NCBI GenBank assembly: GCA_025059995.1
Contig: JANXCF010000002.1
Span: 248,001 to 312,000, forward strand
Source of the DNA: Leptospiraceae bacterium
GTDB taxonomy: Bacteria > Spirochaetota > Leptospiria > Leptospirales > Leptonemataceae
DNA length: 64,000 bases
Direction: 5' to 3'
Part shown: piece by piece, positions 1 to 64,000 of the stretch
Layout: the number at the start of each line of letters is the position of its first letter
Numbering within the stretch: position 1 is the first letter of the stretch
Position numbers and translations under genes: made by a program
The notes under the pieces: generated by a model
Told to the model about the DNA's origin: nothing
The model's input: only the letters and a program-made list of their open reading frames with translations
The model's database searches: none

Positions 1-1687
1 ATTACGGGAACTCCGATTTGACTTTCAAAATAAGTTTCATTTTATCACCAAGATAGCAATCCCTTTTAGAGATAATTTGGATTTTTTACAAAAATCGATT
101 ATGCAGGTTTTACATAACTCTATGGTGGCAATACGAAATCATATTCATGATTATAATCCAATCAATGAACTCAAAGAAAGAATCCAACTGTATAAATCAA
201 TAGATGAGCTAGAAGAAATCTTAGAATATGGACAAATTAATTATATGTTGAAAAAGATTTATTTTTATAAGAATCAAATCTATAATCCTACGGATAAGGA
301 CCTAAGTCGAATCAATATAGTAAACCAAAAAATCAAAGAGCATATACTAAAACCACTACTATACCAGCTAACAAAAGAAAATCATGTAGTTACCATCAAA
401 AGGAAACTGCAAATTTCAACAGATATTTTGTTAGTGAATAACATAGAAATCATACAATCTCATTTTCATCTTTTGCTGGATTTGGTTATGAATGAAATTA
501 CAAAAAAAGTTATCTTTGAACAACTATCATCTGAGCAAATCAAAAAATTAGAAAATTTCAATCGTGTCGAGCAAGCGAATTTTATCTCAAATTTCATTTT
601 AAGTCAGCCTCAAAATTTCCCCAAAGGAATACAACTTTTAGCAACTGATATTCTTGGGATACATGAATATATTCATAAACATCAAGAAAAAGAAAAATTA
701 GAACAAGATAAAGAAGAATTAAAGCAATTGATCCAACGTTTAACGAAGGCAAGTGGTATATTAAGAGTTAAAAATCGAGATAAATCTATGGTTTCGGATC
801 GGGTCCTGGATTACATTTTAAAAGGAGGTATGCCATCAATTTTGTTTGCAACGATTCCTATCTACGATTTTCAGCATCCAGAAGCGAAACATTATAACGA
901 AATCTATTTTCTATGGAATGACAAAAAAAGCATCGGTAGGGCTATCGAACAGGCACAAGAACTCTTCAGAAAAATCAAAGATGTTCATTTCATTCGAATC
1001 CTTGAGCAGATGTTTCGATACCATGATAGAAGTGAACAAGAATTATCAAACATCATCCCTTCTTATTTAAGAGAAGATTTGGACAAACTAATTTCTGATT
1101 CTTATTTAGATAAACTTCCCATTTGGCTAAAAATATTTTATAAAATCATCAATGGAAAAATCAGTCGACATACTTTAAAAGAATTTTGGAAAGATTATTA
1201 TCAAAAAAACAAACTAAAGTTTGATGAAGGTGTCGTTGAGGAAAAGGAAACAACAAAGACACAAACCCAAAGAAAAACTAAAGAAAGCAAAGATACCAAA
1301 GAAAACATAAATTTTTCTATGGAGCTCTATAAAAACGTTATCAAAAGAATAGAAGGTTATTTAGAGAGGGATTTTTTACCAACGGAAAAAATTATTTTAA
1401 AAGATTTTGAAAATCAAAAACGAGAATTACAGAATTTATTTCAGTCTATTAGTATGGGAGCAAAATCCTTTCAAGACATCATTTTTATCGAAACTAAACA
1501 AGATGTATACTTATTGAGCCGAAATTATCTGAAGCAAAACAAAGAAAGACTTATACAAAAATATAATCAAAAACTCCAAGAAGCAGAAGGTATAAAAACA
1601 AAAACGGGACAAGTCATAGCATTAAAGCTTGAGAAAGAAAAAGTAGAATTATATAAGAAAATCCTTCAAATTTTAAATCAGCTTTAG
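1..1687 (+). CDS. C-terminal part of a large unknown protein, cut by the left edge
   Basis: The reading frame is open from base 2 with no stop upstream, so the true start lies outside the window; the TTG at 77 is not needed as a start. About 562 residues are visible. They are rich in Lys, Glu, Ile and Asn, with long amphipathic helices and a strongly charged K/E/T-rich linker near residues 415-435 of the visible part. I see no signal peptide, membrane segment or catalytic motif. It could be a cytoplasmic helical or coiled-coil protein. It runs towards the convergent phosphatase gene with a 9-base gap. I do not recognise the family. Confidence 0.75.
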   Translation, partial: LRELRFDFQNKFHFITKIAIPFRDNLDFLQKSIMQVLHNSMVAIRNHIHDYNPINELKERIQLYKSIDELEEILEYGQINYMLKKIYFYKNQIYNPTDKDLSRINIVNQKIKEHILKPLLYQLTKENHVVTIKRKLQISTDILLVNNIEIIQSHFHLLLDLVMNEITKKVIFEQLSSEQIKKLENFNRVEQANFISNFILSQPQNFPKGIQLLATDILGIHEYIHKHQEKEKLEQDKEELKQLIQRLTKASGILRVKNRDKSMVSDRVLDYILKGGMPSILFATIPIYDFQHPEAKHYNEIYFLWNDKKSIGRAIEQAQELFRKIKDVHFIRILEQMFRYHDRSEQELSNIIPSYLREDLDKLISDSYLDKLPIWLKIFYKIINGKISRHTLKEFWKDYYQKNKLKFDEGVVEEKETTKTQTQRKTKESKDTKENINFSMELYKNVIKRIEGYLERDFLPTEKIILKDFENQKRELQNLFQSISMGAKSFQDIIFIETKQDVYLLSRNYLKQNKERLIQKYNQKLQEAEGIKTKTGQVIALKLEKEKVELYKKILQILNQL

Positions 1688-1696
1688 TTCATCAAA

Positions 1697-2332
1697 TCAC
1701 AAGTGCTTTGTAGAATTCCAGTAGATAAGTTTAAAGTTTAAAGGTCTGTCTTTCTCTTCTATCAAGCTTGTTCCTGTATTTGATAAAATCGTTTTTAAAG
1801 AAAACTCAAGTGGGAAAGAAAGAATGACAGAACTAAGGGTTTTGATATATGTTCCATGAGATACAATTATAGTGGTTAGATTTGAGTGATTGTTGAGGGA
1901 ATACAAGTGAGAGAAAAACTTCTCAGCACGGTTCTTAACATCCATTATGCTTTCTCCTTCTGGGTAGGGCACGTTCACAGAGTTTTTGACTAAAAAGAAG
2001 AGTTCTGGTTCTTCTTTTTCGATTTCGTTGATCAGTTTCCCTTCCCACCTTCCGCAACGAATTTCTCGTAAGAGTTCATTCATTTCGAATTGCTCGATTG
2101 GGATTTGCTTTTCTTGAAAGGTTTGATATAAAATTTCGGCTGTTTGCCTTGCTCTTATTTGAGGAGAGGTAAAGAGAAAATCTACTTTCGGGATTTCACT
2201 TGCTAAGGTTTTCGCTAAACGGTTAGACTGTTCTATCCCTTTTTCATTGAGTTCGGTTTCTATCCCTCCTTGTAGGCGTTTTTCTTTATTGAAGTTTGTT
2301 TCTCCATGACGTATTAAATAAATCTTCAGCAT
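1697..2332 (-). CDS. Histidine phosphatase (phosphoglycerate mutase-like) family protein
   Basis: The 211-residue protein opens with the phosphohistidine signature R8-H9-G10-E11, followed by the N-x-G/L-Q-G segment typical of the branch that includes cobalamin phosphatase CobC and small-molecule phosphatases. The second catalytic histidine is in VSHGTYI near residue 160. Members transfer phosphate through a phospho-histidine intermediate, and the substrate cannot be told from sequence. The gene starts two bases after the lpd stop codon, so it is probably co-transcribed with lpd. A CobC-like role would fit the B12 locus at 49 kb, but that is inference only. Confidence 0.85.
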   Translation of the reverse strand: MLKIYLIRHGETNFNKEKRLQGGIETELNEKGIEQSNRLAKTLASEIPKVDFLFTSPQIRARQTAEILYQTFQEKQIPIEQFEMNELLREIRCGRWEGKLINEIEKEEPELFFLVKNSVNVPYPEGESIMDVKNRAEKFFSHLYSLNNHSNLTTIIVSHGTYIKTLSSVILSFPLEFSLKTILSNTGTSLIEEKDRPLNFKLIYWNSTKHL

Positions 2333-2334
2333 TG

Positions 2335-3777
2335 CTAAATGTTGATAGGTTCTCCTATACTTTGGGCAAAGGCTTCCATGAGGGATTCGGAAATCGTAGG
2401 ATGGGGATGCATGATTTTGGCTATGTTTTCAGGAAGTAGTTCCCCATATAAAGACACCATACCTTCTCCGATGATTTCTGTGGCATTTTTGCCTATAATG
2501 TGGATACCTAAGATTTTGTGGGTTTTTTTGTCGATGAGCACTTTGACGAAACCATCTCGTTCGTTTGCAGCATGAGCTCTTCCTAAAGCTTGGTAAGGAA
2601 ATTTACCCACAATGTAATTGTAATTGAGTTCTTTTGCTTTTTTTTCGGTAAGTCCGACTGAAGCAATCTCAGGCTGAGAATATACACATGATGGTATCCA
2701 TTGGTAACGAATGGGTTCTATTTGAACATCAAAGTTCGTGGAAACTTTTTTTTCTTTTTTTAGGCTTAAATAAGCATGCTCTGCGGCACGAATTCCCTCA
2801 TGACTTGCCACGTGAGCCAAAGCAGGAGTTTCAATACAATCACCAATGGCATAAATGTTTGGATTCGTAGTTTGATAGTATGAATTCACAATGATTTTGT
2901 CTTTTTTTAAATCCACAAAAACTTTATCTAAGTTCAGGTTTTCTGTATTGGCTTGAATCCCTACCGCAAGTAAAACATGATCAAAATCTTCTTTTATAAT
3001 TTCTTGTTCTTGTTTTTGTAATTCTACATGAACTTTATGATCTTGAATCTTGAATTCTCTGATAGTTGTTTGGGTGTGGATTTTGATATTTCGTTTGCTA
3101 AAAATGTTTTGTAGGGTTTTGGATATTTCTTCATCTTCGTTGGGTAGGATTTGAGGTAAAATTTCAATCAAGGTTACTTCTGTTCCCAAAAGATTATAAA
3201 TATCAGCAAATTCTACCCCAATCGCACCTCCGCCGACAATCAATAGCTTTTTGGGAAGGGACTCTAACGTCATGGCTTTTTTATAATCAATCACGTAAGT
3301 GTTATCAATGGAAACATGAGGTAAATTTTTTGCACGAGCTCCCACAGCAATGATGGTTTTTTTGGTTTGCAGTTCTTCTATCACTTCGTTTGAATTTTCT
3401 TGCTTAAAGATTTGAATGGTAAAAGTATCTTTGAATTTTCCAAAGCCGTAATAAACATCGATTTGATTTTTCTTCATCAAGTATTCAACACCTTTGGACA
3501 TTCGATTGGCAACACTACGAGAACGCTGAATTATTTTAGGAAAATCAATTTCCACTTGAGAGGTTTTTATTCCGAATTCTTGAGATTTCTTGATTTTGTC
3601 ATACAAGTGGGCACTATCAAGCAATGCTTTTGTGGGAATACAACCCCAATTCAAACACACACCGCCAAGTTCTGATTTTTCGATAATAGCAGTTTTGAGT
3701 CCTAATTGGCTTCCTCTTATTGCCGCAACATATCCCCCAGGACCTGAACCAATCACCACAAGATCATAACTTTTCAT
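2335..3777 (-). CDS. lpdA: Dihydrolipoyl dehydrogenase
   Basis: This 480-residue flavoprotein is the E3 subunit of 2-oxo acid dehydrogenase or glycine cleavage complexes and reoxidises dihydrolipoamide with NAD+. Visible motifs are the N-terminal FAD site GSGPGGY (about 11-17), the redox-active pair C41/C46 in GGVCLNWGCIPTK, the NAD-binding GGGAIGVE near 178, the second FAD motif around YAIGD near 310, and the catalytic H-x-H-P-T-x-S-E near the C-terminus. Length is typical. The ATG has a good AGGAGA ribosome site about 8 bases upstream. No E1/E2 genes are adjacent. Confidence 0.96.
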   Translation of the reverse strand: MKSYDLVVIGSGPGGYVAAIRGSQLGLKTAIIEKSELGGVCLNWGCIPTKALLDSAHLYDKIKKSQEFGIKTSQVEIDFPKIIQRSRSVANRMSKGVEYLMKKNQIDVYYGFGKFKDTFTIQIFKQENSNEVIEELQTKKTIIAVGARAKNLPHVSIDNTYVIDYKKAMTLESLPKKLLIVGGGAIGVEFADIYNLLGTEVTLIEILPQILPNEDEEISKTLQNIFSKRNIKIHTQTTIREFKIQDHKVHVELQKQEQEIIKEDFDHVLLAVGIQANTENLNLDKVFVDLKKDKIIVNSYYQTTNPNIYAIGDCIETPALAHVASHEGIRAAEHAYLSLKKEKKVSTNFDVQIEPIRYQWIPSCVYSQPEIASVGLTEKKAKELNYNYIVGKFPYQALGRAHAANERDGFVKVLIDKKTHKILGIHIIGKNATEIIGEGMVSLYGELLPENIAKIMHPHPTISESLMEAFAQSIGEPINI

Positions 3778-3839
3778 TCTTTACTCTCCTTGGAGTTAGT
3801 GGCTTGCTTATTTTTTGAGTCCATTATTTTTATCTATTT

Positions 3840-4817
3840 GTGAAAGTGAAATCCATTTATGAAATAGTTTTTGTTTTTTTTATTTTGTTAAATGAAGTTT
3901 TATTCCCACAGACTAAGGATTTTATTTCTTTTGATTATTTGCAGTTTCCTAAGGTTTTAGTTTCTGAGCAGGAATATTTAGAAACATTCCCGAAAACACC
4001 TTTTCTTTTTGAGCTGGATCCATCAGACTTTGTCTTTTGTAGAAAAAATCCCGTTTCTACCCAGCAATTTCAAAAACAAAAGCCATTTTTGATGAAATTT
4101 TTAGGACGTGATTTTACAGATATAGGAGAATATCATAATGAAGTCATTTCGTATTTTTTGAAGACAAATCGAATCGAGGTTTCCATCCAAGCTTTAGAGG
4201 AATTGTATCAATGGGATCCCCTTTTCTTTGCAACCTTGTATAACTTAGGTCGACTCTATTATTTAAAAAAAGACTATCAAAAGAGTGTTTTTTATTTTCA
4301 AAAAATTTTATATTTTTTTCCGAACTATCCAAGAGCTCATTACTACTTGGGGAAGAACTATTTTGAGCTACGCCAGGATCTTTTGGGAGAATCACATTTT
4401 CGAAAAGCCATTGCATTACATCCGGATCAAATAGAATATTGGATAGGTTTGATAGATTTTTTCTATCAAAGACAGCAATTCCAAAAGTCACAATTGTATC
4501 TTCATCAAGCAGAAAAGAAGTTTCTATCTAATGTTTTCATTCAGTTTTACAAAGCACATTATTTGTTTCGGGAAAAAAAATACCCTCAAGCTCTACAAGT
4601 AGCCGAGTCAATTTCTGAAAATGAACTACCCAAAAAACAAAAACTGCAGCTTTGGTATCTCAAGTTTCAACTCTATGAAATCTCAGGCTCACTAAAAAGA
4701 GCGCAAGCAACTTTACAAAAAATTCTTTCTGAAGAGGAACCTGAATTTTTTCATGAATACAGCAGAACCTTTTTTCAACACCAACTGGAACGCATCACAA
4801 AATTGTTAGAAGAATGA
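3840..4817 (+). CDS. Secreted or periplasmic TPR-repeat protein
   Basis: The 325-residue product has a hydrophobic N-terminus (about residues 5-20, ending in a small-residue cleavage zone), then a non-repeat segment, then tetratricopeptide helices from about residue 110 to 290. A typical repeat is the LYNLGRLYYLKKDYQKSVFYFQ type. TPR domains mediate protein-protein contacts; the partner is unknown. The start is uncertain: the frame opens at GTG 3840, a second GTG lies at 3846, and neither has a clear ribosome site. The stop codon directly abuts the stop codon of the convergent permease gene. Confidence 0.75.
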   Translation: MKVKSIYEIVFVFFILLNEVLFPQTKDFISFDYLQFPKVLVSEQEYLETFPKTPFLFELDPSDFVFCRKNPVSTQQFQKQKPFLMKFLGRDFTDIGEYHNEVISYFLKTNRIEVSIQALEELYQWDPLFFATLYNLGRLYYLKKDYQKSVFYFQKILYFFPNYPRAHYYLGKNYFELRQDLLGESHFRKAIALHPDQIEYWIGLIDFFYQRQQFQKSQLYLHQAEKKFLSNVFIQFYKAHYLFREKKYPQALQVAESISENELPKKQKLQLWYLKFQLYEISGSLKRAQATLQKILSEEEPEFFHEYSRTFFQHQLERITKLLEE

Positions 4818-5696
4818 TTACCTTTCCTCTGCAAGAATGTTTAAAGCTAAAATCAAAGGAAGTATTCCCAGAAAAGAGGCGCTAAAAAAGTTCCACCAAA
4901 TAGGAGGATCTCTTAATAGTTCCCTTGGGGCTTCTGCAATCATGATCCCCCAAGAAGAACTTCCGGGTTCTATGCCAATTCCAATAAACGTCAGGACGGT
5001 TTCGGCAACGATGATGTGTGAAGATGAAAGCGCAAAGGTGATTTTGACAATGGAACTCAGATTGGGTAGGATTTCTTCCCAAAGGATACGAAAATGGGAT
5101 TTTCCCACAATGAGTGAGGATTTAATAAAATTCATTTCTCGGAGCTTTAGGGTTTCTCCTCGAGCAATGCGTGCCAATTCCACCCAACTGGTAAGACCAA
5201 TCGCTATGATGATCCAAATCATGCCTCTACCGAAAATCATCAAAAAAGTAATCACGAACAATAGCCAAGGAATCGAAGCTACTGTAGTATAAAACCACTG
5301 AATGATATCATCAATCCAACCACCGAAATAGCCAGCAATCACACCTAAAACTATCCCGATGGGAATGGCAATCAAATTGACTCCAATTGCCAAAAGTAAT
5401 GCCGTTTTTGCTCCTTTGAGGGTTTGTAATAGGACATCGTTTCCGTTGATGTCGGTTCCTAAGATGTGAAGTCCTTTGGGTTTTTCAAAGTGCTTCGATT
5501 CTCGATATAAACCAAAGGGCTCGGTGTAGGTTCTTTCTTTTTGAACATTGAGAACTTTCACAAACAAAGCGTCCAATAAAGAAAACTTTGCCCCCATTGA
5601 GTCTCGAAAGGAAATCAAATCCAAAAGCCCAATCACGAAGTAAATACTAACGATGATGTAGCTGATTTTTTTGAGTCTTTGTTGGGTTTGATTCAT
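4818..5696 (-). CDS. Peptide/nickel-type ABC transporter permease (OppC/DppC family)
   Basis: This is a 292-residue inner-membrane permease of the OppC/DppC group. One N-terminal membrane helix precedes a periplasmic loop containing HILGTDINGND, the usual GTD-x-x-G-R/N-D entry to the BPD transport domain. About five further helices follow. The cytoplasmic EAA loop (ARGETLKLREMNFIKSS...) that docks the ATPase is present near 180-215. It is the last gene of the three-gene cassette and lies 3 bases after the partner permease. The ATPase genes (OppD/OppF type) are not in the window, so they must be supplied from elsewhere. Confidence 0.93.
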   Translation of the reverse strand: MNQTQQRLKKISYIIVSIYFVIGLLDLISFRDSMGAKFSLLDALFVKVLNVQKERTYTEPFGLYRESKHFEKPKGLHILGTDINGNDVLLQTLKGAKTALLLAIGVNLIAIPIGIVLGVIAGYFGGWIDDIIQWFYTTVASIPWLLFVITFLMIFGRGMIWIIIAIGLTSWVELARIARGETLKLREMNFIKSSLIVGKSHFRILWEEILPNLSSIVKITFALSSSHIIVAETVLTFIGIGIEPGSSSWGIMIAEAPRELLRDPPIWWNFFSASFLGILPLILALNILAEER

Positions 5697-5699
5697 GAC

Positions 5700-6680
5700 T
5701 TACTCCAGACGTATTCGAGGATCCACAAAAGCATAAGAAATATCCGTTAGAACGTTTCCTAACATATACAAAAAAGCTCCCAAATAGACTAAGGCTCGAA
5801 TGACAGGAAAGTCTTGAGAAATAATGGCAGAATACATCATGTCCCCCATGCCAGGAATTCCAAAAAATTGTTCTAATAATAAGGAACCAGTAATCAAAAA
5901 AGGAAGACTCATCATCACTGTGGTCAAGATAGGGATTGAGGCATTTCGTAGCACGTGAAAAATCAAAACATACCATGTTGTAGCTCCCCGAAGACGAGAA
6001 GCCCTCACGAAAAGTTGGTATTTTTGATCCATAAGCACGGTGCGATAGAAACGTATCTGTCCTCCTAAACCCGCAATCACAGCTACGATGATGGCTGGTA
6101 AAGGATCACCATAAATAGGCACTATCTTTAGAAAGCTTCCAAAAATCCATCCTGCTAATAATAAATACACAGGAATAGCAATACTCATCGAAACTACGGC
6201 AAAAAAACTGATGGTCCTATCTACCCAAAGGGGACTATAAACCGACAACAAAGAAAAAAACAAACTTATAAAGATAGAAATCACAAAAGCAGGGAACATC
6301 ACACTCAAAGAGGGAATTGCTCTTTCCTTCATTTGTTCTAAAATATCCCGATTGTTTTTGTCTTTGCCAAAATTGAAGGTAATGAGATCCTTTAAGCCTA
6401 GAAAATAACGAGAATAAAAAATGCTTTTTTCTTTAAATTCGGGATGAACCCTTCCATCAGGACGAACTTCTTCAGCATGATGTGGCAGATTCAAAAATAG
6501 TGGCAAATGATAGTTGTTGGCACGAACCCAATCTTGTAAAACGGGCAAAGGAGCTTGAGGTAAATGCACCTTCGCTATGGCAATGGGGTCCCGAAGATGA
6601 AAAAGCAAAAAGGTGATTGTATAGACTCCTATTGCAATAGGAATAGTGTAAAGAATCCTTCGAAGGATGTACTTCCACAT
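5700..6680 (-). CDS. Peptide-type ABC transporter permease (OppB/DppB family)
   Basis: The 326-residue protein begins with the family signature of a short cytoplasmic start and first helix (KYILRRILYTIPIAIGVYTITFLLF). It has an extended periplasmic segment near 60-105 and then the binding-protein-dependent transport domain. The EAA loop is near 225-250 (MDQKYQLFVRASRLRGATTW). The C-terminal DPRIRLE is typical of OppB/DppB. It pairs with the OppC-like permease 3 bases downstream and follows the binding lipoprotein by 9 bases, so one operon encodes the transporter core. Confidence 0.93.
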   Translation of the reverse strand: MWKYILRRILYTIPIAIGVYTITFLLFHLRDPIAIAKVHLPQAPLPVLQDWVRANNYHLPLFLNLPHHAEEVRPDGRVHPEFKEKSIFYSRYFLGLKDLITFNFGKDKNNRDILEQMKERAIPSLSVMFPAFVISIFISLFFSLLSVYSPLWVDRTISFFAVVSMSIAIPVYLLLAGWIFGSFLKIVPIYGDPLPAIIVAVIAGLGGQIRFYRTVLMDQKYQLFVRASRLRGATTWYVLIFHVLRNASIPILTTVMMSLPFLITGSLLLEQFFGIPGMGDMMYSAIISQDFPVIRALVYLGAFLYMLGNVLTDISYAFVDPRIRLE

Positions 6681-6689
6681 AGAATCTCC

Positions 6690-8492
6690 CTAAAACAAAG
6701 AATTTATTTCTAACCATTTTTGAAAACGAAATTCTGGGTTCACACTTCGGTATTTGAGTTGATTTAGATCTAATGGATGTGGGATGATAGGCTCAAGCCA
6801 TGGCCATTGGATAGAAAACGTAACAGGATGGAATGTAAAAGCTACGGGTAGATCACGTAGTAGTATCTCGTTCATACGATAAACCAAGTTCTTTCGAATC
6901 TCAGGTTGTGTGGTTTCTAATAGTTGTTCGTAGAGTCGATCAAATTCTGGGTTGATGTAGCCAGCTTCGTTATACCCAGTTTCTATGTTTTTACTATAAA
7001 ACAATTGAAAGAAGTTTTGTGGATCGGGATAATCAGCTCCCCATCCCCAACCAGCAATTTGAAACTCACCCTTATGGCGTTTTTCGAAAAAGGTCGGAGC
7101 ATCGTATAAATCCACTTTGAGTTCGATTCCGTATTTTGCCAGGGATTCTGTGTAGAAACGATAAACGGCTGTTCCTGCACCGCCTGCCACTGCTGTTAGC
7201 CGAAGTTCCAGAGGTTTTTGATTTTTGTCTCTACCTTGAGGGTGTCCTGGTGGATATCCTGCTTTTGTGAGCAACTCTGGAACAAGGTGTTGGCAGTTCC
7301 TTATGGGGTATTTTTTTATGAGAGGGTCATCTTCTAAGTGTCCTTCCATTTCGGGTGGTATGAGTCCATTCGCAGGTATGGCTCGATTGCGAAAAAAACG
7401 AAAAATCAATTCTTCTACGTCTATGGCACAAGCAATCGCTCTTCGAAGATGAGGATTGTTTTTGAAGATAGGATCTCGCAAGTTGAAAACCCAACCATAA
7501 GTGACAGGTTCTTTTGCCTGAGTGAGAAGTATTCCCATCTTTCGGTATTTTTCTGAGAGAACCGTTCCATCCAGAACTTGCTGCATAGTGTCTTGATTGA
7601 GTCCAATCCGGTCGATATAGCCTTGACGAAACAAGGTCCAAATCGTAGGACCGGAACGAATGATATGAAAATACACTTCTTCGATGCGAGGTAAAGATTC
7701 TTGAAAATATTCACTAGTTTCATAATAGTTAGGGTTTTTTCGTAAAATCATACGTTGATTTCGTTTCCATTCGTGTAGATAAAAAGCTCCAGAGCTGATA
7801 GGATGATGGTCCAGTAAATATTCTGGATTTCGTAGTGAGTATTCCAAACATTCTTTTGGCAAAGGGGAGGAAGCCGTCATAGCAAAGAAATATGGAATCC
7901 TTGGATCAGGTTTTTTTAAAAGAATCTCGATTCCGTTTTGATTGTATTTTCTTACTCCTTCGATTTCTCGTTCATACATTTCCATTGTTTCTTTTTGGGG
8001 GAAGGTTTCTAAATATTGTGAATATTCCATAAAACCAATGATATTATCCAAAAGTGGGAATGCAAAGGGATTGATTTTACGATTGGCGGTTCGCTTCAAC
8101 ATCAGAATGAAATCTTCTGCTAAGATAGGACGTTTCTTTTTGCCAAGACATTCTTCAGGATAATAATAGGCTTCTTTGAGTTCGAAACGAAAATAATAAA
8201 CAAGCTGATTTTTATGGGATTTGTATCCTGTTTCTGGATAATCTTTTGCTAAGAGAGGAATCATTTTCAAGGGTCTGGCTTTGTAATCATACTGATATGG
8301 AGTAGCTGTGATGTTGGAAAGAATAGTGATGGAAATAACATCAGTTGCTTTAATGGGATCTAAGGTTCTAGGTTCATCCGCTAATGCAGAAAGTAATACT
8401 TTTTTGTTTTTATCAAAATCACTATAAGGGTTGTTCCAAGGTTCACGACAGCTGATTAAAAACAAAAATAGCAAAAGAATTATTGGCTTCAT
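6690..8492 (-). CDS. Peptide-type ABC transporter substrate-binding lipoprotein (OppA family)
   Basis: The 600-residue protein has a lipoprotein signal (MKPIILLLFLFLISC, lipid-modified Cys at about 15) and an SBP_bac_5 fold. Family landmarks include DEPRTLDPIKATD near 38-50, HPISSGAFYLHEW with RNPNYY near 230-255, and the C-terminal GWGADYPDPQNF block near 480. It should sit in the periplasm as a lipid-anchored peptide or small-ligand receptor feeding the two permeases downstream. No strong ribosome site is visible before the ATG. The ligand cannot be predicted. Confidence 0.93.
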   Translation of the reverse strand: MKPIILLLFLFLISCREPWNNPYSDFDKNKKVLLSALADEPRTLDPIKATDVISITILSNITATPYQYDYKARPLKMIPLLAKDYPETGYKSHKNQLVYYFRFELKEAYYYPEECLGKKKRPILAEDFILMLKRTANRKINPFAFPLLDNIIGFMEYSQYLETFPQKETMEMYEREIEGVRKYNQNGIEILLKKPDPRIPYFFAMTASSPLPKECLEYSLRNPEYLLDHHPISSGAFYLHEWKRNQRMILRKNPNYYETSEYFQESLPRIEEVYFHIIRSGPTIWTLFRQGYIDRIGLNQDTMQQVLDGTVLSEKYRKMGILLTQAKEPVTYGWVFNLRDPIFKNNPHLRRAIACAIDVEELIFRFFRNRAIPANGLIPPEMEGHLEDDPLIKKYPIRNCQHLVPELLTKAGYPPGHPQGRDKNQKPLELRLTAVAGGAGTAVYRFYTESLAKYGIELKVDLYDAPTFFEKRHKGEFQIAGWGWGADYPDPQNFFQLFYSKNIETGYNEAGYINPEFDRLYEQLLETTQPEIRKNLVYRMNEILLRDLPVAFTFHPVTFSIQWPWLEPIIPHPLDLNQLKYRSVNPEFRFQKWLEINSLF

Positions 8493-8551
8493 CGAGATAA
8501 CGAAATTCTCATTAGGACTTCTTTTACAAGTGGATTTTTGATTAGCTAACC

Positions 8552-8591
8552 TTGATAAGAATTGATAAAGGTTGATAAAAATTGATAAGAA
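8552..8591. repeat. Four tandem 10-bp repeats of TTGATAA
   Basis: The heptamer TTGATAA begins at 8552, 8562, 8572 and 8582, exactly 10 bases apart, each followed by A/G-rich bases. The spacing matches one helical turn, so identical sites would face the same side of DNA. The array lies 60-100 bases upstream of the oppA-like start on the other strand. A cooperative activator or repressor site array is the simplest reading; the binding protein is unknown. Confidence 0.8.
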
Positions 8592-8713
8592 ATGGCAGTA
8601 TCGAAATATTAAAAAATTAAATTAAAAAAAGTATATAAAAAATGTTCATAAAAACTCAAAAAAAATTGACTTAAAAAAACTATGAAGTAAATTTAAAGAA
8701 ATTGTATAAAAAT

Positions 8714-8743
8714 TTTACATTCTTTATTTATTTTTTTTATTAT
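8714..8743 (+). promoter_or_regulatory. Candidate sigma-70 promoter for the H1-like peptide gene
   Basis: A TTTACA -35-like hexamer (8714-8719) is followed after 18 bases by a TATTAT -10-like hexamer (8738-8743). Transcription would start near 8750, giving a leader of about 60 bases before the ATG at 8813. In such AT-rich DNA chance matches are common, so this is moderate evidence only. Confidence 0.35.
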
Positions 8744-8812
8744 AGTGATACGATACTTAAATATGATTAAAAAGACATGAAACGTAATAATTTTATATGA
8801 TAGGATAGGATT

Positions 8813-8926
8813 ATGGCAACAGCAAAGAAATCAAACAATAAAGCAGAAAAAAAATCAACAAAAAAGGAAACAAAGAAAGCTGAGAAAAAAACAGCAAAGA
8901 AAGCATCAAAGAAAACAGGAAAGTAA
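8813..8926 (+). CDS. 37-residue lysine-rich, histone H1-like basic peptide
   Basis: The short ORF encodes 37 residues, of which 16 are Lys and 6 are Ala. The rest is almost only Thr, Ser, Glu, Asn and Gly, in a KK-spaced pattern (AEKKTAKKASKKTGK at the end). This composition matches the C-terminal tail of histone H1 and bacterial H1-like chromatin proteins such as chlamydial Hc1 and the AlgP/BpH1 tails. An AGGA ribosome site lies 7 bases before the ATG, and a candidate promoter lies upstream. The likely role is non-specific DNA or RNA binding and compaction. Because it lacks a folded domain it could also be a chance reading of A-rich DNA, but the start signals and intact frame argue for a gene. 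Confidence 0.6.
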   Translation: MATAKKSNNKAEKKSTKKETKKAEKKTAKKASKKTGK

Positions 8927-9012
8927 TTACGTTGTAAAAATATATAAGCTTTTCCTGTTTGGGATCGATTCTATTCTTGTTGCTTTTTTTAAAATCTGTT
9001 TATGATTGTTTT

Positions 9013-9438
9013 ATGATGCGATATTTCGTTGTCGTTTATTTGTTGTTCTTGTTTTTATCAGCTTGCAAAACAGGAGAGAAACTAAAAGAAAATACGAAAG
9101 AAGAAGCACCAGTTATTCTTGATAACAAAAAAAAAGAAGAAAATGAGCAAGCTTATTTGGGAATTTTATATACAGAATATGTCTATGGAGTTCAAGTAGT
9201 TGAGGTTTTTCCTGATAGCCCAGCTTCAAAAGCAGGTTTGGAGATAGGTGATATCATCTTATCAGCTAACGGATATCCTATCTTTGGTTCTTACACATTG
9301 AAAGAAAATATATTTTCAAGAAAACCTGGAACTGAAGTAATCATCGAAGTAGAAAAGATGAATGGGAAAAGAACAAAATTAAGGGCTGTTTTAGAACCCA
9401 TGCCAGAGAAATATAAAAAATACTATCAAAATCATTGA
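9013..9438 (+). CDS. PDZ-domain lipoprotein
   Basis: Starting at the ATG pair 9013/9016 gives a 141-residue lipoprotein with a clean signal (RYFVVVYLLFLFLSAC). A TTG 54 bases upstream would add residues in front of the signal and is unlikely. After a charged linker, residues about 50-130 form a single PDZ domain, including the FPDSPASKAGLEIGDIILSANG core that is also found in DegP-type proteases. There is no protease domain, so it is probably a peptide-binding adaptor on an envelope membrane. It is followed by nadC with overlapping stop and start codons (TGATG). Confidence 0.85.
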   Translation: MMRYFVVVYLLFLFLSACKTGEKLKENTKEEAPVILDNKKKEENEQAYLGILYTEYVYGVQVVEVFPDSPASKAGLEIGDIILSANGYPIFGSYTLKENIFSRKPGTEVIIEVEKMNGKRTKLRAVLEPMPEKYKKYYQNH

Positions 9439-10346
9439 TGCAACATCACTTTACAAGTCCCGTCGTTGACATAAAAAGAGCTGATGTAGAAGACCTCATA
9501 AAAGTAGCCATTTACGAAGATGCACCAGATGGTGATATAACTTCAGAAACTCTTTTCGATAGAAATCACTTTAGTTTTGCGAAAGTCATTTCCAAGTCAA
9601 AAGGAATATTTTGTGGTAATAGGATTTCAGGTCTATTGATTGAAATTTTTAATGAAATTGCAAACTATAACATCAAGATTTTGAATTCATTGCAAGATGG
9701 GGATGAATTTTTAGAAAACCAAGAATTATTAAAACTCAAAGGAGAGACTGCTGGTTTATTGAGAATTGAGAGGGTGCTTTTGAATTTTATCCAGCTTCTT
9801 AGTGGGATTAGCACTCAAACTCATAAAGTCATCCAAGCAATACAAGGTATAAATAAGAGTATTTTTATTTTAGATACAAGAAAAACCATTCCAGGTTTTC
9901 GTATTTTATCCAAATATGCTGTCTATTGTGGAGGTGGAAGTAACCATAGAATACATCTTTCAGATATGGCAATGATCAAAGAAAATCATCTTTCAATAGG
10001 ATTATCTCTCAAAGAAGCAGTAAGGCAAATCAAGTCGAAACACCCAACAAAACCCATTGAAATCGAGGTTCAGGATTTTCGTATGATTGAAGAAGTTTTA
10101 AGCATAGAACCTGATATAATCATGTTAGATAACTTTTCTATCGAAGAAATCAAGAAAGCCGTCGAATTGATTGAAGATTATTGTAATAATCACAGTTTAT
10201 CTAAGCCAAAAATTGAAATCTCAGGAGGGTGGCGTCCTGACAAATTTTACTTGTTGAAGGATTTGGAAAACATAGGAGTAAGTATGGGATATCTAACCCA
10301 CAATGTGCAGTTTTTAGATATGAGCATGGATTTTGAGACTTTATGA
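9438..10346 (+). CDS. nadC: Nicotinate-nucleotide diphosphorylase (carboxylating)
   Basis: NadC makes nicotinate mononucleotide from quinolinate and PRPP in de novo NAD synthesis. The roughly 302-residue protein shows the family signatures: PDGDITSETLF near 30-40, RIERVLLNFIQLLSGI-T near 105-120, the phosphoribosyl site DTRKTIPGFR then YCGGGSNHRIHLSDMAMIKENH near 150-185, IEIEVQDF near 205, IMLDNFS near 225 and EISGG near 265. The ATG at 9438 is preferred over the TTG one codon upstream because it overlaps the preceding stop in a TGATG arrangement. Confidence 0.95.
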   Translation: MQHHFTSPVVDIKRADVEDLIKVAIYEDAPDGDITSETLFDRNHFSFAKVISKSKGIFCGNRISGLLIEIFNEIANYNIKILNSLQDGDEFLENQELLKLKGETAGLLRIERVLLNFIQLLSGISTQTHKVIQAIQGINKSIFILDTRKTIPGFRILSKYAVYCGGGSNHRIHLSDMAMIKENHLSIGLSLKEAVRQIKSKHPTKPIEIEVQDFRMIEEVLSIEPDIIMLDNFSIEEIKKAVELIEDYCNNHSLSKPKIEISGGWRPDKFYLLKDLENIGVSMGYLTHNVQFLDMSMDFETL

Positions 10347-11212
10347 AAACTCTGATAGAACTACAAAATTTAGCTAAAGAAGCAGAAAAAACAAAGAACA
10401 TACCCAAAGCAATCTATTATTACAAACAATTGTATGAAATTACGAGAAAACCAGCTTTTCTTTTTCAACTGGGATATTTGGAATCGTTGATTCCTAATCA
10501 CGAGAATTCTGTATCTTTTTATGAAAAGTATGTTGACTACAATCCTGATGATACCATTGCTTATTACAACTTAGCCGTTGAATATTTTCATTTGAAGAAT
10601 TATCCCAAAAGCATTTTGAACTTAAAAAAAGCCATACTTAAGAAACCGGATTTTCTTCAAGCCTACATTCTTCTGGGTTATATTTATGAAGTCATGGAAA
10701 ACCATCAAGAGGCTTTTCGTTATTTCCAAAGGGTCTTATCAATAAAACCCAACTATCATTTAGCTTTACAGGGTATCATTTTTTCTCTCATCAAACAAAA
10801 ACTTTATGATCAAGCATTGGGGGAATGTGAAAAGTATTTAAATCTCTATCCAAATGATCGCTTTATAAAAAATACAAGGGTTCAATTGTTGATCCAGTTA
10901 AAAAAAACAGAAGAAGCATTTTCAGAAATTAAAACGTTAGTGGAAACAGATGAAAGATATAAATCTTTTGAAAACTATATCCATCAGGTTCAAGAGAGAA
11001 GAGAACACGAATTCCAGGAATTTCTTTCAGAAACTCAAAAAAAACTTCAAGAAAAACTAGCATCCTTAGAAGAAGCCAACGAAGAAACCAACCCAGAAAG
11101 GAAGACATATTTGGACATTAGCTTACTCTCATTATTTTCAGGAAAAAAAGAACAAGCAATCGAATACTTACAAAAAGCATTGGAGCAAGAAAAAATAAAA
11201 AAAGATAAATAA
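10343..11212 (+). CDS. TPR-repeat protein
   Basis: The 289-residue protein has no signal peptide, so it is probably cytoplasmic. At least five tetratricopeptide units run from about residue 5 to 180, for example AIYYYKQLYEITRKPAFLF, YYNLAVEYFHLKNYPKSI and QAYILLGYIYEVMENHQEA. A charged coiled-coil-like stretch (about 215-260) and a last TPR-like helix pair follow. The gene overlaps the end of nadC by four bases (ATGA), so it is translationally coupled. Its partner proteins are unknown. Confidence 0.85.
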   Translation: MKTLIELQNLAKEAEKTKNIPKAIYYYKQLYEITRKPAFLFQLGYLESLIPNHENSVSFYEKYVDYNPDDTIAYYNLAVEYFHLKNYPKSILNLKKAILKKPDFLQAYILLGYIYEVMENHQEAFRYFQRVLSIKPNYHLALQGIIFSLIKQKLYDQALGECEKYLNLYPNDRFIKNTRVQLLIQLKKTEEAFSEIKTLVETDERYKSFENYIHQVQERREHEFQEFLSETQKKLQEKLASLEEANEETNPERKTYLDISLLSLFSGKKEQAIEYLQKALEQEKIKKDK

Positions 11213-11291
11213 GAAGTGATAATTTTCTTGAAGAAATTAACAGTAGTAAAAATTAGTAAAATTCAAAAAAAAAAGAAATGGAGGTTATAAA

Positions 11292-12242
11292 ATGCAAAAC
11301 TTACAAATTTTACTTTTAATCATTTCGATTTTAGGGATCAGTGAGCTTTTTTCTATTTCAGCTAGGACATATCGATTTTCGGGTGGTCCATCAGGTGGTG
11401 TGTATCAATATTTTGCCAGTGGAGTTTCTACCTTAGCTAAGAAAGCAAACATCAATCTTTTAGCTAGTGCCTCGGGTGGTGCAATTGAAAATATTCGTTT
11501 AGTGAATGCTGAAAAAGCAGATTTTGGTATCGCAAACTCAGGGGATGTTTACTCTGCGAGGATGGGGCAGCTTATAGGTGATAGTAAAAAATACGAAAAT
11601 ATTTTTGCCATTAATTTCTTTTATAGTGCTGTTGCTCAGCTCGTCGTGCGTGCTGAAGATAGAATCACTTCCGTTAAGCAATTAGAAGGAAAGCGAGTCG
11701 CTGTTGGAAATCCTGGTTCTGGTGCAGCAGCTGCAGCAGAAATATTTTTCAAAGAAATTGGTATTTGGGAAAAAATCAACAAAGAATTTTTGGGTTATCG
11801 TGAGGCTGCAGAAGCATTTAAAAATAGACAATTAGATGCGTTTTGGGTATTTGCTGGATATCCAAATGCAGCTATCACTGAAGCTGCCTTACAAAATAAA
11901 ATTCAGTTAGTGGATGTGTACACTGAAGCAGAAAAAGCAGGAATGTTTAAAAAATATCCTTATCTGACTAAAGAAGTCTTACCAGCAAATACCTATAGCG
12001 GACAAACTCAAGAGGTAGCGACTTATAGTGACGCCGTGATTTTCTTTGCTCATAAGAATGTTCCTACAGAAGTTGTTTATAACCTACTGAAGGTTCTCTA
12101 TAGTAAAGAAGGTTTGGAATATATGGTGAGTGTTCACAAAGCAGCTCAAGAAATGAAAATCGAGCATGGACTAAAGGGAATTGTGACGCCACTTCATCCA
12201 GGAGCTGAAAAATTCTGGAAGGAAATGAAAGTATTAAAATAA
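11292..12242 (+). CDS. TAXI-family TRAP transporter solute-binding protein
   Basis: This 316-residue periplasmic receptor has a signal peptide and the TAXI-family core. Diagnostic blocks are YRFSGGPSGGVYQYFASG, ASGGAIENIRLVNAEKADFGIANSGD, GKRVAVGNPGSGAAAAAE and the YTEAEKAGMFKKYPYL segment. TAXI proteins bind carboxylate or amino acid ligands such as glutamate and pass them to a fused TRAP permease. That permease follows with only one base between the genes. The ATG is preceded by a GGAGG ribosome site 8 bases upstream. Confidence 0.94.
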   Translation: MQNLQILLLIISILGISELFSISARTYRFSGGPSGGVYQYFASGVSTLAKKANINLLASASGGAIENIRLVNAEKADFGIANSGDVYSARMGQLIGDSKKYENIFAINFFYSAVAQLVVRAEDRITSVKQLEGKRVAVGNPGSGAAAAAEIFFKEIGIWEKINKEFLGYREAAEAFKNRQLDAFWVFAGYPNAAITEAALQNKIQLVDVYTEAEKAGMFKKYPYLTKEVLPANTYSGQTQEVATYSDAVIFFAHKNVPTEVVYNLLKVLYSKEGLEYMVSVHKAAQEMKIEHGLKGIVTPLHPGAEKFWKEMKVLK

Positions 12243-12243
12243 T

Positions 12244-13968
12244 ATGTTCGAAAAACTTAATAAATTCGAAAAGTTTGTTTTTAATCTTTTTTCCCTTTTT
12301 CTTGTTTTTTTTTATATATATTCAGCAATCATACAGCCTTTCCCTGTGCAATATCATCGTGGAGTTTATGTTCTCGCTGCTTATGTTCTGATTTTGTTTC
12401 TATATAAATCGAAGAATCCCATTTTAAGGATTGTAGATTATTTTCTTATTATTGTTTCTTTTTATGTAGTAGGTTATTGGATTTTGAATTTTACTGCTAT
12501 TACATATCGAGCTGGAGCTGAAACCCTACAAGATCAAATTGTAGCATTGATTGGAGTTATAATCGGAATAGAAATAGCTCGAAGGGTAGTGGGGATTGTA
12601 TTTGTAATCATTGGTATTGTGATGATTCTATATGGAGTATATGGAAAATACTTACCCGACATTATTGCTCATCCAGGGGATACGCTTTTAGGACTGGCAA
12701 CGACCATTTTTTTCAAAAGTGATGGGATTTTTGGTGTAATGGCGGATGTGATTGCTTCTTATGTGCTTTTATTTGTGATTTTTGGTGCATTTTTGGAACG
12801 TTCTGGTTCACAGAAGTTTTTTATTGATCTTCCCATAGCATTAGTCGGTCATAAAATAGGTGGTCCTGGTAAAGTTGCTGTGATTGCAAGTGCCTTATTT
12901 GGTTCCATATCTGGAAGTGCAATCGCCAACACTGTTTCTACAGGTATGTTTACAATTCCTTTGATGAAAAAAGCAGGATTCAAACCTCACATAGCAGGAG
13001 CGATTGAACCAGCCGCCTCAATAGGGGGTATGTTTATGCCTCCTATTATGGGAGCTGGTGGTTTTATCATGTCGGAGTTAACAGGTGTTCCCTATAACAA
13101 AATCATGTTGATTTCTTTGTTTCCTGCTTTGATGTATTTTTTGAGTGTTTTTGTTCTTGTTCATTACTATGCTAAAGACAATAAAATTGTTGGTGAAAAA
13201 TCAGATGTAGATGTAAAAACCCTTTTAAAAAGTGAATGGTACTATAGTTTACCTATCATTGTAATAACGGGAGCACTTTTATATGGTTTTTCTGCGAGTT
13301 ATTCAGCAGTGTTAGGTATACTTACAACGATTATTATAAGTTGGTTCAAAAAAAAAACCCGAATTGATCATAATAAATTTTTAGAAGCAGTTCGTGTAGG
13401 TGTAGAAAATAGCTTAACTATTGGTGCTACCGTAGGAATCATTGGAATTATCATTGCAGTTTTGACATATAGTGGGATTATCGTGAGTTTTGCAGATATT
13501 GTGATTCAACTTGCTGGAGGGAATATCTTTTTGACCATTCTTTATATCGGTATTGCATCATTGATTTTAGGAATGGGGGTTCCAGTTACAGCTGCCTATT
13601 TGATCACAGCTGTTGTAGCCGTTCCTGCATTGACAAAGTTGGGGATTGACCCCATTGCCGCTCACATGATTGTTTATTGGTTATCTCAAGACTCAAACAT
13701 AACTCCACCCGTATGCATCGCTGCTTTTACAGGTGCCACCATTGCAGGTGCGAATATGTGGAAGACAGCATTTGCTAGTTTTATTTTTGCCAAGTATCTT
13801 TATGTAGCTCCATTTCTTTTTGCTTATGTCCCAGCCTTCACCTTGAATGATACACCTGAAAATATTATCATTGCTTTCATTCTTATCACCATTGGAACAT
13901 ATTTGTTTTCTTATGTTTTGAGTTTTACTTGGTGGAAATATATAAAACGAATTTATCAAAGAACCTGA
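12244..13968 (+). CDS. TRAP transporter fused permease (DctQM-type, TAXI partner)
   Basis: The 574-residue protein has about 15-17 hydrophobic segments. The N-terminal third corresponds to the small DctQ-like subunit and the rest to the DctM/SiaM-like transport subunit. The fused permease signature is visible in GSISGSAIANTVSTGMFTIPLMKKAGFKP, EPAASIGGMFMPPIMGAGGFIM and DSNITPPVCIAAFTGATIAG. Such permeases drive secondary, usually sodium-coupled, uptake with the TAXI receptor encoded one base upstream. The length fits the family. Confidence 0.94.
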   Translation: MFEKLNKFEKFVFNLFSLFLVFFYIYSAIIQPFPVQYHRGVYVLAAYVLILFLYKSKNPILRIVDYFLIIVSFYVVGYWILNFTAITYRAGAETLQDQIVALIGVIIGIEIARRVVGIVFVIIGIVMILYGVYGKYLPDIIAHPGDTLLGLATTIFFKSDGIFGVMADVIASYVLLFVIFGAFLERSGSQKFFIDLPIALVGHKIGGPGKVAVIASALFGSISGSAIANTVSTGMFTIPLMKKAGFKPHIAGAIEPAASIGGMFMPPIMGAGGFIMSELTGVPYNKIMLISLFPALMYFLSVFVLVHYYAKDNKIVGEKSDVDVKTLLKSEWYYSLPIIVITGALLYGFSASYSAVLGILTTIIISWFKKKTRIDHNKFLEAVRVGVENSLTIGATVGIIGIIIAVLTYSGIIVSFADIVIQLAGGNIFLTILYIGIASLILGMGVPVTAAYLITAVVAVPALTKLGIDPIAAHMIVYWLSQDSNITPPVCIAAFTGATIAGANMWKTAFASFIFAKYLYVAPFLFAYVPAFTLNDTPENIIIAFILITIGTYLFSYVLSFTWWKYIKRIYQRT

Positions 13969-14052
13969 GCTTCTCGAGTTTTTGACTACATACCTAATAA
14001 TTTTCATCGCCTAAATTGATTTTTCTGTCAATATGTAATTAGGGGCTATTGT

Positions 14053-15705
14053 ATGAGTCATTATGATTATGATTTTATTGTGATTGGTTCCGGTTTTGGT
14101 GGAAGTGTTTCTGCCATGAGGTTGACTCAAAAAGGCTATAAGGTGGCTGTGATCGAAGCAGGAAAACGATTTCGAAATCAGGATTTTCCAAAAACTAACT
14201 GGAACTTACGAAAGTATTTCTGGTTTCCAACAATCTTTTTCTATGGTATCCAAAGAATCAATATCTTGAGACATACATTGATACTTTCGGGTGCTGGAGT
14301 TGGTGGCGGAAGTTTAGTTTATGCTAATACTCTTTACGTCCCACTGGAAGAATTCTTTGAACATCCCAAAGTGAAAGTTTTGGGTGGTTATGAAGAGCTC
14401 TTGCCTTACTATGAGATTGCAAAAAAAATGCTGGGAGTAGTTGAAACTCCTAAAACCTTTCGTGGAGATGAAATTTTAAAAAAAACAGCCGAAGAAATGG
14501 GTTTCGGACAGACTTTTCGTCCTACACCTGTGGGAGTTTACTTCGGGAAGGTTGATGATCCCCAAGATCCATACTTTGAAGGAGAGGGTCCAAAGAGAAA
14601 TGGATGTATCTTTTGTGGAAATTGTATGGTAGGTTGTCGTCATAATGCTAAAAATTCTTTGGATAAAAATTACTTATATTTTGCTGAAAAATTAGGGGCA
14701 AAAGTTATCCCAGAGACCAAAGTGGTCGGCATATATCCCTTGAGTCCGGATGGATCGGAGGGATACGAAATTCGAACCATTACCACTACAAATCTTTTTG
14801 GGTACCCCAAAAGGGTTTTTCGAACAAAAGGGGTAGTTCTATCCGCTGGTGTTTTAGGCACACTGAAACTATTGTTTACTATGAAACAAAAAAAAATCAT
14901 GCCAAACATCTCAGAAAAATTAGGGTATTACGTTCGAACGAATTCTGAATCCATCATCGGTGTGACTTCGAAACGAAAAGACGTGGATTTTTCGGAGGGG
15001 GTAGCGATTTCATCAAGTGTCTTTCCGGATAAGAATACTCATATTGAAATTGTTAGATACGGGAAAAATTCTGATGTAATGAACATCATGGGAGCACCCG
15101 CATTGATTGATGGAGGTGGAAAAATCCCCAGACAACTTCGATTTTTAATGGCTTTTTTACGACATCCCATTCGTTCAGTGCGACTACTTCTTCCTTTTGG
15201 TTTTGCTCAACGCTCTATCATTCTGTTAGTAATGCAGACTTTAGATAATTATTTAAAGATCGTCCATAAAAGGGAATTCTATTTTCCTTTCAAAAAAATC
15301 CTTACATCAGAATTGGATGAAGGAGAGCCTCCGCCCACGTATATCCCTATAGCAAATGAATTTGCAAGAAAGCTTTCTAAGCATATCAATGGAATTCCAA
15401 GAAGCTCCATCAATGAAGTTTTATTCGATATCCCCATGACAGCTCATATTTTAGGAGGAGCATGCATTGGAAGAACGCCTGATGATGGAGTGATTGACGA
15501 AAAAAATCGTTTATTTCATTATCAAAATTTTTATGTTTGTGATGGATCGATGATTCCTGCTAACTTAGGAGTAAATCCAAGCTTAAGTATAGTTGCATTT
15601 ACAGAAAGAGCTATGTCCTTCATTCCGCCTAAGAACGACCAAATGCACATTTTTGAATTTGAAAAAAAGTGGGGAATAGAAGCTTTACTTTTACGAATGA
15701 AGTAA
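14053..15705 (+). CDS. GMC-family oxidoreductase, cholesterol-oxidase-like, with a four-Cys cluster
   Basis: The 550-residue flavoenzyme has an N-terminal FAD motif ([14 protein letters not shown]) and the GMC block with [14 protein letters not shown] near 80. Its C-terminal region ([18 protein letters not shown], then [17 protein letters not shown]) contains the catalytic area. Residues C185, C188, C191 and C195 form C-x2-C-x2-C-x3-C ([12 protein letters not shown]), a feature shared with mycobacterial ChoD-like proteins and suggestive of an iron-sulfur cluster or metal site. The substrate is an alcohol or sterol-like compound, not defined by sequence. There is no signal peptide. An upstream GGGGC sequence could serve as the ribosome site. 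Confidence 0.85.
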
Positions 15706-15760
15706 ATTTCATTTTCCAACTTGCCAAAAAAATTAAAATTAATTTTTTGTATTGAAACCT

Positions 15761-16582
15761 ATGTTTTCTTTAAGAGGAGTTTTAATTTTTATCGTTTTCT
15801 TTGCATTAAGTTTTCAATCGATCATTGCTGAAAAAGTTATTTTTAAAGATGGAACTATTTTGGAAGGAAAAGTTATTCGACAAACAAAAGATAAAATTCA
15901 ATTACAATTCCCTGATGGTACCACAAGAATTATAGAAAAACAGGATATTGATCGAATCATTTACGAAAAACAGCCACCAAAAAAAGAAGAGCCAAAAGAA
16001 AAGCCCAAACCTCCAGAAATTCCAATAAAACCAGAAGAACCACCAAAAGTTGAAGTAGAATCGGAAATTGTTAAAGTCGAAGGGATACCTACAATAACTC
16101 AGCAAATCGCTCTTCCAGAAAAAACAAAAGATACTACTGGGATCTATTTTAAGTCCATTGTCTTTCCTGGATGGGGTTTAATGGATTTAGGAAAAAGTGG
16201 TAAGGGAATTGCCATTAGTTCGATTTTCTTAGCAAGTGCTTTCTATTATGCTAGTACATATCAAAAAACCAATGACTATAGAAAACTATATAAAGAAAAT
16301 ACAAACCTTATAAATTTTTTAGTTGATACAAATATATTAACCCCTTTTACTCCTGAGCATTTGTTGATGTTGAATAATATATCAAAAATAAAATCTTCAT
16401 TTCGATCTTCTACACGAGATTTGTCAGTTGCTGCAACATGGTTGGTTTTCTTTTATTTTATCCAGTTAGGGATTACAAATAATGAAATTCAAAATGCTTA
16501 TTATTTTGATTACAAAAAAACCGAAGTCTCTTTTTGTGATTGTAAAACCCTATTTTCTTTTACTCATACTCATCATTTTTAA
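15761..16582 (+). CDS. Envelope protein with signal peptide, proline-rich linker and DUF5683-like membrane region
   Basis: From ATG 15761 the protein has about 273 residues (a TTG 9 bases upstream is also in frame). A signal peptide is followed by a small beta-rich segment (VIFKDGTILEGKVIRQTKDKIQLQF) of the kind that precedes LysM- or Sm-like folds. Next comes a Pro/Lys/Glu-rich spacer near 70-105, and then a hydrophobic region (VFPGWGLMDLGKSGKGIAISSIFLASAFYYAS) that resembles DUF5683. The spacer could span periplasm or peptidoglycan. Function is unknown. Confidence 0.7.
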   Translation: MFSLRGVLIFIVFFALSFQSIIAEKVIFKDGTILEGKVIRQTKDKIQLQFPDGTTRIIEKQDIDRIIYEKQPPKKEEPKEKPKPPEIPIKPEEPPKVEVESEIVKVEGIPTITQQIALPEKTKDTTGIYFKSIVFPGWGLMDLGKSGKGIAISSIFLASAFYYASTYQKTNDYRKLYKENTNLINFLVDTNILTPFTPEHLLMLNNISKIKSSFRSSTRDLSVAATWLVFFYFIQLGITNNEIQNAYYFDYKKTEVSFCDCKTLFSFTHTHHF

Positions 16583-16656
16583 AAAAAGCAATTCTTCTTT
16601 AGTTTAGAGTTTAGAAAATCTATTGAAGTTGAGAGATTTTTAAAAAAATCGAAACA

Positions 16657-17094
16657 ATGGCATCTTTGAAGAGTAGGTTTCATTCTCTTTTGGAGAAATA
16701 CTTTAAAAATAAAAAAATATTGTATTTAATAAATGGTTCCTTGATTTTTCTTATTAACCTTATATTAGCATATTTGATTTACAAAATCCCTTTTTCTCAA
16801 AATGAAAGAATACAGAATAATATAGCTAACTTAATTACAACAGAATTGATGGTTTTTATTTCTTTTATCATACATAATAACTTAACGTGGAAGGGAAACA
16901 CCGGGAAATTTATTCACAAAATCTTTAAGTATCATACCATAATGGCAGTTTCGATTTTAATACGTGCAGTTTCATTTTATTTGTTTGATAGTATAGGATT
17001 TCCGTTTATGGTATCTACGGTTTTAAGTATTGCAATTATTGTGATATTTAACTTCTTGGGTTTTGACAAATTTGTGTTTAATAAGTATGAATGA
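16657..17094 (+). CDS. GtrA-like four-helix membrane protein
   Basis: The 145-residue protein has four predicted membrane helices with the GtrA spacing and polar signatures: an NG at the first helix, FIIHNNLTWKG after the second pair, and the FNFLGFDKFVF ending. GtrA proteins are small flippase-like partners of glycosyltransferases that handle polyprenyl-phosphate sugars. It overlaps the following glycosyltransferase gene by 8 bases, which supports a functional GtrA/GtrB pair. Confidence 0.85.
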   Translation: MASLKSRFHSLLEKYFKNKKILYLINGSLIFLINLILAYLIYKIPFSQNERIQNNIANLITTELMVFISFIIHNNLTWKGNTGKFIHKIFKYHTIMAVSILIRAVSFYLFDSIGFPFMVSTVLSIAIIVIFNFLGFDKFVFNKYE

Positions 17095-17860
17095 TCAGAA
17101 ATACCCTTTTTCTGTAAGCGTTTTGGTTCCAGTATATAACGAAGAAAAAACAATAGGCATTGTATTACAAAAACTACTCAAACTACCATTCGTGAAAGAA
17201 ATTATTGTTGTGAATGATTGTTCAAATGACAATACAGAAGAAGTCATATTGGGTTTTTTACAAAAACATCAAGATAAAATCATTTATCAAAAAAACGAAA
17301 AGAATTCTGGTAAAACAGCTTCCATTCGAAAAGCGAAGGCTTTGGCAACAGGCGATATTATCATCATTCAGGATGCAGATTTAGAATATGATCCAGATGA
17401 GATCGAAAGTGTGATAGAACCCATCCAAAAAGGAGTAGCAGATGTAGTATATGGAAGTAGATTTTTGGTCAAAAAAGCAGCGAGGGTATTATACTACTAT
17501 CATTACATTGCGAACAAATTTTTGACTCATTTATCTAACCTATTCACAAATCTTAATATGACTGATATCGAAACTTGCTACAAAGCTTTTCGAAAAGAAT
17601 ACTTCAAAGATATGCCTCTAACAAGTAAAGGCTTCGGCATGGAGGTAGAAATTACAGCAACTATAGGTAAAATGCCTGTTCGAGTTTATGAAGTTCCCAT
17701 TTCTTATTATGGACGAACATATGAAGAAGGAAAAAAAATTGGTTTTAAAGATGGGCTTTATGCAATATTCTATATATTTTATTTTAATCTTTTTGGGATG
17801 TGGAATAAAGAACGTCGTGAGTTCGTTAAACGATTTTATAAGAAAAAATCGGATTCTTAA
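17087..17860 (+). CDS. Family 2 glycosyltransferase (polyprenyl-phosphate sugar synthase-like)
   Basis: Starting at ATG 17087 gives 257 residues. The GT-A fold signature SVLVPVYNEEKTIGIVL, the nucleotide-binding VNDCSNDNT, and the metal-binding region QDADLEYDPDEI are all present. LTHLSN-L-TNLNMTDIETCYKAFRKE is typical of dolichyl-phosphate mannose synthase and GtrB-like enzymes. There is no C-terminal membrane pair, so membrane association may come from the GtrA partner. A TTG 24 bases upstream is an unlikely start. Confidence 0.9.
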   Translation: MNDQKYPFSVSVLVPVYNEEKTIGIVLQKLLKLPFVKEIIVVNDCSNDNTEEVILGFLQKHQDKIIYQKNEKNSGKTASIRKAKALATGDIIIIQDADLEYDPDEIESVIEPIQKGVADVVYGSRFLVKKAARVLYYYHYIANKFLTHLSNLFTNLNMTDIETCYKAFRKEYFKDMPLTSKGFGMEVEITATIGKMPVRVYEVPISYYGRTYEEGKKIGFKDGLYAIFYIFYFNLFGMWNKERREFVKRFYKKKSDS

Positions 17861-18334
17861 ATGAAGTTTGAACGATATTATTTTTATTACGTAGATTTTG
17901 ATGGGAATCTATATCATGACAATACTTTACTAACAGATGAAAAATTCTTAGATTTTTTCTTTAAGCAAATTCAATACAATCAAACTCAAATGTTTGAGAA
18001 TTATCCTTACTTATCACCTTGTGGAAAAGAAGCTAATTTCATTGCATGCCCGGATACACCGATTGTTTTCAGAAAAATCGAAGATCAAAAATTATATTTT
18101 GCGGGTAGTTTATCCATCCCTTTTGATGAAACGAAACTTGCTTATGTAGAAACAAGTGGGCTTTTGTATCATCACTGGAAGGACAACCTATATGGAAGAT
18201 TGGGTAAATATGTAATGATGGAAATCGCAAATGAAATCTCACTAAAAGAAGGAAAGTATTTCTATAAAGAACGTTTAATTCCGACCTATTTTTCTTTTCA
18301 GGATTTGATCTTTAAAAAGTTCACCAAGTTGTGA
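17861..18334 (+). CDS. DUF4505 / UPF0598 family protein
   Basis: The 157-residue protein matches the layout of the UPF0598 family, known mainly from eukaryotes (human C8orf82). It has an opening YYFYYVDFDGNLYHD, then a phenylalanine-rich helix, then NYPYLSPCGKEANFIACPDTPIVF. The middle has F-x2-SLSIPFDETKL and the end has SGLLYHHWK-x-LYGRLGKYVMMEIA. The biochemical function of the family is not established. The gene begins immediately after the glycosyltransferase stop, so it is likely co-transcribed. Family assignment is from remembered motifs. Confidence 0.75.
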   Translation: MKFERYYFYYVDFDGNLYHDNTLLTDEKFLDFFFKQIQYNQTQMFENYPYLSPCGKEANFIACPDTPIVFRKIEDQKLYFAGSLSIPFDETKLAYVETSGLLYHHWKDNLYGRLGKYVMMEIANEISLKEGKYFYKERLIPTYFSFQDLIFKKFTKL

Positions 18335-18335
18335 T

Positions 18336-18875
18336 TTAATAAATAGGGATAGAAGGATCAACTTCTTCCGCCCATCTTTTGATACCACCATCTAAATTTT
18401 TTACATTAGGAAATCCTTTAAAATAAAAAAAATAAGTAGCTTCTAAAGACCTAATTCCCGTATGGCAAAAGAAAACCATTTTGGTTTGCTTGTTCCATTT
18501 TTGTAGGATTTCCCATGCAAGTTCTTGTGTTAGCCATAACGAACCTGAGATATTTGCTATTTCTCTTTCCATAGCATCTCTGACATCTAAAAGAATCCAA
18601 TCTTTTTCCTCTTCTAAAAGATGGGATAGTTCTTTTGGTGCGATTTGAAAACTTCGCTCTAATTTGACACTATCATAAATCAATTGGATTGCTTCTTGTA
18701 AATAAGGAAGTTTGTTATGTTTGATGAAGACTTTTTCAATCGTATCGTTCAAGGAATAACCACAGCTATTACAACCGCCAATATGATATTTTTGGAAAAG
18801 AACTCTTCTCGCTGAAGGATAATTTTGAAGAATTTCTGACATCTTAGTTTGAGGTTGGATTTCTAATGTATACAT
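18336..18875 (-). CDS. Rhodanese-domain protein with N-terminal DUF1858-like segment
   Basis: From ATG 18875 the protein is about 179 residues (a TTG start would add six). Residues 1-60 contain a small helical module with a C-x2-C pair (GGCNSCGYSLNDTIEKV), like the DUF1858 or ScdA N-terminal module. Residues 75-175 form a rhodanese domain with DVRDAMERE and the active-site loop FCHTGIRS, whose Cys would carry persulfide sulfur. The end, NLDGGIKRWAEEVDP, is typical of GlpE-like proteins. It probably handles sulfane sulfur in the cytoplasm. Confidence 0.88.
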   Translation of the reverse strand: MYTLEIQPQTKMSEILQNYPSARRVLFQKYHIGGCNSCGYSLNDTIEKVFIKHNKLPYLQEAIQLIYDSVKLERSFQIAPKELSHLLEEEKDWILLDVRDAMEREIANISGSLWLTQELAWEILQKWNKQTKMVFFCHTGIRSLEATYFFYFKGFPNVKNLDGGIKRWAEEVDPSIPIY

Positions 18876-18970
18876 ATAATAGAAAGAAATCAATGAACAT
18901 TCAAAGAAAACAAAATTTCTTTATTTCAAAAAAGGATTTTCGAAAAACTTTGATTTTCTGATTTGTAATT

Positions 18971-19465
18971 ATGAAATACAAAATTATGGTTTTTTTGGCA
19001 TTCTTTTTCATGAGTTGTAAAACAAATCCCTTCAAAGATTTCTGGCACAGGCAAAAAGAATATCATCCCTATGTGGTCCTAACTTATCATGATGATGCTG
19101 TGAGTGTTACTGTGCTATTGGAAGAATTAAACCTCAAATCCGAATTTTCTTTCCCACCAGAACCTTATACAGAGAATTCTTTTTCAGTAATACAAGTTGG
19201 CGAGAACTTCCCTTTTGAAAAATTCAAAGAAATCACACTATTTATAAAAAATTACTATCCTCAACTTCGTTATGTGGACCTTATTACAAAAAATGATAGA
19301 GTGCCAGAGAAAAGTCTATATCTTCTTTTCATTGGTGCAAACACAGAAATAGCCATAAAAAAAAATCTAAAAGCATGGAATGATAAAGACTTTGAACAAT
19401 TTCGAAATTCAAAAACCAAAGAAGAGATGATATCTTTCATCCAAAACAAAAATCAAAAGAATTAA
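18971..19465 (+). CDS. Unknown lipoprotein
   Basis: The 164-residue protein starts with a lipoprotein signal (MKYKIMVFLAFFFMSC). The mature part alternates short beta-like stretches and helices: residues 40-110 look like a small alpha/beta fold (YVVLTYHDDAVSVTVLLEEL... FSVIQVGE). A lysine/asparagine-rich C-terminal tail follows. I recognise no family. The gene ends in a four-base overlap with the convergent exonuclease III gene. Confidence 0.7.
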   Translation: MKYKIMVFLAFFFMSCKTNPFKDFWHRQKEYHPYVVLTYHDDAVSVTVLLEELNLKSEFSFPPEPYTENSFSVIQVGENFPFEKFKEITLFIKNYYPQLRYVDLITKNDRVPEKSLYLLFIGANTEIAIKKNLKAWNDKDFEQFRNSKTKEEMISFIQNKNQKN

Positions 19466-20397
19466 AGTTGGATTTCTAATCCTACTGGGCAATGATCACT
19501 TCCAAGAATTTCCGATTCAATCCAACAGTTTTTTATCATCGATAAACTTTCTTCGGTTGCGAAAAAGTAGTCAATCCTCCAACCAATATTTCTTTCTCTT
19601 GCTCTTGTAATGGGATCCCAATAGGTGTATCTTCCTGGAGATGGATCAAATTTTCGAAAAACGTCAACATAACCCATAGATATTAATTTGTCTAAAAAAG
19701 CTCTTTCTTCTGGCAAGAAGCCCGAGACATTTTCATTTTCTTTAGGTCTAGCTAAATCAATCTCTTTGTGGGCAGTATTAAAATCCCCTGTGATGATTAA
19801 ATACTTTTCTTTTCGTTGTCTTTCCCAAATGTGAAGGCAATATTCATAAAAATTCAATTTGTATTGAACTCTTTCGGGTCCTCTTTGCCCATTGGGAAAG
19901 TAAACATTCCACAAAATAAAGTCTTGAAATTCAGTGATTACGACTCTTCCTTCCTCGTTGAATTTTTTTTCGGGATGATCTTCCTCAAATCCAAATTGAA
20001 CTTTTAAAGGTTTGATTTTTGTTAAAGTGGCTACACCAGAGTATCCCATTTTTTTCGCACTCATCCAATAAGAATGATATGGATAATCGAATATCTTTTT
20101 TGCTGTCGGATGTTGTAGGATTTGAGAAAAATGGGATTTGGTTTCTTGCAAACAGACGATGTCGGGGTCTTTTTCTTCGAGCCATGAAAAAAACGTTTTA
20201 TTCGAAATGGCACGAAGCCCATTGACGTTCCACGTGTAGATGATTAAATTTTTTTTCTCTGTGATGGGCAAATGAAGCTCATGAATTTTGATTTGATCTT
20301 TTTGATCTTGAAGAGATGAAGGCTCACTCAGTGTTTCTTTTTTTTCTGGAAAGCTGAATTCCTCTTGGTTTTTTTGGGTTTTCTTTGCTTTTGGCAT
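19462..20397 (-). CDS. xth: Exodeoxyribonuclease III (AP endonuclease) with an N-terminal extension
   Basis: The protein belongs to the ExoIII/APE1 family that cuts DNA at abasic sites and trims 3' ends during base excision repair. Motifs include TWNVNGLRAI, DIVCLQETK (catalytic Glu), YSGVATLTK, GDFNTAHKEIDLARPKEN, and the C-terminal WRIDYFF and GSDHCPV (catalytic Asp-His). Before the catalytic domain is an unusual charged tail of about 45 residues rich in Lys, Glu and Ser. ATG 20397 is preferred because the upstream GTG lies inside an inverted repeat that looks like the flagellin terminator. Confidence 0.94.
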   Translation of the reverse strand: MPKAKKTQKNQEEFSFPEKKETLSEPSSLQDQKDQIKIHELHLPITEKKNLIIYTWNVNGLRAISNKTFFSWLEEKDPDIVCLQETKSHFSQILQHPTAKKIFDYPYHSYWMSAKKMGYSGVATLTKIKPLKVQFGFEEDHPEKKFNEEGRVVITEFQDFILWNVYFPNGQRGPERVQYKLNFYEYCLHIWERQRKEKYLIITGDFNTAHKEIDLARPKENENVSGFLPEERAFLDKLISMGYVDVFRKFDPSPGRYTYWDPITRARERNIGWRIDYFFATEESLSMIKNCWIESEILGSDHCPVGLEIQL

Positions 20398-20411
20398 AGA
20401 AACAAGAATCG

Positions 20412-20429
20412 GACCCACCTACGTGGGTC
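20412..20429 (-). terminator. Candidate terminator of the flagellin gene
   Basis: GACCCAC and GTGGGTC form a perfect 7-bp stem with a 4-base loop, 15 bases after the flaB stop on the minus strand. The following bases (CGATTCTTGTTTCT) are only moderately T-rich, so this may be a weak intrinsic terminator or an mRNA-stabilising hairpin. Confidence 0.5.
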
Positions 20430-20443
20430 AATAGAAGTTAAGA

Positions 20444-21289
20444 TTATCTTAATAGTTGTAATACGGATTGTGGTCGTATGTTGGCTTGAGCTAACATAGC
20501 TGTTCCACTTTGGACTAAGATTTGGTTTTTCACAAATGCAACCGATTCTTCTGCCATATCTACGTCTCTGATACGAGATTCTGATGCTTGTGTGTTTTCA
20601 TAGGCAATCATCAAACCTTTCGCGGCGTGTTCTAGTCGATTATAATAAGCACCCAAATCAGCTCTTTGTTTGTTAATTCGATACAAGGCAGCATCTAAAA
20701 CGGCAATTGCATCGTTAGCGAAATCAGCTGTCGATAAGGTCAAAAGAGAACCGTCATATTTTCTTAGATTCAATGCTCGAGCAGTCATGGTTTGGATATA
20801 GATCCTTTCTCGATGGTGTTGATTAGGTCCTATGTGGAACCACATAGAAGACACTCTTGATCCTCTTGCAAAATCCCCTAAGAACAAATTCATTTTATTG
20901 AATTCTGCCTGAGAGGCAATTCGATCGACTTCATCAATTAACTGAGATACTTCCACTTGAATCATTTGTCGATCTTCTAATGTATAGATACCGTTTGCTG
21001 ATTGGACTGCAAGAACACGAATCCTTTGAACTATATCATTGAGCTCTTGTAAATATCCTTCTGCTGTTTGGATGAAACTCATACCATCTTCGGCATTCCG
21101 TTCAGCTTGTCTTAGTCCATTGATTTGAGCTCTCATTTTCTCGGAAACTGCTAAGCCTGAGGCATCATCACCCGCTCGGTTAATCCTCAAACCAGAGGAT
21201 AACTTCTCCATGTTTTTATCAACTGCGAATTGTTGGAATTTCAACACCCTGTGGGAGTTAATGGCTGATAAGTTATGATTTACAATCAT
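20444..21289 (-). CDS. flaB: Flagellin, FlaB-type periplasmic flagellar core protein
   Basis: The 281-residue protein has the conserved flagellin N-terminal D0/D1 region ([42 protein letters not shown]) and the C-terminal D1/D0 region ([12 protein letters not shown], ending in [14 protein letters not shown]). The short central part with [19 protein letters not shown] is a spirochaetal FlaB hallmark. It has no signal peptide, as expected for export through the flagellar apparatus into the periplasm. A strong AAGGAGG ribosome site lies 7 bases before the ATG. The gene is monocistronic. Confidence 0.97.
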
Positions 21290-21422
21290 CAGTTTCCTCC
21301 TTGAAACTTACTTTTGCTTCCTTGCTTCGTTTGAATTTAGCTTCGGTTTTTTTTTAGTTCGAAATAAGAGTGGATCGTAATTTTTGTGAATTTCTTGATT
21401 AAAATTCTCAATTTCCATCTTC

Positions 21423-21451
21423 ACTTGTTGAAAAATATTTATTCAACAAGT
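21423..21451. promoter_or_regulatory. 10-bp inverted repeat between divergent flaB and GerMN genes
   Basis: ACTTGTTGAA and TTCAACAAGT are perfectly complementary with a 9-base AT spacer. The element ends 17 bases before the start of the forward gene and lies 134 bases upstream of flaB. Because it lies between divergent genes, an operator is more likely than a terminator. The protein that binds it is unknown. Confidence 0.5.
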
Positions 21452-21467
21452 TCCGATATTTCTATCA

Positions 21468-22202
21468 ATGAATCAAGAAGATAAAACCATCTTAATTTTA
21501 CTTACAACAGCTGTGCTTCTGATTTTTCTCGATATACAAGCAAAAAAACAGCAAGAGTTCATCAAAAACAACGTAAAAAAGGTATCAGTAAAGGAGTTAG
21601 TAGAATCATCAAAAGAAGCCTTAAACCAAGTTCAAAAAGAAGAATATATCAACAAAGTCAAAACTATGATTGAACAAAACATTCCCACAGAAGAAATACT
21701 AAAAACCATATCAAAAATCAAAAGTCTTATGTCATCAAATCAACTTGAGCAGTTATACCAAAAAAACAAAGAACTTTTGACATTGCCAATAGATCAAAAA
21801 GAGAACACAAATTTGAAATTATATTATTTACGTTTTCGTGATGATAAAACGACCGAAATCCAAGAAATCACGAGAAAAATCAAAGGGAAGATCACACCAG
21901 CTGTGGCATTACAAATACTTCAAAAAGGACCTCAAGAAGGCGAACCGAATTTGGTAAATGCCTTCTATACAAATATATCTATCAAAAACATAAGTTATGA
22001 TGAAGAAACAAAAACGTTTCATCTCTTTTTCTCTTTGTCGTTTTTATCAGCAAATTCAAATGTTCAACGAGATCGCATCCTACAAATTTGTCACACAATA
22101 AAGCAATTCCCTAACATAAAAAATCTAATAATATGGATTGATGAAAATCCTTATTTTTTCCTTGATGACTGCTCAAAAGGATATCAAAAATTACAAATAT
22201 GA
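21468..22202 (+). CDS. Membrane-anchored GerMN-domain protein
   Basis: The 244-residue protein has one N-terminal membrane helix (about 8-23). A long Lys/Glu-rich helical region follows to about residue 110. Then comes a GerMN-like domain, recognised by LKLYYLRFRDDKTTEI, VALQILQKGPQEGEPNLVNAF and a final ICHTIKQFPNIKNLIIWIDENP. In other bacteria GerMN domains occur in germination and cell-envelope proteins; here no sporulation is implied. The ATGA overlap with the downstream phosphatase suggests coupled translation. Confidence 0.75.
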   Translation: MNQEDKTILILLTTAVLLIFLDIQAKKQQEFIKNNVKKVSVKELVESSKEALNQVQKEEYINKVKTMIEQNIPTEEILKTISKIKSLMSSNQLEQLYQKNKELLTLPIDQKENTNLKLYYLRFRDDKTTEIQEITRKIKGKITPAVALQILQKGPQEGEPNLVNAFYTNISIKNISYDEETKTFHLFFSLSFLSANSNVQRDRILQICHTIKQFPNIKNLIIWIDENPYFFLDDCSKGYQKLQI

Positions 22203-22963
22203 AAATTTACTACTATACCCACAGAGGAAAAGTGAGAAAAAACAACGAAGATTCTATTTTGATTCAAGATCGACTATATCACGAAGTCAATTTTGAAAAT
22301 CTAAAAGAAACAGAAATCAATCAAAACGAAATCCTACTTTGTGTAGCTGACGGGTTGGGAGGACACGAAAAGGGAGAAATAGCAAGCTTCTTGGTTTTAG
22401 ATACATTGAGAAAGTCAAAAATCAAAAATCAAAATGACTTGCTTAATTCGCTTTCTTATTCAAAGCAAGTTCTCAACGAGTATGCAAAAAAAAATCCGAA
22501 TGCTTTCGGCTTAGGAACTGTAATTGCGGGGATTTTTTTCATGAGTGAATATGCCATAGTTTTTAATGTAGGAGATTGTAGGGTTTATCTTTACAACAAA
22601 GAAAAAAAGTTAGCTCGTATTTCGAAAGATCATTCTGTTGTTGAGGAACTAAAAGATCGGGGTTTTCTTTTAGAAGGAGAAGAACGTTATCATCCGGAAA
22701 AACACGTTGTTACGTCTTGGATTTCTGGTGATAATGAAAGCAAAATTCCCAAAGTATTTTTTAGGTCATATCCTATTTCGTTTTTTCGAGGGGGCAGGAT
22801 TTTGATATGTTCTGATGGATTGTGGGAGGCAATACCCGGCGAAGATATGGAACAATGCTTCGTACTTGATAATCCCCAATTTGTGGGTGAGTGTTTGATT
22901 CGAAAAACCTTTTTGAATGGAGCTTTTGATAATATAAGTTTTATTTTGGTGGAAAATGTATAG
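22199..22963 (+). CDS. PP2C-type serine/threonine protein phosphatase
   Basis: The 254-residue protein carries the metal-dependent PP2C motifs in order: THRGKVRKNNEDS at the start, VADGLGGHEKGE with the metal-binding Asp, GLGTVIAGIF, NVGDCRVYLY, SKDHSVVEEL, CSDGLWEAI, and the final D-N-I-S-F-I. It is a cytosolic single-domain enzyme of the PrpC/Stp class. No partner Ser/Thr kinase is adjacent. The start overlaps the upstream stop by four bases. Confidence 0.94.
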   Translation: MKIYYYTHRGKVRKNNEDSILIQDRLYHEVNFENLKETEINQNEILLCVADGLGGHEKGEIASFLVLDTLRKSKIKNQNDLLNSLSYSKQVLNEYAKKNPNAFGLGTVIAGIFFMSEYAIVFNVGDCRVYLYNKEKKLARISKDHSVVEELKDRGFLLEGEERYHPEKHVVTSWISGDNESKIPKVFFRSYPISFFRGGRILICSDGLWEAIPGEDMEQCFVLDNPQFVGECLIRKTFLNGAFDNISFILVENV

Positions 22964-22990
22964 AAACAAATTTCTATATATTAGTTTTTT
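22959..22990 (+). terminator. AT-rich intrinsic terminator after the PP2C gene
   Basis: TATAGAAA pairs perfectly with TTTCTATA across a CAAA loop (22959-22978), and a T-run follows at 22985-22990. The PP2C stop codon is inside the first arm. The stem has few G-C pairs, so efficiency may be modest. Confidence 0.5.
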
Positions 22991-23139
22991 CTGATTATCA
23001 AGAATAAAATCAAAAAAATCTAAAATTAAAAAATCCAAACTTAAAAAATTAAAAATTAGTAATTTTTTGTTGACGATCAAAAGTAAAACATTTTTTTGTT
23101 TTCAGTGATTTGTTTGTTTAAGTACAAGAGGGGTGCAAT

Positions 23140-24288
23140 ATGTTGAAGAAATCAAAAGATAAGTTAGAATCAAATGATAAACAAGAAAAACAGGAGAAAA
23201 GATACTTTATTAGTGACGTTTTCGGAGAAAGAAAATTTTTACTTCTCAGAGAGTATGCTAGTAGAAAAGGATTGATTTATGTGGATGAACTCAAAGACCA
23301 CATTGATAGTATTAAAAACATACGTGGGATTGGTCAAAAGAAATTGGAAATCATCTTAGAGAAAATCAACAACCCTGAAATCCCAACAAGAGTTGAACCA
23401 CTCCAACTAAAAGAAATTGAATGGGAAACACCAATAGAAAGGGTGTTTCGTGGCTCATATCATGCTTTAATTGAGTATTGTCACAAAACAGGAAGAACCC
23501 GATTAAAAGATTTAAAAACCCTCACATTAGAAGAAATCCGAGCTATCAACTGGCCAGGCAATGCAATCTACAAATCCTTTTTGAAAAAACTAGAAAAATT
23601 TGGCATTATCCCCCAAGCTTCCAACGAACCTTTGGATTTGGAAAAACATACTATGGGACACTTAACAGATGATGTGAAGTTAAACAAAGCATTCCAAAAT
23701 GCTCATGTTTCAAATCTAAAGGAATTCCTCCAATTAGGAAGGGAAGGAAGACTTGCCATCAAAAACTACGGAGAAATCAGCGAGAATTTACTCAGAGAAC
23801 TTTTAAAAGAGCATGGTATTGATATCGATGAGTTCGAAAATCAATATCTGAATAAATACCCAAATCGTAATTTAGACCTAAAGATGGATGATTTTCTTCC
23901 AAAAATGAAGGAATTTTTAACACAAAGAGAATATTACATTATTACGAGTAGATCCTTAGAGAAAAAAACTTTGGAAGCGGTAGGTTCAGAATTGGATCTT
24001 ACCCGTGAAAGGATACGCCAAATTGAAAAAAAAGCTGTAATCAGAACCAATATCTATATCGGACCCGTTATCCAAAAATACGCAGAAGAAATATACCAAA
24101 TGGTAAAAGAAGCTGGTGGAAAAATGAAATTATCTCAATTATGTAAGACCCTTAAATGCAAGCCCGAAAGTGTAAATTTGGTCACCTATTTAGCAGGTTA
24201 TCGTGATTTAAGAACAGAAGATGATTTGATTTTTATTGATCTTACACGAACTAGGGTTTGGAACGCCCCTACATATGACTACGCATAA
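23140..24288 (+). CDS. DNA-binding protein with helix-hairpin-helix repeats and a sigma-70 region 4 domain
   Basis: The 382-residue protein begins with a charged tail. Helix-hairpin-helix-like modules follow: IKNIRGIGQKKLEIILEKI near 57-75, RTRLKDLKTLTLEEIRAINWPG near 118-140, and HVSNLKEFLQLGREGRLAIKNYGE near 188-212, the last being like RNA polymerase alpha C-terminal domains. Residues about 253-302 are a sigma region 4 helix-turn-helix (LTQREYYIITSRSLEKKTLEAVG, LTRERIRQIEKKA). Region 2 is absent, so it is not a complete sigma factor. A role as a transcription regulator or polymerase accessory factor is likely. The ribosome site GAGGGGTG is strong. Confidence 0.75.
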   Translation: MLKKSKDKLESNDKQEKQEKRYFISDVFGERKFLLLREYASRKGLIYVDELKDHIDSIKNIRGIGQKKLEIILEKINNPEIPTRVEPLQLKEIEWETPIERVFRGSYHALIEYCHKTGRTRLKDLKTLTLEEIRAINWPGNAIYKSFLKKLEKFGIIPQASNEPLDLEKHTMGHLTDDVKLNKAFQNAHVSNLKEFLQLGREGRLAIKNYGEISENLLRELLKEHGIDIDEFENQYLNKYPNRNLDLKMDDFLPKMKEFLTQREYYIITSRSLEKKTLEAVGSELDLTRERIRQIEKKAVIRTNIYIGPVIQKYAEEIYQMVKEAGGKMKLSQLCKTLKCKPESVNLVTYLAGYRDLRTEDDLIFIDLTRTRVWNAPTYDYA

Positions 24289-24290
24289 AC

Positions 24291-25187
24291 TTGGTAATAA
24301 AAAGATTTCTTTTCTTTTTAAGAGGGTTTTTCCCTCTTTTTATTTTGATTTCATGCATCTCTCCTTATAAATTTCGAAATTATTACATACAAGTAAACAC
24401 CAAAAAAGAAACCTCAGAAACAAGCCATCAGCAAATAAAGACAGCAAGATTTTCTATTCACAAAGACAAAAATCAGTGTATTGATTTTCATGTTATTTTA
24501 AAAACACCCTTAGTTTACCCTTTTGTTCCAAATCGAGCTGAAAATGTTTTTGTAGAAAATGAAGTAGCAAAACTCCTGAAGGAAAATTTTTTTTGGATAA
24601 GAATCTATTTAAACAATCAAACAGATGAAACTTTGTATTTACTGAGTGATAGGATTTATCTTTCAGTAGATCAAAAGAAAACTACGATTGTCCCTGTTGA
24701 AGAAATCATAAAGAAATATCCGTTCTTGTTGGATTCATATCCCGTGTTCTGGTACGTTATTCCTAAGCCAGTTTATATTTATTTTGATGGGAAACGTGAA
24801 TGGTGGAGAAACTTTTATTTTTTCCCCTTGAACCCGGAAGAAAGAAAAGCCAAGTTGCATTACTATGCGCAACATTATGCAAAAAAAACTTATGAAATCA
24901 AACCCAAAGAAGAGGTATTATTTTTTTTAGTTTTTGAAAAACTCCAACCGAACAAAGAACATACTTACGAATTCCATATGGAATTCAAACCTGAGTTGTG
25001 TAACGTATCTTTTCAATTCCGATATTGGATGGAATTATCTCACAAAAAAGAAGATGATATAATAGAACTATCTATTTTGAATGAATTGAGACAGCAAAAT
25101 CAAAAGTGGAGTGAAGTTTATCGAGAAAAACTACAATCACGATATTATAAAGAATTCTCAAAAACCTACTTTGATTTCTTTGAATGA
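24291..25187 (+). CDS. Unknown lipoprotein with a TTG start
   Basis: The 298-residue reading frame has a TTG start three bases after the preceding stop; no in-frame ATG or GTG would preserve the signal sequence. The lipoprotein signal is RFLFFLRGFFPLFILISC. The mature protein mixes aromatic-rich beta segments with charged loops (HVILKTPLVYPFVPN, WVIRIYLNNQTDETLYLL-like, then a Tyr-rich YFDGKREWWRNFYFFPL near 165-180). I do not recognise it. The signal-peptide codons form a terminator-like hairpin, so expression may be low or regulated. Confidence 0.65.
   Translation: MVIKRFLFFLRGFFPLFILISCISPYKFRNYYIQVNTKKETSETSHQQIKTARFSIHKDKNQCIDFHVILKTPLVYPFVPNRAENVFVENEVAKLLKENFFWIRIYLNNQTDETLYLLSDRIYLSVDQKKTTIVPVEEIIKKYPFLLDSYPVFWYVIPKPVYIYFDGKREWWRNFYFFPLNPEERKAKLHYYAQHYAKKTYEIKPKEEVLFFLVFEKLQPNKEHTYEFHMEFKPELCNVSFQFRYWMELSHKKEDDIIELSILNELRQQNQKWSEVYREKLQSRYYKEFSKTYFDFFE
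24320..24345 (+). terminator. Terminator-like hairpin inside the start of the next gene
   Basis: AAGAGGG (24320-24326) and CCCTCTT (24332-24338) form a perfect 7-bp stem around a TTTTT loop, followed by TTTATTTTG. It lies 32 bases after the regulator stop codon and inside the signal-peptide codons of the downstream lipoprotein. It could end the regulator transcript and attenuate the lipoprotein. Confidence 0.5.
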
Positions 25188-25237
25188 TTCACTTAAAAAC
25201 CTATTGAAGTCTTTTCCCTGAAAGAAAATTTGAAAAA

Positions 25238-26752
25238 ATGAAGATTTATCAGTGGGAGAAAAAGTATTCGGAATTCTTTTTGATCGTTCTGATTATTATT
25301 TTCGTTTTTATTGTTCTTGCAGATAGTTATGCTTTCATTGGTGACACATTTGTAAAGGTTTTACAATCCTATTCATTAATACAAAACCGTTTTTTAAGCG
25401 AGGATTTGTATTATCCCTTTCGGGTTTATGATCCTGATTATCAATATTTTTATTTAAAAGTTCCTATGTTTTTAAACTTAGAAGACAAAAAATTAGGAGC
25501 TTTCCCTGTTTTTTATTCAATATTGATAGCACCCATTGTTTGGTTAGAACCCTATGCTCTTCCTTTTTTTACGCTAACAATAAATCTCATTTCTTATTGG
25601 ATTTTAAAACATTATTGGAATCTTTCTAAATTTATGTTGGTTTTCTTCATCTTTGGAACTTTTCTTTTCTTAAATAGTGTAGATGGATCTGAAAGTAGTT
25701 TGCTTATTTTATTTCAGTTAGTGGGTTTGACTTTTCTTTTCAAAACTAACAAAGAAACTCTACATACTTTGTTGGGGATTTTTTTTCTAAGTTTAGGGAT
25801 GTGGTTGAGGATAGAAATGTTTATTTTTATGGGTATTTTGATCCTTTTCTGGTTTCTCGTCTTTTGGGAAGAACTTAAGCATGATTTGAAAGAACAAAAA
25901 AAATTCCTACAAATCTTGGTGTTCAGTGGGATTTTTGTAAGTATCTATTTTCTTTTTCATTATTTTCATTATGGTCATATTTTCGGACCGAGATTTGTAC
26001 TAAATATTAAATTAGAAGATTATTCCTTAATTCGCCAGCTGCGATTTATGTTGTCACTGTCTTTCTTTGGGGATAAGTTCTTTAAGTTGGGGTTTTTTGG
26101 TTATATCCCGTTGTTTTTGCTAACAATATTTTTTGCATTCAAAAGATTGGACATCTTAGATAAAAAAGATAAAGTTCTTTTCTTCACAGGATTGACGGCT
26201 GTTTTTGTATTGGGATTCTTGGCACCAAATGATGGTTTGGTAAATCTGGGTCCGCGTTATCTTATTTTGGGGATCGTCCCTTTCTTGGTCATTACAAATA
26301 AACTTTGGGAATTAAAAGTGATTTTTAAACGTGTTTTTATGGTATTTGCTTTTTACTCTTTTTTGATAACTACTCTTTACTTTTTTCTGTCAAGGGAGTA
26401 CCTTAAGAATTTCAAACATTTTAATGAGATTATCGCAACCCAAAGAGGAGATTTTTATATTACCATTCATGGATTTGATGTAGTAAGTGCTGGTCTATTG
26501 GTATTAAGATCTCCTTTAATTCTTGTAGAAAATCCTGAGGATTATTCACTCATGGAAAAAATCAAAGCTTTTTTAGATTCTGATCAAACTTTAATTTTTT
26601 ATTATAGCTCTTATTCTGAAAGTCAAAATAGAGACAAGATTCAAAAGATTATTTCATTTTTGGGTAAATACTTTATTTTAACTCATCAAATGAAGATTGA
26701 TATAAAACAAGGAGAGTTTTATTTTACTTTTTATCACTTCAGAAAAAAATAA
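25238..26752 (+). CDS. Polytopic membrane protein, possibly GT-C glycosyltransferase-like
   Basis: The 504-residue protein has about ten hydrophobic helices spread over residues 12-400. The first loop after helix 1 contains an aromatic- and Asp-rich segment (DDLYYPFRVYDPDYQYFY-like, near 55-72), as in GT-C enzymes, where such loops hold catalytic acidic residues. The C-terminal roughly 110 residues look soluble and periplasmic. The family is not certain. Neighbouring genes give no sugar context. Confidence 0.7.
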   Translation: MKIYQWEKKYSEFFLIVLIIIFVFIVLADSYAFIGDTFVKVLQSYSLIQNRFLSEDLYYPFRVYDPDYQYFYLKVPMFLNLEDKKLGAFPVFYSILIAPIVWLEPYALPFFTLTINLISYWILKHYWNLSKFMLVFFIFGTFLFLNSVDGSESSLLILFQLVGLTFLFKTNKETLHTLLGIFFLSLGMWLRIEMFIFMGILILFWFLVFWEELKHDLKEQKKFLQILVFSGIFVSIYFLFHYFHYGHIFGPRFVLNIKLEDYSLIRQLRFMLSLSFFGDKFFKLGFFGYIPLFLLTIFFAFKRLDILDKKDKVLFFTGLTAVFVLGFLAPNDGLVNLGPRYLILGIVPFLVITNKLWELKVIFKRVFMVFAFYSFLITTLYFFLSREYLKNFKHFNEIIATQRGDFYITIHGFDVVSAGLLVLRSPLILVENPEDYSLMEKIKAFLDSDQTLIFYYSSYSESQNRDKIQKIISFLGKYFILTHQMKIDIKQGEFYFTFYHFRKK

Positions 26753-26785
26753 GCTTTCGTGAGAGAAGAATTCGGCAATAGGAAC

Positions 26786-27415
26786 ATGTTTTTTAAAATA
26801 GTTTTGGTTATAACAGTTCTTATTGGAGTCAGTTCGTTGAAAGCACAAAATATTGGTCCTTACATTCAAGGGGAGAAACGACCAAGCACTAATGACCCTA
26901 GTTATAAACCATCCATCATCCCTTTTTTCTTACAACGAAAAACGGAATTGGCTCCGATTGAGAGTTATATATTAGATCCTAATTTGAGTATTGAAAATTT
27001 CGTAAAACGAGAAAAAAAAGAAGAACTTACAAAAGAAGAAATAGAAGTTCTCGAAAATTTCAATTACAACCCTGAATACCAAAAATACTACTATCAAAAG
27101 TATTTTTTGCCGCAATTTGGTTTAGAATTCCAAGATAAACCTTTACTTCCGAGACTCGTATATCAAGAAAGTATATGGGAAAGAAGAATGACTATCTTTC
27201 TTTTGTCATTTCCCATCAGTTTAGGATTAACTTATTGGTCGTATCGATTTTATAAAGAAAATCGAAATTACCCTCCCATCCTGAGTCAGTCGGAAACGTT
27301 CGGAGTCTTTTTCTTAGCTTCCCTGATTTCTGCTTTTGTTGTTTATCATGACGAAAATTATCATAAAAGTTTGATTGAATATAGTAAAACCCTAAAAAAA
27401 GAAAAAAGTTATTGA
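26786..27415 (+). CDS. Secreted or envelope protein of unknown function with C-terminal membrane helices
   Basis: ATG 26786 gives about 209 residues with a proper signal peptide (MFFKIVLVITVLIGVSSLKA). A GTG 27 bases upstream would place charged residues before it. The middle is Pro/Lys/Glu-rich and largely polar. Two hydrophobic segments occur near 145-160 and 180-195. An AGGAA ribosome site sits close to the ATG. No family is recognised. It converges on the TPR gene with one base between the stops. Confidence 0.65.
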   Translation: MFFKIVLVITVLIGVSSLKAQNIGPYIQGEKRPSTNDPSYKPSIIPFFLQRKTELAPIESYILDPNLSIENFVKREKKEELTKEEIEVLENFNYNPEYQKYYYQKYFLPQFGLEFQDKPLLPRLVYQESIWERRMTIFLLSFPISLGLTYWSYRFYKENRNYPPILSQSETFGVFFLASLISAFVVYHDENYHKSLIEYSKTLKKEKSY

Positions 27416-27416
27416 T

Positions 27417-28202
27417 TTATTTCTCGGTAAGTTCTTTTTTTAGGGTTGTAAAAATATTCAAAGCCGTTCGATAGTCTCCCGAAAATAAGCAAGCCATTCC
27501 ATATTCAGAAAGTTCTTTATAAGTTTCTAATTGATTTTGCAAATATTTTTGTTTAAGCTCTTGATATTTTTGCTTATAGTAAGATTCATATTTGTCATAG
27601 TGATTTAGGTATTCTTTCCCTGTGATTTTTTTATAGACCGCTAAAAGCACTCGTTCTGCTTCTTTGTATTTTCTTGTTTTTAAATAGATTAGACCTACAT
27701 GAAATAAATCTTCATCATCAAAAACTTCTCTGTATTGTTCAAAAACTTCTAAGGCTTTTTGGTAGTCTTTCAGTTTATAATATGCATGAAATAACTCTTT
27801 TACATAAAGTATTTTCAATATCCCTTTTTTTAAAAAGGAATTAGCTACTCTTATGATTGTATCATATTGTTGACTTTTTTTTGCTGAGTCAAAGAATCTT
27901 TCAATGATCCAATCTGAATAGTATCCTTTGGTTAGTATCCAAGTGCTCAACTTCCTTGCAGAGTAATGATAGTTTTTAGAATAATAGTCAATCATCGCTT
28001 CTAATAATTCTTTAAAAATCCCATTTGTTTTTACTTTTACTTCGTTTGGATTCGTCTCTATCAAAGATAAATAATAAAGTTCTTTTATGTTTTCATTAGC
28101 TTCATTATTGTTTTGTTTGTTATTATAAAATTCTTGGATTTCTCGAAATTTCTTTTGTGTGTAATATTCCCAAAGTTCTTCTACTTTCTCAGCCACCTTC
28201 AT
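27417..28202 (-). CDS. TPR-like helical repeat protein of the sigma-54 activator operon
   Basis: The 261-residue protein lacks a signal peptide. It is built of paired helices resembling divergent TPR units, clearest at VKELFHAYYKLKDYQKALEVFEQY, LFHVGLIYLKTRKYKEAERVLL and YGMACLFSGDYRTALNIF. It is the last of four genes and starts 24 bases after the first sigma-54 activator. With the small repeat protein at the head of the operon, it may be a protein partner or target of the two activators, which have no sensor domains of their own. That role is inference. Confidence 0.7.
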   Translation of the reverse strand: MKVAEKVEELWEYYTQKKFREIQEFYNNKQNNNEANENIKELYYLSLIETNPNEVKVKTNGIFKELLEAMIDYYSKNYHYSARKLSTWILTKGYYSDWIIERFFDSAKKSQQYDTIIRVANSFLKKGILKILYVKELFHAYYKLKDYQKALEVFEQYREVFDDEDLFHVGLIYLKTRKYKEAERVLLAVYKKITGKEYLNHYDKYESYYKQKYQELKQKYLQNQLETYKELSEYGMACLFSGDYRTALNIFTTLKKELTEK

Positions 28203-28226
28203 AATCTACCTCATCATTGATTTAAT

Positions 28227-29450
28227 TCAAGATTTCGACGATTTTGAATATTCTTTTAAATATTTTTTTAATTGATATTTTTGAATTTTGTTTCGAAGGG
28301 TATTTCGATGTAACCCTAACAAATTTGCAGCCTCTGAGATTTTTCCATTACAGATAATGAGAGTTCTTAGTATGTGTTCTTTTTCAAGGTCTTCTAATTT
28401 GGGAAAACCCATAACTTGCTTTGTAGACTCATTGGTTTCTTCTTTTAGTTTATATAAAGCATTTTTATCAAATTTATTTAATATCTTTTGTGGCAAATCC
28501 TCTACTTTGAGTTCTCCATTTTCTGATAACACACATAATCGTTCAATTGTGTTTTCTAATTCACGTATATTTCCAGGCCATTGGTATTCCTTCAAAATCT
28601 TCCATAACAAGGGATCTTTTATAGAGTAGGGTTTTTTGTATTTTTTTTTAAATTGTTCAAGAAAGTAATTTGTTAAACTTTCAATATCTTCTTTCCTTTC
28701 GCGCAAAGGAAGCATTACTAATGGAACTACATTAAGTCGATAATACAAATCCTCTCGAAATAGACCTTTTTTTACTAAATCCTCAAGGTCTTTATTGGTG
28801 GCTGCTATCACTCGAACATCTACAAAAACTTCTTCCGCGCTTCCTAAAGGGACAATCGTTTTATCCTGCAATACTCGAAGTAGTTTGACTTGTAAGTTCA
28901 AAGGAAGTTCTGCAATTTCGTCTAAAAAAATTGTTCCTCCATCAGCAACTTTGAATTTCCCATCTCGGCTTTTGTGGGCACCAGTATAAGCACCTTTTTC
29001 TACTCCAAAAAGTTCAGACTCAAGTAGATTTTCAGGAATACTTCCGCAAGATACAGTGACAAAAGGTTTGTTTTTCCTTGGGCTTCGTTCGTGTATCATC
29101 CTTGCTAATTTTGTTTTACCTACACCGGATTCTCCTAAGATTAGAAGAGTAGTATCTACTTCTGCCATTTTTCGTGCAATCTTATAAACTTCTTCCATTC
29201 GAGGATTCAAAGAACCGGGGATAAAATGGAAATCTCTTGGAACATCTTCTTGTTTTATAAGAATTTGTATTTCTGGCAAATCTTCCTCATCAATCCATTC
29301 TTTGTTTTTTATGTATTCTAAAAATTCTTTCTCAGAAAGAATATTACTTTTTAAAATTTCATTTTCCAATTGACGCAGTTGCTTCCTTGATAACCAGCCA
29401 TTTCGAAATAACTTTATCGAGATTTCATTAATATGGGAAGGTATCTTCAT
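28227..29450 (-). CDS. Sigma-54-dependent transcriptional activator without receiver domain (GAYTGA type)
   Basis: The 407-residue protein has an 80-residue helical N-terminus that is not a response-regulator domain, then the AAA+ sigma-54 contact domain. Walker A is GESGVGKT (106-113), the sigma-54 loop is GAYTGA (153-158), Walker B is FLDE (175-178), and arginine-finger blocks follow. A Fis-type helix-turn-helix lies near 365-400 (GKISEAANLLGLHRNTLRNKI). The Phe to Tyr change in GAFTGA is known to be functional in other activators. It lies 9 bases after a second activator, so the two are probably made together. Confidence 0.93.
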   Translation of the reverse strand: MKIPSHINEISIKLFRNGWLSRKQLRQLENEILKSNILSEKEFLEYIKNKEWIDEEDLPEIQILIKQEDVPRDFHFIPGSLNPRMEEVYKIARKMAEVDTTLLILGESGVGKTKLARMIHERSPRKNKPFVTVSCGSIPENLLESELFGVEKGAYTGAHKSRDGKFKVADGGTIFLDEIAELPLNLQVKLLRVLQDKTIVPLGSAEEVFVDVRVIAATNKDLEDLVKKGLFREDLYYRLNVVPLVMLPLRERKEDIESLTNYFLEQFKKKYKKPYSIKDPLLWKILKEYQWPGNIRELENTIERLCVLSENGELKVEDLPQKILNKFDKNALYKLKEETNESTKQVMGFPKLEDLEKEHILRTLIICNGKISEAANLLGLHRNTLRNKIQKYQLKKYLKEYSKSSKS

Positions 29451-29459
29451 GCTTTTAAA

Positions 29460-30422
29460 TCATTTAAGTTGATATTTTTTAATTTTATACTGTAGGGCTC
29501 CTCTTGATATTTTTAATTTTTTTGCAATTTGATATAGATTCCCTCCGTAGACTTCAAGGGCTTCTTGAAGTATATGTTTTTCATATTCAATAATCTCTTG
29601 TTTCATTCTTTCTAATTTTTTTATTTTGTGATCAAGGTCATGGTGGTTCTCAAAATTTTTGGGTAAATCTTCTGGAGTAATTTCATTTTTTTGGATGGTT
29701 ATGGCAGTACGATAAAGTAAATTTTCTAACTCTCGAACATTTCCAGGCCAGGGGTATACCATAAACATTTTTATAACTTCTGGATGAATTGTAATTTTTT
29801 TTTTATATTTTTCTTCAATCGAATTCAAAAAATATTCTACAAGTACTGGGATATCTTCTTTTCTTTCCCTCAAAGGTGGAATATGGATATGAAAAGCAGA
29901 AATTCGATAATACAAATCAGCACGAAAACGTTCTTTTTGAATTTCATATTCTAAATCTTTACTTGTAGCAAAAATAAATCTCGCTGTTGACTTTAATGTT
30001 TTATTAGAACCAATTTTTTCATATTCATTCGTTTGTATGACTCGTAGTAATTTTATTTGATGTTCCAAAGGTAGTTCTCCAACTTCATCAATAAAGAGAG
30101 TTCCAAAAGAAGCTTTTTCTATTAAACCTTCAGTAGTAGTATTTGCATCGGTAAATGCACCTTTCACGTGACCAAATAGTTCATTTTCAATTAATTCCTT
30201 TGGTATAGCTGATAAATTTGCACTAACTAATCTTCCAGGGCGATCAGAATAGAGGTGGATAATTCTTACAAGCTGTTCTTTCCCTGTTCCAGTTTCACCA
30301 GTTATCAAAAGAGGGTTAGAGAACTTTGCATATTTCCTTGCTAAGCGGATAACTTCTGTAATGGTACTATCAGGGTGATATACAAAAGAAATTCCATGTA
30401 ATTTGAAATTATCCTTTTCCAT
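29460..30422 (-). CDS. Sigma-54 activator-like AAA+ protein with a GAFTDA loop
   Basis: The 320-residue protein has almost no N-terminal domain: the AAA+ module starts by about residue 20. Walker A is GETGTGK (42-48) and Walker B ends with D112-E113. The loop that normally contacts sigma-54 reads GAFTDA (88-93), with Gly to Asp at position five. A Fis-type helix-turn-helix ends the protein (GNLYQIAKKLKISRGALQYKI). It could be an altered or inactive activator, or a partner subunit of the GAYTGA protein encoded next. It overlaps the upstream gene by 14 bases. Confidence 0.9.
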   Translation of the reverse strand: MEKDNFKLHGISFVYHPDSTITEVIRLARKYAKFSNPLLITGETGTGKEQLVRIIHLYSDRPGRLVSANLSAIPKELIENELFGHVKGAFTDANTTTEGLIEKASFGTLFIDEVGELPLEHQIKLLRVIQTNEYEKIGSNKTLKSTARFIFATSKDLEYEIQKERFRADLYYRISAFHIHIPPLRERKEDIPVLVEYFLNSIEEKYKKKITIHPEVIKMFMVYPWPGNVRELENLLYRTAITIQKNEITPEDLPKNFENHHDLDHKIKKLERMKQEIIEYEKHILQEALEVYGGNLYQIAKKLKISRGALQYKIKKYQLK

Positions 30423-30798
30423 GTTTTTTTAAAATTTCTTGAGCTGTTTTTAGTAAAGTTGGATCTACAGGAACTCTTACCCACGTTTCTTTTTCTTTGA
30501 ATTTTTTTAAAGACTCTGGCTTAATTTTGTCTTCACCAATCCATTTCCCTAATGCTAATATCATTCTTCTGTGTAAGTCTTCAATTTTTTCTTTGGCACC
30601 AGCTTTTTTATAGTATCCGTAAGCTAATAGAGGTAATTTTTTTTGATACATATAATAATCACCAAGTTGAATTAATCCATCTTTGTAGTCAGCTTTAATA
30701 AAAAATTCTTTTGCTGCTTTTAAGTTCCTACTTTCGAAAGCTTTTTTTCCTAATTCAATATATTTCTGTCTTTCTTGTGGTGATAATGATGAGTTCAT
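30409..30798 (-). CDS. Small helical repeat protein heading the sigma-54 activator operon
   Basis: The 129-residue protein has TPR/Sel1-like helices in its first 70 residues (ELGKKAFESRNLKAAKEFFIKADY, LLAYGYYKKAGAKEK) and a basic C-terminal tail. It has no signal peptide. The gene overlaps the following activator by 14 bases, so translation is probably coupled. A regulatory partner role is plausible but unproven. I do not recognise a named family. Confidence 0.7.
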   Translation of the reverse strand: MNSSLSPQERQKYIELGKKAFESRNLKAAKEFFIKADYKDGLIQLGDYYMYQKKLPLLAYGYYKKAGAKEKIEDLHRRMILALGKWIGEDKIKPESLKKFKEKETWVRVPVDPTLLKTAQEILKKHGKG

Positions 30799-30876
30799 AA
30801 GTTATGAAATATGAAATTAAAAAAAAAATCAATTCTTTTTAGATAGTAGTAAACTAAATCCATGATCATTTTAAAT

Positions 30877-30902
30877 AAAAAACCCCTAGGGGGAACTAGG
30901 GG
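30877..30902 (-). terminator. Strong intrinsic terminator on the minus strand
   Basis: Read on the minus strand, CCCCTAG, a TTCCCC loop and CTAGGGG form a perfect GC-rich 7-bp stem followed by TTTTTTATTT. On the plus strand the arms appear as two CTAGGGGGAA copies in tandem. No coding gene ends nearby: the closest upstream minus-strand gene stops about 615 bases away, and the sigma-54 operon starts about 80 bases downstream. It therefore ends a long 3' tail, an unrecognised small RNA, or acts as an attenuator. Confidence 0.75.
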
Positions 30903-30955
30903 GAAAAGGAAGAGTGTTTATGAGAGTTGAGTGTGCACCTGTGGCGCATTCGCAT
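30896..30955 (-). other. Possible 19-residue leader peptide ORF before the terminator
   Basis: ATG 30955 opens a 19-codon frame rich in Arg, His and Ser (begins MRMRHRCTLNSHKH). Its TAG stop is in the first arm of the terminator. That geometry would suit transcription attenuation of the sigma-54 activator operon. There is no visible ribosome binding site and no run of one amino acid, so chance is a real alternative. Confidence 0.2.
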
Positions 30956-31518
30956 TTAAGGAAGGTTTAAGGTACAAAAAATTTTTTCTATCTTAATAGT
31001 CAAACTTTTTTAAATCTGGATTTTGATTTTTTTTGGCTGAGTTTGTTCTTGTATTTTTTTTCTCATTTGAATTTCTTTTGATACGGAAATGTATTAAAAA
31101 TAAATTTGAGAAGATAAACCAAAAAGTAATAAAATGTTATTAGCCATTTGAAAAAACCAATTTTTTGATTCAATTCTCAGAAGCGTTTGTCTATTTATTC
31201 TCTTTATTCTTGCAAACTTTTAACAGAATTGACTATTGGTTCTTCAAAATCTTTTGTTAATTCATAGAACTATCTTCGAAGATTTGTTATGTCTGATTTC
31301 TTCTGTGAAAGGTTTAAGGTCTGGACTTTGACAAATGATTCTTTTTTTTACAAAAAGTTCTGAAAGTCTTATTATTCTAACTTTAGTTAAGACTAATTAT
31401 TTTCTTTCAATAAAAGTATGTTCTTTTTGATTTTAGCTTGCAAGAGTTCTTTTGTTAATAGCATGTTTGATATTTGTGAGCTCAAATTATAAGTGAAAAT
31501 AAATTTTTGTTGTTTACA
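30956..31518. other. Non-coding region of about 560 bases
   Basis: I find no credible protein gene on either strand. The stretch is very AT-rich, with two pairs of 12-base direct repeats: AAGGTTTAAGGT at 30962 and 31309, and TCTTTTGTTAAT at 31250 and 31448. It also has an interrupted hairpin near 31364-31395 (AGTCTTA/TAAGACT). It does not resemble tmRNA, RNase P RNA or SRP RNA by their conserved cores. A small RNA ending at the 30877 terminator is possible. Confidence 0.5.
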
Positions 31519-32466
31519 CTATATATCAATTACCATACCCTCTTTGGCAAGTTCTATGTTTATAATTGAGTTGGGGTATTTTTCTTTTAGATAATCCTTT
31601 GCTTCTTCAAAAAGTTGGTAGGTGCTATAATCATCATGAGCAGGTTCATGATGGGTAAGGTATAATCTTTTTACGTTCCAAGCCACCGCACAATCTACAG
31701 CAATAACCATACAGGTGTGTCCCCAACCAATCTTTTGTTCTGCTTCTTTGAGTGAATATTGAGCATCAATTACAAGAACGTCTGCATTTTCAAAAAATTT
31801 CTTTTTCTTTTTTATAATTTTGGTTAACTCAGATCCAAAAAATTCCGTATCTGTAGCAAAAATAAAAGATTTGTTATTTTTTTCGATTCTATAAGCAACA
31901 GAATTCCCTGGATGTATCAGTGCTTCGGTTTTGATGATGAAACTTCCAATTTGAAACGTATCACCAACTTTAAAATAATGAAATTCTCTTTTTGACATCA
32001 TTTCATGAAATCCCAATGGGAAAAACTGGAATCTTTGCTGAGTGATGAATCGTTCTTCACAATCTTCAAATGCAGAATAAAAATGAATATGATTAGTAGG
32101 AATATATCCGGGAATAAAAAATGGCCATCCTTGGATGTGATCCCAGTGTGTATGAGTAAGTAAGATATGAATATGACCAAAAATCCCTTTTGCCATCATA
32201 TCATATCCTAATCTTCTAGCACCAGTTCCCATATCAAAGATCAACTGTTCATTTCCATCTTTTAATTCTACACAAGTAGTATTTCCGCCAATGATTTCTT
32301 TTAGATGGGGTGGTAATATTTCGTAGATTTTGTCTATGGATAAATAAGGATCATCCTTCCATTTTTTTTGGCTGATTTTTAGGATCTCTTTTATTCGGCT
32401 CTCGTAATCTATTGGATCTAGTGGCGATGGGATAGAACCCCTCACACCCCAAAATTTGACTTGCAT
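31519..32466 (-). CDS. MBL-fold metallo-hydrolase
   Basis: The 315-residue protein starts with the VKFWGVRGSIPSP opening typical of a bacterial branch of the beta-lactamase fold near RNase Z and PhnP. Metal-binding motifs are HTHWDH near 120-125, the HPG near 190, and D-x-E-F near 210 (FATDTEFF). The late histidine in YLTHHEP is near 275. A residue block GGNTTCVEL before the core also fits. Such enzymes cleave phosphodiesters or related esters, sometimes cyclic nucleotides. Two cyclases in this window make that attractive, but the link is speculative. Confidence 0.85.
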   Translation of the reverse strand: MQVKFWGVRGSIPSPLDPIDYESRIKEILKISQKKWKDDPYLSIDKIYEILPPHLKEIIGGNTTCVELKDGNEQLIFDMGTGARRLGYDMMAKGIFGHIHILLTHTHWDHIQGWPFFIPGYIPTNHIHFYSAFEDCEERFITQQRFQFFPLGFHEMMSKREFHYFKVGDTFQIGSFIIKTEALIHPGNSVAYRIEKNNKSFIFATDTEFFGSELTKIIKKKKKFFENADVLVIDAQYSLKEAEQKIGWGHTCMVIAVDCAVAWNVKRLYLTHHEPAHDDYSTYQLFEEAKDYLKEKYPNSIINIELAKEGMVIDI

Positions 32467-32547
32467 TCTAAATTCCTTAATGGAAAACTATTATGATAAA
32501 ATATTTATCATTAAAGTTATTATCGTAAATAAAGGATAAGTTTTTCA

Positions 32548-33207
32548 ATGAAATCAGAAATTCAACGAAAATTACTTAGAATCATTCAAAGACCTGCGAA
32601 GTACAAACTTCATCCTAATGTGATAGTTCCCAAAACTATCGATACCATTTCGAAAGAGATTTTATTTTTCATTCAAGAGAGCTTTCATATATTGGAATTG
32701 GGATGTGGATGGGGTGAGTTCGCAATAGAGTGGTTAAAAAAACATCCTGAACATGAGTATATTGCTATGGAAAAAAAAGGTGATAGGATCAAAAAAATCA
32801 TAAAAAAAATTGAAAAAAATAATATCAAAAATTTAAAAATCATTCCTGTTAATTTCCTATGGTTTTATCGAGAAATTCTACCCGAAAATAGCTTTGATTT
32901 GGTAATCATAAACTTTCCTGACCCATGGCCCAAAAGACGACATTGGAAACACCGTCTAATAAGTGAAAAATTTTTGATTGATACATATAATCTTTTAAGA
33001 CACAATGGAAAAATCTATATAGCAACAGACTATGGACCTTATGCAAGGAAGATTATATCCTTATTTCGAAAAAGTAAATTATATATGCCAGTCCTTCCGT
33101 GGCCTAATTACACAAGAAAAAGATTTTTTTCGTTTCCTGAAAGCAAATTCGAAAAGCTCACTTTAAAAGAAAATCAACCTTATTATATGATGTGGAGAAA
33201 AGTTTGA
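32548..33207 (+). CDS. trmB: tRNA (guanine-N7)-methyltransferase
   Basis: TrmB methylates G46 of tRNA using S-adenosylmethionine. The 219-residue protein has the SAM-binding ELGCGWGEFAIEWL motif, the ME-K acidic loop at the second strand, and the diagnostic FPDPWPKRRHWKHRLI segment with catalytic Asp. LLRHNGKIYIATDYGPYA follows. An AAAGGAT ribosome site is well placed before the ATG. It is divergent from the MBL hydrolase gene. Confidence 0.95.
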   Translation: MKSEIQRKLLRIIQRPAKYKLHPNVIVPKTIDTISKEILFFIQESFHILELGCGWGEFAIEWLKKHPEHEYIAMEKKGDRIKKIIKKIEKNNIKNLKIIPVNFLWFYREILPENSFDLVIINFPDPWPKRRHWKHRLISEKFLIDTYNLLRHNGKIYIATDYGPYARKIISLFRKSKLYMPVLPWPNYTRKRFFSFPESKFEKLTLKENQPYYMMWRKV

Positions 33208-33218
33208 ATTAATCAATT

Positions 33219-33446
33219 ATGAAAAATCAAGAATCAAAAAAGATATCTTTAACTTCCGAAGAAATCAAAGAAATCATCCGTCAATACCGGATAATGAGAA
33301 AACTAATCGAAACTGCACCAAAACGAAAATTGTTGGTTCCAGAAGAAAAGGAATGGCACTTACAACGAGAAGCATTTTTGAAAAATCACCCGCCAGTAAA
33401 AAAAATATTTTCAGACCTAATCATTTCTGAGGAAAATAAAGTTTAA
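33219..33446 (+). CDS. Small unknown basic protein
   Basis: The 75-residue protein follows trmB by 11 bases and probably shares its transcript. It is charged and mostly helical (SLTSEEIKEIIRQYRIMRKLIETAPKRKLLVPEEKEWHLQREAFL). It has no signal peptide or known motif. Its last 30 bases overlap the 3' end of the convergent Cys-rich lipoprotein gene. Confidence 0.6.
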   Translation: MKNQESKKISLTSEEIKEIIRQYRIMRKLIETAPKRKLLVPEEKEWHLQREAFLKNHPPVKKIFSDLIISEENKV

Positions 33447-33683
33447 ATTGCAATAAGCATCACAACGTGATGTGCAAGTTTCAAAATTTCTGAACTCACT
33501 ACCTTCAACCACACCATCGGAAATGCCACTATCTATACCACATTGCTGATAACATATATCAATACCGTTAGGACATAAGACAAGATAAAGTAGAGCTCTT
33601 TCTGTAAATGCATCTGGTTCTTTTTTACATTGAAAGAATAGACTTATTATGGAAAATAAAATTATTATAAATATATGCTTCAT
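33417..33683 (-). CDS. Small cysteine-rich lipoprotein
   Basis: The 88-residue protein has a lipoprotein signal (MKHIFIIILFSIISLFFQC), then a mature part with six more Cys: C37, C44, C48, C70, C74 and C78. These form C-x6-C-x3-C and C-x3-C-x3-C groups, which suggests disulfides or a metal site in the periplasm or on the surface. No family is recognised. It overlaps the convergent gene by 30 bases. Confidence 0.6.
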   Translation of the reverse strand: MKHIFIIILFSIISLFFQCKKEPDAFTERALLYLVLCPNGIDICYQQCGIDSGISDGVVEGSEFRNFETCTSRCDAYCNLNFIFLRND

Positions 33684-33695
33684 AACTATGAGGAA

Positions 33696-34151
33696 ATGGA
33701 AAAAGTCTTTGTAGGCAAGAAAATAATTATTTTTTTGCTAATCTTTAACCATTGTTTGACTTTATATCCTGTTAAAGTTAATGTTTATCATAATTTAATG
33801 AAGATTGACCCCTATACAGAATGGCAAAGTAAAAACCAGAGTATAAAATTTTTCCCAGAAACCATTGTCTTTTTTCTCTTTCGGAAACAAAAGTCCATTA
33901 TCTCTAATGAAAAAAACTTGATGAATTTATATAATCAAGCAACAGATTGTAAAGAAAAAAATGATATTTTGATCACTTGGTTTACCCAAGAAATCAACAA
34001 AATGGAGAACCTAAAAAAATGGAATCTGCAAACAAAAAATTTATTTCAAAATCTGGCATTAGATATCCTAACTCGTTGTCAGGAAGAAATCATACAAAGA
34101 AACGGAAAAAACCTTCTTTATTTGATAATGCTTTATGAGACTTATCAATAG
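33696..34151 (+). CDS. Unknown exported protein
   Basis: ATG 33696 gives 151 residues with an N-terminal hydrophobic signal (VGKKIIIFLLIFNHCLTL); an in-frame ATG at 33675 would overlap the divergent lipoprotein start. The rest is polar and helical, with NQATDCKEKNDILITWFTQEINKM and a Cys near each end of that region. I recognise no family. It overlaps the following lipoprotein gene by 17 bases, so the three small envelope genes 33.7-35.1 kb form an operon. Confidence 0.6.
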   Translation: MEKVFVGKKIIIFLLIFNHCLTLYPVKVNVYHNLMKIDPYTEWQSKNQSIKFFPETIVFFLFRKQKSIISNEKNLMNLYNQATDCKEKNDILITWFTQEINKMENLKKWNLQTKNLFQNLALDILTRCQEEIIQRNGKNLLYLIMLYETYQ

Positions 34152-34563
34152 TTTAGTGATGGCAATTTTAGGGATTATGATTCTTTCCTGCAAAATCAAG
34201 ACCTATCCAACTTACTATTATCTTTTGTTTCCTTACCTAAGAGAGGGTTTAAATCGTCCCGAGAAGGTGCGAAATATCCAAGTGAAAAAACAAGATTACT
34301 TAATAGTTGAAATAACTTGGGAACCATCAAAAGATCCAGAACTCAACAGAAATGTTCCATATTACTTCATTTATTTGTATTATGAATATCCAAAAGAAAA
34401 TTTGTTCTATGATAAGAAATATCTCTTTGATATCGTTTCTGAACCCAAGTATGTTTTGTTTTTGGGGAATTTTCGTGGTTCCATCTTTTTAGTAATAACC
34501 GCTTATGATTTGGGAGCTGAATCTGAGGTTTCTGACATCATTAAGATTGATCAGCCTTTTTAA
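34135..34563 (+). CDS. Lipoprotein with fibronectin III-like fold
   Basis: The 142-residue protein has a lipoprotein signal (MRLINSLVMAILGIMILSC). The mature part has alternating strands resembling one fibronectin type III domain: VRNIQVKKQDYLIVEITWEPSKDPELN, YYFIYLYYEY and SIFLVITAYDLGAESEVSDI. Such domains usually bind proteins or glycans. It lies in a small envelope operon and its partners are unknown. Confidence 0.65.
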   Translation: MRLINSLVMAILGIMILSCKIKTYPTYYYLLFPYLREGLNRPEKVRNIQVKKQDYLIVEITWEPSKDPELNRNVPYYFIYLYYEYPKENLFYDKKYLFDIVSEPKYVLFLGNFRGSIFLVITAYDLGAESEVSDIIKIDQPF

Positions 34564-34566
34564 AAG

Positions 34567-35073
34567 ATGAAGTATCGAAAATATCTATTTGTCATTATAT
34601 GTTTTTTTGTTATACCACAAGTGGTGATGGCAAAAGAAGAACCAAAATGGGATTCCTCTTTTTTGTGGGAGGTTGTTATACCCGGCTATAATTTTTTTCG
34701 AGAAGAAGAATACTTTTGGGGTGGGGTTTTTCTTGCTTTACGTTTAGCAAGTATTTATTCTGCCATCACGTACCACGAACGTTTTTTAAAATACCAGAGC
34801 TTAGAAAAAGCCGCTAAAACTGCAGATATTTTCTACGGTCAAGGAATAGCTTATAAAGACCCTATTGGAGGTGGATACCAAACTACTAAGGGATTTTCAA
34901 TCCTTGCAGGTCGTTCTTTAGCCTATCGGGACTTTTCTATATCTGTGCAACTTCTTTTGTTGGGTATTGGAATCTACAAAGGATATATGGATACAAAAGA
35001 AAAATTTATTGATGATACACCTCCTGAGCTCCAATGGCAGTTTTCTTTTGTGATTCCTTTCCTTGATGATTAG
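34567..35073 (+). CDS. Unknown membrane or periplasmic protein
   Basis: The 168-residue protein has a signal peptide (YLFVIICFFVIPQVVMA) and two further hydrophobic segments near 50-65 and 125-140. The WDSSFLWEVVIPGYNFFREEEYFWGG block resembles the DUF5683-like segment in the protein at 15.8 kb (KSIVFPGWGLMDLGKSGKG). Starts 3 bases after the preceding stop. Function is unknown. Confidence 0.6.
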   Translation: MKYRKYLFVIICFFVIPQVVMAKEEPKWDSSFLWEVVIPGYNFFREEEYFWGGVFLALRLASIYSAITYHERFLKYQSLEKAAKTADIFYGQGIAYKDPIGGGYQTTKGFSILAGRSLAYRDFSISVQLLLLGIGIYKGYMDTKEKFIDDTPPELQWQFSFVIPFLDD

Positions 35074-35095
35074 GAGTTTTTTTAAACTATTTATA

Positions 35096-36556
35096 TCATT
35101 CTCCCGGGTTTTTGAATAGAGAAGGGATGGTCTTCAAAATTATATAAATATCAAAAAGTAAGGACCAATTTTCAATGTAATAAATATCCGCTTCGACTCT
35201 TTTTTCTATAGAAGTGTCCCCTCTATAGCCTAATACTTGTGCCCAGCCTGTGATACCAGACTTTACGGAATGTCTGAGCATGTATTTTTCATATTCTTTT
35301 TTGAACTTTTTCACAAAGTGGATTCGCTCAGGACGAGGTCCAACAACTGACATATCTCCTTTTAAAACATTCCAAAACTGGGGGAGTTCGTCCAAAGAGG
35401 TTTTTCGAAGAAACCTGCCAATGGGTGTGACTCTCGGATCATTTTTTCTACCCCACGTTGTGTCTGAGGTGTTTTTATCTTGCACATACATGGTTCGAAA
35501 TTTAATTAATTTGAAAACCTTACGATCCAAACCAACACGTTCTTGAACGAAAAAGATAGGGCCTTTAGATGACAACTTTACCAAAATAGCAATCAAAATC
35601 ATCAAAGGAAAAGTCAAAATCAGCACGAACAAAGAAAACACAATATCAAAAGCTCTTTTCATGAAACGATGATAGGCATTATTCAAAGGAATGTCTCGAA
35701 GGACTAAAACAGGTAAACCGTCCATGTCTTCGATACGAACCTTGTGGGAAATTAGGTCCATTACACTAGGAACAATACGACATTCGATTCCTTCTGAATC
35801 ACAAATCTTTATCAGTTTGTGAATTTCTTTAGGATTGTTTCTCAGGATTATAATTACAGTATGAATATGATATTGGTTGAGAATGTTATGAATATCATCG
35901 ATTGTTCCAAGAATATATTTTGAGAGGTGAGGGTGGATGGGTTTATCTTTTGTTTCCTTCAGGATTCCTACGAGATTTAATCCGAAGAGTTTGTATTTTT
36001 TTATGTAATCAATGATTTTTCTGGTTTCTTTTTGTGTGCCAATGATTAAAAGGTTTTTTGTGTATTTGCCTTTTTCGATCGCATTGAGGATGTATTTTCG
36101 AAAGACATAATGTCCTGTGGAAATCAAAATCGAACTGATGATAACTGTATAAATAACCACTAACCTTGAGTAACTATGTTCTCTGTAGAAAAACAAAAAG
36201 GCTAATACAACAACTAGATTGATTCCAATCCCTCGAATAAGGGATAAAATTTCTTTATGGGGTTCGATGATGTTTTTAGGCTTGTAAACGTCCAACGCAA
36301 TAAAAACAAATACTTGGAAAAAAGAAAACACCAATCCCAGAACACTGTACGTAACTATAATAGCCAAAAAAGACTGCGGAGGAAACCACAAGCCTGGAGC
36401 AAAAAATCCTTTTGTGTCAGCAACGAAGAAAAATTTTTTTTCAGGGGAAAGAATGTAAAAGTGTAGTATTGTAGCAATGATCACAGAAAGAAAGCTCAAA
36501 AAAAAGTCCAAAAAGAAATAAATGATTTTGAAGGTCTGACGTTTTTCACGGATCAC
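35096..36556 (-). CDS. Polyprenyl glycosylphosphotransferase (WbaP/WcaJ-type undecaprenyl-phosphate sugar transferase)
   Basis: The 486-residue protein has four N-terminal membrane helices and a CoA-binding-like cytosolic region near 165-280 (KNLLIIGTQKETRKIIDYIK). A fifth helix and the bacterial sugar transferase domain follow. Diagnostic are AFDIVFSLFVLILTFPLMILIAI, KLSSKGPIFFVQERVGLDRKVFKLIKFRTMY, RKTSLDELPQFWNVLKGDMSVVGPRPE and SGITGWAQV-GYRG. It should start an O-antigen or exopolysaccharide repeat by loading a sugar phosphate on the lipid carrier. No other polysaccharide genes are adjacent. Confidence 0.93.
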   Translation of the reverse strand: MIREKRQTFKIIYFFLDFFLSFLSVIIATILHFYILSPEKKFFFVADTKGFFAPGLWFPPQSFLAIIVTYSVLGLVFSFFQVFVFIALDVYKPKNIIEPHKEILSLIRGIGINLVVVLAFLFFYREHSYSRLVVIYTVIISSILISTGHYVFRKYILNAIEKGKYTKNLLIIGTQKETRKIIDYIKKYKLFGLNLVGILKETKDKPIHPHLSKYILGTIDDIHNILNQYHIHTVIIILRNNPKEIHKLIKICDSEGIECRIVPSVMDLISHKVRIEDMDGLPVLVLRDIPLNNAYHRFMKRAFDIVFSLFVLILTFPLMILIAILVKLSSKGPIFFVQERVGLDRKVFKLIKFRTMYVQDKNTSDTTWGRKNDPRVTPIGRFLRKTSLDELPQFWNVLKGDMSVVGPRPERIHFVKKFKKEYEKYMLRHSVKSGITGWAQVLGYRGDTSIEKRVEADIYYIENWSLLFDIYIILKTIPSLFKNPGE

Positions 36557-36637
36557 AAGTTCTTTTTTTTTTGAATTCTATCTCTTGTATAGTAGAATTG
36601 CTATTGATGAAGAGTTCGTTTATTGAGTAGGTGTTTT

Positions 36638-36668
36638 GAAAAAAAATCAGGGATGTAGGATCCCTGAT
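36638..36668 (-). terminator. Intrinsic terminator of the amt-PII operon
   Basis: ATCAGGGAT and ATCCCTGAT form a perfect 9-bp stem with a 5-base loop directly at the PII stop codon. On the minus strand it is followed by a run of eight T. This is a textbook intrinsic terminator for the nitrogen operon. Confidence 0.85.
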
Positions 36669-37009
36669 CATCCAATTGCGTCCCTTCCCCTTTCACCAGT
36701 GCGAATACGAATAACTTCGATAAGATCAGTTACAAAGATTTTTCCATCACCGATGTTTCCAGTTCTTGCTCCTTCGATGATGGCTTTGATGGTTGGTTCT
36801 ACATAATCTTCATTCACTGCGATTTGTAAAATGGTCTTCTTTAACAAATTCACTTCGTGGATAACTCCACGATAAGACTCGTCGTATCCCTTTTGTTGAC
36901 CTGCACCTAAGCCGGTAGTTACCGTCATTTTTGTTACTCCAGCTTTCATCAAAGCAGCTTTTACATCTTTTAATTTATATGGTTGAATGACAGCTGTGAT
37001 TAACTTCAT
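36668..37009 (-). CDS. PII nitrogen-regulatory protein (GlnB/GlnK family) lacking Tyr-51
   Basis: The 113-residue protein aligns without gaps to E. coli GlnB through the T-loop: G-x-Q-K-G at 37-41 and YRG at 46-48, with the C-terminal IRIRTGERG segment. Position 51, the Tyr uridylylated by GlnD in proteobacteria, is His here (GVIHEV), and position 49 is Val rather than the cyanobacterial Ser. PII proteins sense ATP/ADP and 2-oxoglutarate and plug ammonium channels. It is in one operon with amt, as usual for GlnK. A strong AAAGGAG ribosome site lies upstream. Confidence 0.95.
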
Positions 37010-37028
37010 AAGCTACTCCTTTAAAAGT

Positions 37029-38378
37029 TTAATCAACTGTAAAAATTGTGAATCCATTGTAAGCTTCTTCTCCATGCTCACCGATGTCTAAGCCTTTGAG
37101 TTCTTCATCACGAGATACTCTGATTCCAATCGTATATTTTAGAATTAAAAACAAAATGAACATTGTAGCAAATGCCCATAGAGAAACCGCAAGTGAACCA
37201 ATCACTTGAACAACAAAGTCTTTCCCTTCGCCAAATAATCCAGTGGCAATTCCACCCCAAAGACCATTGAGTCCGTGGACAGGCCATGCACCAACGGGAT
37301 CATCAATTTTAAGGGCATCTAAAAGTTTCACTCCTGCGATGACAAGAAGTCCTGCAACTAACCCGATCAGTATCGCTTCTTTGTTATCGACCACATTACA
37401 ATTTGCTGTGATTGCTACTAAACCTGCTAATGCACCGTTCAAGGACATTGTCAAGTCAGGCTTACGAAAGAAAATCCAAGAACCAATCATGGAAAACACT
37501 GCACCTGTCATAGCAGCAAGAGTAGTATTGACAGCAACTAACATCACAGCATGAACATTGTCTTTCCCATAAATAGCTAATTGAGAGCCAGGATTAAAGC
37601 CATACCAACCTAACCATAGGATAAAAACTCCCAGAGTTGCAAGAGCGAGATTATGACCTGGCATGGGTTGTGGCTTTCCATCAGGATCAAACTTACCAAT
37701 TCTTGGTCCCAAAAGAATTGTAGCAGCAAGACCAGCAAAACCACCTACAGCATGAACAATGATCGAACCAGCAAAATCATGGAAACCTAATTGCGCTAAC
37801 CATCCACCACCCCATTGCCAAAAACCACTAATGGGGTAAATTAGGCCTGTGATGAATACAGAATAAATAAGATACACAGAGAACTTCAATCTACCAGCAA
37901 CAGCTCCAGAAACAATCGTTGCTGCGGTTGCTGCAAAAGCTAATTGGAAGAGAAAATTAGCTTGTGGATGGATGATAGCTCCACCTATTTCTTCTGGTGA
38001 ACTTTCTGGAATAAAAAAGCCACCAAATCCAAAGAAACCGCCTTTGAAGGCTTCTCCAGGATACATGAGGTTATACCCAAAGATAAAGAAAATCAAACCT
38101 CCTACAGAAAAATCCATTAGGTTTTTAAATAGGATATTTACAGTGTTCTTTGCTGCATTCATCCCAGATTCTACCATAGCAAAACCTGCTTGCATCCAAA
38201 TCACCAAAATCCCCGTTAAAAAAATCCAAAGGTTATCAATAGTATACGCACTATTTATGTCCATAGACGAACCAGAGTTTGTTTCTTCTCCAAAAACAGG
38301 TAAAGTGTAAACAAACAGAAAAAACAAAACTAACATAAAAATCGATTTCCCAAACCTTTTGGAATTGGAACTTCTCAT
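37029..38378 (-). CDS. amt: Ammonium transporter (Amt family)
   Basis: The 449-residue protein has a cleavable-looking N-terminal segment and about 11 membrane helices. Family landmarks include WMQAGFAMVESGM, FFIFGYNLMYPGEAF, and the twin pore histidines in DFAGSIIVHAVGGFAGL and PVHGLNGLWGG. Amt conducts ammonium into the cell and is gated by PII, encoded 19 bases downstream. A -24/-12 sigma-54 promoter lies upstream and AAAGGAGC is the ribosome site. Expression under nitrogen limitation is expected. Confidence 0.96.
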   Translation of the reverse strand: MRSSNSKRFGKSIFMLVLFFLFVYTLPVFGEETNSGSSMDINSAYTIDNLWIFLTGILVIWMQAGFAMVESGMNAAKNTVNILFKNLMDFSVGGLIFFIFGYNLMYPGEAFKGGFFGFGGFFIPESSPEEIGGAIIHPQANFLFQLAFAATAATIVSGAVAGRLKFSVYLIYSVFITGLIYPISGFWQWGGGWLAQLGFHDFAGSIIVHAVGGFAGLAATILLGPRIGKFDPDGKPQPMPGHNLALATLGVFILWLGWYGFNPGSQLAIYGKDNVHAVMLVAVNTTLAAMTGAVFSMIGSWIFFRKPDLTMSLNGALAGLVAITANCNVVDNKEAILIGLVAGLLVIAGVKLLDALKIDDPVGAWPVHGLNGLWGGIATGLFGEGKDFVVQVIGSLAVSLWAFATMFILFLILKYTIGIRVSRDEELKGLDIGEHGEEAYNGFTIFTVD

Positions 38379-38412
38379 ATAGAGCTCCTTTTAACGATTT
38401 TTCCTGATTATT

Positions 38413-38429
38413 TGCAAGATTAATACCCA
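38413..38429 (-). promoter_or_regulatory. Sigma-54 (-24/-12) promoter of amt-PII
   Basis: On the minus strand the sequence reads TGGGTATTAATCTTGCA. Taking the GG at 38427-38426 and GC at 38415-38414, there are exactly 10 bases between, with TTGCA at the -12 box. Transcription would begin near 38402, leaving a leader of about 24 bases that just holds the AAAGGAGC ribosome site. Sigma-54 control of amt-glnK operons is well established elsewhere. Confidence 0.75.
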
Positions 38430-38518
38430 CAGAAAATCCTAATTTTTTGCGAATAAGTTGTTCATTTTTTGCTAAAAATAAAGTGTATAATATGCAAATT
38501 GCTTAAAACATATACTTT

Positions 38519-38546
38519 TTTTATCCTAGGGATAAAAGATTTTATC
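38519..38546. promoter_or_regulatory. Three alternating copies of TTTTATC upstream of the cyclase-peroxidase gene
   Basis: TTTTATCC, TAG and GGATAAAA make an 8-bp inverted repeat (38519-38537), and the second arm also pairs with TTTTATC at 38540-38546 across GA. The result is three half-sites in alternating orientation, 62 bases before the cyclase start and about 90 bases upstream of the amt promoter. It looks like an operator in a divergent control region. Confidence 0.45.
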
Positions 38547-38607
38547 GTATACAATAAATGAAAAAAACTATTTACTTTAAACGAAATGAAATATTTCAGT
38601 TTTCACA

Positions 38608-40233
38608 ATGATGAATCAAGCTGAGACCAATGGAATTGAAGTTCTTTATGTTGATGAAATCTACAATAACAAAAGAGAAACAAAGATAATCAAAACCACG
38701 GCAGGAAAAACTATATTGGAAATTTCTTTAGAAAATGGGATTCCTCATATTCATGCTTGTGGGGGAAATGCGAAATGCACTACTTGTCGTGTTTGGGTGT
38801 ATGCAGGCGAAGAACATTTGAGTCCTAAAAACGAGCTCGAAGAAAGATTATCGAAAAAAAAAGGTTTTCGCAGGCAAGAACGGTTAGCTTGTCAAACCAA
38901 AGTCTATGGAAATATCAAAATCAAGAGGATTGTAAAGGATGAGGTGGATTCGGATATTGTTTTATCTTACTATAGAAGTGGAAAAGAGCAAGCTTTAGCG
39001 GTTCTATTTGCGGATATTCGGGATTTTACGAGTTTTACAGAAAGACACTTGGCTTTTGATGTGGTTTATGTTTTGAACCGTTTTTACAAAAAAATGGGGG
39101 ATGCCATTTTGAATAATGAAGGCTATTTAGACAAATTTATGGGGGATGGGATTTTAGCTCTTTTTGGTATCGATAGTTGGGATAATCAAAAAAAATGCGA
39201 GAACGCTTTTTCATCAGCCATTGAAATGTTAAAGGGCTTAGAAGAAATCAATCAGTATCTAAAAACCAACTATGACGAAGAAATTCGGATTGGGATTGGT
39301 TTACATTTTGGGACGGTAATCATAGGAGATTTGGGGCATCCGGAAAAAATGCAACTTACAGCGATTGGAGATACGATTAATTATACTTCTCGGTTAGAAA
39401 AGCTCACAAAACAAATTCAAGTTCCTGTTTTGGTATCTGAGGAATTTGCTAAGGTTCTAAATCGACCTGAAATCATAGAGAAAGAATACGTCGTTCAAAT
39501 TCGAGGAAAAACCGGAAATTACAAAGTCTATTCTGTAAATACTCAAAAGAAAACTTATGCGTCTATACGAAATTTGATAAAACAGCATTTATCCAAATCA
39601 CTGGCACCTTCTGTATTGAGGCTTGTTTTTCATGATGTTATGAGTGGGGGAAGTTTTACCTCAAACTTTCATGATGACTATAATATTGAATTGGAACTAA
39701 AAAAACCTATCAATAAAAATTTAGAATCAAGTGTGGATTTTATCAAAAAAATCAAAAATCTCATCAAAGACGAGCCATATTCTTATCGGGATATCCTTTA
39801 CTTAGCAGGAGCTGTAGCAGTAGAAATCACAAGAGGTCCTTTTATCAACATCGTTGTTCCTATGTTTTCAGATCGAGGATTTTATGAAGTTGGTATCCCT
39901 GATGAGAATGAAACTTTTGAATCATTTTATAAAAAATTCCAACAATTAAATCTCACAAAACAAGACATGGTAGCTCTAATGGGAGCTCATACCTTAGGAA
40001 AAGCAAATGGAAAACCATTCACAGAAAATCTATTTACGTTCAATAACGAGTATTTTCGAAGATTGATTTTCTATCGAGATGACCCTCAGTTGAATTCTTT
40101 GCTACCGACGGATAAAGAATTATTAAAAGACAAAGAATGTCGAAAATATGTGGAAATCTATGCTTTTTCTCAAGAACGTTTTTTTAAAGATTTTTCAGAA
40201 GCATATATCAAGTTGATTCAGTTTGGTTATTGA
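38608..40233 (+). CDS. Ferredoxin - class III nucleotide cyclase - class I heme peroxidase fusion
   Basis: The 541-residue protein has three domains. Residues 10-110 are a 2Fe-2S ferredoxin with ligands C51, C57, C60 and C95. Residues 125-310 are a class III cyclase: metal Asp D136 (FADIRDF) and D180 (DKFMGDG), substrate residues K176 and D255, and transition-state N258 and R262 in AIGDTINYTSR. Residues 325-541 match ascorbate peroxidase-type class I peroxidases: distal R338 and H342 in LRLVFHD, N369, the LAGAVAVEITRGP helix, proximal H461 in ALMGAHTLG, and D502 in LPTDKELL. The distal and proximal Trp are both Phe (F341, F471). No signal peptide or membrane helix. It likely makes cAMP in response to redox, heme or peroxide state; that is inference. 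Confidence 0.85.
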   Translation: MMNQAETNGIEVLYVDEIYNNKRETKIIKTTAGKTILEISLENGIPHIHACGGNAKCTTCRVWVYAGEEHLSPKNELEERLSKKKGFRRQERLACQTKVYGNIKIKRIVKDEVDSDIVLSYYRSGKEQALAVLFADIRDFTSFTERHLAFDVVYVLNRFYKKMGDAILNNEGYLDKFMGDGILALFGIDSWDNQKKCENAFSSAIEMLKGLEEINQYLKTNYDEEIRIGIGLHFGTVIIGDLGHPEKMQLTAIGDTINYTSRLEKLTKQIQVPVLVSEEFAKVLNRPEIIEKEYVVQIRGKTGNYKVYSVNTQKKTYASIRNLIKQHLSKSLAPSVLRLVFHDVMSGGSFTSNFHDDYNIELELKKPINKNLESSVDFIKKIKNLIKDEPYSYRDILYLAGAVAVEITRGPFINIVVPMFSDRGFYEVGIPDENETFESFYKKFQQLNLTKQDMVALMGAHTLGKANGKPFTENLFTFNNEYFRRLIFYRDDPQLNSLLPTDKELLKDKECRKYVEIYAFSQERFFKDFSEAYIKLIQFGY

Positions 40234-40246
40234 GCTTTGATTGTTA

Positions 40247-41878
40247 TCAGAACTCGAATACTACTTCTTGTGATAGTTTGCTATGAATTTCTGGTTTGTA
40301 AACATAACTTGATACTCGAAGATAATAAACCACATCAGTTTCAAACACAATAGGATACCTTAGGGGGAGCGTGTTTTTTTCTCTTGCTTTTTTTTCGTAG
40401 TAGTGATAGAGTTCGTCTTTCGTGAGGATTATGCGGATGTGATTTTTCATGTGTTGTTTTATGAAGGTGGGACGAATTTTGAGGAGTTCTTCTTCGTCTT
40501 TTGTTAAAGGAAAATCTAAAGTTTGCTTTTTTATGGGTATCCATCTGCCATTTCGATAAACTTCACTTATCGAGATCTCCGAGTGTTCTTTTTTAGTTCC
40601 AATATGGAGGTTATAGCCACCAAATTCTTCTATGATTTCTTCGGGGATTTTTTGCCACTCGATACAGACTTGATGTTCGTTTGTCAGCTCAGGGATGATT
40701 TTTACGCTTGATACTTTAGGAAGACTTTCGATGGTTGTGGTTATGATTTTGAATTCAGTGATTTTCGGTGTCGTTGTTCCTTTTGAGTCCTGCCTCATGA
40801 AGATGCGGAATTGTAAGTAGGGTCGTAATTCCCGAAAGGAAAAGGTTTTTTTATCTTTTTCTAAAGAAAAAGAAGTCCAGTTTGAATTTTCCGAAGGAGT
40901 CTCAGAAAAACGATATTCTACTTTCAAGATGGTTCCCTGTGGTTTTTCATATTGAACGAAAAATTGAACTTGAGATGTATTATGTCTTAGTTGAATCCAA
41001 GGAGAAGTTAAAAAAGAAACAGGATTTTGAATCCTACCAGACAAAAGGTCCCACTCCAAAGGTTGATAATCATAATAAGTTATAGGTGTAGTAAAAAAAC
41101 CTTTTAAAATCAGAAAATCATCGAGATAACCAATCAAATTCTTTCCAATCACAATGGGTGGGTAGTCGAGAGAAGAAAAATCCCAAACTGCGTTTTTGGG
41201 AAGTTCAATGAGTTGTTGGAGTTTTGCATTAAAAAAAACCAAGATTTGATTCTTCTCAGTGCTAAAGCTAATTAAAATGTGATTCCATTTTCTAAGAGAA
41301 AGTTTTGGGGTAATCACTTTTTGAAAACTGAAAGGAACTTCTTTTTTTAGAACCGATTGGATTTTCAAAAGGATTTCTCCATTGTGATGATAAATCCAAA
41401 ATCCTTTGATTCCTTCATTTGCGAAAGAAACCCACTCAAAAATGGTTTGGTAGGGGAATTCAAGCAAAGGAAAAAACCAAAAAGAAATTGTAAATGCTTC
41501 TGTGTTTTGATGGGGCCAAAACTTCGGATCAGTTTGAAGCTCTATGGTTTGATTGCGATTTTTAAAATAGCAAACATTTTTGATCTTAGTTTCTTTTTGG
41601 GTTTTTGTCAAAAAAACATCAGCTTTAATAAAAGGGTATTTCCCTGAATGTTCTTTGGGTTTTGTTTCTTGATTGCAGTCAAGATAAAGAATAGCGTCTT
41701 TGCGAAAATCAACAGGTTGAAGTTCGATGGTCTGTTCAATCAAGAAATCTTTTCTTTCTTCTTTAGGGATTTTTTTGAATTCTTGAATTACATCAATAGT
41801 GTCTTCTCGGAAAGATAAAACATTCCCATAAAGAGCTTGAAGACCCAAAACAATCAATACAAAACTTAAAACCCTCAC
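40247..41878 (-). CDS. Secreted LamG-like (concanavalin-A fold) surface protein
   Basis: The 543-residue protein has a signal peptide (VLSFVLIVLGLQALYG). Residues about 110-265 form a LamG/ConA-like domain, recognised by AFTISFWFFPLLEFPYQTIFEW, RKWNHILISFSTEKNQILVFFN and NLIGYLDDFLILKG. The rest has beta-sandwich segments resembling fibronectin III units near 290-375 and 385-430. Such proteins bind glycans or host or matrix proteins. It is followed in the same direction upstream by a lipoprotein-like gene 6 bases away. Confidence 0.8.
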   Translation of the reverse strand: MRVLSFVLIVLGLQALYGNVLSFREDTIDVIQEFKKIPKEERKDFLIEQTIELQPVDFRKDAILYLDCNQETKPKEHSGKYPFIKADVFLTKTQKETKIKNVCYFKNRNQTIELQTDPKFWPHQNTEAFTISFWFFPLLEFPYQTIFEWVSFANEGIKGFWIYHHNGEILLKIQSVLKKEVPFSFQKVITPKLSLRKWNHILISFSTEKNQILVFFNAKLQQLIELPKNAVWDFSSLDYPPIVIGKNLIGYLDDFLILKGFFTTPITYYDYQPLEWDLLSGRIQNPVSFLTSPWIQLRHNTSQVQFFVQYEKPQGTILKVEYRFSETPSENSNWTSFSLEKDKKTFSFRELRPYLQFRIFMRQDSKGTTTPKITEFKIITTTIESLPKVSSVKIIPELTNEHQVCIEWQKIPEEIIEEFGGYNLHIGTKKEHSEISISEVYRNGRWIPIKKQTLDFPLTKDEEELLKIRPTFIKQHMKNHIRIILTKDELYHYYEKKAREKNTLPLRYPIVFETDVVYYLRVSSYVYKPEIHSKLSQEVVFEF

Positions 41879-41884
41879 GATTTT

Positions 41885-42601
41885 TTAGTTCGGTAGTTGA
41901 GATAATTTTTTGAACCATTCTCTTTTAAACTCATCTGGTAGCCAGTAGAAGAGTTCGTATTTTAGAATACTATAGACTTCAAACCAAATTTGAATATCTT
42001 TGGTGTGTTTTTCGTATTGGGAGTTTTTATCAATCCAAAAGCTCCAGATGGCTTTTTGGTATGAGTAAACACTTTCATACAACGCCTTTTTGTTTTCTTC
42101 GAAATCTTCCAAGATTTTTTCTTTCTCGTAAAGATTTCGTTCATCAAGAAAAAGTTTTAATTCTTCTTGTAATGTGTCGTAATAAAGACGAAGGGTTTTT
42201 TCGTGGAGCTTCCACTTTTCCTGCCACTTTTGAAAATAAATTTCTTGGCATTGGTTTTGTGGAATCAATTTCTTTTTCTCTAAGATTTCTGTTTTTATGT
42301 TGGAAAAGGCATCTTTATAGAACATGACCCACTTTTCTTTTTCTTGATTCAAAAAGACATTGGGGGAAACAGGAGTTCTGGGGAAAAAACGAATAATCTC
42401 GAAGTCAATTACAGGACAGTGAATTTCATTGTTTTTGGAATTCGAATAAGACTGACAAGAGAATCCTACACTCAAAATTAAAACTAAGATTATTTTATCG
42501 ACGAGCCATGAGAATTTTCTTTTTTGTAATTCATCTAACTTTTTGGTTAATTTTTTATTTAAGAAAAAAACCAAAAAGTTTAAAAGATTAATGATAAACA
42601 T
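41885..42601 (-). CDS. Unknown lipoprotein-like protein with atypical N-terminus
   Basis: The 238-residue frame opens with a hydrophobic stretch, then a basic segment, then a second hydrophobic stretch ending in a lipobox (LVLILSVGFSC at about residues 40-49). Between these no ATG, GTG or TTG gives a shorter signal peptide, so either the long form is real or an internal TTG is used. The mature part is helical and rich in Glu, Lys, Trp and Tyr. It lies 6 bases before the LamG gene, so they are probably co-expressed. No family recognised. Confidence 0.6.
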   Translation of the reverse strand: MFIINLLNFLVFFLNKKLTKKLDELQKRKFSWLVDKIILVLILSVGFSCQSYSNSKNNEIHCPVIDFEIIRFFPRTPVSPNVFLNQEKEKWVMFYKDAFSNIKTEILEKKKLIPQNQCQEIYFQKWQEKWKLHEKTLRLYYDTLQEELKLFLDERNLYEKEKILEDFEENKKALYESVYSYQKAIWSFWIDKNSQYEKHTKDIQIWFEVYSILKYELFYWLPDEFKREWFKKLSQLPN

Positions 42602-42644
42602 TTTAAAATTTTTTTTGGTTTAGTAATTCTATGGAGGTAAAAAA

Positions 42645-44318
42645 ATGAAGTTTTTTCATAGCTTCTCTTTTCTTATTTTTTTTCTGTTTTTTTTTCATCT
42701 AATCAGTTGTAAATCTATAAATCAAAAATTAGAAACCAATGCAAACGAAAAAGAAAAAGGAAATACAAACGAAATCACTACTTTACATAGTGATGAAAAG
42801 AAAGAGTCAAAAGATTTTCCTCAAAAAGAAATTGAAACTATTATCGCAAAATTAAAAGATAAAAAAGATCAAAAGCTAAGTCTTAACGAAGTTGTGCAAA
42901 TTGTTGTTTACAATAGCAATCCAGTAAAACTCCAAAAATTGGAAATCATCAAATCAGATACAGACCTCAAAAAAGATGAAGGTAAATATGCCCCTGTATT
43001 GGATTTCAAATTCCAAAGTTATGAGCGAATCGATAAGCAACTTCCTCAATCCCTCTTTCAAGGAACAAAGATCAATCAAGATGTATATACCTTGGGAATA
43101 CAAAAACTCTTCGAGAGTGGGACATTTCTTCGACTTGAAGGTTCGGATACGAGGTTTGACTCAAATGCAGGGGAAGGTCCTGTGGCTCTAACCAACCCCT
43201 TCTTTCAGCAGCTAAGACAACCACCACTACATACAGCGGCAATAAAAGTGATATTTCAACAAGATCTTTTGAAAAATGCTTTTGGGTATTCTCAGAAACG
43301 TTTAAAGGAAATTGCCAAGAAAAAGAGTTTGGTTCAGCGAGAACAGTTGGAATTCCAACTTGCCGGTTTGATTGTAAAAACCATCGTTGATTACTGGTCC
43401 TTAGCAATTGCGGAAATTGAATTAAAAACAGCTCAAGGTCTTCTAAATAACGTCAATACGATTCGAAACATCACATACCAAAAATTGAATTTTGGATTAG
43501 CAGAACCCTTTGAGGTCAATCAATGGGAAGCTCTTTACAACCAAGCAGAAATTGCCGTCAACACTGCTAAATTAGAAAGAGACACAAAAAGAAAAGAACT
43601 ACTCAGAACCCTAAATTTGGATCCCAACATCGAAATTACGGGTTCAACCGAACTCATCAAGGAACTACCCAAAGACGTGGATGTTCAAAAGGACATCAAT
43701 TATGCTCTACAAAATCGAAGGGACTATCGAATTCTTCTTCATTCCTATGAAATTGCAAGGTTATCCAAAGAATTAGCTGACAATAATTTACTTCCAACTG
43801 TGAGGATTGGTGGACAATATGCCATAAGGGATTTTGGAAGATACTCTAGCACAGCTTGGGATCAGGTGTATTTAGGTAAATATCCCGAAAAAGCCATTGA
43901 ATTTTCGGTTCAATATCCTTTGTGGGATGAAGCAGCAAAGGTGGATTTACGAAATGCTGAAATTACTTTAAAGCAATTGGAAATCCAAAAGAAAGAATTG
44001 GAACGCCAAATTCAAGACGAAGTAGAATTGGGCTTTAAACAAATTCAGACGGCTTTTGATTCTTTGAAAAAAGCAGAACAAGCCTATCTAAAAACATTAA
44101 ATTTTTACAATGGGCTTTTGCAGGGTTATCGTCGTGGTAGATTTAACGTAACAGCGGTAAAAAACGCTTTGGATGCACTCCTACAAGCTGAGAAAGGCTA
44201 CAATCAAGCCCTAATTAGTTATAACATCACATTAGTTCGATATGATTTAACAAGAAACATTTTATTCGAAAAGTATAACATCAATCTTGACGAAATATTA
44301 TATCAATATTCAAAATAA
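42645..44318 (+). CDS. TolC-like outer membrane efflux lipoprotein
   Basis: The 557-residue protein has a lipoprotein signal (LIFFLFFFHLISC), a charged linker, then two outer-membrane efflux repeats with long amphipathic helices. Examples are SLNEVVQIVVYNSNPVKLQKLEI near 85, VDYWSLAIAEIELKTAQGLLNNV near 250, and RRGRFNVTAVKNALDALLQAEKGYNQALISY near 505. These proteins form the trimeric outer-membrane exit duct of type I secretion or RND efflux. No pump or adaptor gene is adjacent. GGAGG sits 7 bases before the ATG. Confidence 0.88.
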   Translation: MKFFHSFSFLIFFLFFFHLISCKSINQKLETNANEKEKGNTNEITTLHSDEKKESKDFPQKEIETIIAKLKDKKDQKLSLNEVVQIVVYNSNPVKLQKLEIIKSDTDLKKDEGKYAPVLDFKFQSYERIDKQLPQSLFQGTKINQDVYTLGIQKLFESGTFLRLEGSDTRFDSNAGEGPVALTNPFFQQLRQPPLHTAAIKVIFQQDLLKNAFGYSQKRLKEIAKKKSLVQREQLEFQLAGLIVKTIVDYWSLAIAEIELKTAQGLLNNVNTIRNITYQKLNFGLAEPFEVNQWEALYNQAEIAVNTAKLERDTKRKELLRTLNLDPNIEITGSTELIKELPKDVDVQKDINYALQNRRDYRILLHSYEIARLSKELADNNLLPTVRIGGQYAIRDFGRYSSTAWDQVYLGKYPEKAIEFSVQYPLWDEAAKVDLRNAEITLKQLEIQKKELERQIQDEVELGFKQIQTAFDSLKKAEQAYLKTLNFYNGLLQGYRRGRFNVTAVKNALDALLQAEKGYNQALISYNITLVRYDLTRNILFEKYNINLDEILYQYSK

Positions 44319-44328
44319 CCATGATGAT

Positions 44329-44943
44329 ATGAAAGAAAGACTCAATATAGCAATTCTTTCGGGTTCCTCTCGAAAAGGAAGCAATACCATAAAAGTTGCT
44401 AAGGCTTTAAAACATTTACTTCAACAAAACGAGATTGTAGATCAAATTTATTTAATTGACATGGTGGATTCTGATATCCCACTTGTTGGGAGGGGAGAGA
44501 TTAATAAAGAATTTTTAACGCCTTTTCAAAGACAATTGGTATATTCTTTTGAAAATTCAGAACTTATTCTTTTGTGTCTTCCCGAATACAATTGGATAAC
44601 CAATCCGGAGGTGATCAATCTCTTTCATCAATTAGGAACAAAAGAGTTTTTTTCTTGCTTTCATTTGAAAGTTTTTGCAACCATTGGAGTTTCTTCGGGT
44701 AGAGGGGGGAGACGCCCCTGTATTGAACTCCATACATTATTGAATAAAATCATTAGCTTTATGGGTGCGATTTCGGTTGTTTCCCCATTAATTTTAGAAT
44801 CTCATGAAACAGATAAAGAGTTTGATGAAGAAGGTAATTTTCTGAATAGACAAAATAGAGGAATTTATTATGAAAAATTTATAAACTTTACTGACTATAC
44901 CTTGAAGTTATCGTCGAAGTGGCATTTCGGTAGAAATCCGTAG
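44329..44943 (+). CDS. NAD(P)H-dependent FMN reductase family flavoprotein
   Basis: From ATG 44329 the protein has 204 residues. The flavodoxin-like opening LNIAILSGSSRKGSNTIKVAKAL holds the FMN phosphate loop, and CLPEYNWITNPEVINLFHQLG is the family helix. A Gly/Arg-rich SSGRGGRRPCIELHTLL segment follows. Such enzymes reduce FMN, quinones or azo compounds. It follows the TolC-like gene by 10 bases. It converges on the HiPIP gene, with which a shared redox role is possible. Confidence 0.85.
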   Translation: MKERLNIAILSGSSRKGSNTIKVAKALKHLLQQNEIVDQIYLIDMVDSDIPLVGRGEINKEFLTPFQRQLVYSFENSELILLCLPEYNWITNPEVINLFHQLGTKEFFSCFHLKVFATIGVSSGRGGRRPCIELHTLLNKIISFMGAISVVSPLILESHETDKEFDEEGNFLNRQNRGIYYEKFINFTDYTLKLSSKWHFGRNP

Positions 44944-44957
44944 AGAAATCTCTACGG
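44938..44957. terminator. Hairpin between convergent flavin reductase and HiPIP genes
   Basis: CCGTAGAGA and TCTCTACGG form a perfect 9-bp stem with a 2-base loop. The reductase stop codon is inside the first arm, and the HiPIP stop is 20 bases beyond. Neither side has a long T-run, so it may be a weak bidirectional terminator. Confidence 0.55.
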
Positions 44958-44976
44958 ATGTTAATTTATTAATTTC

Positions 44977-45309
44977 TTAGGCTTTTGGCACCCAGGAAGT
45001 GCACCAACCTTTTGGACTCACAGGTCCTTTGATAAGATTACATTTACCACAAGGAGAATTTCCTTCTGGCAATACGTAAAGGGCACAGTTTTCGCACAAC
45101 TTAGAAGGATCAGGAGTAAAATCCGTATATTGTAAATTTTTTCTTTGTTCTATTTCTTCTTGGGTTAAACCAGTTACATCATCACAAATTGGACCTTTTT
45201 GGGCTTGCTTTTCTTCTGGCTTACAATTAGAAATTATCATTGGTCCGAATAAAATAGTTGAACCTACAATACCGACTTGCTTTAAAAATTCTTTTCTTGT
45301 AATTTCCAT
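44977..45309 (-). CDS. High-potential iron-sulfur protein (HiPIP)-like
   Basis: From ATG 45309 (ribosome site AGGAGG) the protein has 110 residues. The N-terminus (TRKEFLKQVGIVGSTILFGPMIISNC) resembles a Tat-like or lipoprotein signal. The C-terminal 40 residues match HiPIP: C72-x2-C75, then C90 and C103 in GWCTSW, with an aromatic residue between. An extra C87 precedes C90 (PCGKCNL). HiPIPs carry a 4Fe-4S cluster and act as periplasmic electron carriers. They are best known in purple bacteria, so finding one here is unusual. Confidence 0.82.
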   Translation of the reverse strand: MEITRKEFLKQVGIVGSTILFGPMIISNCKPEEKQAQKGPICDDVTGLTQEEIEQRKNLQYTDFTPDPSKLCENCALYVLPEGNSPCGKCNLIKGPVSPKGWCTSWVPKA

Positions 45310-45628
45310 ATTTCCTCCTGAATTGACTACCATTATAACTAAACTTAAAATTTAGTTAAATAATATTCTATACTCGTATGATTATTTTAATTTATAATGA
45401 GACTCAATTTTATGAATCATCAAAACGTAAATTCTAATAAGTTATTTTGTTATATGGCTTTTCGTTTTTTTTTGTTGGATTCGTTTATAGATTATGATTG
45501 GCTTTTTCAGAAGTAAAGTCAATCTTAATTGGTCATTTGCTATTAAAGTAAAATTTTTTCTGCCAAAATGGTATGTTTTGTTAGTTTGGAATATATATTT
45601 TACATAAACTTTTTTTGGGGTTTGTTAT
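45310..45628. other. Intergenic region between divergent HiPIP and barrel-like genes
   Basis: No gene is seen in these 319 bases. The HiPIP side holds the promoter and inverted repeat at 45332-45360. The rest is AT-rich with no clear element. Confidence 0.5.
45332..45360 (-). promoter_or_regulatory. Promoter of the HiPIP gene with inverted repeat in the spacer
   Basis: A perfect TATAAT lies on the minus strand (45337-45332) with a weak TTTAAC -35 about 17 bases upstream. The spacer is covered by an 8-bp inverted repeat, TAACTAAA and TTTAGTTA with 7 bases between (45336-45358). This position suits a repressor that occludes RNA polymerase. Confidence 0.45.
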
Positions 45629-46366
45629 ATGTTTTTCAAAAATAAGTTCTATCTTCACTTGGTTGTGATTTTGATTTTAAATATCAGTATAAACACAATG
45701 TCATGGGAGTTTCAATTGTATAATTCTTACATCAATGATGTTTCTGACAGAAAAGCCACAGAATTGTTTGAAAGTGCTGTGTTTGTTCATAGTTATCAGA
45801 CCTTTTTTACCCTCAATCCAGAGAGAATCCCTTTTGCAGTCTATGCACTATCAAGAGTAGGTAAGATTAAAATTCGTGCAATCAATAATTCAGCTAATTT
45901 TTATTATGTTCTTGATTCTCAATGGGGTTTGGGGATTGGTTATGAAGAAAGTTTAGCTGAGCTCACAAATTATCCTCAATTGAATGTTGATAACTATTTT
46001 GGAACTCTTGGATATCTGCCACTTCTTAATGAAGAAAGTCAAAATTTTGTGTTTCGAATCTATGATTTCTTATCCATTCTGCGTTCTAAAACTTTTATCG
46101 AACCCTTGAGAACTTGGAACATACAAATCAAATATAACTTTCAGATTGATGAAGACGAAAACTTTTTTGTGATACGTTATGGTAGTGGAAAGCTAGCTAA
46201 TGGTTTTACTGCGAAATACGGTTTTGATGTAGGAGCGTATATACCTATCTATCCCTATTTGAGTTTTAGTTATTCTTTTTATTTTAACTATACGCAGCTA
46301 CCTGTTTTTCAAAAGCCTGAGATATTTGAAGGTGGTCTTCGACTTGGATTTGTAGTAAATCTTTAA
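45629..46366 (+). CDS. Probable outer-membrane or secreted beta-rich protein
   Basis: The 245-residue protein has a signal peptide (FYLHLVVILILNISINTMS). The mature part is dominated by alternating aromatic and polar residues, as in beta-strands: NIQIKYNFQIDEDENFFVIRYG, KYGFDVGAYIPIYPYLSFSYSFYF, and the final GGLRLGFVVNL. That suggests a small beta-barrel or a barrel-associated protein. No family is recognised. The gene ends in a four-base overlap with the convergent cyclase gene. Confidence 0.65.
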   Translation: MFFKNKFYLHLVVILILNISINTMSWEFQLYNSYINDVSDRKATELFESAVFVHSYQTFFTLNPERIPFAVYALSRVGKIKIRAINNSANFYYVLDSQWGLGIGYEESLAELTNYPQLNVDNYFGTLGYLPLLNEESQNFVFRIYDFLSILRSKTFIEPLRTWNIQIKYNFQIDEDENFFVIRYGSGKLANGFTAKYGFDVGAYIPIYPYLSFSYSFYFNYTQLPVFQKPEIFEGGLRLGFVVNL

Positions 46367-47910
46367 TAAGGATTATAATTTCTCAAAAACTTGTATTGGA
46401 TAAAATAAATTGGAAGATAGCCAGATTTCCCCTTCACTTTTAAGAAATATTTTTTCGACAAAGGAATATCTTTTTTTCTTAGGTGTTGATAGAATTCTTC
46501 ACTCATTATGATTTCATTGGGTTTACAAGCCCTTTGTAATCGACTTGTAGTGTTTACTGCATCCCCAATCAAAGTAAATTCTGTACGGAATTGGTTTCCT
46601 AAATTTCCATGAATGGCTTCTCCACAATGTAGAGCAATCTTTACTTTTAGAGGTTCAAAGTTCTCGGGCTTATGGGAAATAAAAAAATGAATCATTTCTA
46701 ATGCCGCCTTCAACGCGTCATCAGCAGTGCTAAAGTAAGCAAAGATATTATCCCCCATGAATTTATCAATGTCGCCCTCATTATCATAGATAATATCTGT
46801 CAAATGAGAAAAATAAGAATTCAAACTACTGATGATAAATTCTGGATCTTTATTTTCACTAAACTTAGTAAAATCTACTATGTCTAAAAACAAAAAGTAA
46901 TATAAGTTTCTTTCATTTGGTATTTTGAACTTTTGATAAATAGCATTTTTTACTTTTTGGAATGTTTTTCTTGGCAAATATCGAAATATCATGTTTTGAA
47001 GATTTAAATTTTCTTCTAAGATACGAACTAATTTGTCATTCATTTCACTTAGCTTTTTAAACTCAATGTTAATGCTATCTAGTAAGATTTTTTTATAAAT
47101 TATGTTTAATAAAATAGATATGAAGGATTGCAGAAAGTATTCAAACTCTTTTGTTCTTTTGGTTTGGGATTTGTAGAAAAACAATCCAATGAATTGGTTT
47201 TGATAAACAATAGGAATGAATTCAAACCCCATATTCAAAATGACATCATATAGCGTTGGCAAATTCTTTTTTATAACGTTTGAGTTTTCCAAATCTTCAA
47301 AATCGAAAATCTCAATCTGGGAGTTTAAGGGAATTTTCTTGTAATGTTCTAAAAATTCAAAATTAAAAATTTTGTAAGCTACTAATTCTAAACTGAGATC
47401 ATCCACATTCAGAGTATAGATACCATATTCTGTAATATCCGTTATACTTTCTAATTCTTTTAGAATGATTGATAGCTTTTTTTCTGTGGTGGTATAAGAT
47501 AAGTCAATCTCGAGGATTTCGTTGATGAAGCGATAAAACGTTAAATCTTGGGAACTAAATGTTAAATATTCCGTCAGATCATTTCCAAAAAAGATACTGT
47601 ATTTTTCTTTTTTATTTTCTATCATTAATCCATCAAAGTAATAGTTTTTGTTTTGATTAGTGATTTTAACTAATTGATTTTGAATCACTAAATCATCAGT
47701 TTGATGTTCTGAGATTTGTTTAACTACTTTTAAAATGTGGTTTATATTTTTTCCTAAGAGTTCATCTTTATTGATGATTTTAAATTGCTTTTGAAACACA
47801 TCATTAAAAAATACGATTTCATTCTTGTCATTTAATAAGAGAAATGACAATTTCTTTTGAAAAAATTCGTTTAAATAGTTTGTGATTTTTTCGTTGAAGT
47901 AGGTTTTCAT
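46363..47910 (-). CDS. Class III adenylate/guanylate cyclase with PAS-like and GAF-like sensor domains
   Basis: The 515-residue protein has a PAS-like domain at about 20-115 (LLLNDKNEIVFFNDVFQKQF), a GAF-like domain at about 130-275, a coiled-coil linker near 280-310, and the catalytic domain at 330-510. Metal-binding D343 (FLDIVDFTKF) and D387 (DKFMGDN) are present, with FTLIGDAVNTTSRLQ carrying the substrate Asp and the catalytic Asn/Arg. It is soluble. It would make cAMP or cGMP in response to an unknown ligand. Confidence 0.92.
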   Translation of the reverse strand: MKTYFNEKITNYLNEFFQKKLSFLLLNDKNEIVFFNDVFQKQFKIINKDELLGKNINHILKVVKQISEHQTDDLVIQNQLVKITNQNKNYYFDGLMIENKKEKYSIFFGNDLTEYLTFSSQDLTFYRFINEILEIDLSYTTTEKKLSIILKELESITDITEYGIYTLNVDDLSLELVAYKIFNFEFLEHYKKIPLNSQIEIFDFEDLENSNVIKKNLPTLYDVILNMGFEFIPIVYQNQFIGLFFYKSQTKRTKEFEYFLQSFISILLNIIYKKILLDSINIEFKKLSEMNDKLVRILEENLNLQNMIFRYLPRKTFQKVKNAIYQKFKIPNERNLYYFLFLDIVDFTKFSENKDPEFIISSLNSYFSHLTDIIYDNEGDIDKFMGDNIFAYFSTADDALKAALEMIHFFISHKPENFEPLKVKIALHCGEAIHGNLGNQFRTEFTLIGDAVNTTSRLQRACKPNEIIMSEEFYQHLRKKDIPLSKKYFLKVKGKSGYLPIYFIQYKFLRNYNPY

Positions 47911-48035
47911 GGAATGATCCTTTTATGAGATTTATAGTTGGCAAAATGATTATATTTCATTCAATTTTAAATTCAATCATTTTTTGTAATCATTATGATA
48001 TTTTATTCGTTCGTAATAAATTCCGATTGTAATGA

Positions 48036-48944
48036 ATGATGTTGCAATATGATGGTTCAAACGAATATCAAGAATTGCTCTTAGAATTCAAAGAGTACTT
48101 GTTGGTAGAAAAAGGTCTATCCACAAATACGATTGAGTCATACACAATGGATTTGAAGAAATTTTTTTTGTATCTGAAAGTTAATCAAATGTCAGTGTTG
48201 AGTTTGAACTGGCAACAAGGAATGGAAGTTTTAGCTTACGAACAAAAGCGGTTATCGAAAAAGAGTCTAAAGCGTTATGCTACAACCCTAAGGCAATTTT
48301 ATCGTTTTTTGTGGATAAAAAAATACATCCAAGAAAATCCCTTTGAAAACTTAGAGCTTCCGAAAGTTCCAAGAACTATTCCTACTTATTTGACATGGGA
48401 AGAAGTGATTAGATTTTTTGAAGTCTTTGATCAAAAAAATCCTTTCGAGCTACGAGATCGTGCCATTTTTGAGTTGATGTATGCTTGTGGTCTTCGGGTT
48501 TCTGAAGTGGTGAATTTGAAGCTAAAAGACATAGATTTTTGGAATAGTGAGATTTGCGTCATGGGGAAGGGAGGACAACAACGTATCGTCCCCTTAGGAG
48601 AAAAAACCCATCAAACTTTGAAGCTCTATTTTGATGAGGCACGAAATCGAATCACCAAAAAAACATCCGAGTTTGTATTTCTGGGGAAAAAAGGAAATCG
48701 TTTGGATCGCAGGTCCGTATGGAGGTCCATAACAAAATACGCAAAAAGAGCTGGCTTGGAGAAAAAGATTTCGCCTCATACCCTTAGGCATAGCTTTGCA
48801 ACCCATTTGATTCAAAATCAAGCTGATATTCGAGTAGTGCAGGAACTTCTGGGACACAAAGACATCACAGCAACCCAAATCTACACCCACATCACCAAAA
48901 CATCTTTAAGAAACTTGCACAAACAATTCCATCCTCGTGGCTAA
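48036..48944 (+). CDS. Xer-type tyrosine recombinase
   Basis: The 302-residue enzyme has an N-terminal core-binding domain (NTIESYTMDLKKFFLYL) and a catalytic domain. The pentad is complete: R154 (YACGLRVSE), K178 (GKGG), H248 and R251 (HTLRHSFATH), H274 (LLGHKDITATQIYTH) and Y283. The length and the C-terminal HKQFHPRG match XerC/XerD, which resolve chromosome dimers at dif. No att repeat or mobile cargo is next to it, so a housekeeping role is more likely than integration. Confidence 0.9.
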   Translation: MMLQYDGSNEYQELLLEFKEYLLVEKGLSTNTIESYTMDLKKFFLYLKVNQMSVLSLNWQQGMEVLAYEQKRLSKKSLKRYATTLRQFYRFLWIKKYIQENPFENLELPKVPRTIPTYLTWEEVIRFFEVFDQKNPFELRDRAIFELMYACGLRVSEVVNLKLKDIDFWNSEICVMGKGGQQRIVPLGEKTHQTLKLYFDEARNRITKKTSEFVFLGKKGNRLDRRSVWRSITKYAKRAGLEKKISPHTLRHSFATHLIQNQADIRVVQELLGHKDITATQIYTHITKTSLRNLHKQFHPRG

Positions 48945-49057
48945 AATTATTTTTTTCGTTTGTGTGAGGGTCTTTTAAGGTTTTTTATCTGTGAAAAAAA
49001 TCATACCTAAAACCAAAAAAAAAGTTGATAAAAAAGTTCTGTGATTTTTTTTGTTCA

Positions 49058-49235
49058 TGAAGCTCCGAGGGAGGAAGTTGGGTGCAAATCCCACGCTCAC
49101 GGTGGAACTGTGATTCTCCAGCCAATGGCTGGGGATAAGCCAGATCTTCCCCGGTGTAGTAAGCCCGTAAAACTGCTACACCGCCTATCTTCCGGTTTAG
49201 GATACCCATCCTGAACGAAGGTAGAGGGTCCCTCT
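49058..49235 (+). promoter_or_regulatory. Cobalamin riboswitch
   Basis: The conserved aptamer core is visible: GGGAGGAAG (49070-49078), then GGGTGCAAATCCCACGC, then CACGGTGGAACTGTGA, a CCAGC/GCTGG hairpin, and the closing ATAAGCCAGATCTTCCCC (49135-49152), which corresponds to the B12 box. A hairpin GGTGTAG/CTACACC and a smaller CTATCTTC/GAAGGTAG element follow. It lies about 115 bases before the start of a four-gene surface and membrane cassette. Adenosylcobalamin or another corrinoid binding should repress those genes. Confidence 0.88.
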
Positions 49236-49320
49236 GGAGCTGAAAAGGACTCTGGAGGGACTTTCTACCGAAATCAAGGAAAAATCTTTCCTTTGCTTTC
49301 GTAGATTCTCTCCAGAGTCT
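49228..49320 (+). promoter_or_regulatory. Candidate expression platform of the cobalamin riboswitch
   Basis: Two copies of CTCTGGAG (49232-49239 and 49250-49257) compete for one CTCCAGAG (49310-49317). The downstream copy extends to a perfect 10-bp stem, GACTCTGGAG/CTCCAGAGTC. A second alternative pairs GTCCCTC (49228-49234) with GAGGGAC (49255-49261). No T-run follows, so the switch may act on ribosome access or RNA stability rather than termination. Confidence 0.5.
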
Positions 49321-49350
49321 TAAAAAAACTTTACCATCAAGGAGAAAACT

Positions 49351-49995
49351 ATGAGGAAACTAACAATTTTTATCACCATACTATTTTTTGGGTTTTTCGG
49401 ATTTGTCAAGTGTAGCAACATGGCAACGCAAAAAGAAGGCAGCTTAGATAGCGATGCAGAAGCCTTACTCTTGTTGGACAACCTCACGAAAACAAATGAA
49501 CTGGCAAATTTGAATGGGCAGATTAACAATCTACAAACACAGCTGAATAATTTAAATAATCGTTTAGGAGAACTCGAAATCAATGGAATCTGGAAGGATA
49601 ATTTCGGTTCTATTTATGAAATCTATGGATCTACTAATACAATTGTAATTGATAACATCCCATCTAAAGGTTACTGGAAGAGTTTTGGCACAAGGTATAT
49701 TGTAACTTATGATAATATAAAGAAAGTTCTCTACGTAAGGACAAAAGATGAACCTTCATGGGATAGTTGTGATGGGGATAATATAAATGGTGAATCAAAT
49801 GTACCATGTTTTTCTCGCATTAATTGGGTAAAAGTGGGTAATTTCTATTACTACTGTGAAGATACCTTTAACAAAGGTTCTTTTGAGGAAATCAAAAATG
49901 CACCCTATCCTACTAATTACAAACCGGAAACTCCTGAAGTTCGTGGCAGCTGTGGAGGTTTCACTTGGTCAAAATTCGTTCAAAAATTGGATTAA
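49351..49995 (+). CDS. Riboswitch-controlled lipoprotein with coiled coil
   Basis: The 214-residue protein has a lipoprotein signal (LTIFITILFFGFFGFVKC). A heptad-like coiled coil lies at about 45-75 (NLNGQINNLQTQLNNLNNRLGELE). A small beta-rich C-terminal domain with several Cys follows (SWDSCDGDN, PCFSRINW, YYYCED, GSCGGF). It is the first gene after the cobalamin riboswitch, with AAGGAG 7 bases before the ATG. The coiled coil may trimerise it on the surface. A role in corrinoid capture is inferred from context only. Confidence 0.75.
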   Translation: MRKLTIFITILFFGFFGFVKCSNMATQKEGSLDSDAEALLLLDNLTKTNELANLNGQINNLQTQLNNLNNRLGELEINGIWKDNFGSIYEIYGSTNTIVIDNIPSKGYWKSFGTRYIVTYDNIKKVLYVRTKDEPSWDSCDGDNINGESNVPCFSRINWVKVGNFYYYCEDTFNKGSFEEIKNAPYPTNYKPETPEVRGSCGGFTWSKFVQKLD

Positions 49996-50020
49996 TACCT
50001 ACTCTACCAGTCCCCTCTCT

Positions 50021-50043
50021 CGCCCCCTCGGGGGCTTTTTTTT
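50021..50043 (+). terminator. Strong intrinsic terminator inside the B12 cassette
   Basis: GCCCCC and GGGGGC form a GC-only stem with a very short loop, followed by eight T (50036-50043). It sits between the first and second genes after the riboswitch. Either the first gene is the main product and read-through feeds the rest, or the downstream genes have their own start. Confidence 0.85.
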
Positions 50044-50054
50044 GGAGTTTGACG

Positions 50055-50966
50055 ATGAATGCTTTCAAAAACAAAAGAATATTTTTGATTATATCACTGT
50101 CCGTGCTTTGGGTGTTTCCTTATTGTAAAGAAAGTAAAAATGAAAGCCAGGATGTGTTAGCTTTGCTTAGTTTCTTACAATCAAATCCTTCGAGCCCTGA
50201 GCCTCAAGGTCCACAGAATCCCCAAAATCCAACGGTTGAGCCTCCTTGTCCCAGCCAATGGCGATTTCAAAATGTGTATTTAGCAAATAAAATCACAGAA
50301 GCTCCAGGATCCACAGGAGAAGGCTTCAAAGATTCACGAAAAGCGATTAACGGAATTTGTGGTTGTGGGAAGTTATGTGGTTCTTTGGATGTTTATAGTT
50401 TACAATCGAGTGCTACGACAGATTATTGCGAGCCCAACGAGAAGTGTGTGGTTCTCGAGTGGGAAGGAAAAAAAGTCAAAAACACTCAAGGCATTGACTT
50501 TGTAGTTTTCGAAAATGGATTTTGCTACAATAGTGAATCCAATTGTGGAGTTTCCCACTTCATGGAACCCATGTTTGTGGAAGTGAGTGTAGATGGAAAT
50601 GCTTGGTGTGGTTGGAATCCTCAATACATTGGTGATAATACTCAAGCAAGTTTAACCAATCCAAACAATTGGCTTCGATTTGCTGGAGTCGAACCAGTAG
50701 TCTTTCATCAAGAAAAATGGCAACTATCTGAACAAGATATCTTCGACAAAACAAAAGCAGGAGGTGATGGCTTCGATTTATTGGATCCAAACTTTGGAAA
50801 CTCTGGAGAAAATTGCACGACTACATTGAAAAGCCAGATCCAGTCAGATGGCTTTGTCTATTTACGTTTGACTTTTGTTGGAAGTCGTGGATTTAGTGTT
50901 CATAATTCATTTGATGGAACTGCTGATGTGGATGGGGTCGTGGCAAGAGAGGTAGGAACTCGCTAA
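50055..50966 (+). CDS. Surface lipoprotein of a cobalamin-riboswitch-associated type
   Basis: From ATG 50055 (GGAG ribosome site 7 bases before) the protein has 303 residues with a lipoprotein signal (IFLIISLSVLWVFPYC). A Pro/Gln-rich spacer follows. The mature domain contains QGIDFVVFENGFCYN, SHFMEPMFVEVSVDGNAWCGW, GGDGFDLLDPNFG and FSVHNSFDGTADVDGVVARE. The FVVFENGF / EP-FVEVS-DG pattern is like secreted proteins found near B12 riboswitches in other phyla. Many Cys suggest disulfides. A corrinoid-binding or surface role is inferred. Confidence 0.78.
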   Translation: MNAFKNKRIFLIISLSVLWVFPYCKESKNESQDVLALLSFLQSNPSSPEPQGPQNPQNPTVEPPCPSQWRFQNVYLANKITEAPGSTGEGFKDSRKAINGICGCGKLCGSLDVYSLQSSATTDYCEPNEKCVVLEWEGKKVKNTQGIDFVVFENGFCYNSESNCGVSHFMEPMFVEVSVDGNAWCGWNPQYIGDNTQASLTNPNNWLRFAGVEPVVFHQEKWQLSEQDIFDKTKAGGDGFDLLDPNFGNSGENCTTTLKSQIQSDGFVYLRLTFVGSRGFSVHNSFDGTADVDGVVAREVGTR

Positions 50967-51430
50967 TGAAAAGGCTTACTTTTTTGTTGTTTTTTGTTTT
51001 CGTTTTTGGTTGCAAAGAGGAACGAAAACCGGTCCCACCTTATAAAGTAGAAATCCAAATCATTCTTCCAAACGAAGTAAAAATTTTTCAAAAAGAATAT
51101 TCCGTTCAAAAGAGTGTGTATGAGGTCCTTTTAGATCTACAAAAAGAAAATCAGCTCCAGTTCGAGACAAAAGGCAGAGGAGAAACCCTATTTTTGGAGT
51201 CGATTGCTGGAGTTTCGAATCAAGGATTAGGAGATGATAAAAATAACTGGATCTACTTTGTGGATCAAAAGCTTGCTCAAGTGGGGATGGCTCAGATGGT
51301 TTTAGAGGACGACAGTGTTGTTGTATGGTGCTTTACGACTTGGAAAGAAAAAGAAAAATGTATCCAAAGCCCAACAAAAATCGAAGGAGATCCTCATGAT
51401 AAAGTCATGGTTCCAAATCCTGCAAAATAA
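50966..51430 (+). CDS. DUF4430 (transcobalamin C-terminal-like) lipoprotein
   Basis: The 154-residue protein has a lipoprotein signal (LTFLLFFVFVFGC). It carries one DUF4430 domain at about 30-130, a beta-grasp-like fold related to the C-terminal domain of transcobalamin and intrinsic factor. Seen are the VQKSVYEVLLDLQKENQLQFE helix, ESIAGVSNQGLGDDKNNWIYFVDQ, and the DDSVVVWCFTTW end. The ATG shares an A with the previous stop (TAATG). A corrinoid-binding role fits both fold and riboswitch. Confidence 0.85.
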   Translation: MKRLTFLLFFVFVFGCKEERKPVPPYKVEIQIILPNEVKIFQKEYSVQKSVYEVLLDLQKENQLQFETKGRGETLFLESIAGVSNQGLGDDKNNWIYFVDQKLAQVGMAQMVLEDDSVVVWCFTTWKEKEKCIQSPTKIEGDPHDKVMVPNPAK

Positions 51431-51977
51431 CGGATTTAAAATTTTCGTTGTGTTGTTGTTCGTTGGGATTGGGGTTCTTTCACGTTTGGTGGATCACATC
51501 CCGAACTTTACTCCCATTGTGGGAATTGGTTTGTTTTTGTCTTATATCTACGGAAAAAACTTTAGCTTAGCTTTTGTGATTCTTACCATGTTGATTAGTG
51601 ATGCCTTCATTGGTTTAGGTCATTTTTTGGTTCATGCAACAGTGTATTTTTCTTTGATGGTTCCATCGTTTCTTGGAGTAATTTTGAGAAAATTCCCCAA
51701 CTATAAGTGGAAATATTTTATTTTGGTGAATTTGAGTTTGATAAGCAGTGTGATTTTTTATTTAACCACCAACTTCGCTGTGTGGTTATGGGGCGGATTA
51801 TATGAACCCACTCTTGACGGACTAATGATGTCTTATATCATGGCTATTCCGTTTTTTAAGAATACCTTGGCAGGTGATTTGTTTTCTTCGTTGTTGGTGT
51901 TTGGCGTTTATGATTTGATTTATATCTGGCTTTCCAAAAAAGAAACCGCTCAACAAGATAGTAAAGAAATTTTATAA
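51396..51977 (+). CDS. DUF6580-type membrane protein, putative corrinoid transport component
   Basis: ATG 51396 has a strong AAGGAGA 5 bases upstream and gives 193 residues; it overlaps the DUF4430 gene by 35 bases. About six membrane helices are seen. The opening GIGVLSRLVDHIPNFTPIVGIGLFLSYIYG and the LTMLISDAFIGLGH segment are characteristic of DUF6580, an ECF substrate-subunit-like family. No energising ATPases are nearby. With the DUF4430 lipoprotein it probably forms the inner-membrane part of corrinoid uptake. Confidence 0.8.
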   Translation: MIKSWFQILQNNGFKIFVVLLFVGIGVLSRLVDHIPNFTPIVGIGLFLSYIYGKNFSLAFVILTMLISDAFIGLGHFLVHATVYFSLMVPSFLGVILRKFPNYKWKYFILVNLSLISSVIFYLTTNFAVWLWGGLYEPTLDGLMMSYIMAIPFFKNTLAGDLFSSLLVFGVYDLIYIWLSKKETAQQDSKEIL

Positions 51978-52002
51978 ATAGAATTTATAAATTTTTTAAT
52001 TT

Positions 52003-52710
52003 GTGATTCTTTATCGAAGAGAAATTCGAAGCCCTTGGATTCAGTTAGAACCAAAAGAAAAGTCGCATCTTCGTTCTTTGAGGCTGAAAGAAGGTGATAC
52101 CCTTTGGGTTTCCGATGGAAATTCTCATGCATACAAGGGAATTCTTCGAAATGATGGATTGGTTGAGGTAGATCTTCAAACACCTTTTGAAGAATCAAAA
52201 GAACAAAATGTAGCGATTTTTTCAGCTCTGCCCTCAGGGAATCGATTAGACAAAATGTTGGATATGGCAACGCAGCTGGGGATGTCTCAGTTTTTCCCTG
52301 TCATTTATCAAAGGTCAGAACGAAAAGACTGGAACAAAGAAAGAATGGAAAGAATCGTCATGCAAGCAGGATCACAATCTCAACGCTGGAGTTTACCTAA
52401 GCTTCATCCCATCATTCCGTTTTCTGAGTTGGAAAGATATACCTCCTCATTTCATTATGTTTTTTACTTAGATGTAAACCCTCATGCAAACCTGACTTTG
52501 ACGGACTTATTAAACTACGTTCAAAATATTTCATTAGAGGAGATGGCATTGATTGTTGGACCTGAGGGTGGATTTTCTGAAAAAGAAAAGCAATACTTAG
52601 AAAAGCATTTTCTTGGCTTTCGATTAGCACCCAATGTTCTTAGAATCGAAACAGCAGTTTTATCTGCCCTTTCTGTATTTTTTGTTTTGAGGGAATTGAT
52701 AAAAAAATAA
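52003..52710 (+). CDS. rsmE: 16S rRNA (uracil-1498-N3)-methyltransferase
   Basis: RsmE methylates U1498 of 16S rRNA and has the SPOUT knotted fold. In the 235-residue protein the N-terminal PUA-like part (HLRSLRLKEGDTLWVSDG) is followed by KMLDMATQLGMSQFFPVIYQRSE. The SAM-binding knot is VGPEGGFSEKE and LRIETAVLSAL. GTG at 52003 is the start that keeps the full domain. It is 25 bases after the B12 cassette and could be read through from it. Confidence 0.94.
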   Translation: MILYRREIRSPWIQLEPKEKSHLRSLRLKEGDTLWVSDGNSHAYKGILRNDGLVEVDLQTPFEESKEQNVAIFSALPSGNRLDKMLDMATQLGMSQFFPVIYQRSERKDWNKERMERIVMQAGSQSQRWSLPKLHPIIPFSELERYTSSFHYVFYLDVNPHANLTLTDLLNYVQNISLEEMALIVGPEGGFSEKEKQYLEKHFLGFRLAPNVLRIETAVLSALSVFFVLRELIKK

Positions 52711-52925
52711 ATTGTTTTTTGTTTAGAACAAAATAAAAAAAATTTCTAACATAAGTCAAAATCAAACAAAAGCACTAAAAATCAAAACCAAATACTCGCA
52801 CAAGAAGAAAAGAAGAACTATCGTCCATGCGTCCCCGCTTGTTGTCATCGAACACATTTATGTTATCTCTAAGATTTACAAAAAAAAGTTTTTTGTTTCT
52901 GTTTGAGAAGAATTTTGACTTTTGA

Positions 52926-54107
52926 ATGCTTCGAAAAAAAGAAAGAAAAGAAATCCTTTCTTTTTTTAAGCCTGATATTACGGATTTAGAAATCCAAGCC
53001 GTAGAGAAGGTTTTGCGTTCTCATTGGCTCACAACGGGCAAAGTTACCGAAGAGTTCGAGAACAAACTCAAAGAATATTGTCAGAGTGAAAACGCCATAG
53101 CCGTAAGCTCAGGCACTGCGGCTTTACATCTTTCCCTGAAGGCATTGGGATTACAACAAGGGGATGCGGTGTTTCTTCCTGCTTTTACATTCACAGCTAC
53201 TGCAGAAGTGGTCATCAAGTGTCAAGCATACCCGATCTTTTTGGATGTGGATCGAAATTCGTATTTACTTACATCAGAAATCATACAAGAATACATTGAT
53301 AGATATTGTGATTTTCAAAATCAGACTTTGATACACCTTCCCACCAAAACGAGAATTCGTGGGATTTTGTGTGTTCATTATGGGGGTCGTGTTTGTGATT
53401 TGACTTCATTGAATCAATTAGCGAAGAAATATCACTTATTTTTAGGAGAAGACGCAGCTCATGCCTTCGGTTCTACGTATAAACAAAAACCGATTGGAAC
53501 TCAAAGTGATTTTTGTGTTTTTAGTTTTTATGCAACAAAAAACATCACAACAGGTGAAGGCGGAGCTGTCATTACCAATCATCACGAGGTTGCTCAGAAA
53601 ATCCGAAGGATGAGGCTTCATGGCTTTGATGTGGAAACCTATCGACGAAAAAATTTCTATTACGATATCATCGAAGAAGGCTTCAAGTATAACATCCCAG
53701 ACATTCTATCAGCCATAGGAATTGTGCAGTTATCACGAAATCACGAGATGAAAGAAAAACGAAAATACATTCATCAAAGATACCAAGAAGCCTTTCGAAA
53801 TCTACCCAACATCCGACTCAATCCCGAAGATGAAGGCTCTTCTTATCATCTCTATACTCTCGAGGTTCCAAAACGAAATGATTTCATAGAGAAAATGAAG
53901 TCTTTGGGAATCCAAACATCAGTTCACTTTCCACCTTTGTATAGAATGAGCTACTACAGAAAGAAATTTTCATATAACGAAAAGGGTTTTCCCAATACAG
54001 AAGAAATTTATCATCACATTGTTTCTTTGCCAATCTATAGCAAAATGACAGAAGAAGATATCCAAGATGTTATCGATGCGGTAAAAATAGCTTTAGAAAA
54101 TTTATAA
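52926..54107 (+). CDS. DegT/DnrJ/EryC1/StrS family aminotransferase
   Basis: The 393-residue PLP enzyme has SGTAALHLSLKALG for cofactor phosphate contact near 60-75 and PAFTFTATAEV. The PLP-binding Asp is in EDAAHAFGS near 178, and the Schiff-base Lys is in FSFYATKNITTGEGG near 205. These enzymes aminate keto-sugars for lipopolysaccharide or glycan synthesis. No other nucleotide-sugar genes are next to it. The exact sugar is unknown. Confidence 0.93.
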   Translation: MLRKKERKEILSFFKPDITDLEIQAVEKVLRSHWLTTGKVTEEFENKLKEYCQSENAIAVSSGTAALHLSLKALGLQQGDAVFLPAFTFTATAEVVIKCQAYPIFLDVDRNSYLLTSEIIQEYIDRYCDFQNQTLIHLPTKTRIRGILCVHYGGRVCDLTSLNQLAKKYHLFLGEDAAHAFGSTYKQKPIGTQSDFCVFSFYATKNITTGEGGAVITNHHEVAQKIRRMRLHGFDVETYRRKNFYYDIIEEGFKYNIPDILSAIGIVQLSRNHEMKEKRKYIHQRYQEAFRNLPNIRLNPEDEGSSYHLYTLEVPKRNDFIEKMKSLGIQTSVHFPPLYRMSYYRKKFSYNEKGFPNTEEIYHHIVSLPIYSKMTEEDIQDVIDAVKIALENL

Positions 54108-54121
54108 ATTTTTTATGATGT

Positions 54122-56155
54122 TTATTTGACGATACTTCCTGTTTCTACGTCTTTGTGGGGTAGAAGTAATGAGAGCTTTCCCTGATCGTTTGCGGCTAAA
54201 ATCATGGCTTCGGAAACTCCAAACTTCATTTTTCTTGGTTGAAGGTTGGTAACAACTGCTACTTTCATTCCAACAATTTCGTTGGGTTGATAGTGTTCTT
54301 TAATACCTGCGAAAACATTTCTTGGGGTTTTTTCTCCCACATCAATTTTTAGTTGTAATAATTTATCAGCTCCTTCAACGAACTTTGCCTCGACTATCTT
54401 TCCTATTTTGATTTCGATCTTGTTGAAGTCTTCAATCGTAATCCACTGGGTTTTGGTTTCTTTTTCTTCTGCTTGTGGGATTTCTTTTTGTTCTTCTTGG
54501 AACATCTTTTCTACATCCTCCTTTTGAATGCGAGTAGCCAAGTGTCTGTAGGGATGAATTTTATGATTACTAGGCAAAAGGGTTTGCTTTTCTACTTTGT
54601 TTGATAGAATAGAAAATTGGTTCTTATATTCAACAGGAATATTCAAAAATTCCCAAACCCCTTTACTGAATGAAGGCAAAATAGGATAAAGATAGATACT
54701 CAAAATCCATCCAGCATTTAATACATCAGTTAGTATCTTTCTTGCTTCTTCGGGATTTTGTTTGATGACCACCCATGGTTCTTTTTCAGTGATATAACGA
54801 TTGATTTCTGAGCCTAAATCTTCGAGAATTCGAACTACTTTTTGTAAATTTCGCTTTTCGTAATTATCAAGAATTTCGGATTTTTTCTGTAGGAGTGTTT
54901 GGATGAGTTGTTTTCCTTTTTCTGTGGGAGTCGATAGAGTATTATCCAAAGTTTCTAATAGTTTTGCCGATCGCGAAAAGATATTCGCAAAATTCCCAAC
55001 AACCGAACCATTATATTTATTAACAAAATCTTCTATCGTAAAATCCAAATCATCAATGGAAGAACCTAATCGAGAAGCATAAAAGTACCTCAGGGCTTGT
55101 GGATCCAGAAACTTCAAATAACTTTGAGCTTTCACGAACGTTCCACGAGATTTTGACATCTTCTCACCATTGATGGTCAAAAAGCCATGAACAAAAACAG
55201 ATGTAGGAGTTCGAAAATCCCCAGCTTTTAATAGTGCTGGCCAAAACAATGTATGGAAATAAACAATGTCTTTTCCAATAAAGTGATAGACTTCTGTTTT
55301 TTGTTCGTTTTCCACGTTCCAAAACTCAAAAAATGTTTTTTCTTTTTTGTGCTTTTGAAAATAATTCAAAGAAGAAGCAATGTATCCAACCGGTGCATCT
55401 AACCAGACATAAAAATATTTATTGGGTTCATCGGGGATTTCAAAGCCAAAATAAGGTCCGTCTCTACTAATGTCCCAATCCTTTAATCCTTGCTCGAACC
55501 ATTCCATGAGTTTATTTTTGATTCCCTCATCTAAACGTGTTTGTGTCCACTCTTTGAGAAACTCAGTAAAGTCAGAAAGCTTAAAAAAAATATGATCCTC
55601 TTCTTTTTCGATTGGTATTGTGCCGCAAAGGGCACATCTTGGCTCAATCAAGTCAGTGGGTCGATAAGATGCTCCACATTTTTCACAAGAATCCCCATAT
55701 TGATCTTCTGCACCGCATTTAGGACATTTCCCCTTCACATACCGATCAGGAAGAAACATTTTATCATGGGGACAAAACAACTGCTTTACTTTTTTTTTAT
55801 AGATATGTCCTTTTTCTTTTGCTTTTAGGTAAATTCTTTCTGATAATGCTCGATTTTCGGTTGAGTTAGTAGTGTAGTAGTTATCAAACTCTACTTCGAA
55901 TAAAGTCAAATCCCTTAAATGTTCTTTATAAATTTTTTCTATTAATTCTTCTGGAGTGAGATTTAATTTTTGAGCTGTGATCATGATGGGGGTTCCATGA
56001 GTATCATCAGCGCAGAAATAATATACTTCATTCCCCTGTAGTTTTTGGAACCGAACCCAAATGTCAGTCTGAATATATTCTACCAAATGTCCTAAATGAA
56101 TAGGACCATTCGCATAAGGCAATGCGGAAGTAACGAGAATTTTTCTTTTTTTCAT
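54122..56155 (-). CDS. metG: Methionyl-tRNA synthetase
   Basis: The protein, about 677 residues from ATG 56155, has the class I HIGH-type motif in PYANGPIHLGHLVEY. Its zinc knuckle is CPKCGAEDQYGDSCEKCG with a second C-A-L-C pair, and KMSKSRG is near residue 335. A C-terminal EMAP/Trbp111-like tRNA-binding domain covers about the last 110 residues (IEIKIGKIVEAKFVEGADKLLQLKIDVG). ATG 56155 is preferred over one eight codons upstream because it matches usual MetG N-termini and follows the upstream stop by one base. Confidence 0.96.
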   Translation of the reverse strand: MKKRKILVTSALPYANGPIHLGHLVEYIQTDIWVRFQKLQGNEVYYFCADDTHGTPIMITAQKLNLTPEELIEKIYKEHLRDLTLFEVEFDNYYTTNSTENRALSERIYLKAKEKGHIYKKKVKQLFCPHDKMFLPDRYVKGKCPKCGAEDQYGDSCEKCGASYRPTDLIEPRCALCGTIPIEKEEDHIFFKLSDFTEFLKEWTQTRLDEGIKNKLMEWFEQGLKDWDISRDGPYFGFEIPDEPNKYFYVWLDAPVGYIASSLNYFQKHKKEKTFFEFWNVENEQKTEVYHFIGKDIVYFHTLFWPALLKAGDFRTPTSVFVHGFLTINGEKMSKSRGTFVKAQSYLKFLDPQALRYFYASRLGSSIDDLDFTIEDFVNKYNGSVVGNFANIFSRSAKLLETLDNTLSTPTEKGKQLIQTLLQKKSEILDNYEKRNLQKVVRILEDLGSEINRYITEKEPWVVIKQNPEEARKILTDVLNAGWILSIYLYPILPSFSKGVWEFLNIPVEYKNQFSILSNKVEKQTLLPSNHKIHPYRHLATRIQKEDVEKMFQEEQKEIPQAEEKETKTQWITIEDFNKIEIKIGKIVEAKFVEGADKLLQLKIDVGEKTPRNVFAGIKEHYQPNEIVGMKVAVVTNLQPRKMKFGVSEAMILAANDQGKLSLLLPHKDVETGSIVK

Positions 56156-56156
56156 A

Positions 56157-57023
56157 TCAATTGCTGGGATACCATACATTCAGATTTTGTTTAGGGAGTT
56201 GAGTCTTTCTCCACTCAAGCCAAGAACCCAAGTAGACTTTTACATCTTTATATTTGCTTTCTTTTAGAACAAGAGCCATAAAACATGCCCGAGCTCCATT
56301 GTAATCATATAGTATCGTGGGTCTTTCTAAAATCAAGTTTGCTTTTTTGAGTTTTTTTAACACAGTTTGTTTTGGTAGAAGGTATCCGGTTTCATCATAT
56401 AATTCTAGCCAATCAAAATGAATTGACCCTGGAATTCTACCACAGATTTCTCCTGGTTCGGAATTGTTGAAGCGGGGGATCAAGCCTTCATATTCATCTT
56501 TAGTTCGAACATCAATCAGTTGAACCTTAATCAAGTTAATCTGCACATAACTAATAGAAACAATATCTTTAAATTGATAGGGTTTTTGAATTTTTGTTTC
56601 GCTAATCACAATCTTACCGGGCTCAAGTTCGCTTTCTGGGATTTCATCGAATAATTTGTTATAGATGTAGATTTTTTTATTTTTTTCTAGAATTTGCTTG
56701 AGCAAGAAAGCAAGCTTCCCCGCAAACATCCCTAATCCTTCATCAAATACAATGATATTTTCATAGTTCTCACTTAAATCTTCTATGCTTTTGAGAAATG
56801 AAGATAACTTCAACAAGGATTTATCACTTGAGCCAGTGGGTTTACGAATAAGAGCAGCACTGTAAGCTCCCTTTATGGTTTTTTCTTTGTAAAATTGTTC
56901 TTCTCTACAATCCAAAAGAAGGCTATTTTTCGGAATTTCAGAAATCAAAAATTTCCATTCTGATTTAGTATTTTCTTCTAAATTCTCCATAGTTTTAGAA
57001 TGGAAATGATTCTCGAACTTCAT
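56157..57023 (-). CDS. Double-rhodanese protein with replaced catalytic cysteine
   Basis: From ATG 57023 the protein has about 288 residues with two rhodanese domains, the layout of thiosulfate/mercaptopyruvate sulfurtransferases (SseA-like). The second domain has LIDVRTKDEYEG, GRIPGSIHFDWLEL and PTILYDYNGARACFMAL. The position normally held by the persulfide-forming Cys in the VVYC loop is Asp (LYDYNG), and the only Cys lies five residues later. The first domain also lacks a Cys in its loop (IIVFDEGLG). It may be non-catalytic or use the shifted Cys. It sits one base before metG. Confidence 0.85.
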   Translation of the reverse strand: MKFENHFHSKTMENLEENTKSEWKFLISEIPKNSLLLDCREEQFYKEKTIKGAYSAALIRKPTGSSDKSLLKLSSFLKSIEDLSENYENIIVFDEGLGMFAGKLAFLLKQILEKNKKIYIYNKLFDEIPESELEPGKIVISETKIQKPYQFKDIVSISYVQINLIKVQLIDVRTKDEYEGLIPRFNNSEPGEICGRIPGSIHFDWLELYDETGYLLPKQTVLKKLKKANLILERPTILYDYNGARACFMALVLKESKYKDVKVYLGSWLEWRKTQLPKQNLNVWYPSN

Positions 57024-57152
57024 AGTAATGTTCAAAATTTTTTTCGTTTGTTTGTAATCAAAAAAATTGTTAGCAAAAGACAAAAAAAATAGTTTTTACA
57101 TTGTATGACAATATTTTTTCTTCATCAAGTGCCATTATAAAAAGGAGAAAAC

Positions 57153-57896
57153 ATGAAATTTGCTGTAATCACAGGGACGAGCAGAGGTTTAGGGTTGGGT
57201 ATGGCTTCAGCTTTTTTGGAAAAATATAAGGTAATCGGAATATCGAGAAAAGAATCTCCATTGCTAAAAGAAAATCCGGGTCAATATTTTCATTTGTCTT
57301 TGGATTTAGAGCAACTCACTAAAATCGAGTCAAGGGTTATCAATTATCTCGAAAATCTAAGCAATCAGCATGAGCTCTATGTTGAATATTTAATTTTGAA
57401 TTCAGCCGTATTAGGTCCAATAAAAGATATGTATGATACGTCTTTAGAAGAAATTCAGGAGGTAATGAATATTAACGTTTGGGCAAATAAAATTTTGTTG
57501 GATACATTTTTTTTATTAGAAGAAAAGCAAATCATACGAGGACCAGAGAAAATTTTAGCTATGTCCAGTGGCGCATCCCATAAAGGTGAAAGAGGTTGGA
57601 ATGCTTATTCTATATCGAAAGCAGCACTCAATGTTATGATCAAGCTTTACTCAGAAGAAAGAAAAGAAAAACATTTTATTTCCCTAGCTCCAGGTATCAT
57701 CCACACAGATATGCAGGACGAGATTTACCATAAAAAAATTGATTTAGAAAAATATCCTTCTTTCAAAAGGTTATATGAAGCAAGAGGAACTGAAAAAATG
57801 CCTTCACCGAACGTAGTGGGGAAAACTATATTCGATAAACTATCAAAAATCTTTTCTTCACCATCAGGTTCTTATGTAGATATAAGAACAATTTAA
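57153..57896 (+). CDS. Short-chain dehydrogenase/reductase
   Basis: The 247-residue protein has the SDR cofactor motif TGTSRGLGLG, the NSA motif (LILNSAVLG) and the catalytic S-x-Y-x3-K as MSSG...YSISKAALN. SLAPGIIHTDMQ follows. The Thr/Ser-Arg pair after the first strand (ISRK) suggests NADP preference. It resembles sepiapterin-reductase-like or YciK-like members. AGGAG sits 7 bases before the ATG. The exporter gene follows 5 bases later. Confidence 0.92.
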   Translation: MKFAVITGTSRGLGLGMASAFLEKYKVIGISRKESPLLKENPGQYFHLSLDLEQLTKIESRVINYLENLSNQHELYVEYLILNSAVLGPIKDMYDTSLEEIQEVMNINVWANKILLDTFFLLEEKQIIRGPEKILAMSSGASHKGERGWNAYSISKAALNVMIKLYSEERKEKHFISLAPGIIHTDMQDEIYHKKIDLEKYPSFKRLYEARGTEKMPSPNVVGKTIFDKLSKIFSSPSGSYVDIRTI

Positions 57897-57901
57897 TTTT
57901 T

Positions 57902-58501
57902 ATGTGGGAGCTTTTTTTGATCGGATTTTTGGGTGTTTATCTTCCCGGTCCGGATATGCTTCTTGTGATTCGAACTTCTTTGTTTTATGGCAGAAAAGAA
58001 GCATTGATAGTTCTAATGGGCATCTTATCAGGAAATGTAATTTATTTGATGCCAGTTATCTTAGGTTATGCTATAGTAGTGCAAGAGGGAATTGGTTTTC
58101 TTTTTGTCTTTGGAGGAATTTTTCTTATTTGGATGAGTTTCAAAATCCGAAAGATTACAGAAATTGATTTTAGTATTACTAAAGACACACCAAAGAATTT
58201 TTACTTTTTGGGGTTGTTTACGAATCTTTCCAATCCCAAAGCCGTTCTTTATTTTTCTTCTGTGCTGCTACCATCTCTCTTAAAGAATCCTAAAGAACAG
58301 TTATTTTCAATCCTGTCATTTTTTGTAGGAGTTGTTTTGGCGTTCCTGAGCTTGATTTTGTTTCACCATTGGGTAAAAGAATTCATAAAGAAATACTTAA
58401 AAATACTCAATTTTGTTTTTTTTCTTTTGTTTTTTTCCTATGGAATGTATTTTCTGGTGTATGGGCTATATCTTATCTCCAATCATATCTTCCGAATTTG
58501 A
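57902..58501 (+). CDS. LysE/RhtB family amino acid exporter
   Basis: The 199-residue protein has about six membrane helices. The family opening is FLIGFLGVYLPGPDMLLVIRTSLFYGRKEALIVLMGILSGN, which contains the conserved GP-D-G/L and G-x3-G elements. The FLGLFTNLSNPKAVLYFSS motif (N-P-K) is near 105-120. LysE/RhtB proteins export amino acids such as lysine or homoserine, and the substrate here is open. The 3' end overlaps the convergent kinase gene by 29 bases. Confidence 0.92.
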   Translation: MWELFLIGFLGVYLPGPDMLLVIRTSLFYGRKEALIVLMGILSGNVIYLMPVILGYAIVVQEGIGFLFVFGGIFLIWMSFKIRKITEIDFSITKDTPKNFYFLGLFTNLSNPKAVLYFSSVLLPSLLKNPKEQLFSILSFFVGVVLAFLSLILFHHWVKEFIKKYLKILNFVFFLLFFSYGMYFLVYGLYLISNHIFRI

Positions 58502-60218
58502 TAGAAGGATGAATCTTTTGTTTAGGGGGACTCATTTGTTCTTTTGGAAGGTGAATGAAGAATTTGGTTCCGCTTGAGTCGGACTCAAAAAAAACTTTTC
58601 CATTATGGTTTTCGACGATGTTTTTTACAATACTTAAACCTAAGCCTGTGCCTTTGCCTTGAGGTTTTGTTGTAAAAAATGGATCCCACACTTGATCCTG
58701 AATTTCCTTAGGGATTCCAGGTCCGTTATCAATTACTTGTATCTCAATCATTTTTTCTGAAAGTTCTTTTAAAAGGATTTGTATTTTTGGATTAAGGATG
58801 TTAGCATCAGTTATGGCTTGATATGCATTGAGAATAAGATTGATTAAAACTTGTTGAATTTGATTGGGATCACAAAAGATTTCATTGTGGTATTCATAAA
58901 CTTTCTCGATGGGGATTCTGTCCTTTATTGTGCTTTGGGTCATCTCTATCGCATTTTCGATAATCGTAATCGGACTACACTTTAAAAATTCGTTTTTTGA
59001 AGAACGCGAATAACTTCTTAAAGATTGAACTATTTTTTGTATGGATTTAGAAGCTTCATGAATCCTTCTTAGATTGTCAAAAATCAAAGCCATTGATTTG
59101 AGGATTTTTAATAATTCTTTTCTTTCTGTTGGTTGACTATGAGAATAAAATTCTATGATTTTATTAAGCAAACTATCGTTATTTTGAAACACATCAAAAC
59201 TACCAGTAAAAAAGTGAAAATCAATCAAGAATTGGATAAGATCTTCGTCATAGGGTAATCCCTGACTTTCTAAGTATTCTTTTAGGCTTTTTTTTAGTTT
59301 AAAGGTTCTCGTTTGGCTATAAGAACTATAGATGGAAATATGATAAATAAAATAATGCAAGATTGAAAAAAATTCATCTGTGAGATTTTGCATTCTTTTG
59401 TTTAGAAAAAAGCTTTCAATTACTTCTTCTGAATTTTTATAAATGTTTTGAACAGATGAAAGGATCACACTAGTGGGAGTATTTAACTCATGAGCAACCC
59501 CAGCTACCATGACTCCCAAGGTTGCCATTTTTTCCTGTTGAAGGATAGTCTGTTGTGCTCTTTTTAATTCTTCTGTTCGCTTTTCTACTTCGATTTCCAA
59601 GTTTTTTAATAAATTCTCTAATCGTTGATAAATCAAAGAATTTGATAAAGAAACAATCACGAAGTAGCGAAGTTCTTCCAAAATAAAGTATTCTGATATT
59701 GAAATATAAAGATCTGTTTTTGCATAGATGAAACCTAAAATGGTTTCGTTAAGAATAAGAGGGATGATCACATTGCAATTTTGTTTCTTCATGAATTGCT
59801 GAAGAATTTCTATGTGTTCAGGATTGCGAAGAACTTCTAAGTTTCTTTTTAAGAAAATGATGTCATATTCGCTCATGATAATTAATAAAGGGTCGAAGAT
59901 TTGGTATTTTGGATTTTGGTCTTGTTTATGAAAATCAACGAAATGCCCAATTTCTTCATTCCAATAGTAAAAGCCTACTGTATCAGTTTTTAAAGTATCC
60001 TTCAAGAATTGTAGTGTGTAAGTTATGATATCATTTGTTTTTCTAAACTTGATGATGAATCTTCGGAATTGATCAATCTTTCGTTTTCCTGTGTAATCTC
60101 TCAAATCTTGTTTGTGAATGCCTAATCTTTTTTTGAGATATTTCTGAAATTTGATAAAAAAAGAATTGAACTTTTTTAAAAGAAAATTCATTATGTTTTT
60201 GTTATCAAATCGAAGCAT
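58473..60218 (-). CDS. GAF-domain sensor histidine kinase with a large DHp insertion
   Basis: The 581-residue protein is soluble. A GAF-like domain at about 55-200 is followed by a coiled coil (LEIEVEKRTEELKRAQQTILQQEKMATLG). The H-box is MVAGVAHELNTPTSVI near 240. About 130 residues separate the H-box helix from the second DHp helix (SKSIQKIVQSLRSYSRSS), far more than normal. The ATPase domain has an N-box (LINLILNAYQAI), DNGPGIPKEI, PFFTTKPQGKGTGLGLSI and G2. No response regulator is adjacent. Confidence 0.92.
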   Translation of the reverse strand: MLRFDNKNIMNFLLKKFNSFFIKFQKYLKKRLGIHKQDLRDYTGKRKIDQFRRFIIKFRKTNDIITYTLQFLKDTLKTDTVGFYYWNEEIGHFVDFHKQDQNPKYQIFDPLLIIMSEYDIIFLKRNLEVLRNPEHIEILQQFMKKQNCNVIIPLILNETILGFIYAKTDLYISISEYFILEELRYFVIVSLSNSLIYQRLENLLKNLEIEVEKRTEELKRAQQTILQQEKMATLGVMVAGVAHELNTPTSVILSSVQNIYKNSEEVIESFFLNKRMQNLTDEFFSILHYFIYHISIYSSYSQTRTFKLKKSLKEYLESQGLPYDEDLIQFLIDFHFFTGSFDVFQNNDSLLNKIIEFYSHSQPTERKELLKILKSMALIFDNLRRIHEASKSIQKIVQSLRSYSRSSKNEFLKCSPITIIENAIEMTQSTIKDRIPIEKVYEYHNEIFCDPNQIQQVLINLILNAYQAITDANILNPKIQILLKELSEKMIEIQVIDNGPGIPKEIQDQVWDPFFTTKPQGKGTGLGLSIVKNIVENHNGKVFFESDSSGTKFFIHLPKEQMSPPKQKIHPSIKFGRYDWR

Positions 60219-60240
60219 ATCTTCAAGCTTAATTTTTATT

Positions 60241-61299
60241 ATGAGAATCTATCGGGTTCAGGAAATTCACGGTAATTTATTTTATATTTTTTCTGAGGAA
60301 TCGAAAGAACAAAAGATTGCTGTTTTACGTGGAAAACTACGTATCTTAGAAAATGAACATCCGTCTAAGATCCCCTTTCGAAATCCTTGTTGTGTAGGCG
60401 ATTTTGTAAAGGTACGTGAACCGAAAAATAATTCTTCCGATGATCATCCACTGATTGAAGAAGTTCTACCACGAAGAAATATTCTTTTACGAGCTTCTCC
60501 TTACGAAATCCATCCTTTAGGATCAAATTTGGATTATGCGGCTTTGATTGTGAGTTTAAAACAACCTGATTTGCGCTCAGGCTTCATTGATCGTTTTTTG
60601 ATTGCATGCTTTACGGAGAATGTAGAGCCAGTTCTTTTCTTTACGAAGTGTGATTTGTTAGAAGACACTGAAGAAGATTATTTCTACTTTCAACAGAGCT
60701 TATACTATAAAAATATTGTAAACTTTATATATTGGGACAATTTACTCAAACCCAGTGATCGTGGGATTTTAGAGAAATGGAGCAAAGAACTTCAAGAAAA
60801 ACTTCCAACCTTTCATGATTTTCAATACCATCACTCCAAAGGAACATTGCTCTTAGCTGGTCAATCAGGAACGGGAAAGTCAACCCTCACAAACTTGATT
60901 ATGGGAAAAAATATTCAAAAAACTAATAGAACAAGTATTTCTACTGGTAAAGGTCGTCATACAACTACAACATCCACTCTTTTACAAGTAAATTCTGATT
61001 TCTACTTAATTGACACACCAGGTGTGAAAGAATGGGGACTTTCGCATCTAACAAAAAAAGAAATTTATGAATCTTACCCAGAATGGAAAGACTTTATTCA
61101 ACATTGCAAATTTCGAAATTGTGATCACACTCCGAATATCGAAGGATGCAAGATCCAAGAGGCAATCAACAATCATAGGATACCCGAATGGAGAAAAGAA
61201 AACTTAGACCATATCATATTTTCAATCGACTATTATGAGAGAATACGTCCTGGTGATTATAAAAAGCCCACAGGGAGATTCCAAAATAAGTTTTTATAG
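60241..61299 (+). CDS. rsgA: Ribosome small-subunit maturation GTPase
   Basis: From ATG 60241 the protein has 352 residues. An OB-fold lies at the N-terminus, then a circularly permuted GTPase domain: TKCD (G4) first, then GQSGTGKST (G1, about 207-215), the HTTTTS region (G2/switch), DTPGV (G3), then a zinc-binding C-x5-C-x-H-x5-C module (CKFRNCDHTPNIEGC). RsgA helps late 30S assembly. Its end overlaps no other CDS: the histidine kinase start at 61316 is 16 bases on. In-frame codons upstream of 60241 overlap the divergent kinase gene and are not needed. Confidence 0.95.
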   Translation: MRIYRVQEIHGNLFYIFSEESKEQKIAVLRGKLRILENEHPSKIPFRNPCCVGDFVKVREPKNNSSDDHPLIEEVLPRRNILLRASPYEIHPLGSNLDYAALIVSLKQPDLRSGFIDRFLIACFTENVEPVLFFTKCDLLEDTEEDYFYFQQSLYYKNIVNFIYWDNLLKPSDRGILEKWSKELQEKLPTFHDFQYHHSKGTLLLAGQSGTGKSTLTNLIMGKNIQKTNRTSISTGKGRHTTTTSTLLQVNSDFYLIDTPGVKEWGLSHLTKKEIYESYPEWKDFIQHCKFRNCDHTPNIEGCKIQEAINNHRIPEWRKENLDHIIFSIDYYERIRPGDYKKPTGRFQNKFL

Positions 61300-61315
61300 T
61301 TCGATAATTGTTTGG

Positions 61316-63163
61316 ATGAAGTTCTTCTTTTTTTTGGTTTTGCCTTTATTTTTTTCTTTCACACCTATGTGGGGCGATTGTATATTTCGTGTGTATGATT
61401 TTCAAAAACCCTATTTAGAACTCAAAGGAAAGTGGAAATTTTTTAAAGGTTCTGGGAATATTGCTTCTAATCCGAATATCGATGATAGTGATTGGACAAG
61501 GGTCTCAGTTCCATTCTTGTGGAAAGATATTGATGTTTTGGAAAACTATATAGGAGAGATTTGGTTGCGTTGTTCGATTGAATTTTACGAAATCCCGCAG
61601 GAACTCTATTTTGATTTAGGGGAAGTAAAAGAAATCGATGAGGTTTATTGGAACGGACAAAAAATAGGTGGCTTGGGAGACTTCGAAAAAAAAATACCTG
61701 ACTTTTCTGAAAGGCGAATTTATGAAGTGCCTCCCAGCTTAATTCAAAATCAAAATGTGGTTGCTATACGATTATACGGAACGTGGAGTGAGGCAGGTTT
61801 GCCTGATGTCCCTACTTTGTATTTTACTTCTCAACCAGTAGCCAAAAAGCAAAAGTATGAATTTTTTGCCTTAGTTTTTAGTATCACTTACTTGATTACC
61901 TCGGTTTTCTTTATGATTTATGGTTGGTTTACGAAAGAGCCTGCAAATTTTTATTTTTCTTTATTTACGATAATTTTGAGTTTTTATCACATTATCATTG
62001 AAGGATTCCGTTATCATTTATTCGAGAATTTTCTTCTTTCATATGTAGTGGAGTTGCTCCTTTTGATTCCTTTGCCATTTTTGTTTTTGACATTTTTGAA
62101 AGTTTTACTAAATACAAGGCTTACGTTTTTTTATCGCTTTGTTGGATATTTTTCTCTTTTCTTGTTCGTAATTACTTTAGTTTCATCTTTAGTGCCTCAT
62201 ACTTACAAAACTTTGGTTCTATACGCTATCACTTATATAAATCTGATTAACTTGATGGTAGCTGTTGTCGAAGTTCTAAGACTTTTCTTACAAATAGAAA
62301 TTCGAAAAAAATTGGCATATATTTGGTTCGGGATATTGAGTATGATTCCTTTTATCGCAATGGATATTTTGATTACGATTGAACTTCTTTCCTTTCCAAA
62401 AACATTTGTATTTGGATATTCTGTTTTTCTTGTTAGTTTTGCTATTCAATTATCAAAGCGAGCTACTCAGCTAAAAGAACTTTATCATCAACAGGAGGTA
62501 AGAATCAAACAATCAGAAAAACAAAAACTCAATATTATTTATAATGTTTCCAGTAAATTTCATTCAATGTTTGCCGAGCTGGAAGAAAATATAAAACAAA
62601 AAAAGGATCCTGAATCTTCTATATTGAAGACTCAGGTTTTTTTAGAAAGTCTGCAAATCTTAACTTCTCTTGAACAGAAAAAATATATCCCACAACCAGC
62701 AAAAATTAACCTAAAAGAAGAGATAGAAAAAATCATACAACTAGTTTTAAGAACTACTAAACAAAAAAAGCATCGAATTCAAGCAGAAATACCATCAGCT
62801 TTTTTCTGGATGGATATAAATTTGTTTAAGTTTATTTTATATCATTTGCTAGAAAATGCATTGCTTTACTCTAAAGATGTTGTTGGATGTAATGTGGAAA
62901 TCGGAAGTTCTGAAAACCAATATGAAGATATATTGATTCTTAAAATCACTGATAATGGAATAGGGATTGCGAAAGATCAAGTTGATAAAATATTCACTAA
63001 GTATTATCGAGGGCATGACCATTCTATTCCTGGTGCTGGAATTGGTCTTACTTTAGTAAAAGAAGCTGTGGAATTTTTACATGGCACCGTTTCTGTTGAC
63101 TCAAAGCCGTTTTTTTATACGATTTTTGAAGTTCAAATTCCATCACTGAGAGAAGTTCAATGA
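61316..63163 (+). CDS. 7TM-type sensor histidine kinase with carbohydrate-binding-like extracellular domain
   Basis: From ATG 61316 the protein has 615 residues with a signal peptide (FFFFLVLPLFFSFTPMWG). Next is a periplasmic galactose-binding-like domain (GKWKFFKGSG, VPFLWKD, EVYWNGQKIGGLG, VVAIRLYG). Seven membrane helices follow at about 180-390, then the kinase core. The N-box (LLENALLYSKD), DNGIGIAKDQ, IFTKYYRG and GAGIGLTLVKEAV are clear, but the H-box is degenerate: the only candidate is SSKFHSMFAEL. The upstream 81 in-frame bases are excluded because the signal peptide starts at 61316. Confidence 0.88.
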   Translation: MKFFFFLVLPLFFSFTPMWGDCIFRVYDFQKPYLELKGKWKFFKGSGNIASNPNIDDSDWTRVSVPFLWKDIDVLENYIGEIWLRCSIEFYEIPQELYFDLGEVKEIDEVYWNGQKIGGLGDFEKKIPDFSERRIYEVPPSLIQNQNVVAIRLYGTWSEAGLPDVPTLYFTSQPVAKKQKYEFFALVFSITYLITSVFFMIYGWFTKEPANFYFSLFTIILSFYHIIIEGFRYHLFENFLLSYVVELLLLIPLPFLFLTFLKVLLNTRLTFFYRFVGYFSLFLFVITLVSSLVPHTYKTLVLYAITYINLINLMVAVVEVLRLFLQIEIRKKLAYIWFGILSMIPFIAMDILITIELLSFPKTFVFGYSVFLVSFAIQLSKRATQLKELYHQQEVRIKQSEKQKLNIIYNVSSKFHSMFAELEENIKQKKDPESSILKTQVFLESLQILTSLEQKKYIPQPAKINLKEEIEKIIQLVLRTTKQKKHRIQAEIPSAFFWMDINLFKFILYHLLENALLYSKDVVGCNVEIGSSENQYEDILILKITDNGIGIAKDQVDKIFTKYYRGHDHSIPGAGIGLTLVKEAVEFLHGTVSVDSKPFFYTIFEVQIPSLREVQ

Positions 63164-64000
63164 AATTCAAAAATTTTCTCTTTTTTTTCTTCGTTTTTCT
63201 TTCTTCTACAAATGCCGAAGAATGGAAAATCAGTTTAAAAGATGATAAAGAAAATATAGAACTTCAATCAAAGACGAATTGGAGTGAAATTCAGATACCA
63301 ATTAATTTTGATGAATTCATTACAACAAAATCAAGAGTTGTTTGGTTAAGAAAAGAATTTACGATTGATAAAAATTCCCAATATGCCTTTTTAATTACAC
63401 GTATCAACGTTCCAGTTGAGATCTATTTTAATGAAGTTTTAATCTATGACTCGAATAAACAACATCAAGAAGAAAATATTTTTATATCTTTACCCATGAA
63501 TCTCTATCGAACAGATAACAATGTGATTGCTATGCGCATTTTTCTTGTCCATCCAATAGCAAGTGGTATATATGGCACAACTGAAATAAACGAATTTTCA
63601 AAACTGTATCCAAAATACTTATTTTTTTATACTGAATATTTCATTTTTGCAATTTTAATGATTGGTGTAGGTTTGTTTCTATTGGGGTTTTTTGTTCATA
63701 GCCGGAATGAGATTTTTTCAATATATCTTTCACTTTATAACATTATAATAGGATTTAGCATATTGGGAAGTAGTGAGTTATTATTAAGAGAAGTTCCTTT
63801 TCCAAAATTAATACAATCCTTTGCTTTTTCTCTGTTGATATTTGTTCCTTTTCTTTATCGAAGGTTTTTTCTAAGATACTTATATCAAGAAATTGAAGCT
63901 AAACATTATGATATTGTTATATCTGTATTTTTATTTTTCTTTCTATTCACCATCAATCTTATGGGAGCTGAAAAACTAAAGATTTTAAACTACCTTTGGG
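63160..64000 (+). CDS. Paralogous 7TM sensor protein, cut by the right edge
   Basis: ATG 63160 overlaps the previous stop by four bases (ATGA), and the frame stays open to the end of the window, giving 280 visible residues. A signal peptide (FLFFFFVFLSSTNA) precedes a galactose-binding-like domain (WSEIQIPINFDEF, SRVVWLRKEFTI, VEIYFNEVLIYDS, NVIAMRIFLVHP). At least four membrane helices follow from about residue 152. The layout copies the preceding kinase, so it is probably a second 7TM sensor kinase or related signalling protein made by tandem duplication. Confidence 0.8.
   Translation, partial: MKFKNFLFFFFVFLSSTNAEEWKISLKDDKENIELQSKTNWSEIQIPINFDEFITTKSRVVWLRKEFTIDKNSQYAFLITRINVPVEIYFNEVLIYDSNKQHQEENIFISLPMNLYRTDNNVIAMRIFLVHPIASGIYGTTEINEFSKLYPKYLFFYTEYFIFAILMIGVGLFLLGFFVHSRNEIFSIYLSLYNIIIGFSILGSSELLLREVPFPKLIQSFAFSLLIFVPFLYRRFFLRYLYQEIEAKHYDIVISVFLFFFLFTINLMGAEKLKILNYLW

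What the first reader, a model, noticed from the sequence alone, without database searches (positions are those of the whole stretch)
38608..40233. Ferredoxin, nucleotide cyclase and ascorbate-peroxidase-like domains in one protein
Seen: 2Fe-2S ligands C51, C57, C60, C95; a complete class III cyclase core (D136, D180, N258, R262); then a C-terminal region with distal R338/H342, proximal H461, and D502 in the order and context of class I heme peroxidases. Known: ferredoxin-cyclase pairs occur in bacteria, and class I peroxidases are normally separate enzymes. Inference: a cAMP-producing sensor gated by redox state, heme or H2O2. The double Trp to Phe change and missing ascorbate-contact Arg suggest sensing rather than bulk peroxide removal.
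Basis: partly seen in the sequence, partly recalled or inferred. Interest (0 to 1): 0.95.

Follow-up and report, generated by a model that had tools for sequence, protein, structure and literature searches.

The report
Peroxidase-ferredoxin switch for making cAMP

Summary

It is not a one-off: 77 other protein clusters share the architecture. Over these 78 rows the four Cys are intact in 78, the cyclase core in 76, heme-pocket R/H/H/D in 67. The Fer2-cyclase core carries other heads in relatives: globin, flavin reductase, Rieske, YceI, or a membrane domain as in S. meliloti CyaC, a redox-gated cyclase.

Most likely mechanism (inferred, untested): peroxide oxidises the heme, the heme draws electrons from the cis [2Fe-2S] cluster, and the cluster's state sets cyclase activity. 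Against it: 7 of 9 named Leptospira rows lack the heme ligand but keep ferredoxin and cyclase. Verdict: new variant of a known kind.

The parts
38608..40233 (+). whole gene, 541 aa plus stop: ferredoxin - class III cyclase - class I peroxidase
38680..38904 (+). Fer2 [2Fe-2S] ferredoxin domain, residues 25-99
   Evidence: Pfam 39.5 bits; PDB E. coli ferredoxin 1i7h E 7e-10
38758..38787 (+). cluster ligands C51 (38758), C57 (38776), C60 (38785)
   Evidence: Cys in 78 of 78 rows
38890..38892 (+). fourth cluster ligand C95
   Evidence: 78 of 78 rows
38905..38985 (+). linker 100-126 between ferredoxin and cyclase; R107, V109, D111, D114 nearly invariant, candidate transducer (role inferred)
   Evidence: 90% or more of 67 rows; R107 97 and D114 94 of 98 non-membrane-head rows
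38986..39537 (+). class III cyclase domain, residues 127-310
39013..39015 (+). metal-binding D136
   Evidence: 76 of 78 rows
39133..39147 (+). K176 and metal-binding D180
   Evidence: 73 and 77 of 78 rows
39370..39393 (+). D255, N258, R262
   Evidence: 74, 77 and 72 (6 more Lys) of 78 rows
39562..40230 (+). class I (APX-R-type) peroxidase domain, residues 319-541
39619..39633 (+). distal R338, F341, H342
   Evidence: R 68, F 57 (Y 19, W 2), H 76 of 78 rows
39988..39990 (+). proximal heme ligand H461
   Evidence: 70 of 78 rows; 7 Arg, 1 Lys
40018..40020 (+). F471, at the place of APX Trp179 / CcP Trp191
   Evidence: F 64, never Trp in 78 rows
40111..40113 (+). D502, partner of the proximal His
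   Evidence: 78 of 78 rows

Best explanation
[quoted passage not shown] Steps: (1) shown: the three domains, their residues and their predicted folds. (2) Predicted from residues: heme b bound by H461; R338 and H342 cleave H2O2 to give compound I; no ascorbate site and no Trp radical site. (3) Inferred: the two electrons come one at a time from the cis ferredoxin, whose nearest named relatives are ISC/adrenodoxin-type ferredoxins (that type's habit of reducing heme proteins is recalled). (4) Inferred by analogy with S. [quoted passage not shown] (5) Inferred: cAMP acts on cNMP-binding proteins, which the genome has. A cellular reductase would reset the cluster. The sign of the effect (oxidised = on) is the least certain step.
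Against: No cofactor, activity or inter-domain distance was measured; the model carries no heme or cluster. Eight rows (7 named Leptospira, 1 unnamed in their clade) have Arg or Lys for the proximal His yet keep ferredoxin and cyclase, so in them the protein must work without this heme chemistry. P0035, P0041 and P0071 have changed distal residues. P0014, and in one metal Asp P0013, have a degenerate cyclase with an intact peroxidase. One head, YceI, is a lipid-binding family (recalled), not a redox protein. Phe at the Trp179/191 place removes the known electron entry of CcP (recalled). No PerR-like box lies in the upstream gap (21 matches in the window, 22.8 expected), and no neighbour shared with the window was seen in seven relatives' loci.
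Confidence: 0.42

Rival explanations
1. Ligand or heme sensor: the peroxidase domain binds heme or a heme ligand and signals by shape change to the cyclase, without electron transfer to the ferredoxin; the ferredoxin is a second, separate redox input.
For: Globin heads on the same core are usually ligand sensors (recalled). Phe at the CcP Trp191 place is poor for protein-to-heme electron transfer (recalled).
Against: Full peroxide-cleaving set R38/H42/H163/D208 kept in 67 of 78 rows, more than ligand binding needs; flavoprotein and Rieske heads bind no gas.
Confidence: 0.2
2. Ferredoxin-dependent peroxidase: the main job is to remove H2O2 with ferredoxin electrons; the cyclase is a by-signal or is regulated for another purpose.
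For: No catalase or second PF00141 match in this genome; APX-R is catalytic with unknown donor (PMC7825652, passages); P0014 keeps peroxidase and ferredoxin while its cyclase is degenerate.
Against: Cyclase core intact in 76 of 78 rows; a 1-Cys-Prx-type protein is present for removal; 8 rows lost the heme ligand but not the cyclase.
Confidence: 0.17
3. Redox sensing by the ferredoxin alone: the cluster reads the cell's electron supply and the peroxidase domain is a structural lid or dimer part whose heme chemistry is dispensable.
For: Headless Fer2-cyclase proteins, 36 of the 120 listed hits; heme-ligand loss in 8 rows with intact ferredoxin and cyclase; lower peroxidase-domain identity in the Leptospira clade.
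Against: In the 66 rows outside that clade the pocket is intact in 64, which a mere lid would not need.
Confidence: 0.13
4. Loose fusion: three domains joined for co-expression without functional coupling.
For: No coupling was shown here.
Against: Fixed order in 78 of 78 rows chosen for it, short linkers, nearly invariant Fer2-cyclase linker residues, CyaC precedent.
Confidence: 0.08

Closest known systems
Sinorhizobium meliloti CyaC (redox-regulated class III adenylate cyclase)
   Same: A heme-containing head, a [2Fe-2S] cluster and a class III cyclase in one chain; activity can be raised after oxidation by quinones (PMC10463352, passages). Rhizobial proteins of this layout match the family query at 32-36% identity over the Fer2-cyclase core.
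   Different: CyaC's head is a six-helix membrane domain with two hemes B that reads quinones; here the head is a soluble C-terminal class I peroxidase.
Plant APX-R (ascorbate peroxidase-related, 'APX6')
   Same: 35% identity (81 of 234 aligned positions) to a celery protein; R38, F41, H42, H163, no R172, F at 179 and the loop deletion shared.
   Different: Stand-alone enzyme of green plants and algae, no ferredoxin or cyclase. Common origin is not settled (AU tests p 0.274 and 0.298).
Cytosolic ascorbate peroxidase and yeast cytochrome c peroxidase
   Different: W41 and W179 of APX (W191 of CcP) are Phe and the R172 loop is gone.
Spirulina platensis CyaC, soluble adenylyl cyclase domain (1wc1)
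   Different: Not ferredoxin-linked as far as I recall; unrelated in name only to S. meliloti CyaC.

Membership tests
Class III nucleotide cyclase | two metal-binding Asp and the transition-state Asn/Arg | tested here: met
   D136, D180, N258, R262; their roles are recalled
Class III nucleotide cyclase | cyclase fold | tested here: met
Class III nucleotide cyclase | adenine-specifying Lys and Asp | tested here: met
   K176, D255; the meaning of the pair is recalled
Class III nucleotide cyclase | cAMP synthesis by a homodimer | not testable with these tools
   needs an assay
Fer2 [2Fe-2S] domain | four Cys ligands and Pfam cut-off | tested here: met
   39.5 bits against 21; four Cys
ISC-type [2Fe-2S] ferredoxin (TIGR02007) | NCBIfam equivalog cut-off 132.1 bits | tested here: not met
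   47 bits: a relative, not the ISC ferredoxin itself
Class I heme peroxidase (PF00141) | distal Arg and His, proximal His and Asp, Pfam cut-off, fold | tested here: met
Class I heme peroxidase (PF00141) | heme binding and peroxidase turnover | not testable with these tools
   needs purified protein
Ascorbate peroxidase (APX) | Trp41 and ascorbate-binding Arg172 (definition in PMC8069737) | tested here: not met
   F341; loop with R172 deleted
APX-R | R38, F41, H42, H163, position 172 not Arg (definition in PMC8069737) | tested here: met
   R338, F341, H342, H461, deletion
APX-R | common descent with green-lineage APX-R apart from APX | tested here: inconclusive
   branch parting APX+KatG from fusion+APX-R 99/97, but APX+APX-R together not rejected, p 0.274
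KatG catalase-peroxidase | two tandem peroxidase domains, about 730 aa | tested here: not met
   one peroxidase domain at the end of a 541-aa fusion
CyaC-type redox-gated cyclase | [2Fe-2S] domain joined to a class III cyclase | tested here: met
CyaC-type redox-gated cyclase | six-helix diheme-b membrane domain | tested here: not met
   the protein begins with Fer2; the model shows no long N-terminal helices
CyaC-type redox-gated cyclase | cyclase rate set by redox state | not testable with these tools
   needs an assay

The most novel reading that the evidence does not exclude
The Fer2-cyclase core is a general redox-to-cAMP converter with plug-in heads, each head (peroxidase, globin, flavin reductase, Rieske, diheme b) loading or draining the same cluster; in the peroxidase version hydrogen peroxide is turned over catalytically, so one enzyme both consumes H2O2 with ferredoxin electrons and converts the flux into a cAMP signal. 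It would be the first peroxidase-driven nucleotide cyclase that I know of.
Probability: 0.33. Interest if true: 0.88.

Novelty: new variant of a known kind. Interest (0 to 1): 0.7.

Why it matters
Bacteria usually sense peroxide with transcription factors such as OxyR and PerR (recalled). A peroxidase wired through an iron-sulfur cluster to a cyclase would be a direct chemical route from H2O2 to a second messenger, and the exchange of heads on one core makes the coupling rule testable by comparing heads. APX-R has no known natural electron donor; a version fused to a ferredoxin offers a concrete candidate. The loss of the heme ligand in 7 of 9 named Leptospira rows, with ferredoxin and cyclase kept, is a natural experiment on what the domain does beyond heme chemistry.

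Tried and rejected
One-off or assembly artefact: rejected, 77 other protein clusters.

KatG remnant: rejected, a single peroxidase domain and another place in the tree. Pycsar defence cyclase: PADLOC PycC models match the cyclase region (best E 1.2e-24), as expected for a class III cyclase; no effector model was run on the neighbours, so this is set aside, not excluded.

PerR control: no box in the upstream gap; the window count is at chance. Promoter scan at chance (7 found, 7.6 expected); two terminator-like sites, 1.1 expected (sd 1.2), both inside the gene on the other strand. No Rfam match at gathering score in 36000-43000. Neighbours: among seven relatives' loci none repeats the window's flanks; two same-genus ones (G062, G179) resemble each other (by eye). 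No plasmid record matches the peroxidase domain; five phage records match only part of the protein, the cyclase region. G+C over the gene does not stand out.

Evolution of APX-R from a bacterial fusion: the tree hints at it, AU tests do not decide; only three cytosolic APX and five KatG rows, no CcP or class II/III rows. Ferredoxin folds are not among the 50 rows shown; that is no evidence against one.

The first residue count used pea APX numbering off by one for the peroxidase columns; corrected. Literature: eight searches showed no paper on the fusion; two returned nothing, the others listed all or only the top part of their hits. The original CyaC paper (10.1111/mmi.14251) is not held, so CyaC rests on passages of PMC10463352.

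Full report

THE FAMILY. The first protein search kept 1001 proteins (of 7996 scored candidates) and listed 120; 72 of the 120, the window's own entry included, have Fer2, cyclase and peroxidase together. With six more I examined 78 rows, the window among them; P0015, a partial ORF, was left out. Residues: four Cys 78 of 78; D136 76, K176 73, D180 77, D255 74, N258 77, R262 72 with 6 Lys. Peroxidase: R338 68, H342 76, N369 68, H461 70, D502 78; the R172 loop is absent in all 78 and no row has Trp at the 179 place. R38, H42, H163 and D208 are all intact in 67 of 78; 65 of 78 are intact in both cores. In whole genomes of the phylum, 44 of 392 sampled have any PF00141 match; 10 of these hold the fusion, all in the window's class, where they are 10 of 48 genomes (the same-genus copy in G179 is interrupted by stops). 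The other matches are mostly two-domain, KatG-sized frames plus some fragments. One fusion protein is named from outside the group (P0067, a Tepidisphaeraceae MAG).

WHAT KIND OF PEROXIDASE. PMC8069737 (passages) defines APX by R38, W41, H42, H163 and R172, and APX-R by the same with F41 and no R172. The window domain is APX-R by that rule, as are 54 of 78 rows in all; of the other 13 intact rows 12 have Tyr and 1 Trp at 41. The domain alone found three proteins: a 214-aa ORF of unknown context, the split same-genus ORF, and a celery 'APX6', 35% identical over the domain, which shares the loop deletion and F179. APx-R of Arabidopsis, made in E. coli and reconstituted with hemin, reduces H2O2 with pyrogallol and guaiacol, not ascorbate; its natural donor is unknown (PMC7825652, passages). 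In a 97-row tree (70 of 72 fusions, 19 APX-R, 3 APX, 5 KatG) APX and KatG part from fusions and APX-R at 99/97, but a tree with APX and APX-R together is not rejected (p 0.274), nor is a fusion-only clade (p 0.298). Whether APX-R arose in green algae, as published, or shares a bacterial root is open. One search is not neutral evidence, since I had put the celery protein in its query.

A CORE WITH CHANGEABLE HEADS. Among the 120 listed hits the Fer2-cyclase core ends in globin (5), YceI (4), a NAD-binding flavoprotein (1), Rieske (1) or no further Pfam domain (36); Pfam confirms one of each head. The window's own genome has a paralog, Fer2 plus a degenerate cyclase (no Pfam match) plus YceI. 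Of the 80 genome-contig loci returned I opened 23; 17 of the 23 have a multi-helix membrane stretch before Fer2 (read by eye), in Rhizobium, Reyranella, Microvirga, Methylobacterium, Ferrovibrio and others; Pfam names no family for it in the two tested. A 105-row core tree (quick method, 41 of 102 inner branches weakly supported; 15 close, partial or duplicate peroxidase rows, 13 of 36 headless rows and 10 of 17 membrane-head rows left out) needs 13 changes of head, headless counted as a state, where 6 is the least possible. S. meliloti CyaC has a six-helix domain with two hemes B and a [2Fe-2S] cluster; [quoted passage not shown] That is the nearest worked example and the basis for my sign of the effect.

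WHAT ARGUES AGAINST. The nine fusion rows named Leptospira sit, with three unnamed rows, in one clade of 12. Seven rows of it (L. noguchii, weilii twice, yasudae, gomenensis, sp. WS92.C1 and unnamed P0061) have Arg for the proximal His and Lys for the distal Arg; L. broomii has Lys and Thr there, in another part of the clade. P0071 keeps the proximal His but has Leu and Asn distally; P0063, P0069 and P0072 keep R, H and H. Seven rows' core is as similar to rows outside the clade (0.506) as those are to each other (0.508), while the peroxidase domain is less so (0.299 against 0.376 in 802 pairs matched on core identity; 5% of those pairs lie under 0.294). The five other rows of the clade, three of them with the pocket intact, have drifted as much (0.308), so the drift does not follow ligand loss alone. 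There the domain must do something else, or nothing. Outside the clade P0035 and P0041 have a changed distal residue, and in P0014 the cyclase is degenerate with the peroxidase intact. No row lacks the ferredoxin ligands, though the rows were chosen by having a Fer2 match, and core rows partly by the Cys motif itself.

SETTING. The genome (95.8% complete) holds 18 class III cyclase matches, 11 cNMP-binding matches, ferrochelatase, COX1, one 1-Cys-Prx C-terminal match, one FNR-type match and five Fer2 matches, this gene and its paralog among them, but no catalase match and no second PF00141 match. So heme, oxygen use, cAMP targets and a possible reductase are plausible. The gene stands alone beside divergent amtB-glnK; flanks differ in the seven relatives' loci viewed.

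IN PRINT. Eight searches showed no description of the fusion in what they listed. A review of Leptospira oxidant defences has no hit for ascorbate, heme peroxidase or adenylate (PMC10294975, term search and passages), a peroxide transcriptome paper no hit for cyclase, ascorbate or ferredoxin (PMC7567364, term search), and a peroxidase phylogeny no hit for Leptospira or cyclase (PMC4232752, passages). Databases already carry the protein under names such as 'peroxidase family protein'. Light-dependent nucleotide synthesis controls motility in L. kobayashii (PMC9043183, listing and passages), so cAMP is a live signal in the group.

VERDICT. Observation confirmed; interpretation partly supported. 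By membership: a class III cyclase, a Fer2 protein and an APX-R-type peroxidase by residues; not APX, not KatG, not CyaC. In working it most resembles CyaC with a peroxidase in place of the quinone-reading head. New variant of a known kind; interest 0.7.

Noticed in passing
L032 4373-5947 (own genome, contig C10): Paralog with Fer2, a cyclase region too degenerate for Pfam, and a YceI domain; the copies of three same-genus genomes look less degenerate.
   Followed up: partly
rows P0056, P0058-P0061, P0064, P0068, P0074 (7 named Leptospira, 1 unnamed): Proximal heme His replaced by Arg (7) or Lys (1) while ferredoxin and cyclase residues are kept: a peroxidase-fold domain apparently without its heme ligand.
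   Followed up: partly
window 46363-47910 (-): A second class III cyclase (515 aa) about six kilobases downstream; no other Pfam domain found.
   Followed up: no
window 44977-45333 (-): Small HiPIP-type high-potential iron-sulfur protein with a Tat-like start (read by eye).
   Followed up: no
L039 5455-6946 (same-genus genome G179): The fusion is split into a 106-aa ferredoxin ORF and a 346-aa cyclase-peroxidase ORF.
   Followed up: no
window 40247-41878 (-): Convergent neighbour with a concanavalin/LamG-like lectin fold; a weak Pfam hit (25.7 bits) to a receptor-binding lectin domain of a neurotoxin family most likely reflects only that fold.
   Followed up: no
window 39562-40230 and plant APX-R: The bacterial peroxidase domain shares the APX-R signature and loop deletion, which bears on the published green-algal origin of APX-R; tests were inconclusive.
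   Followed up: partly
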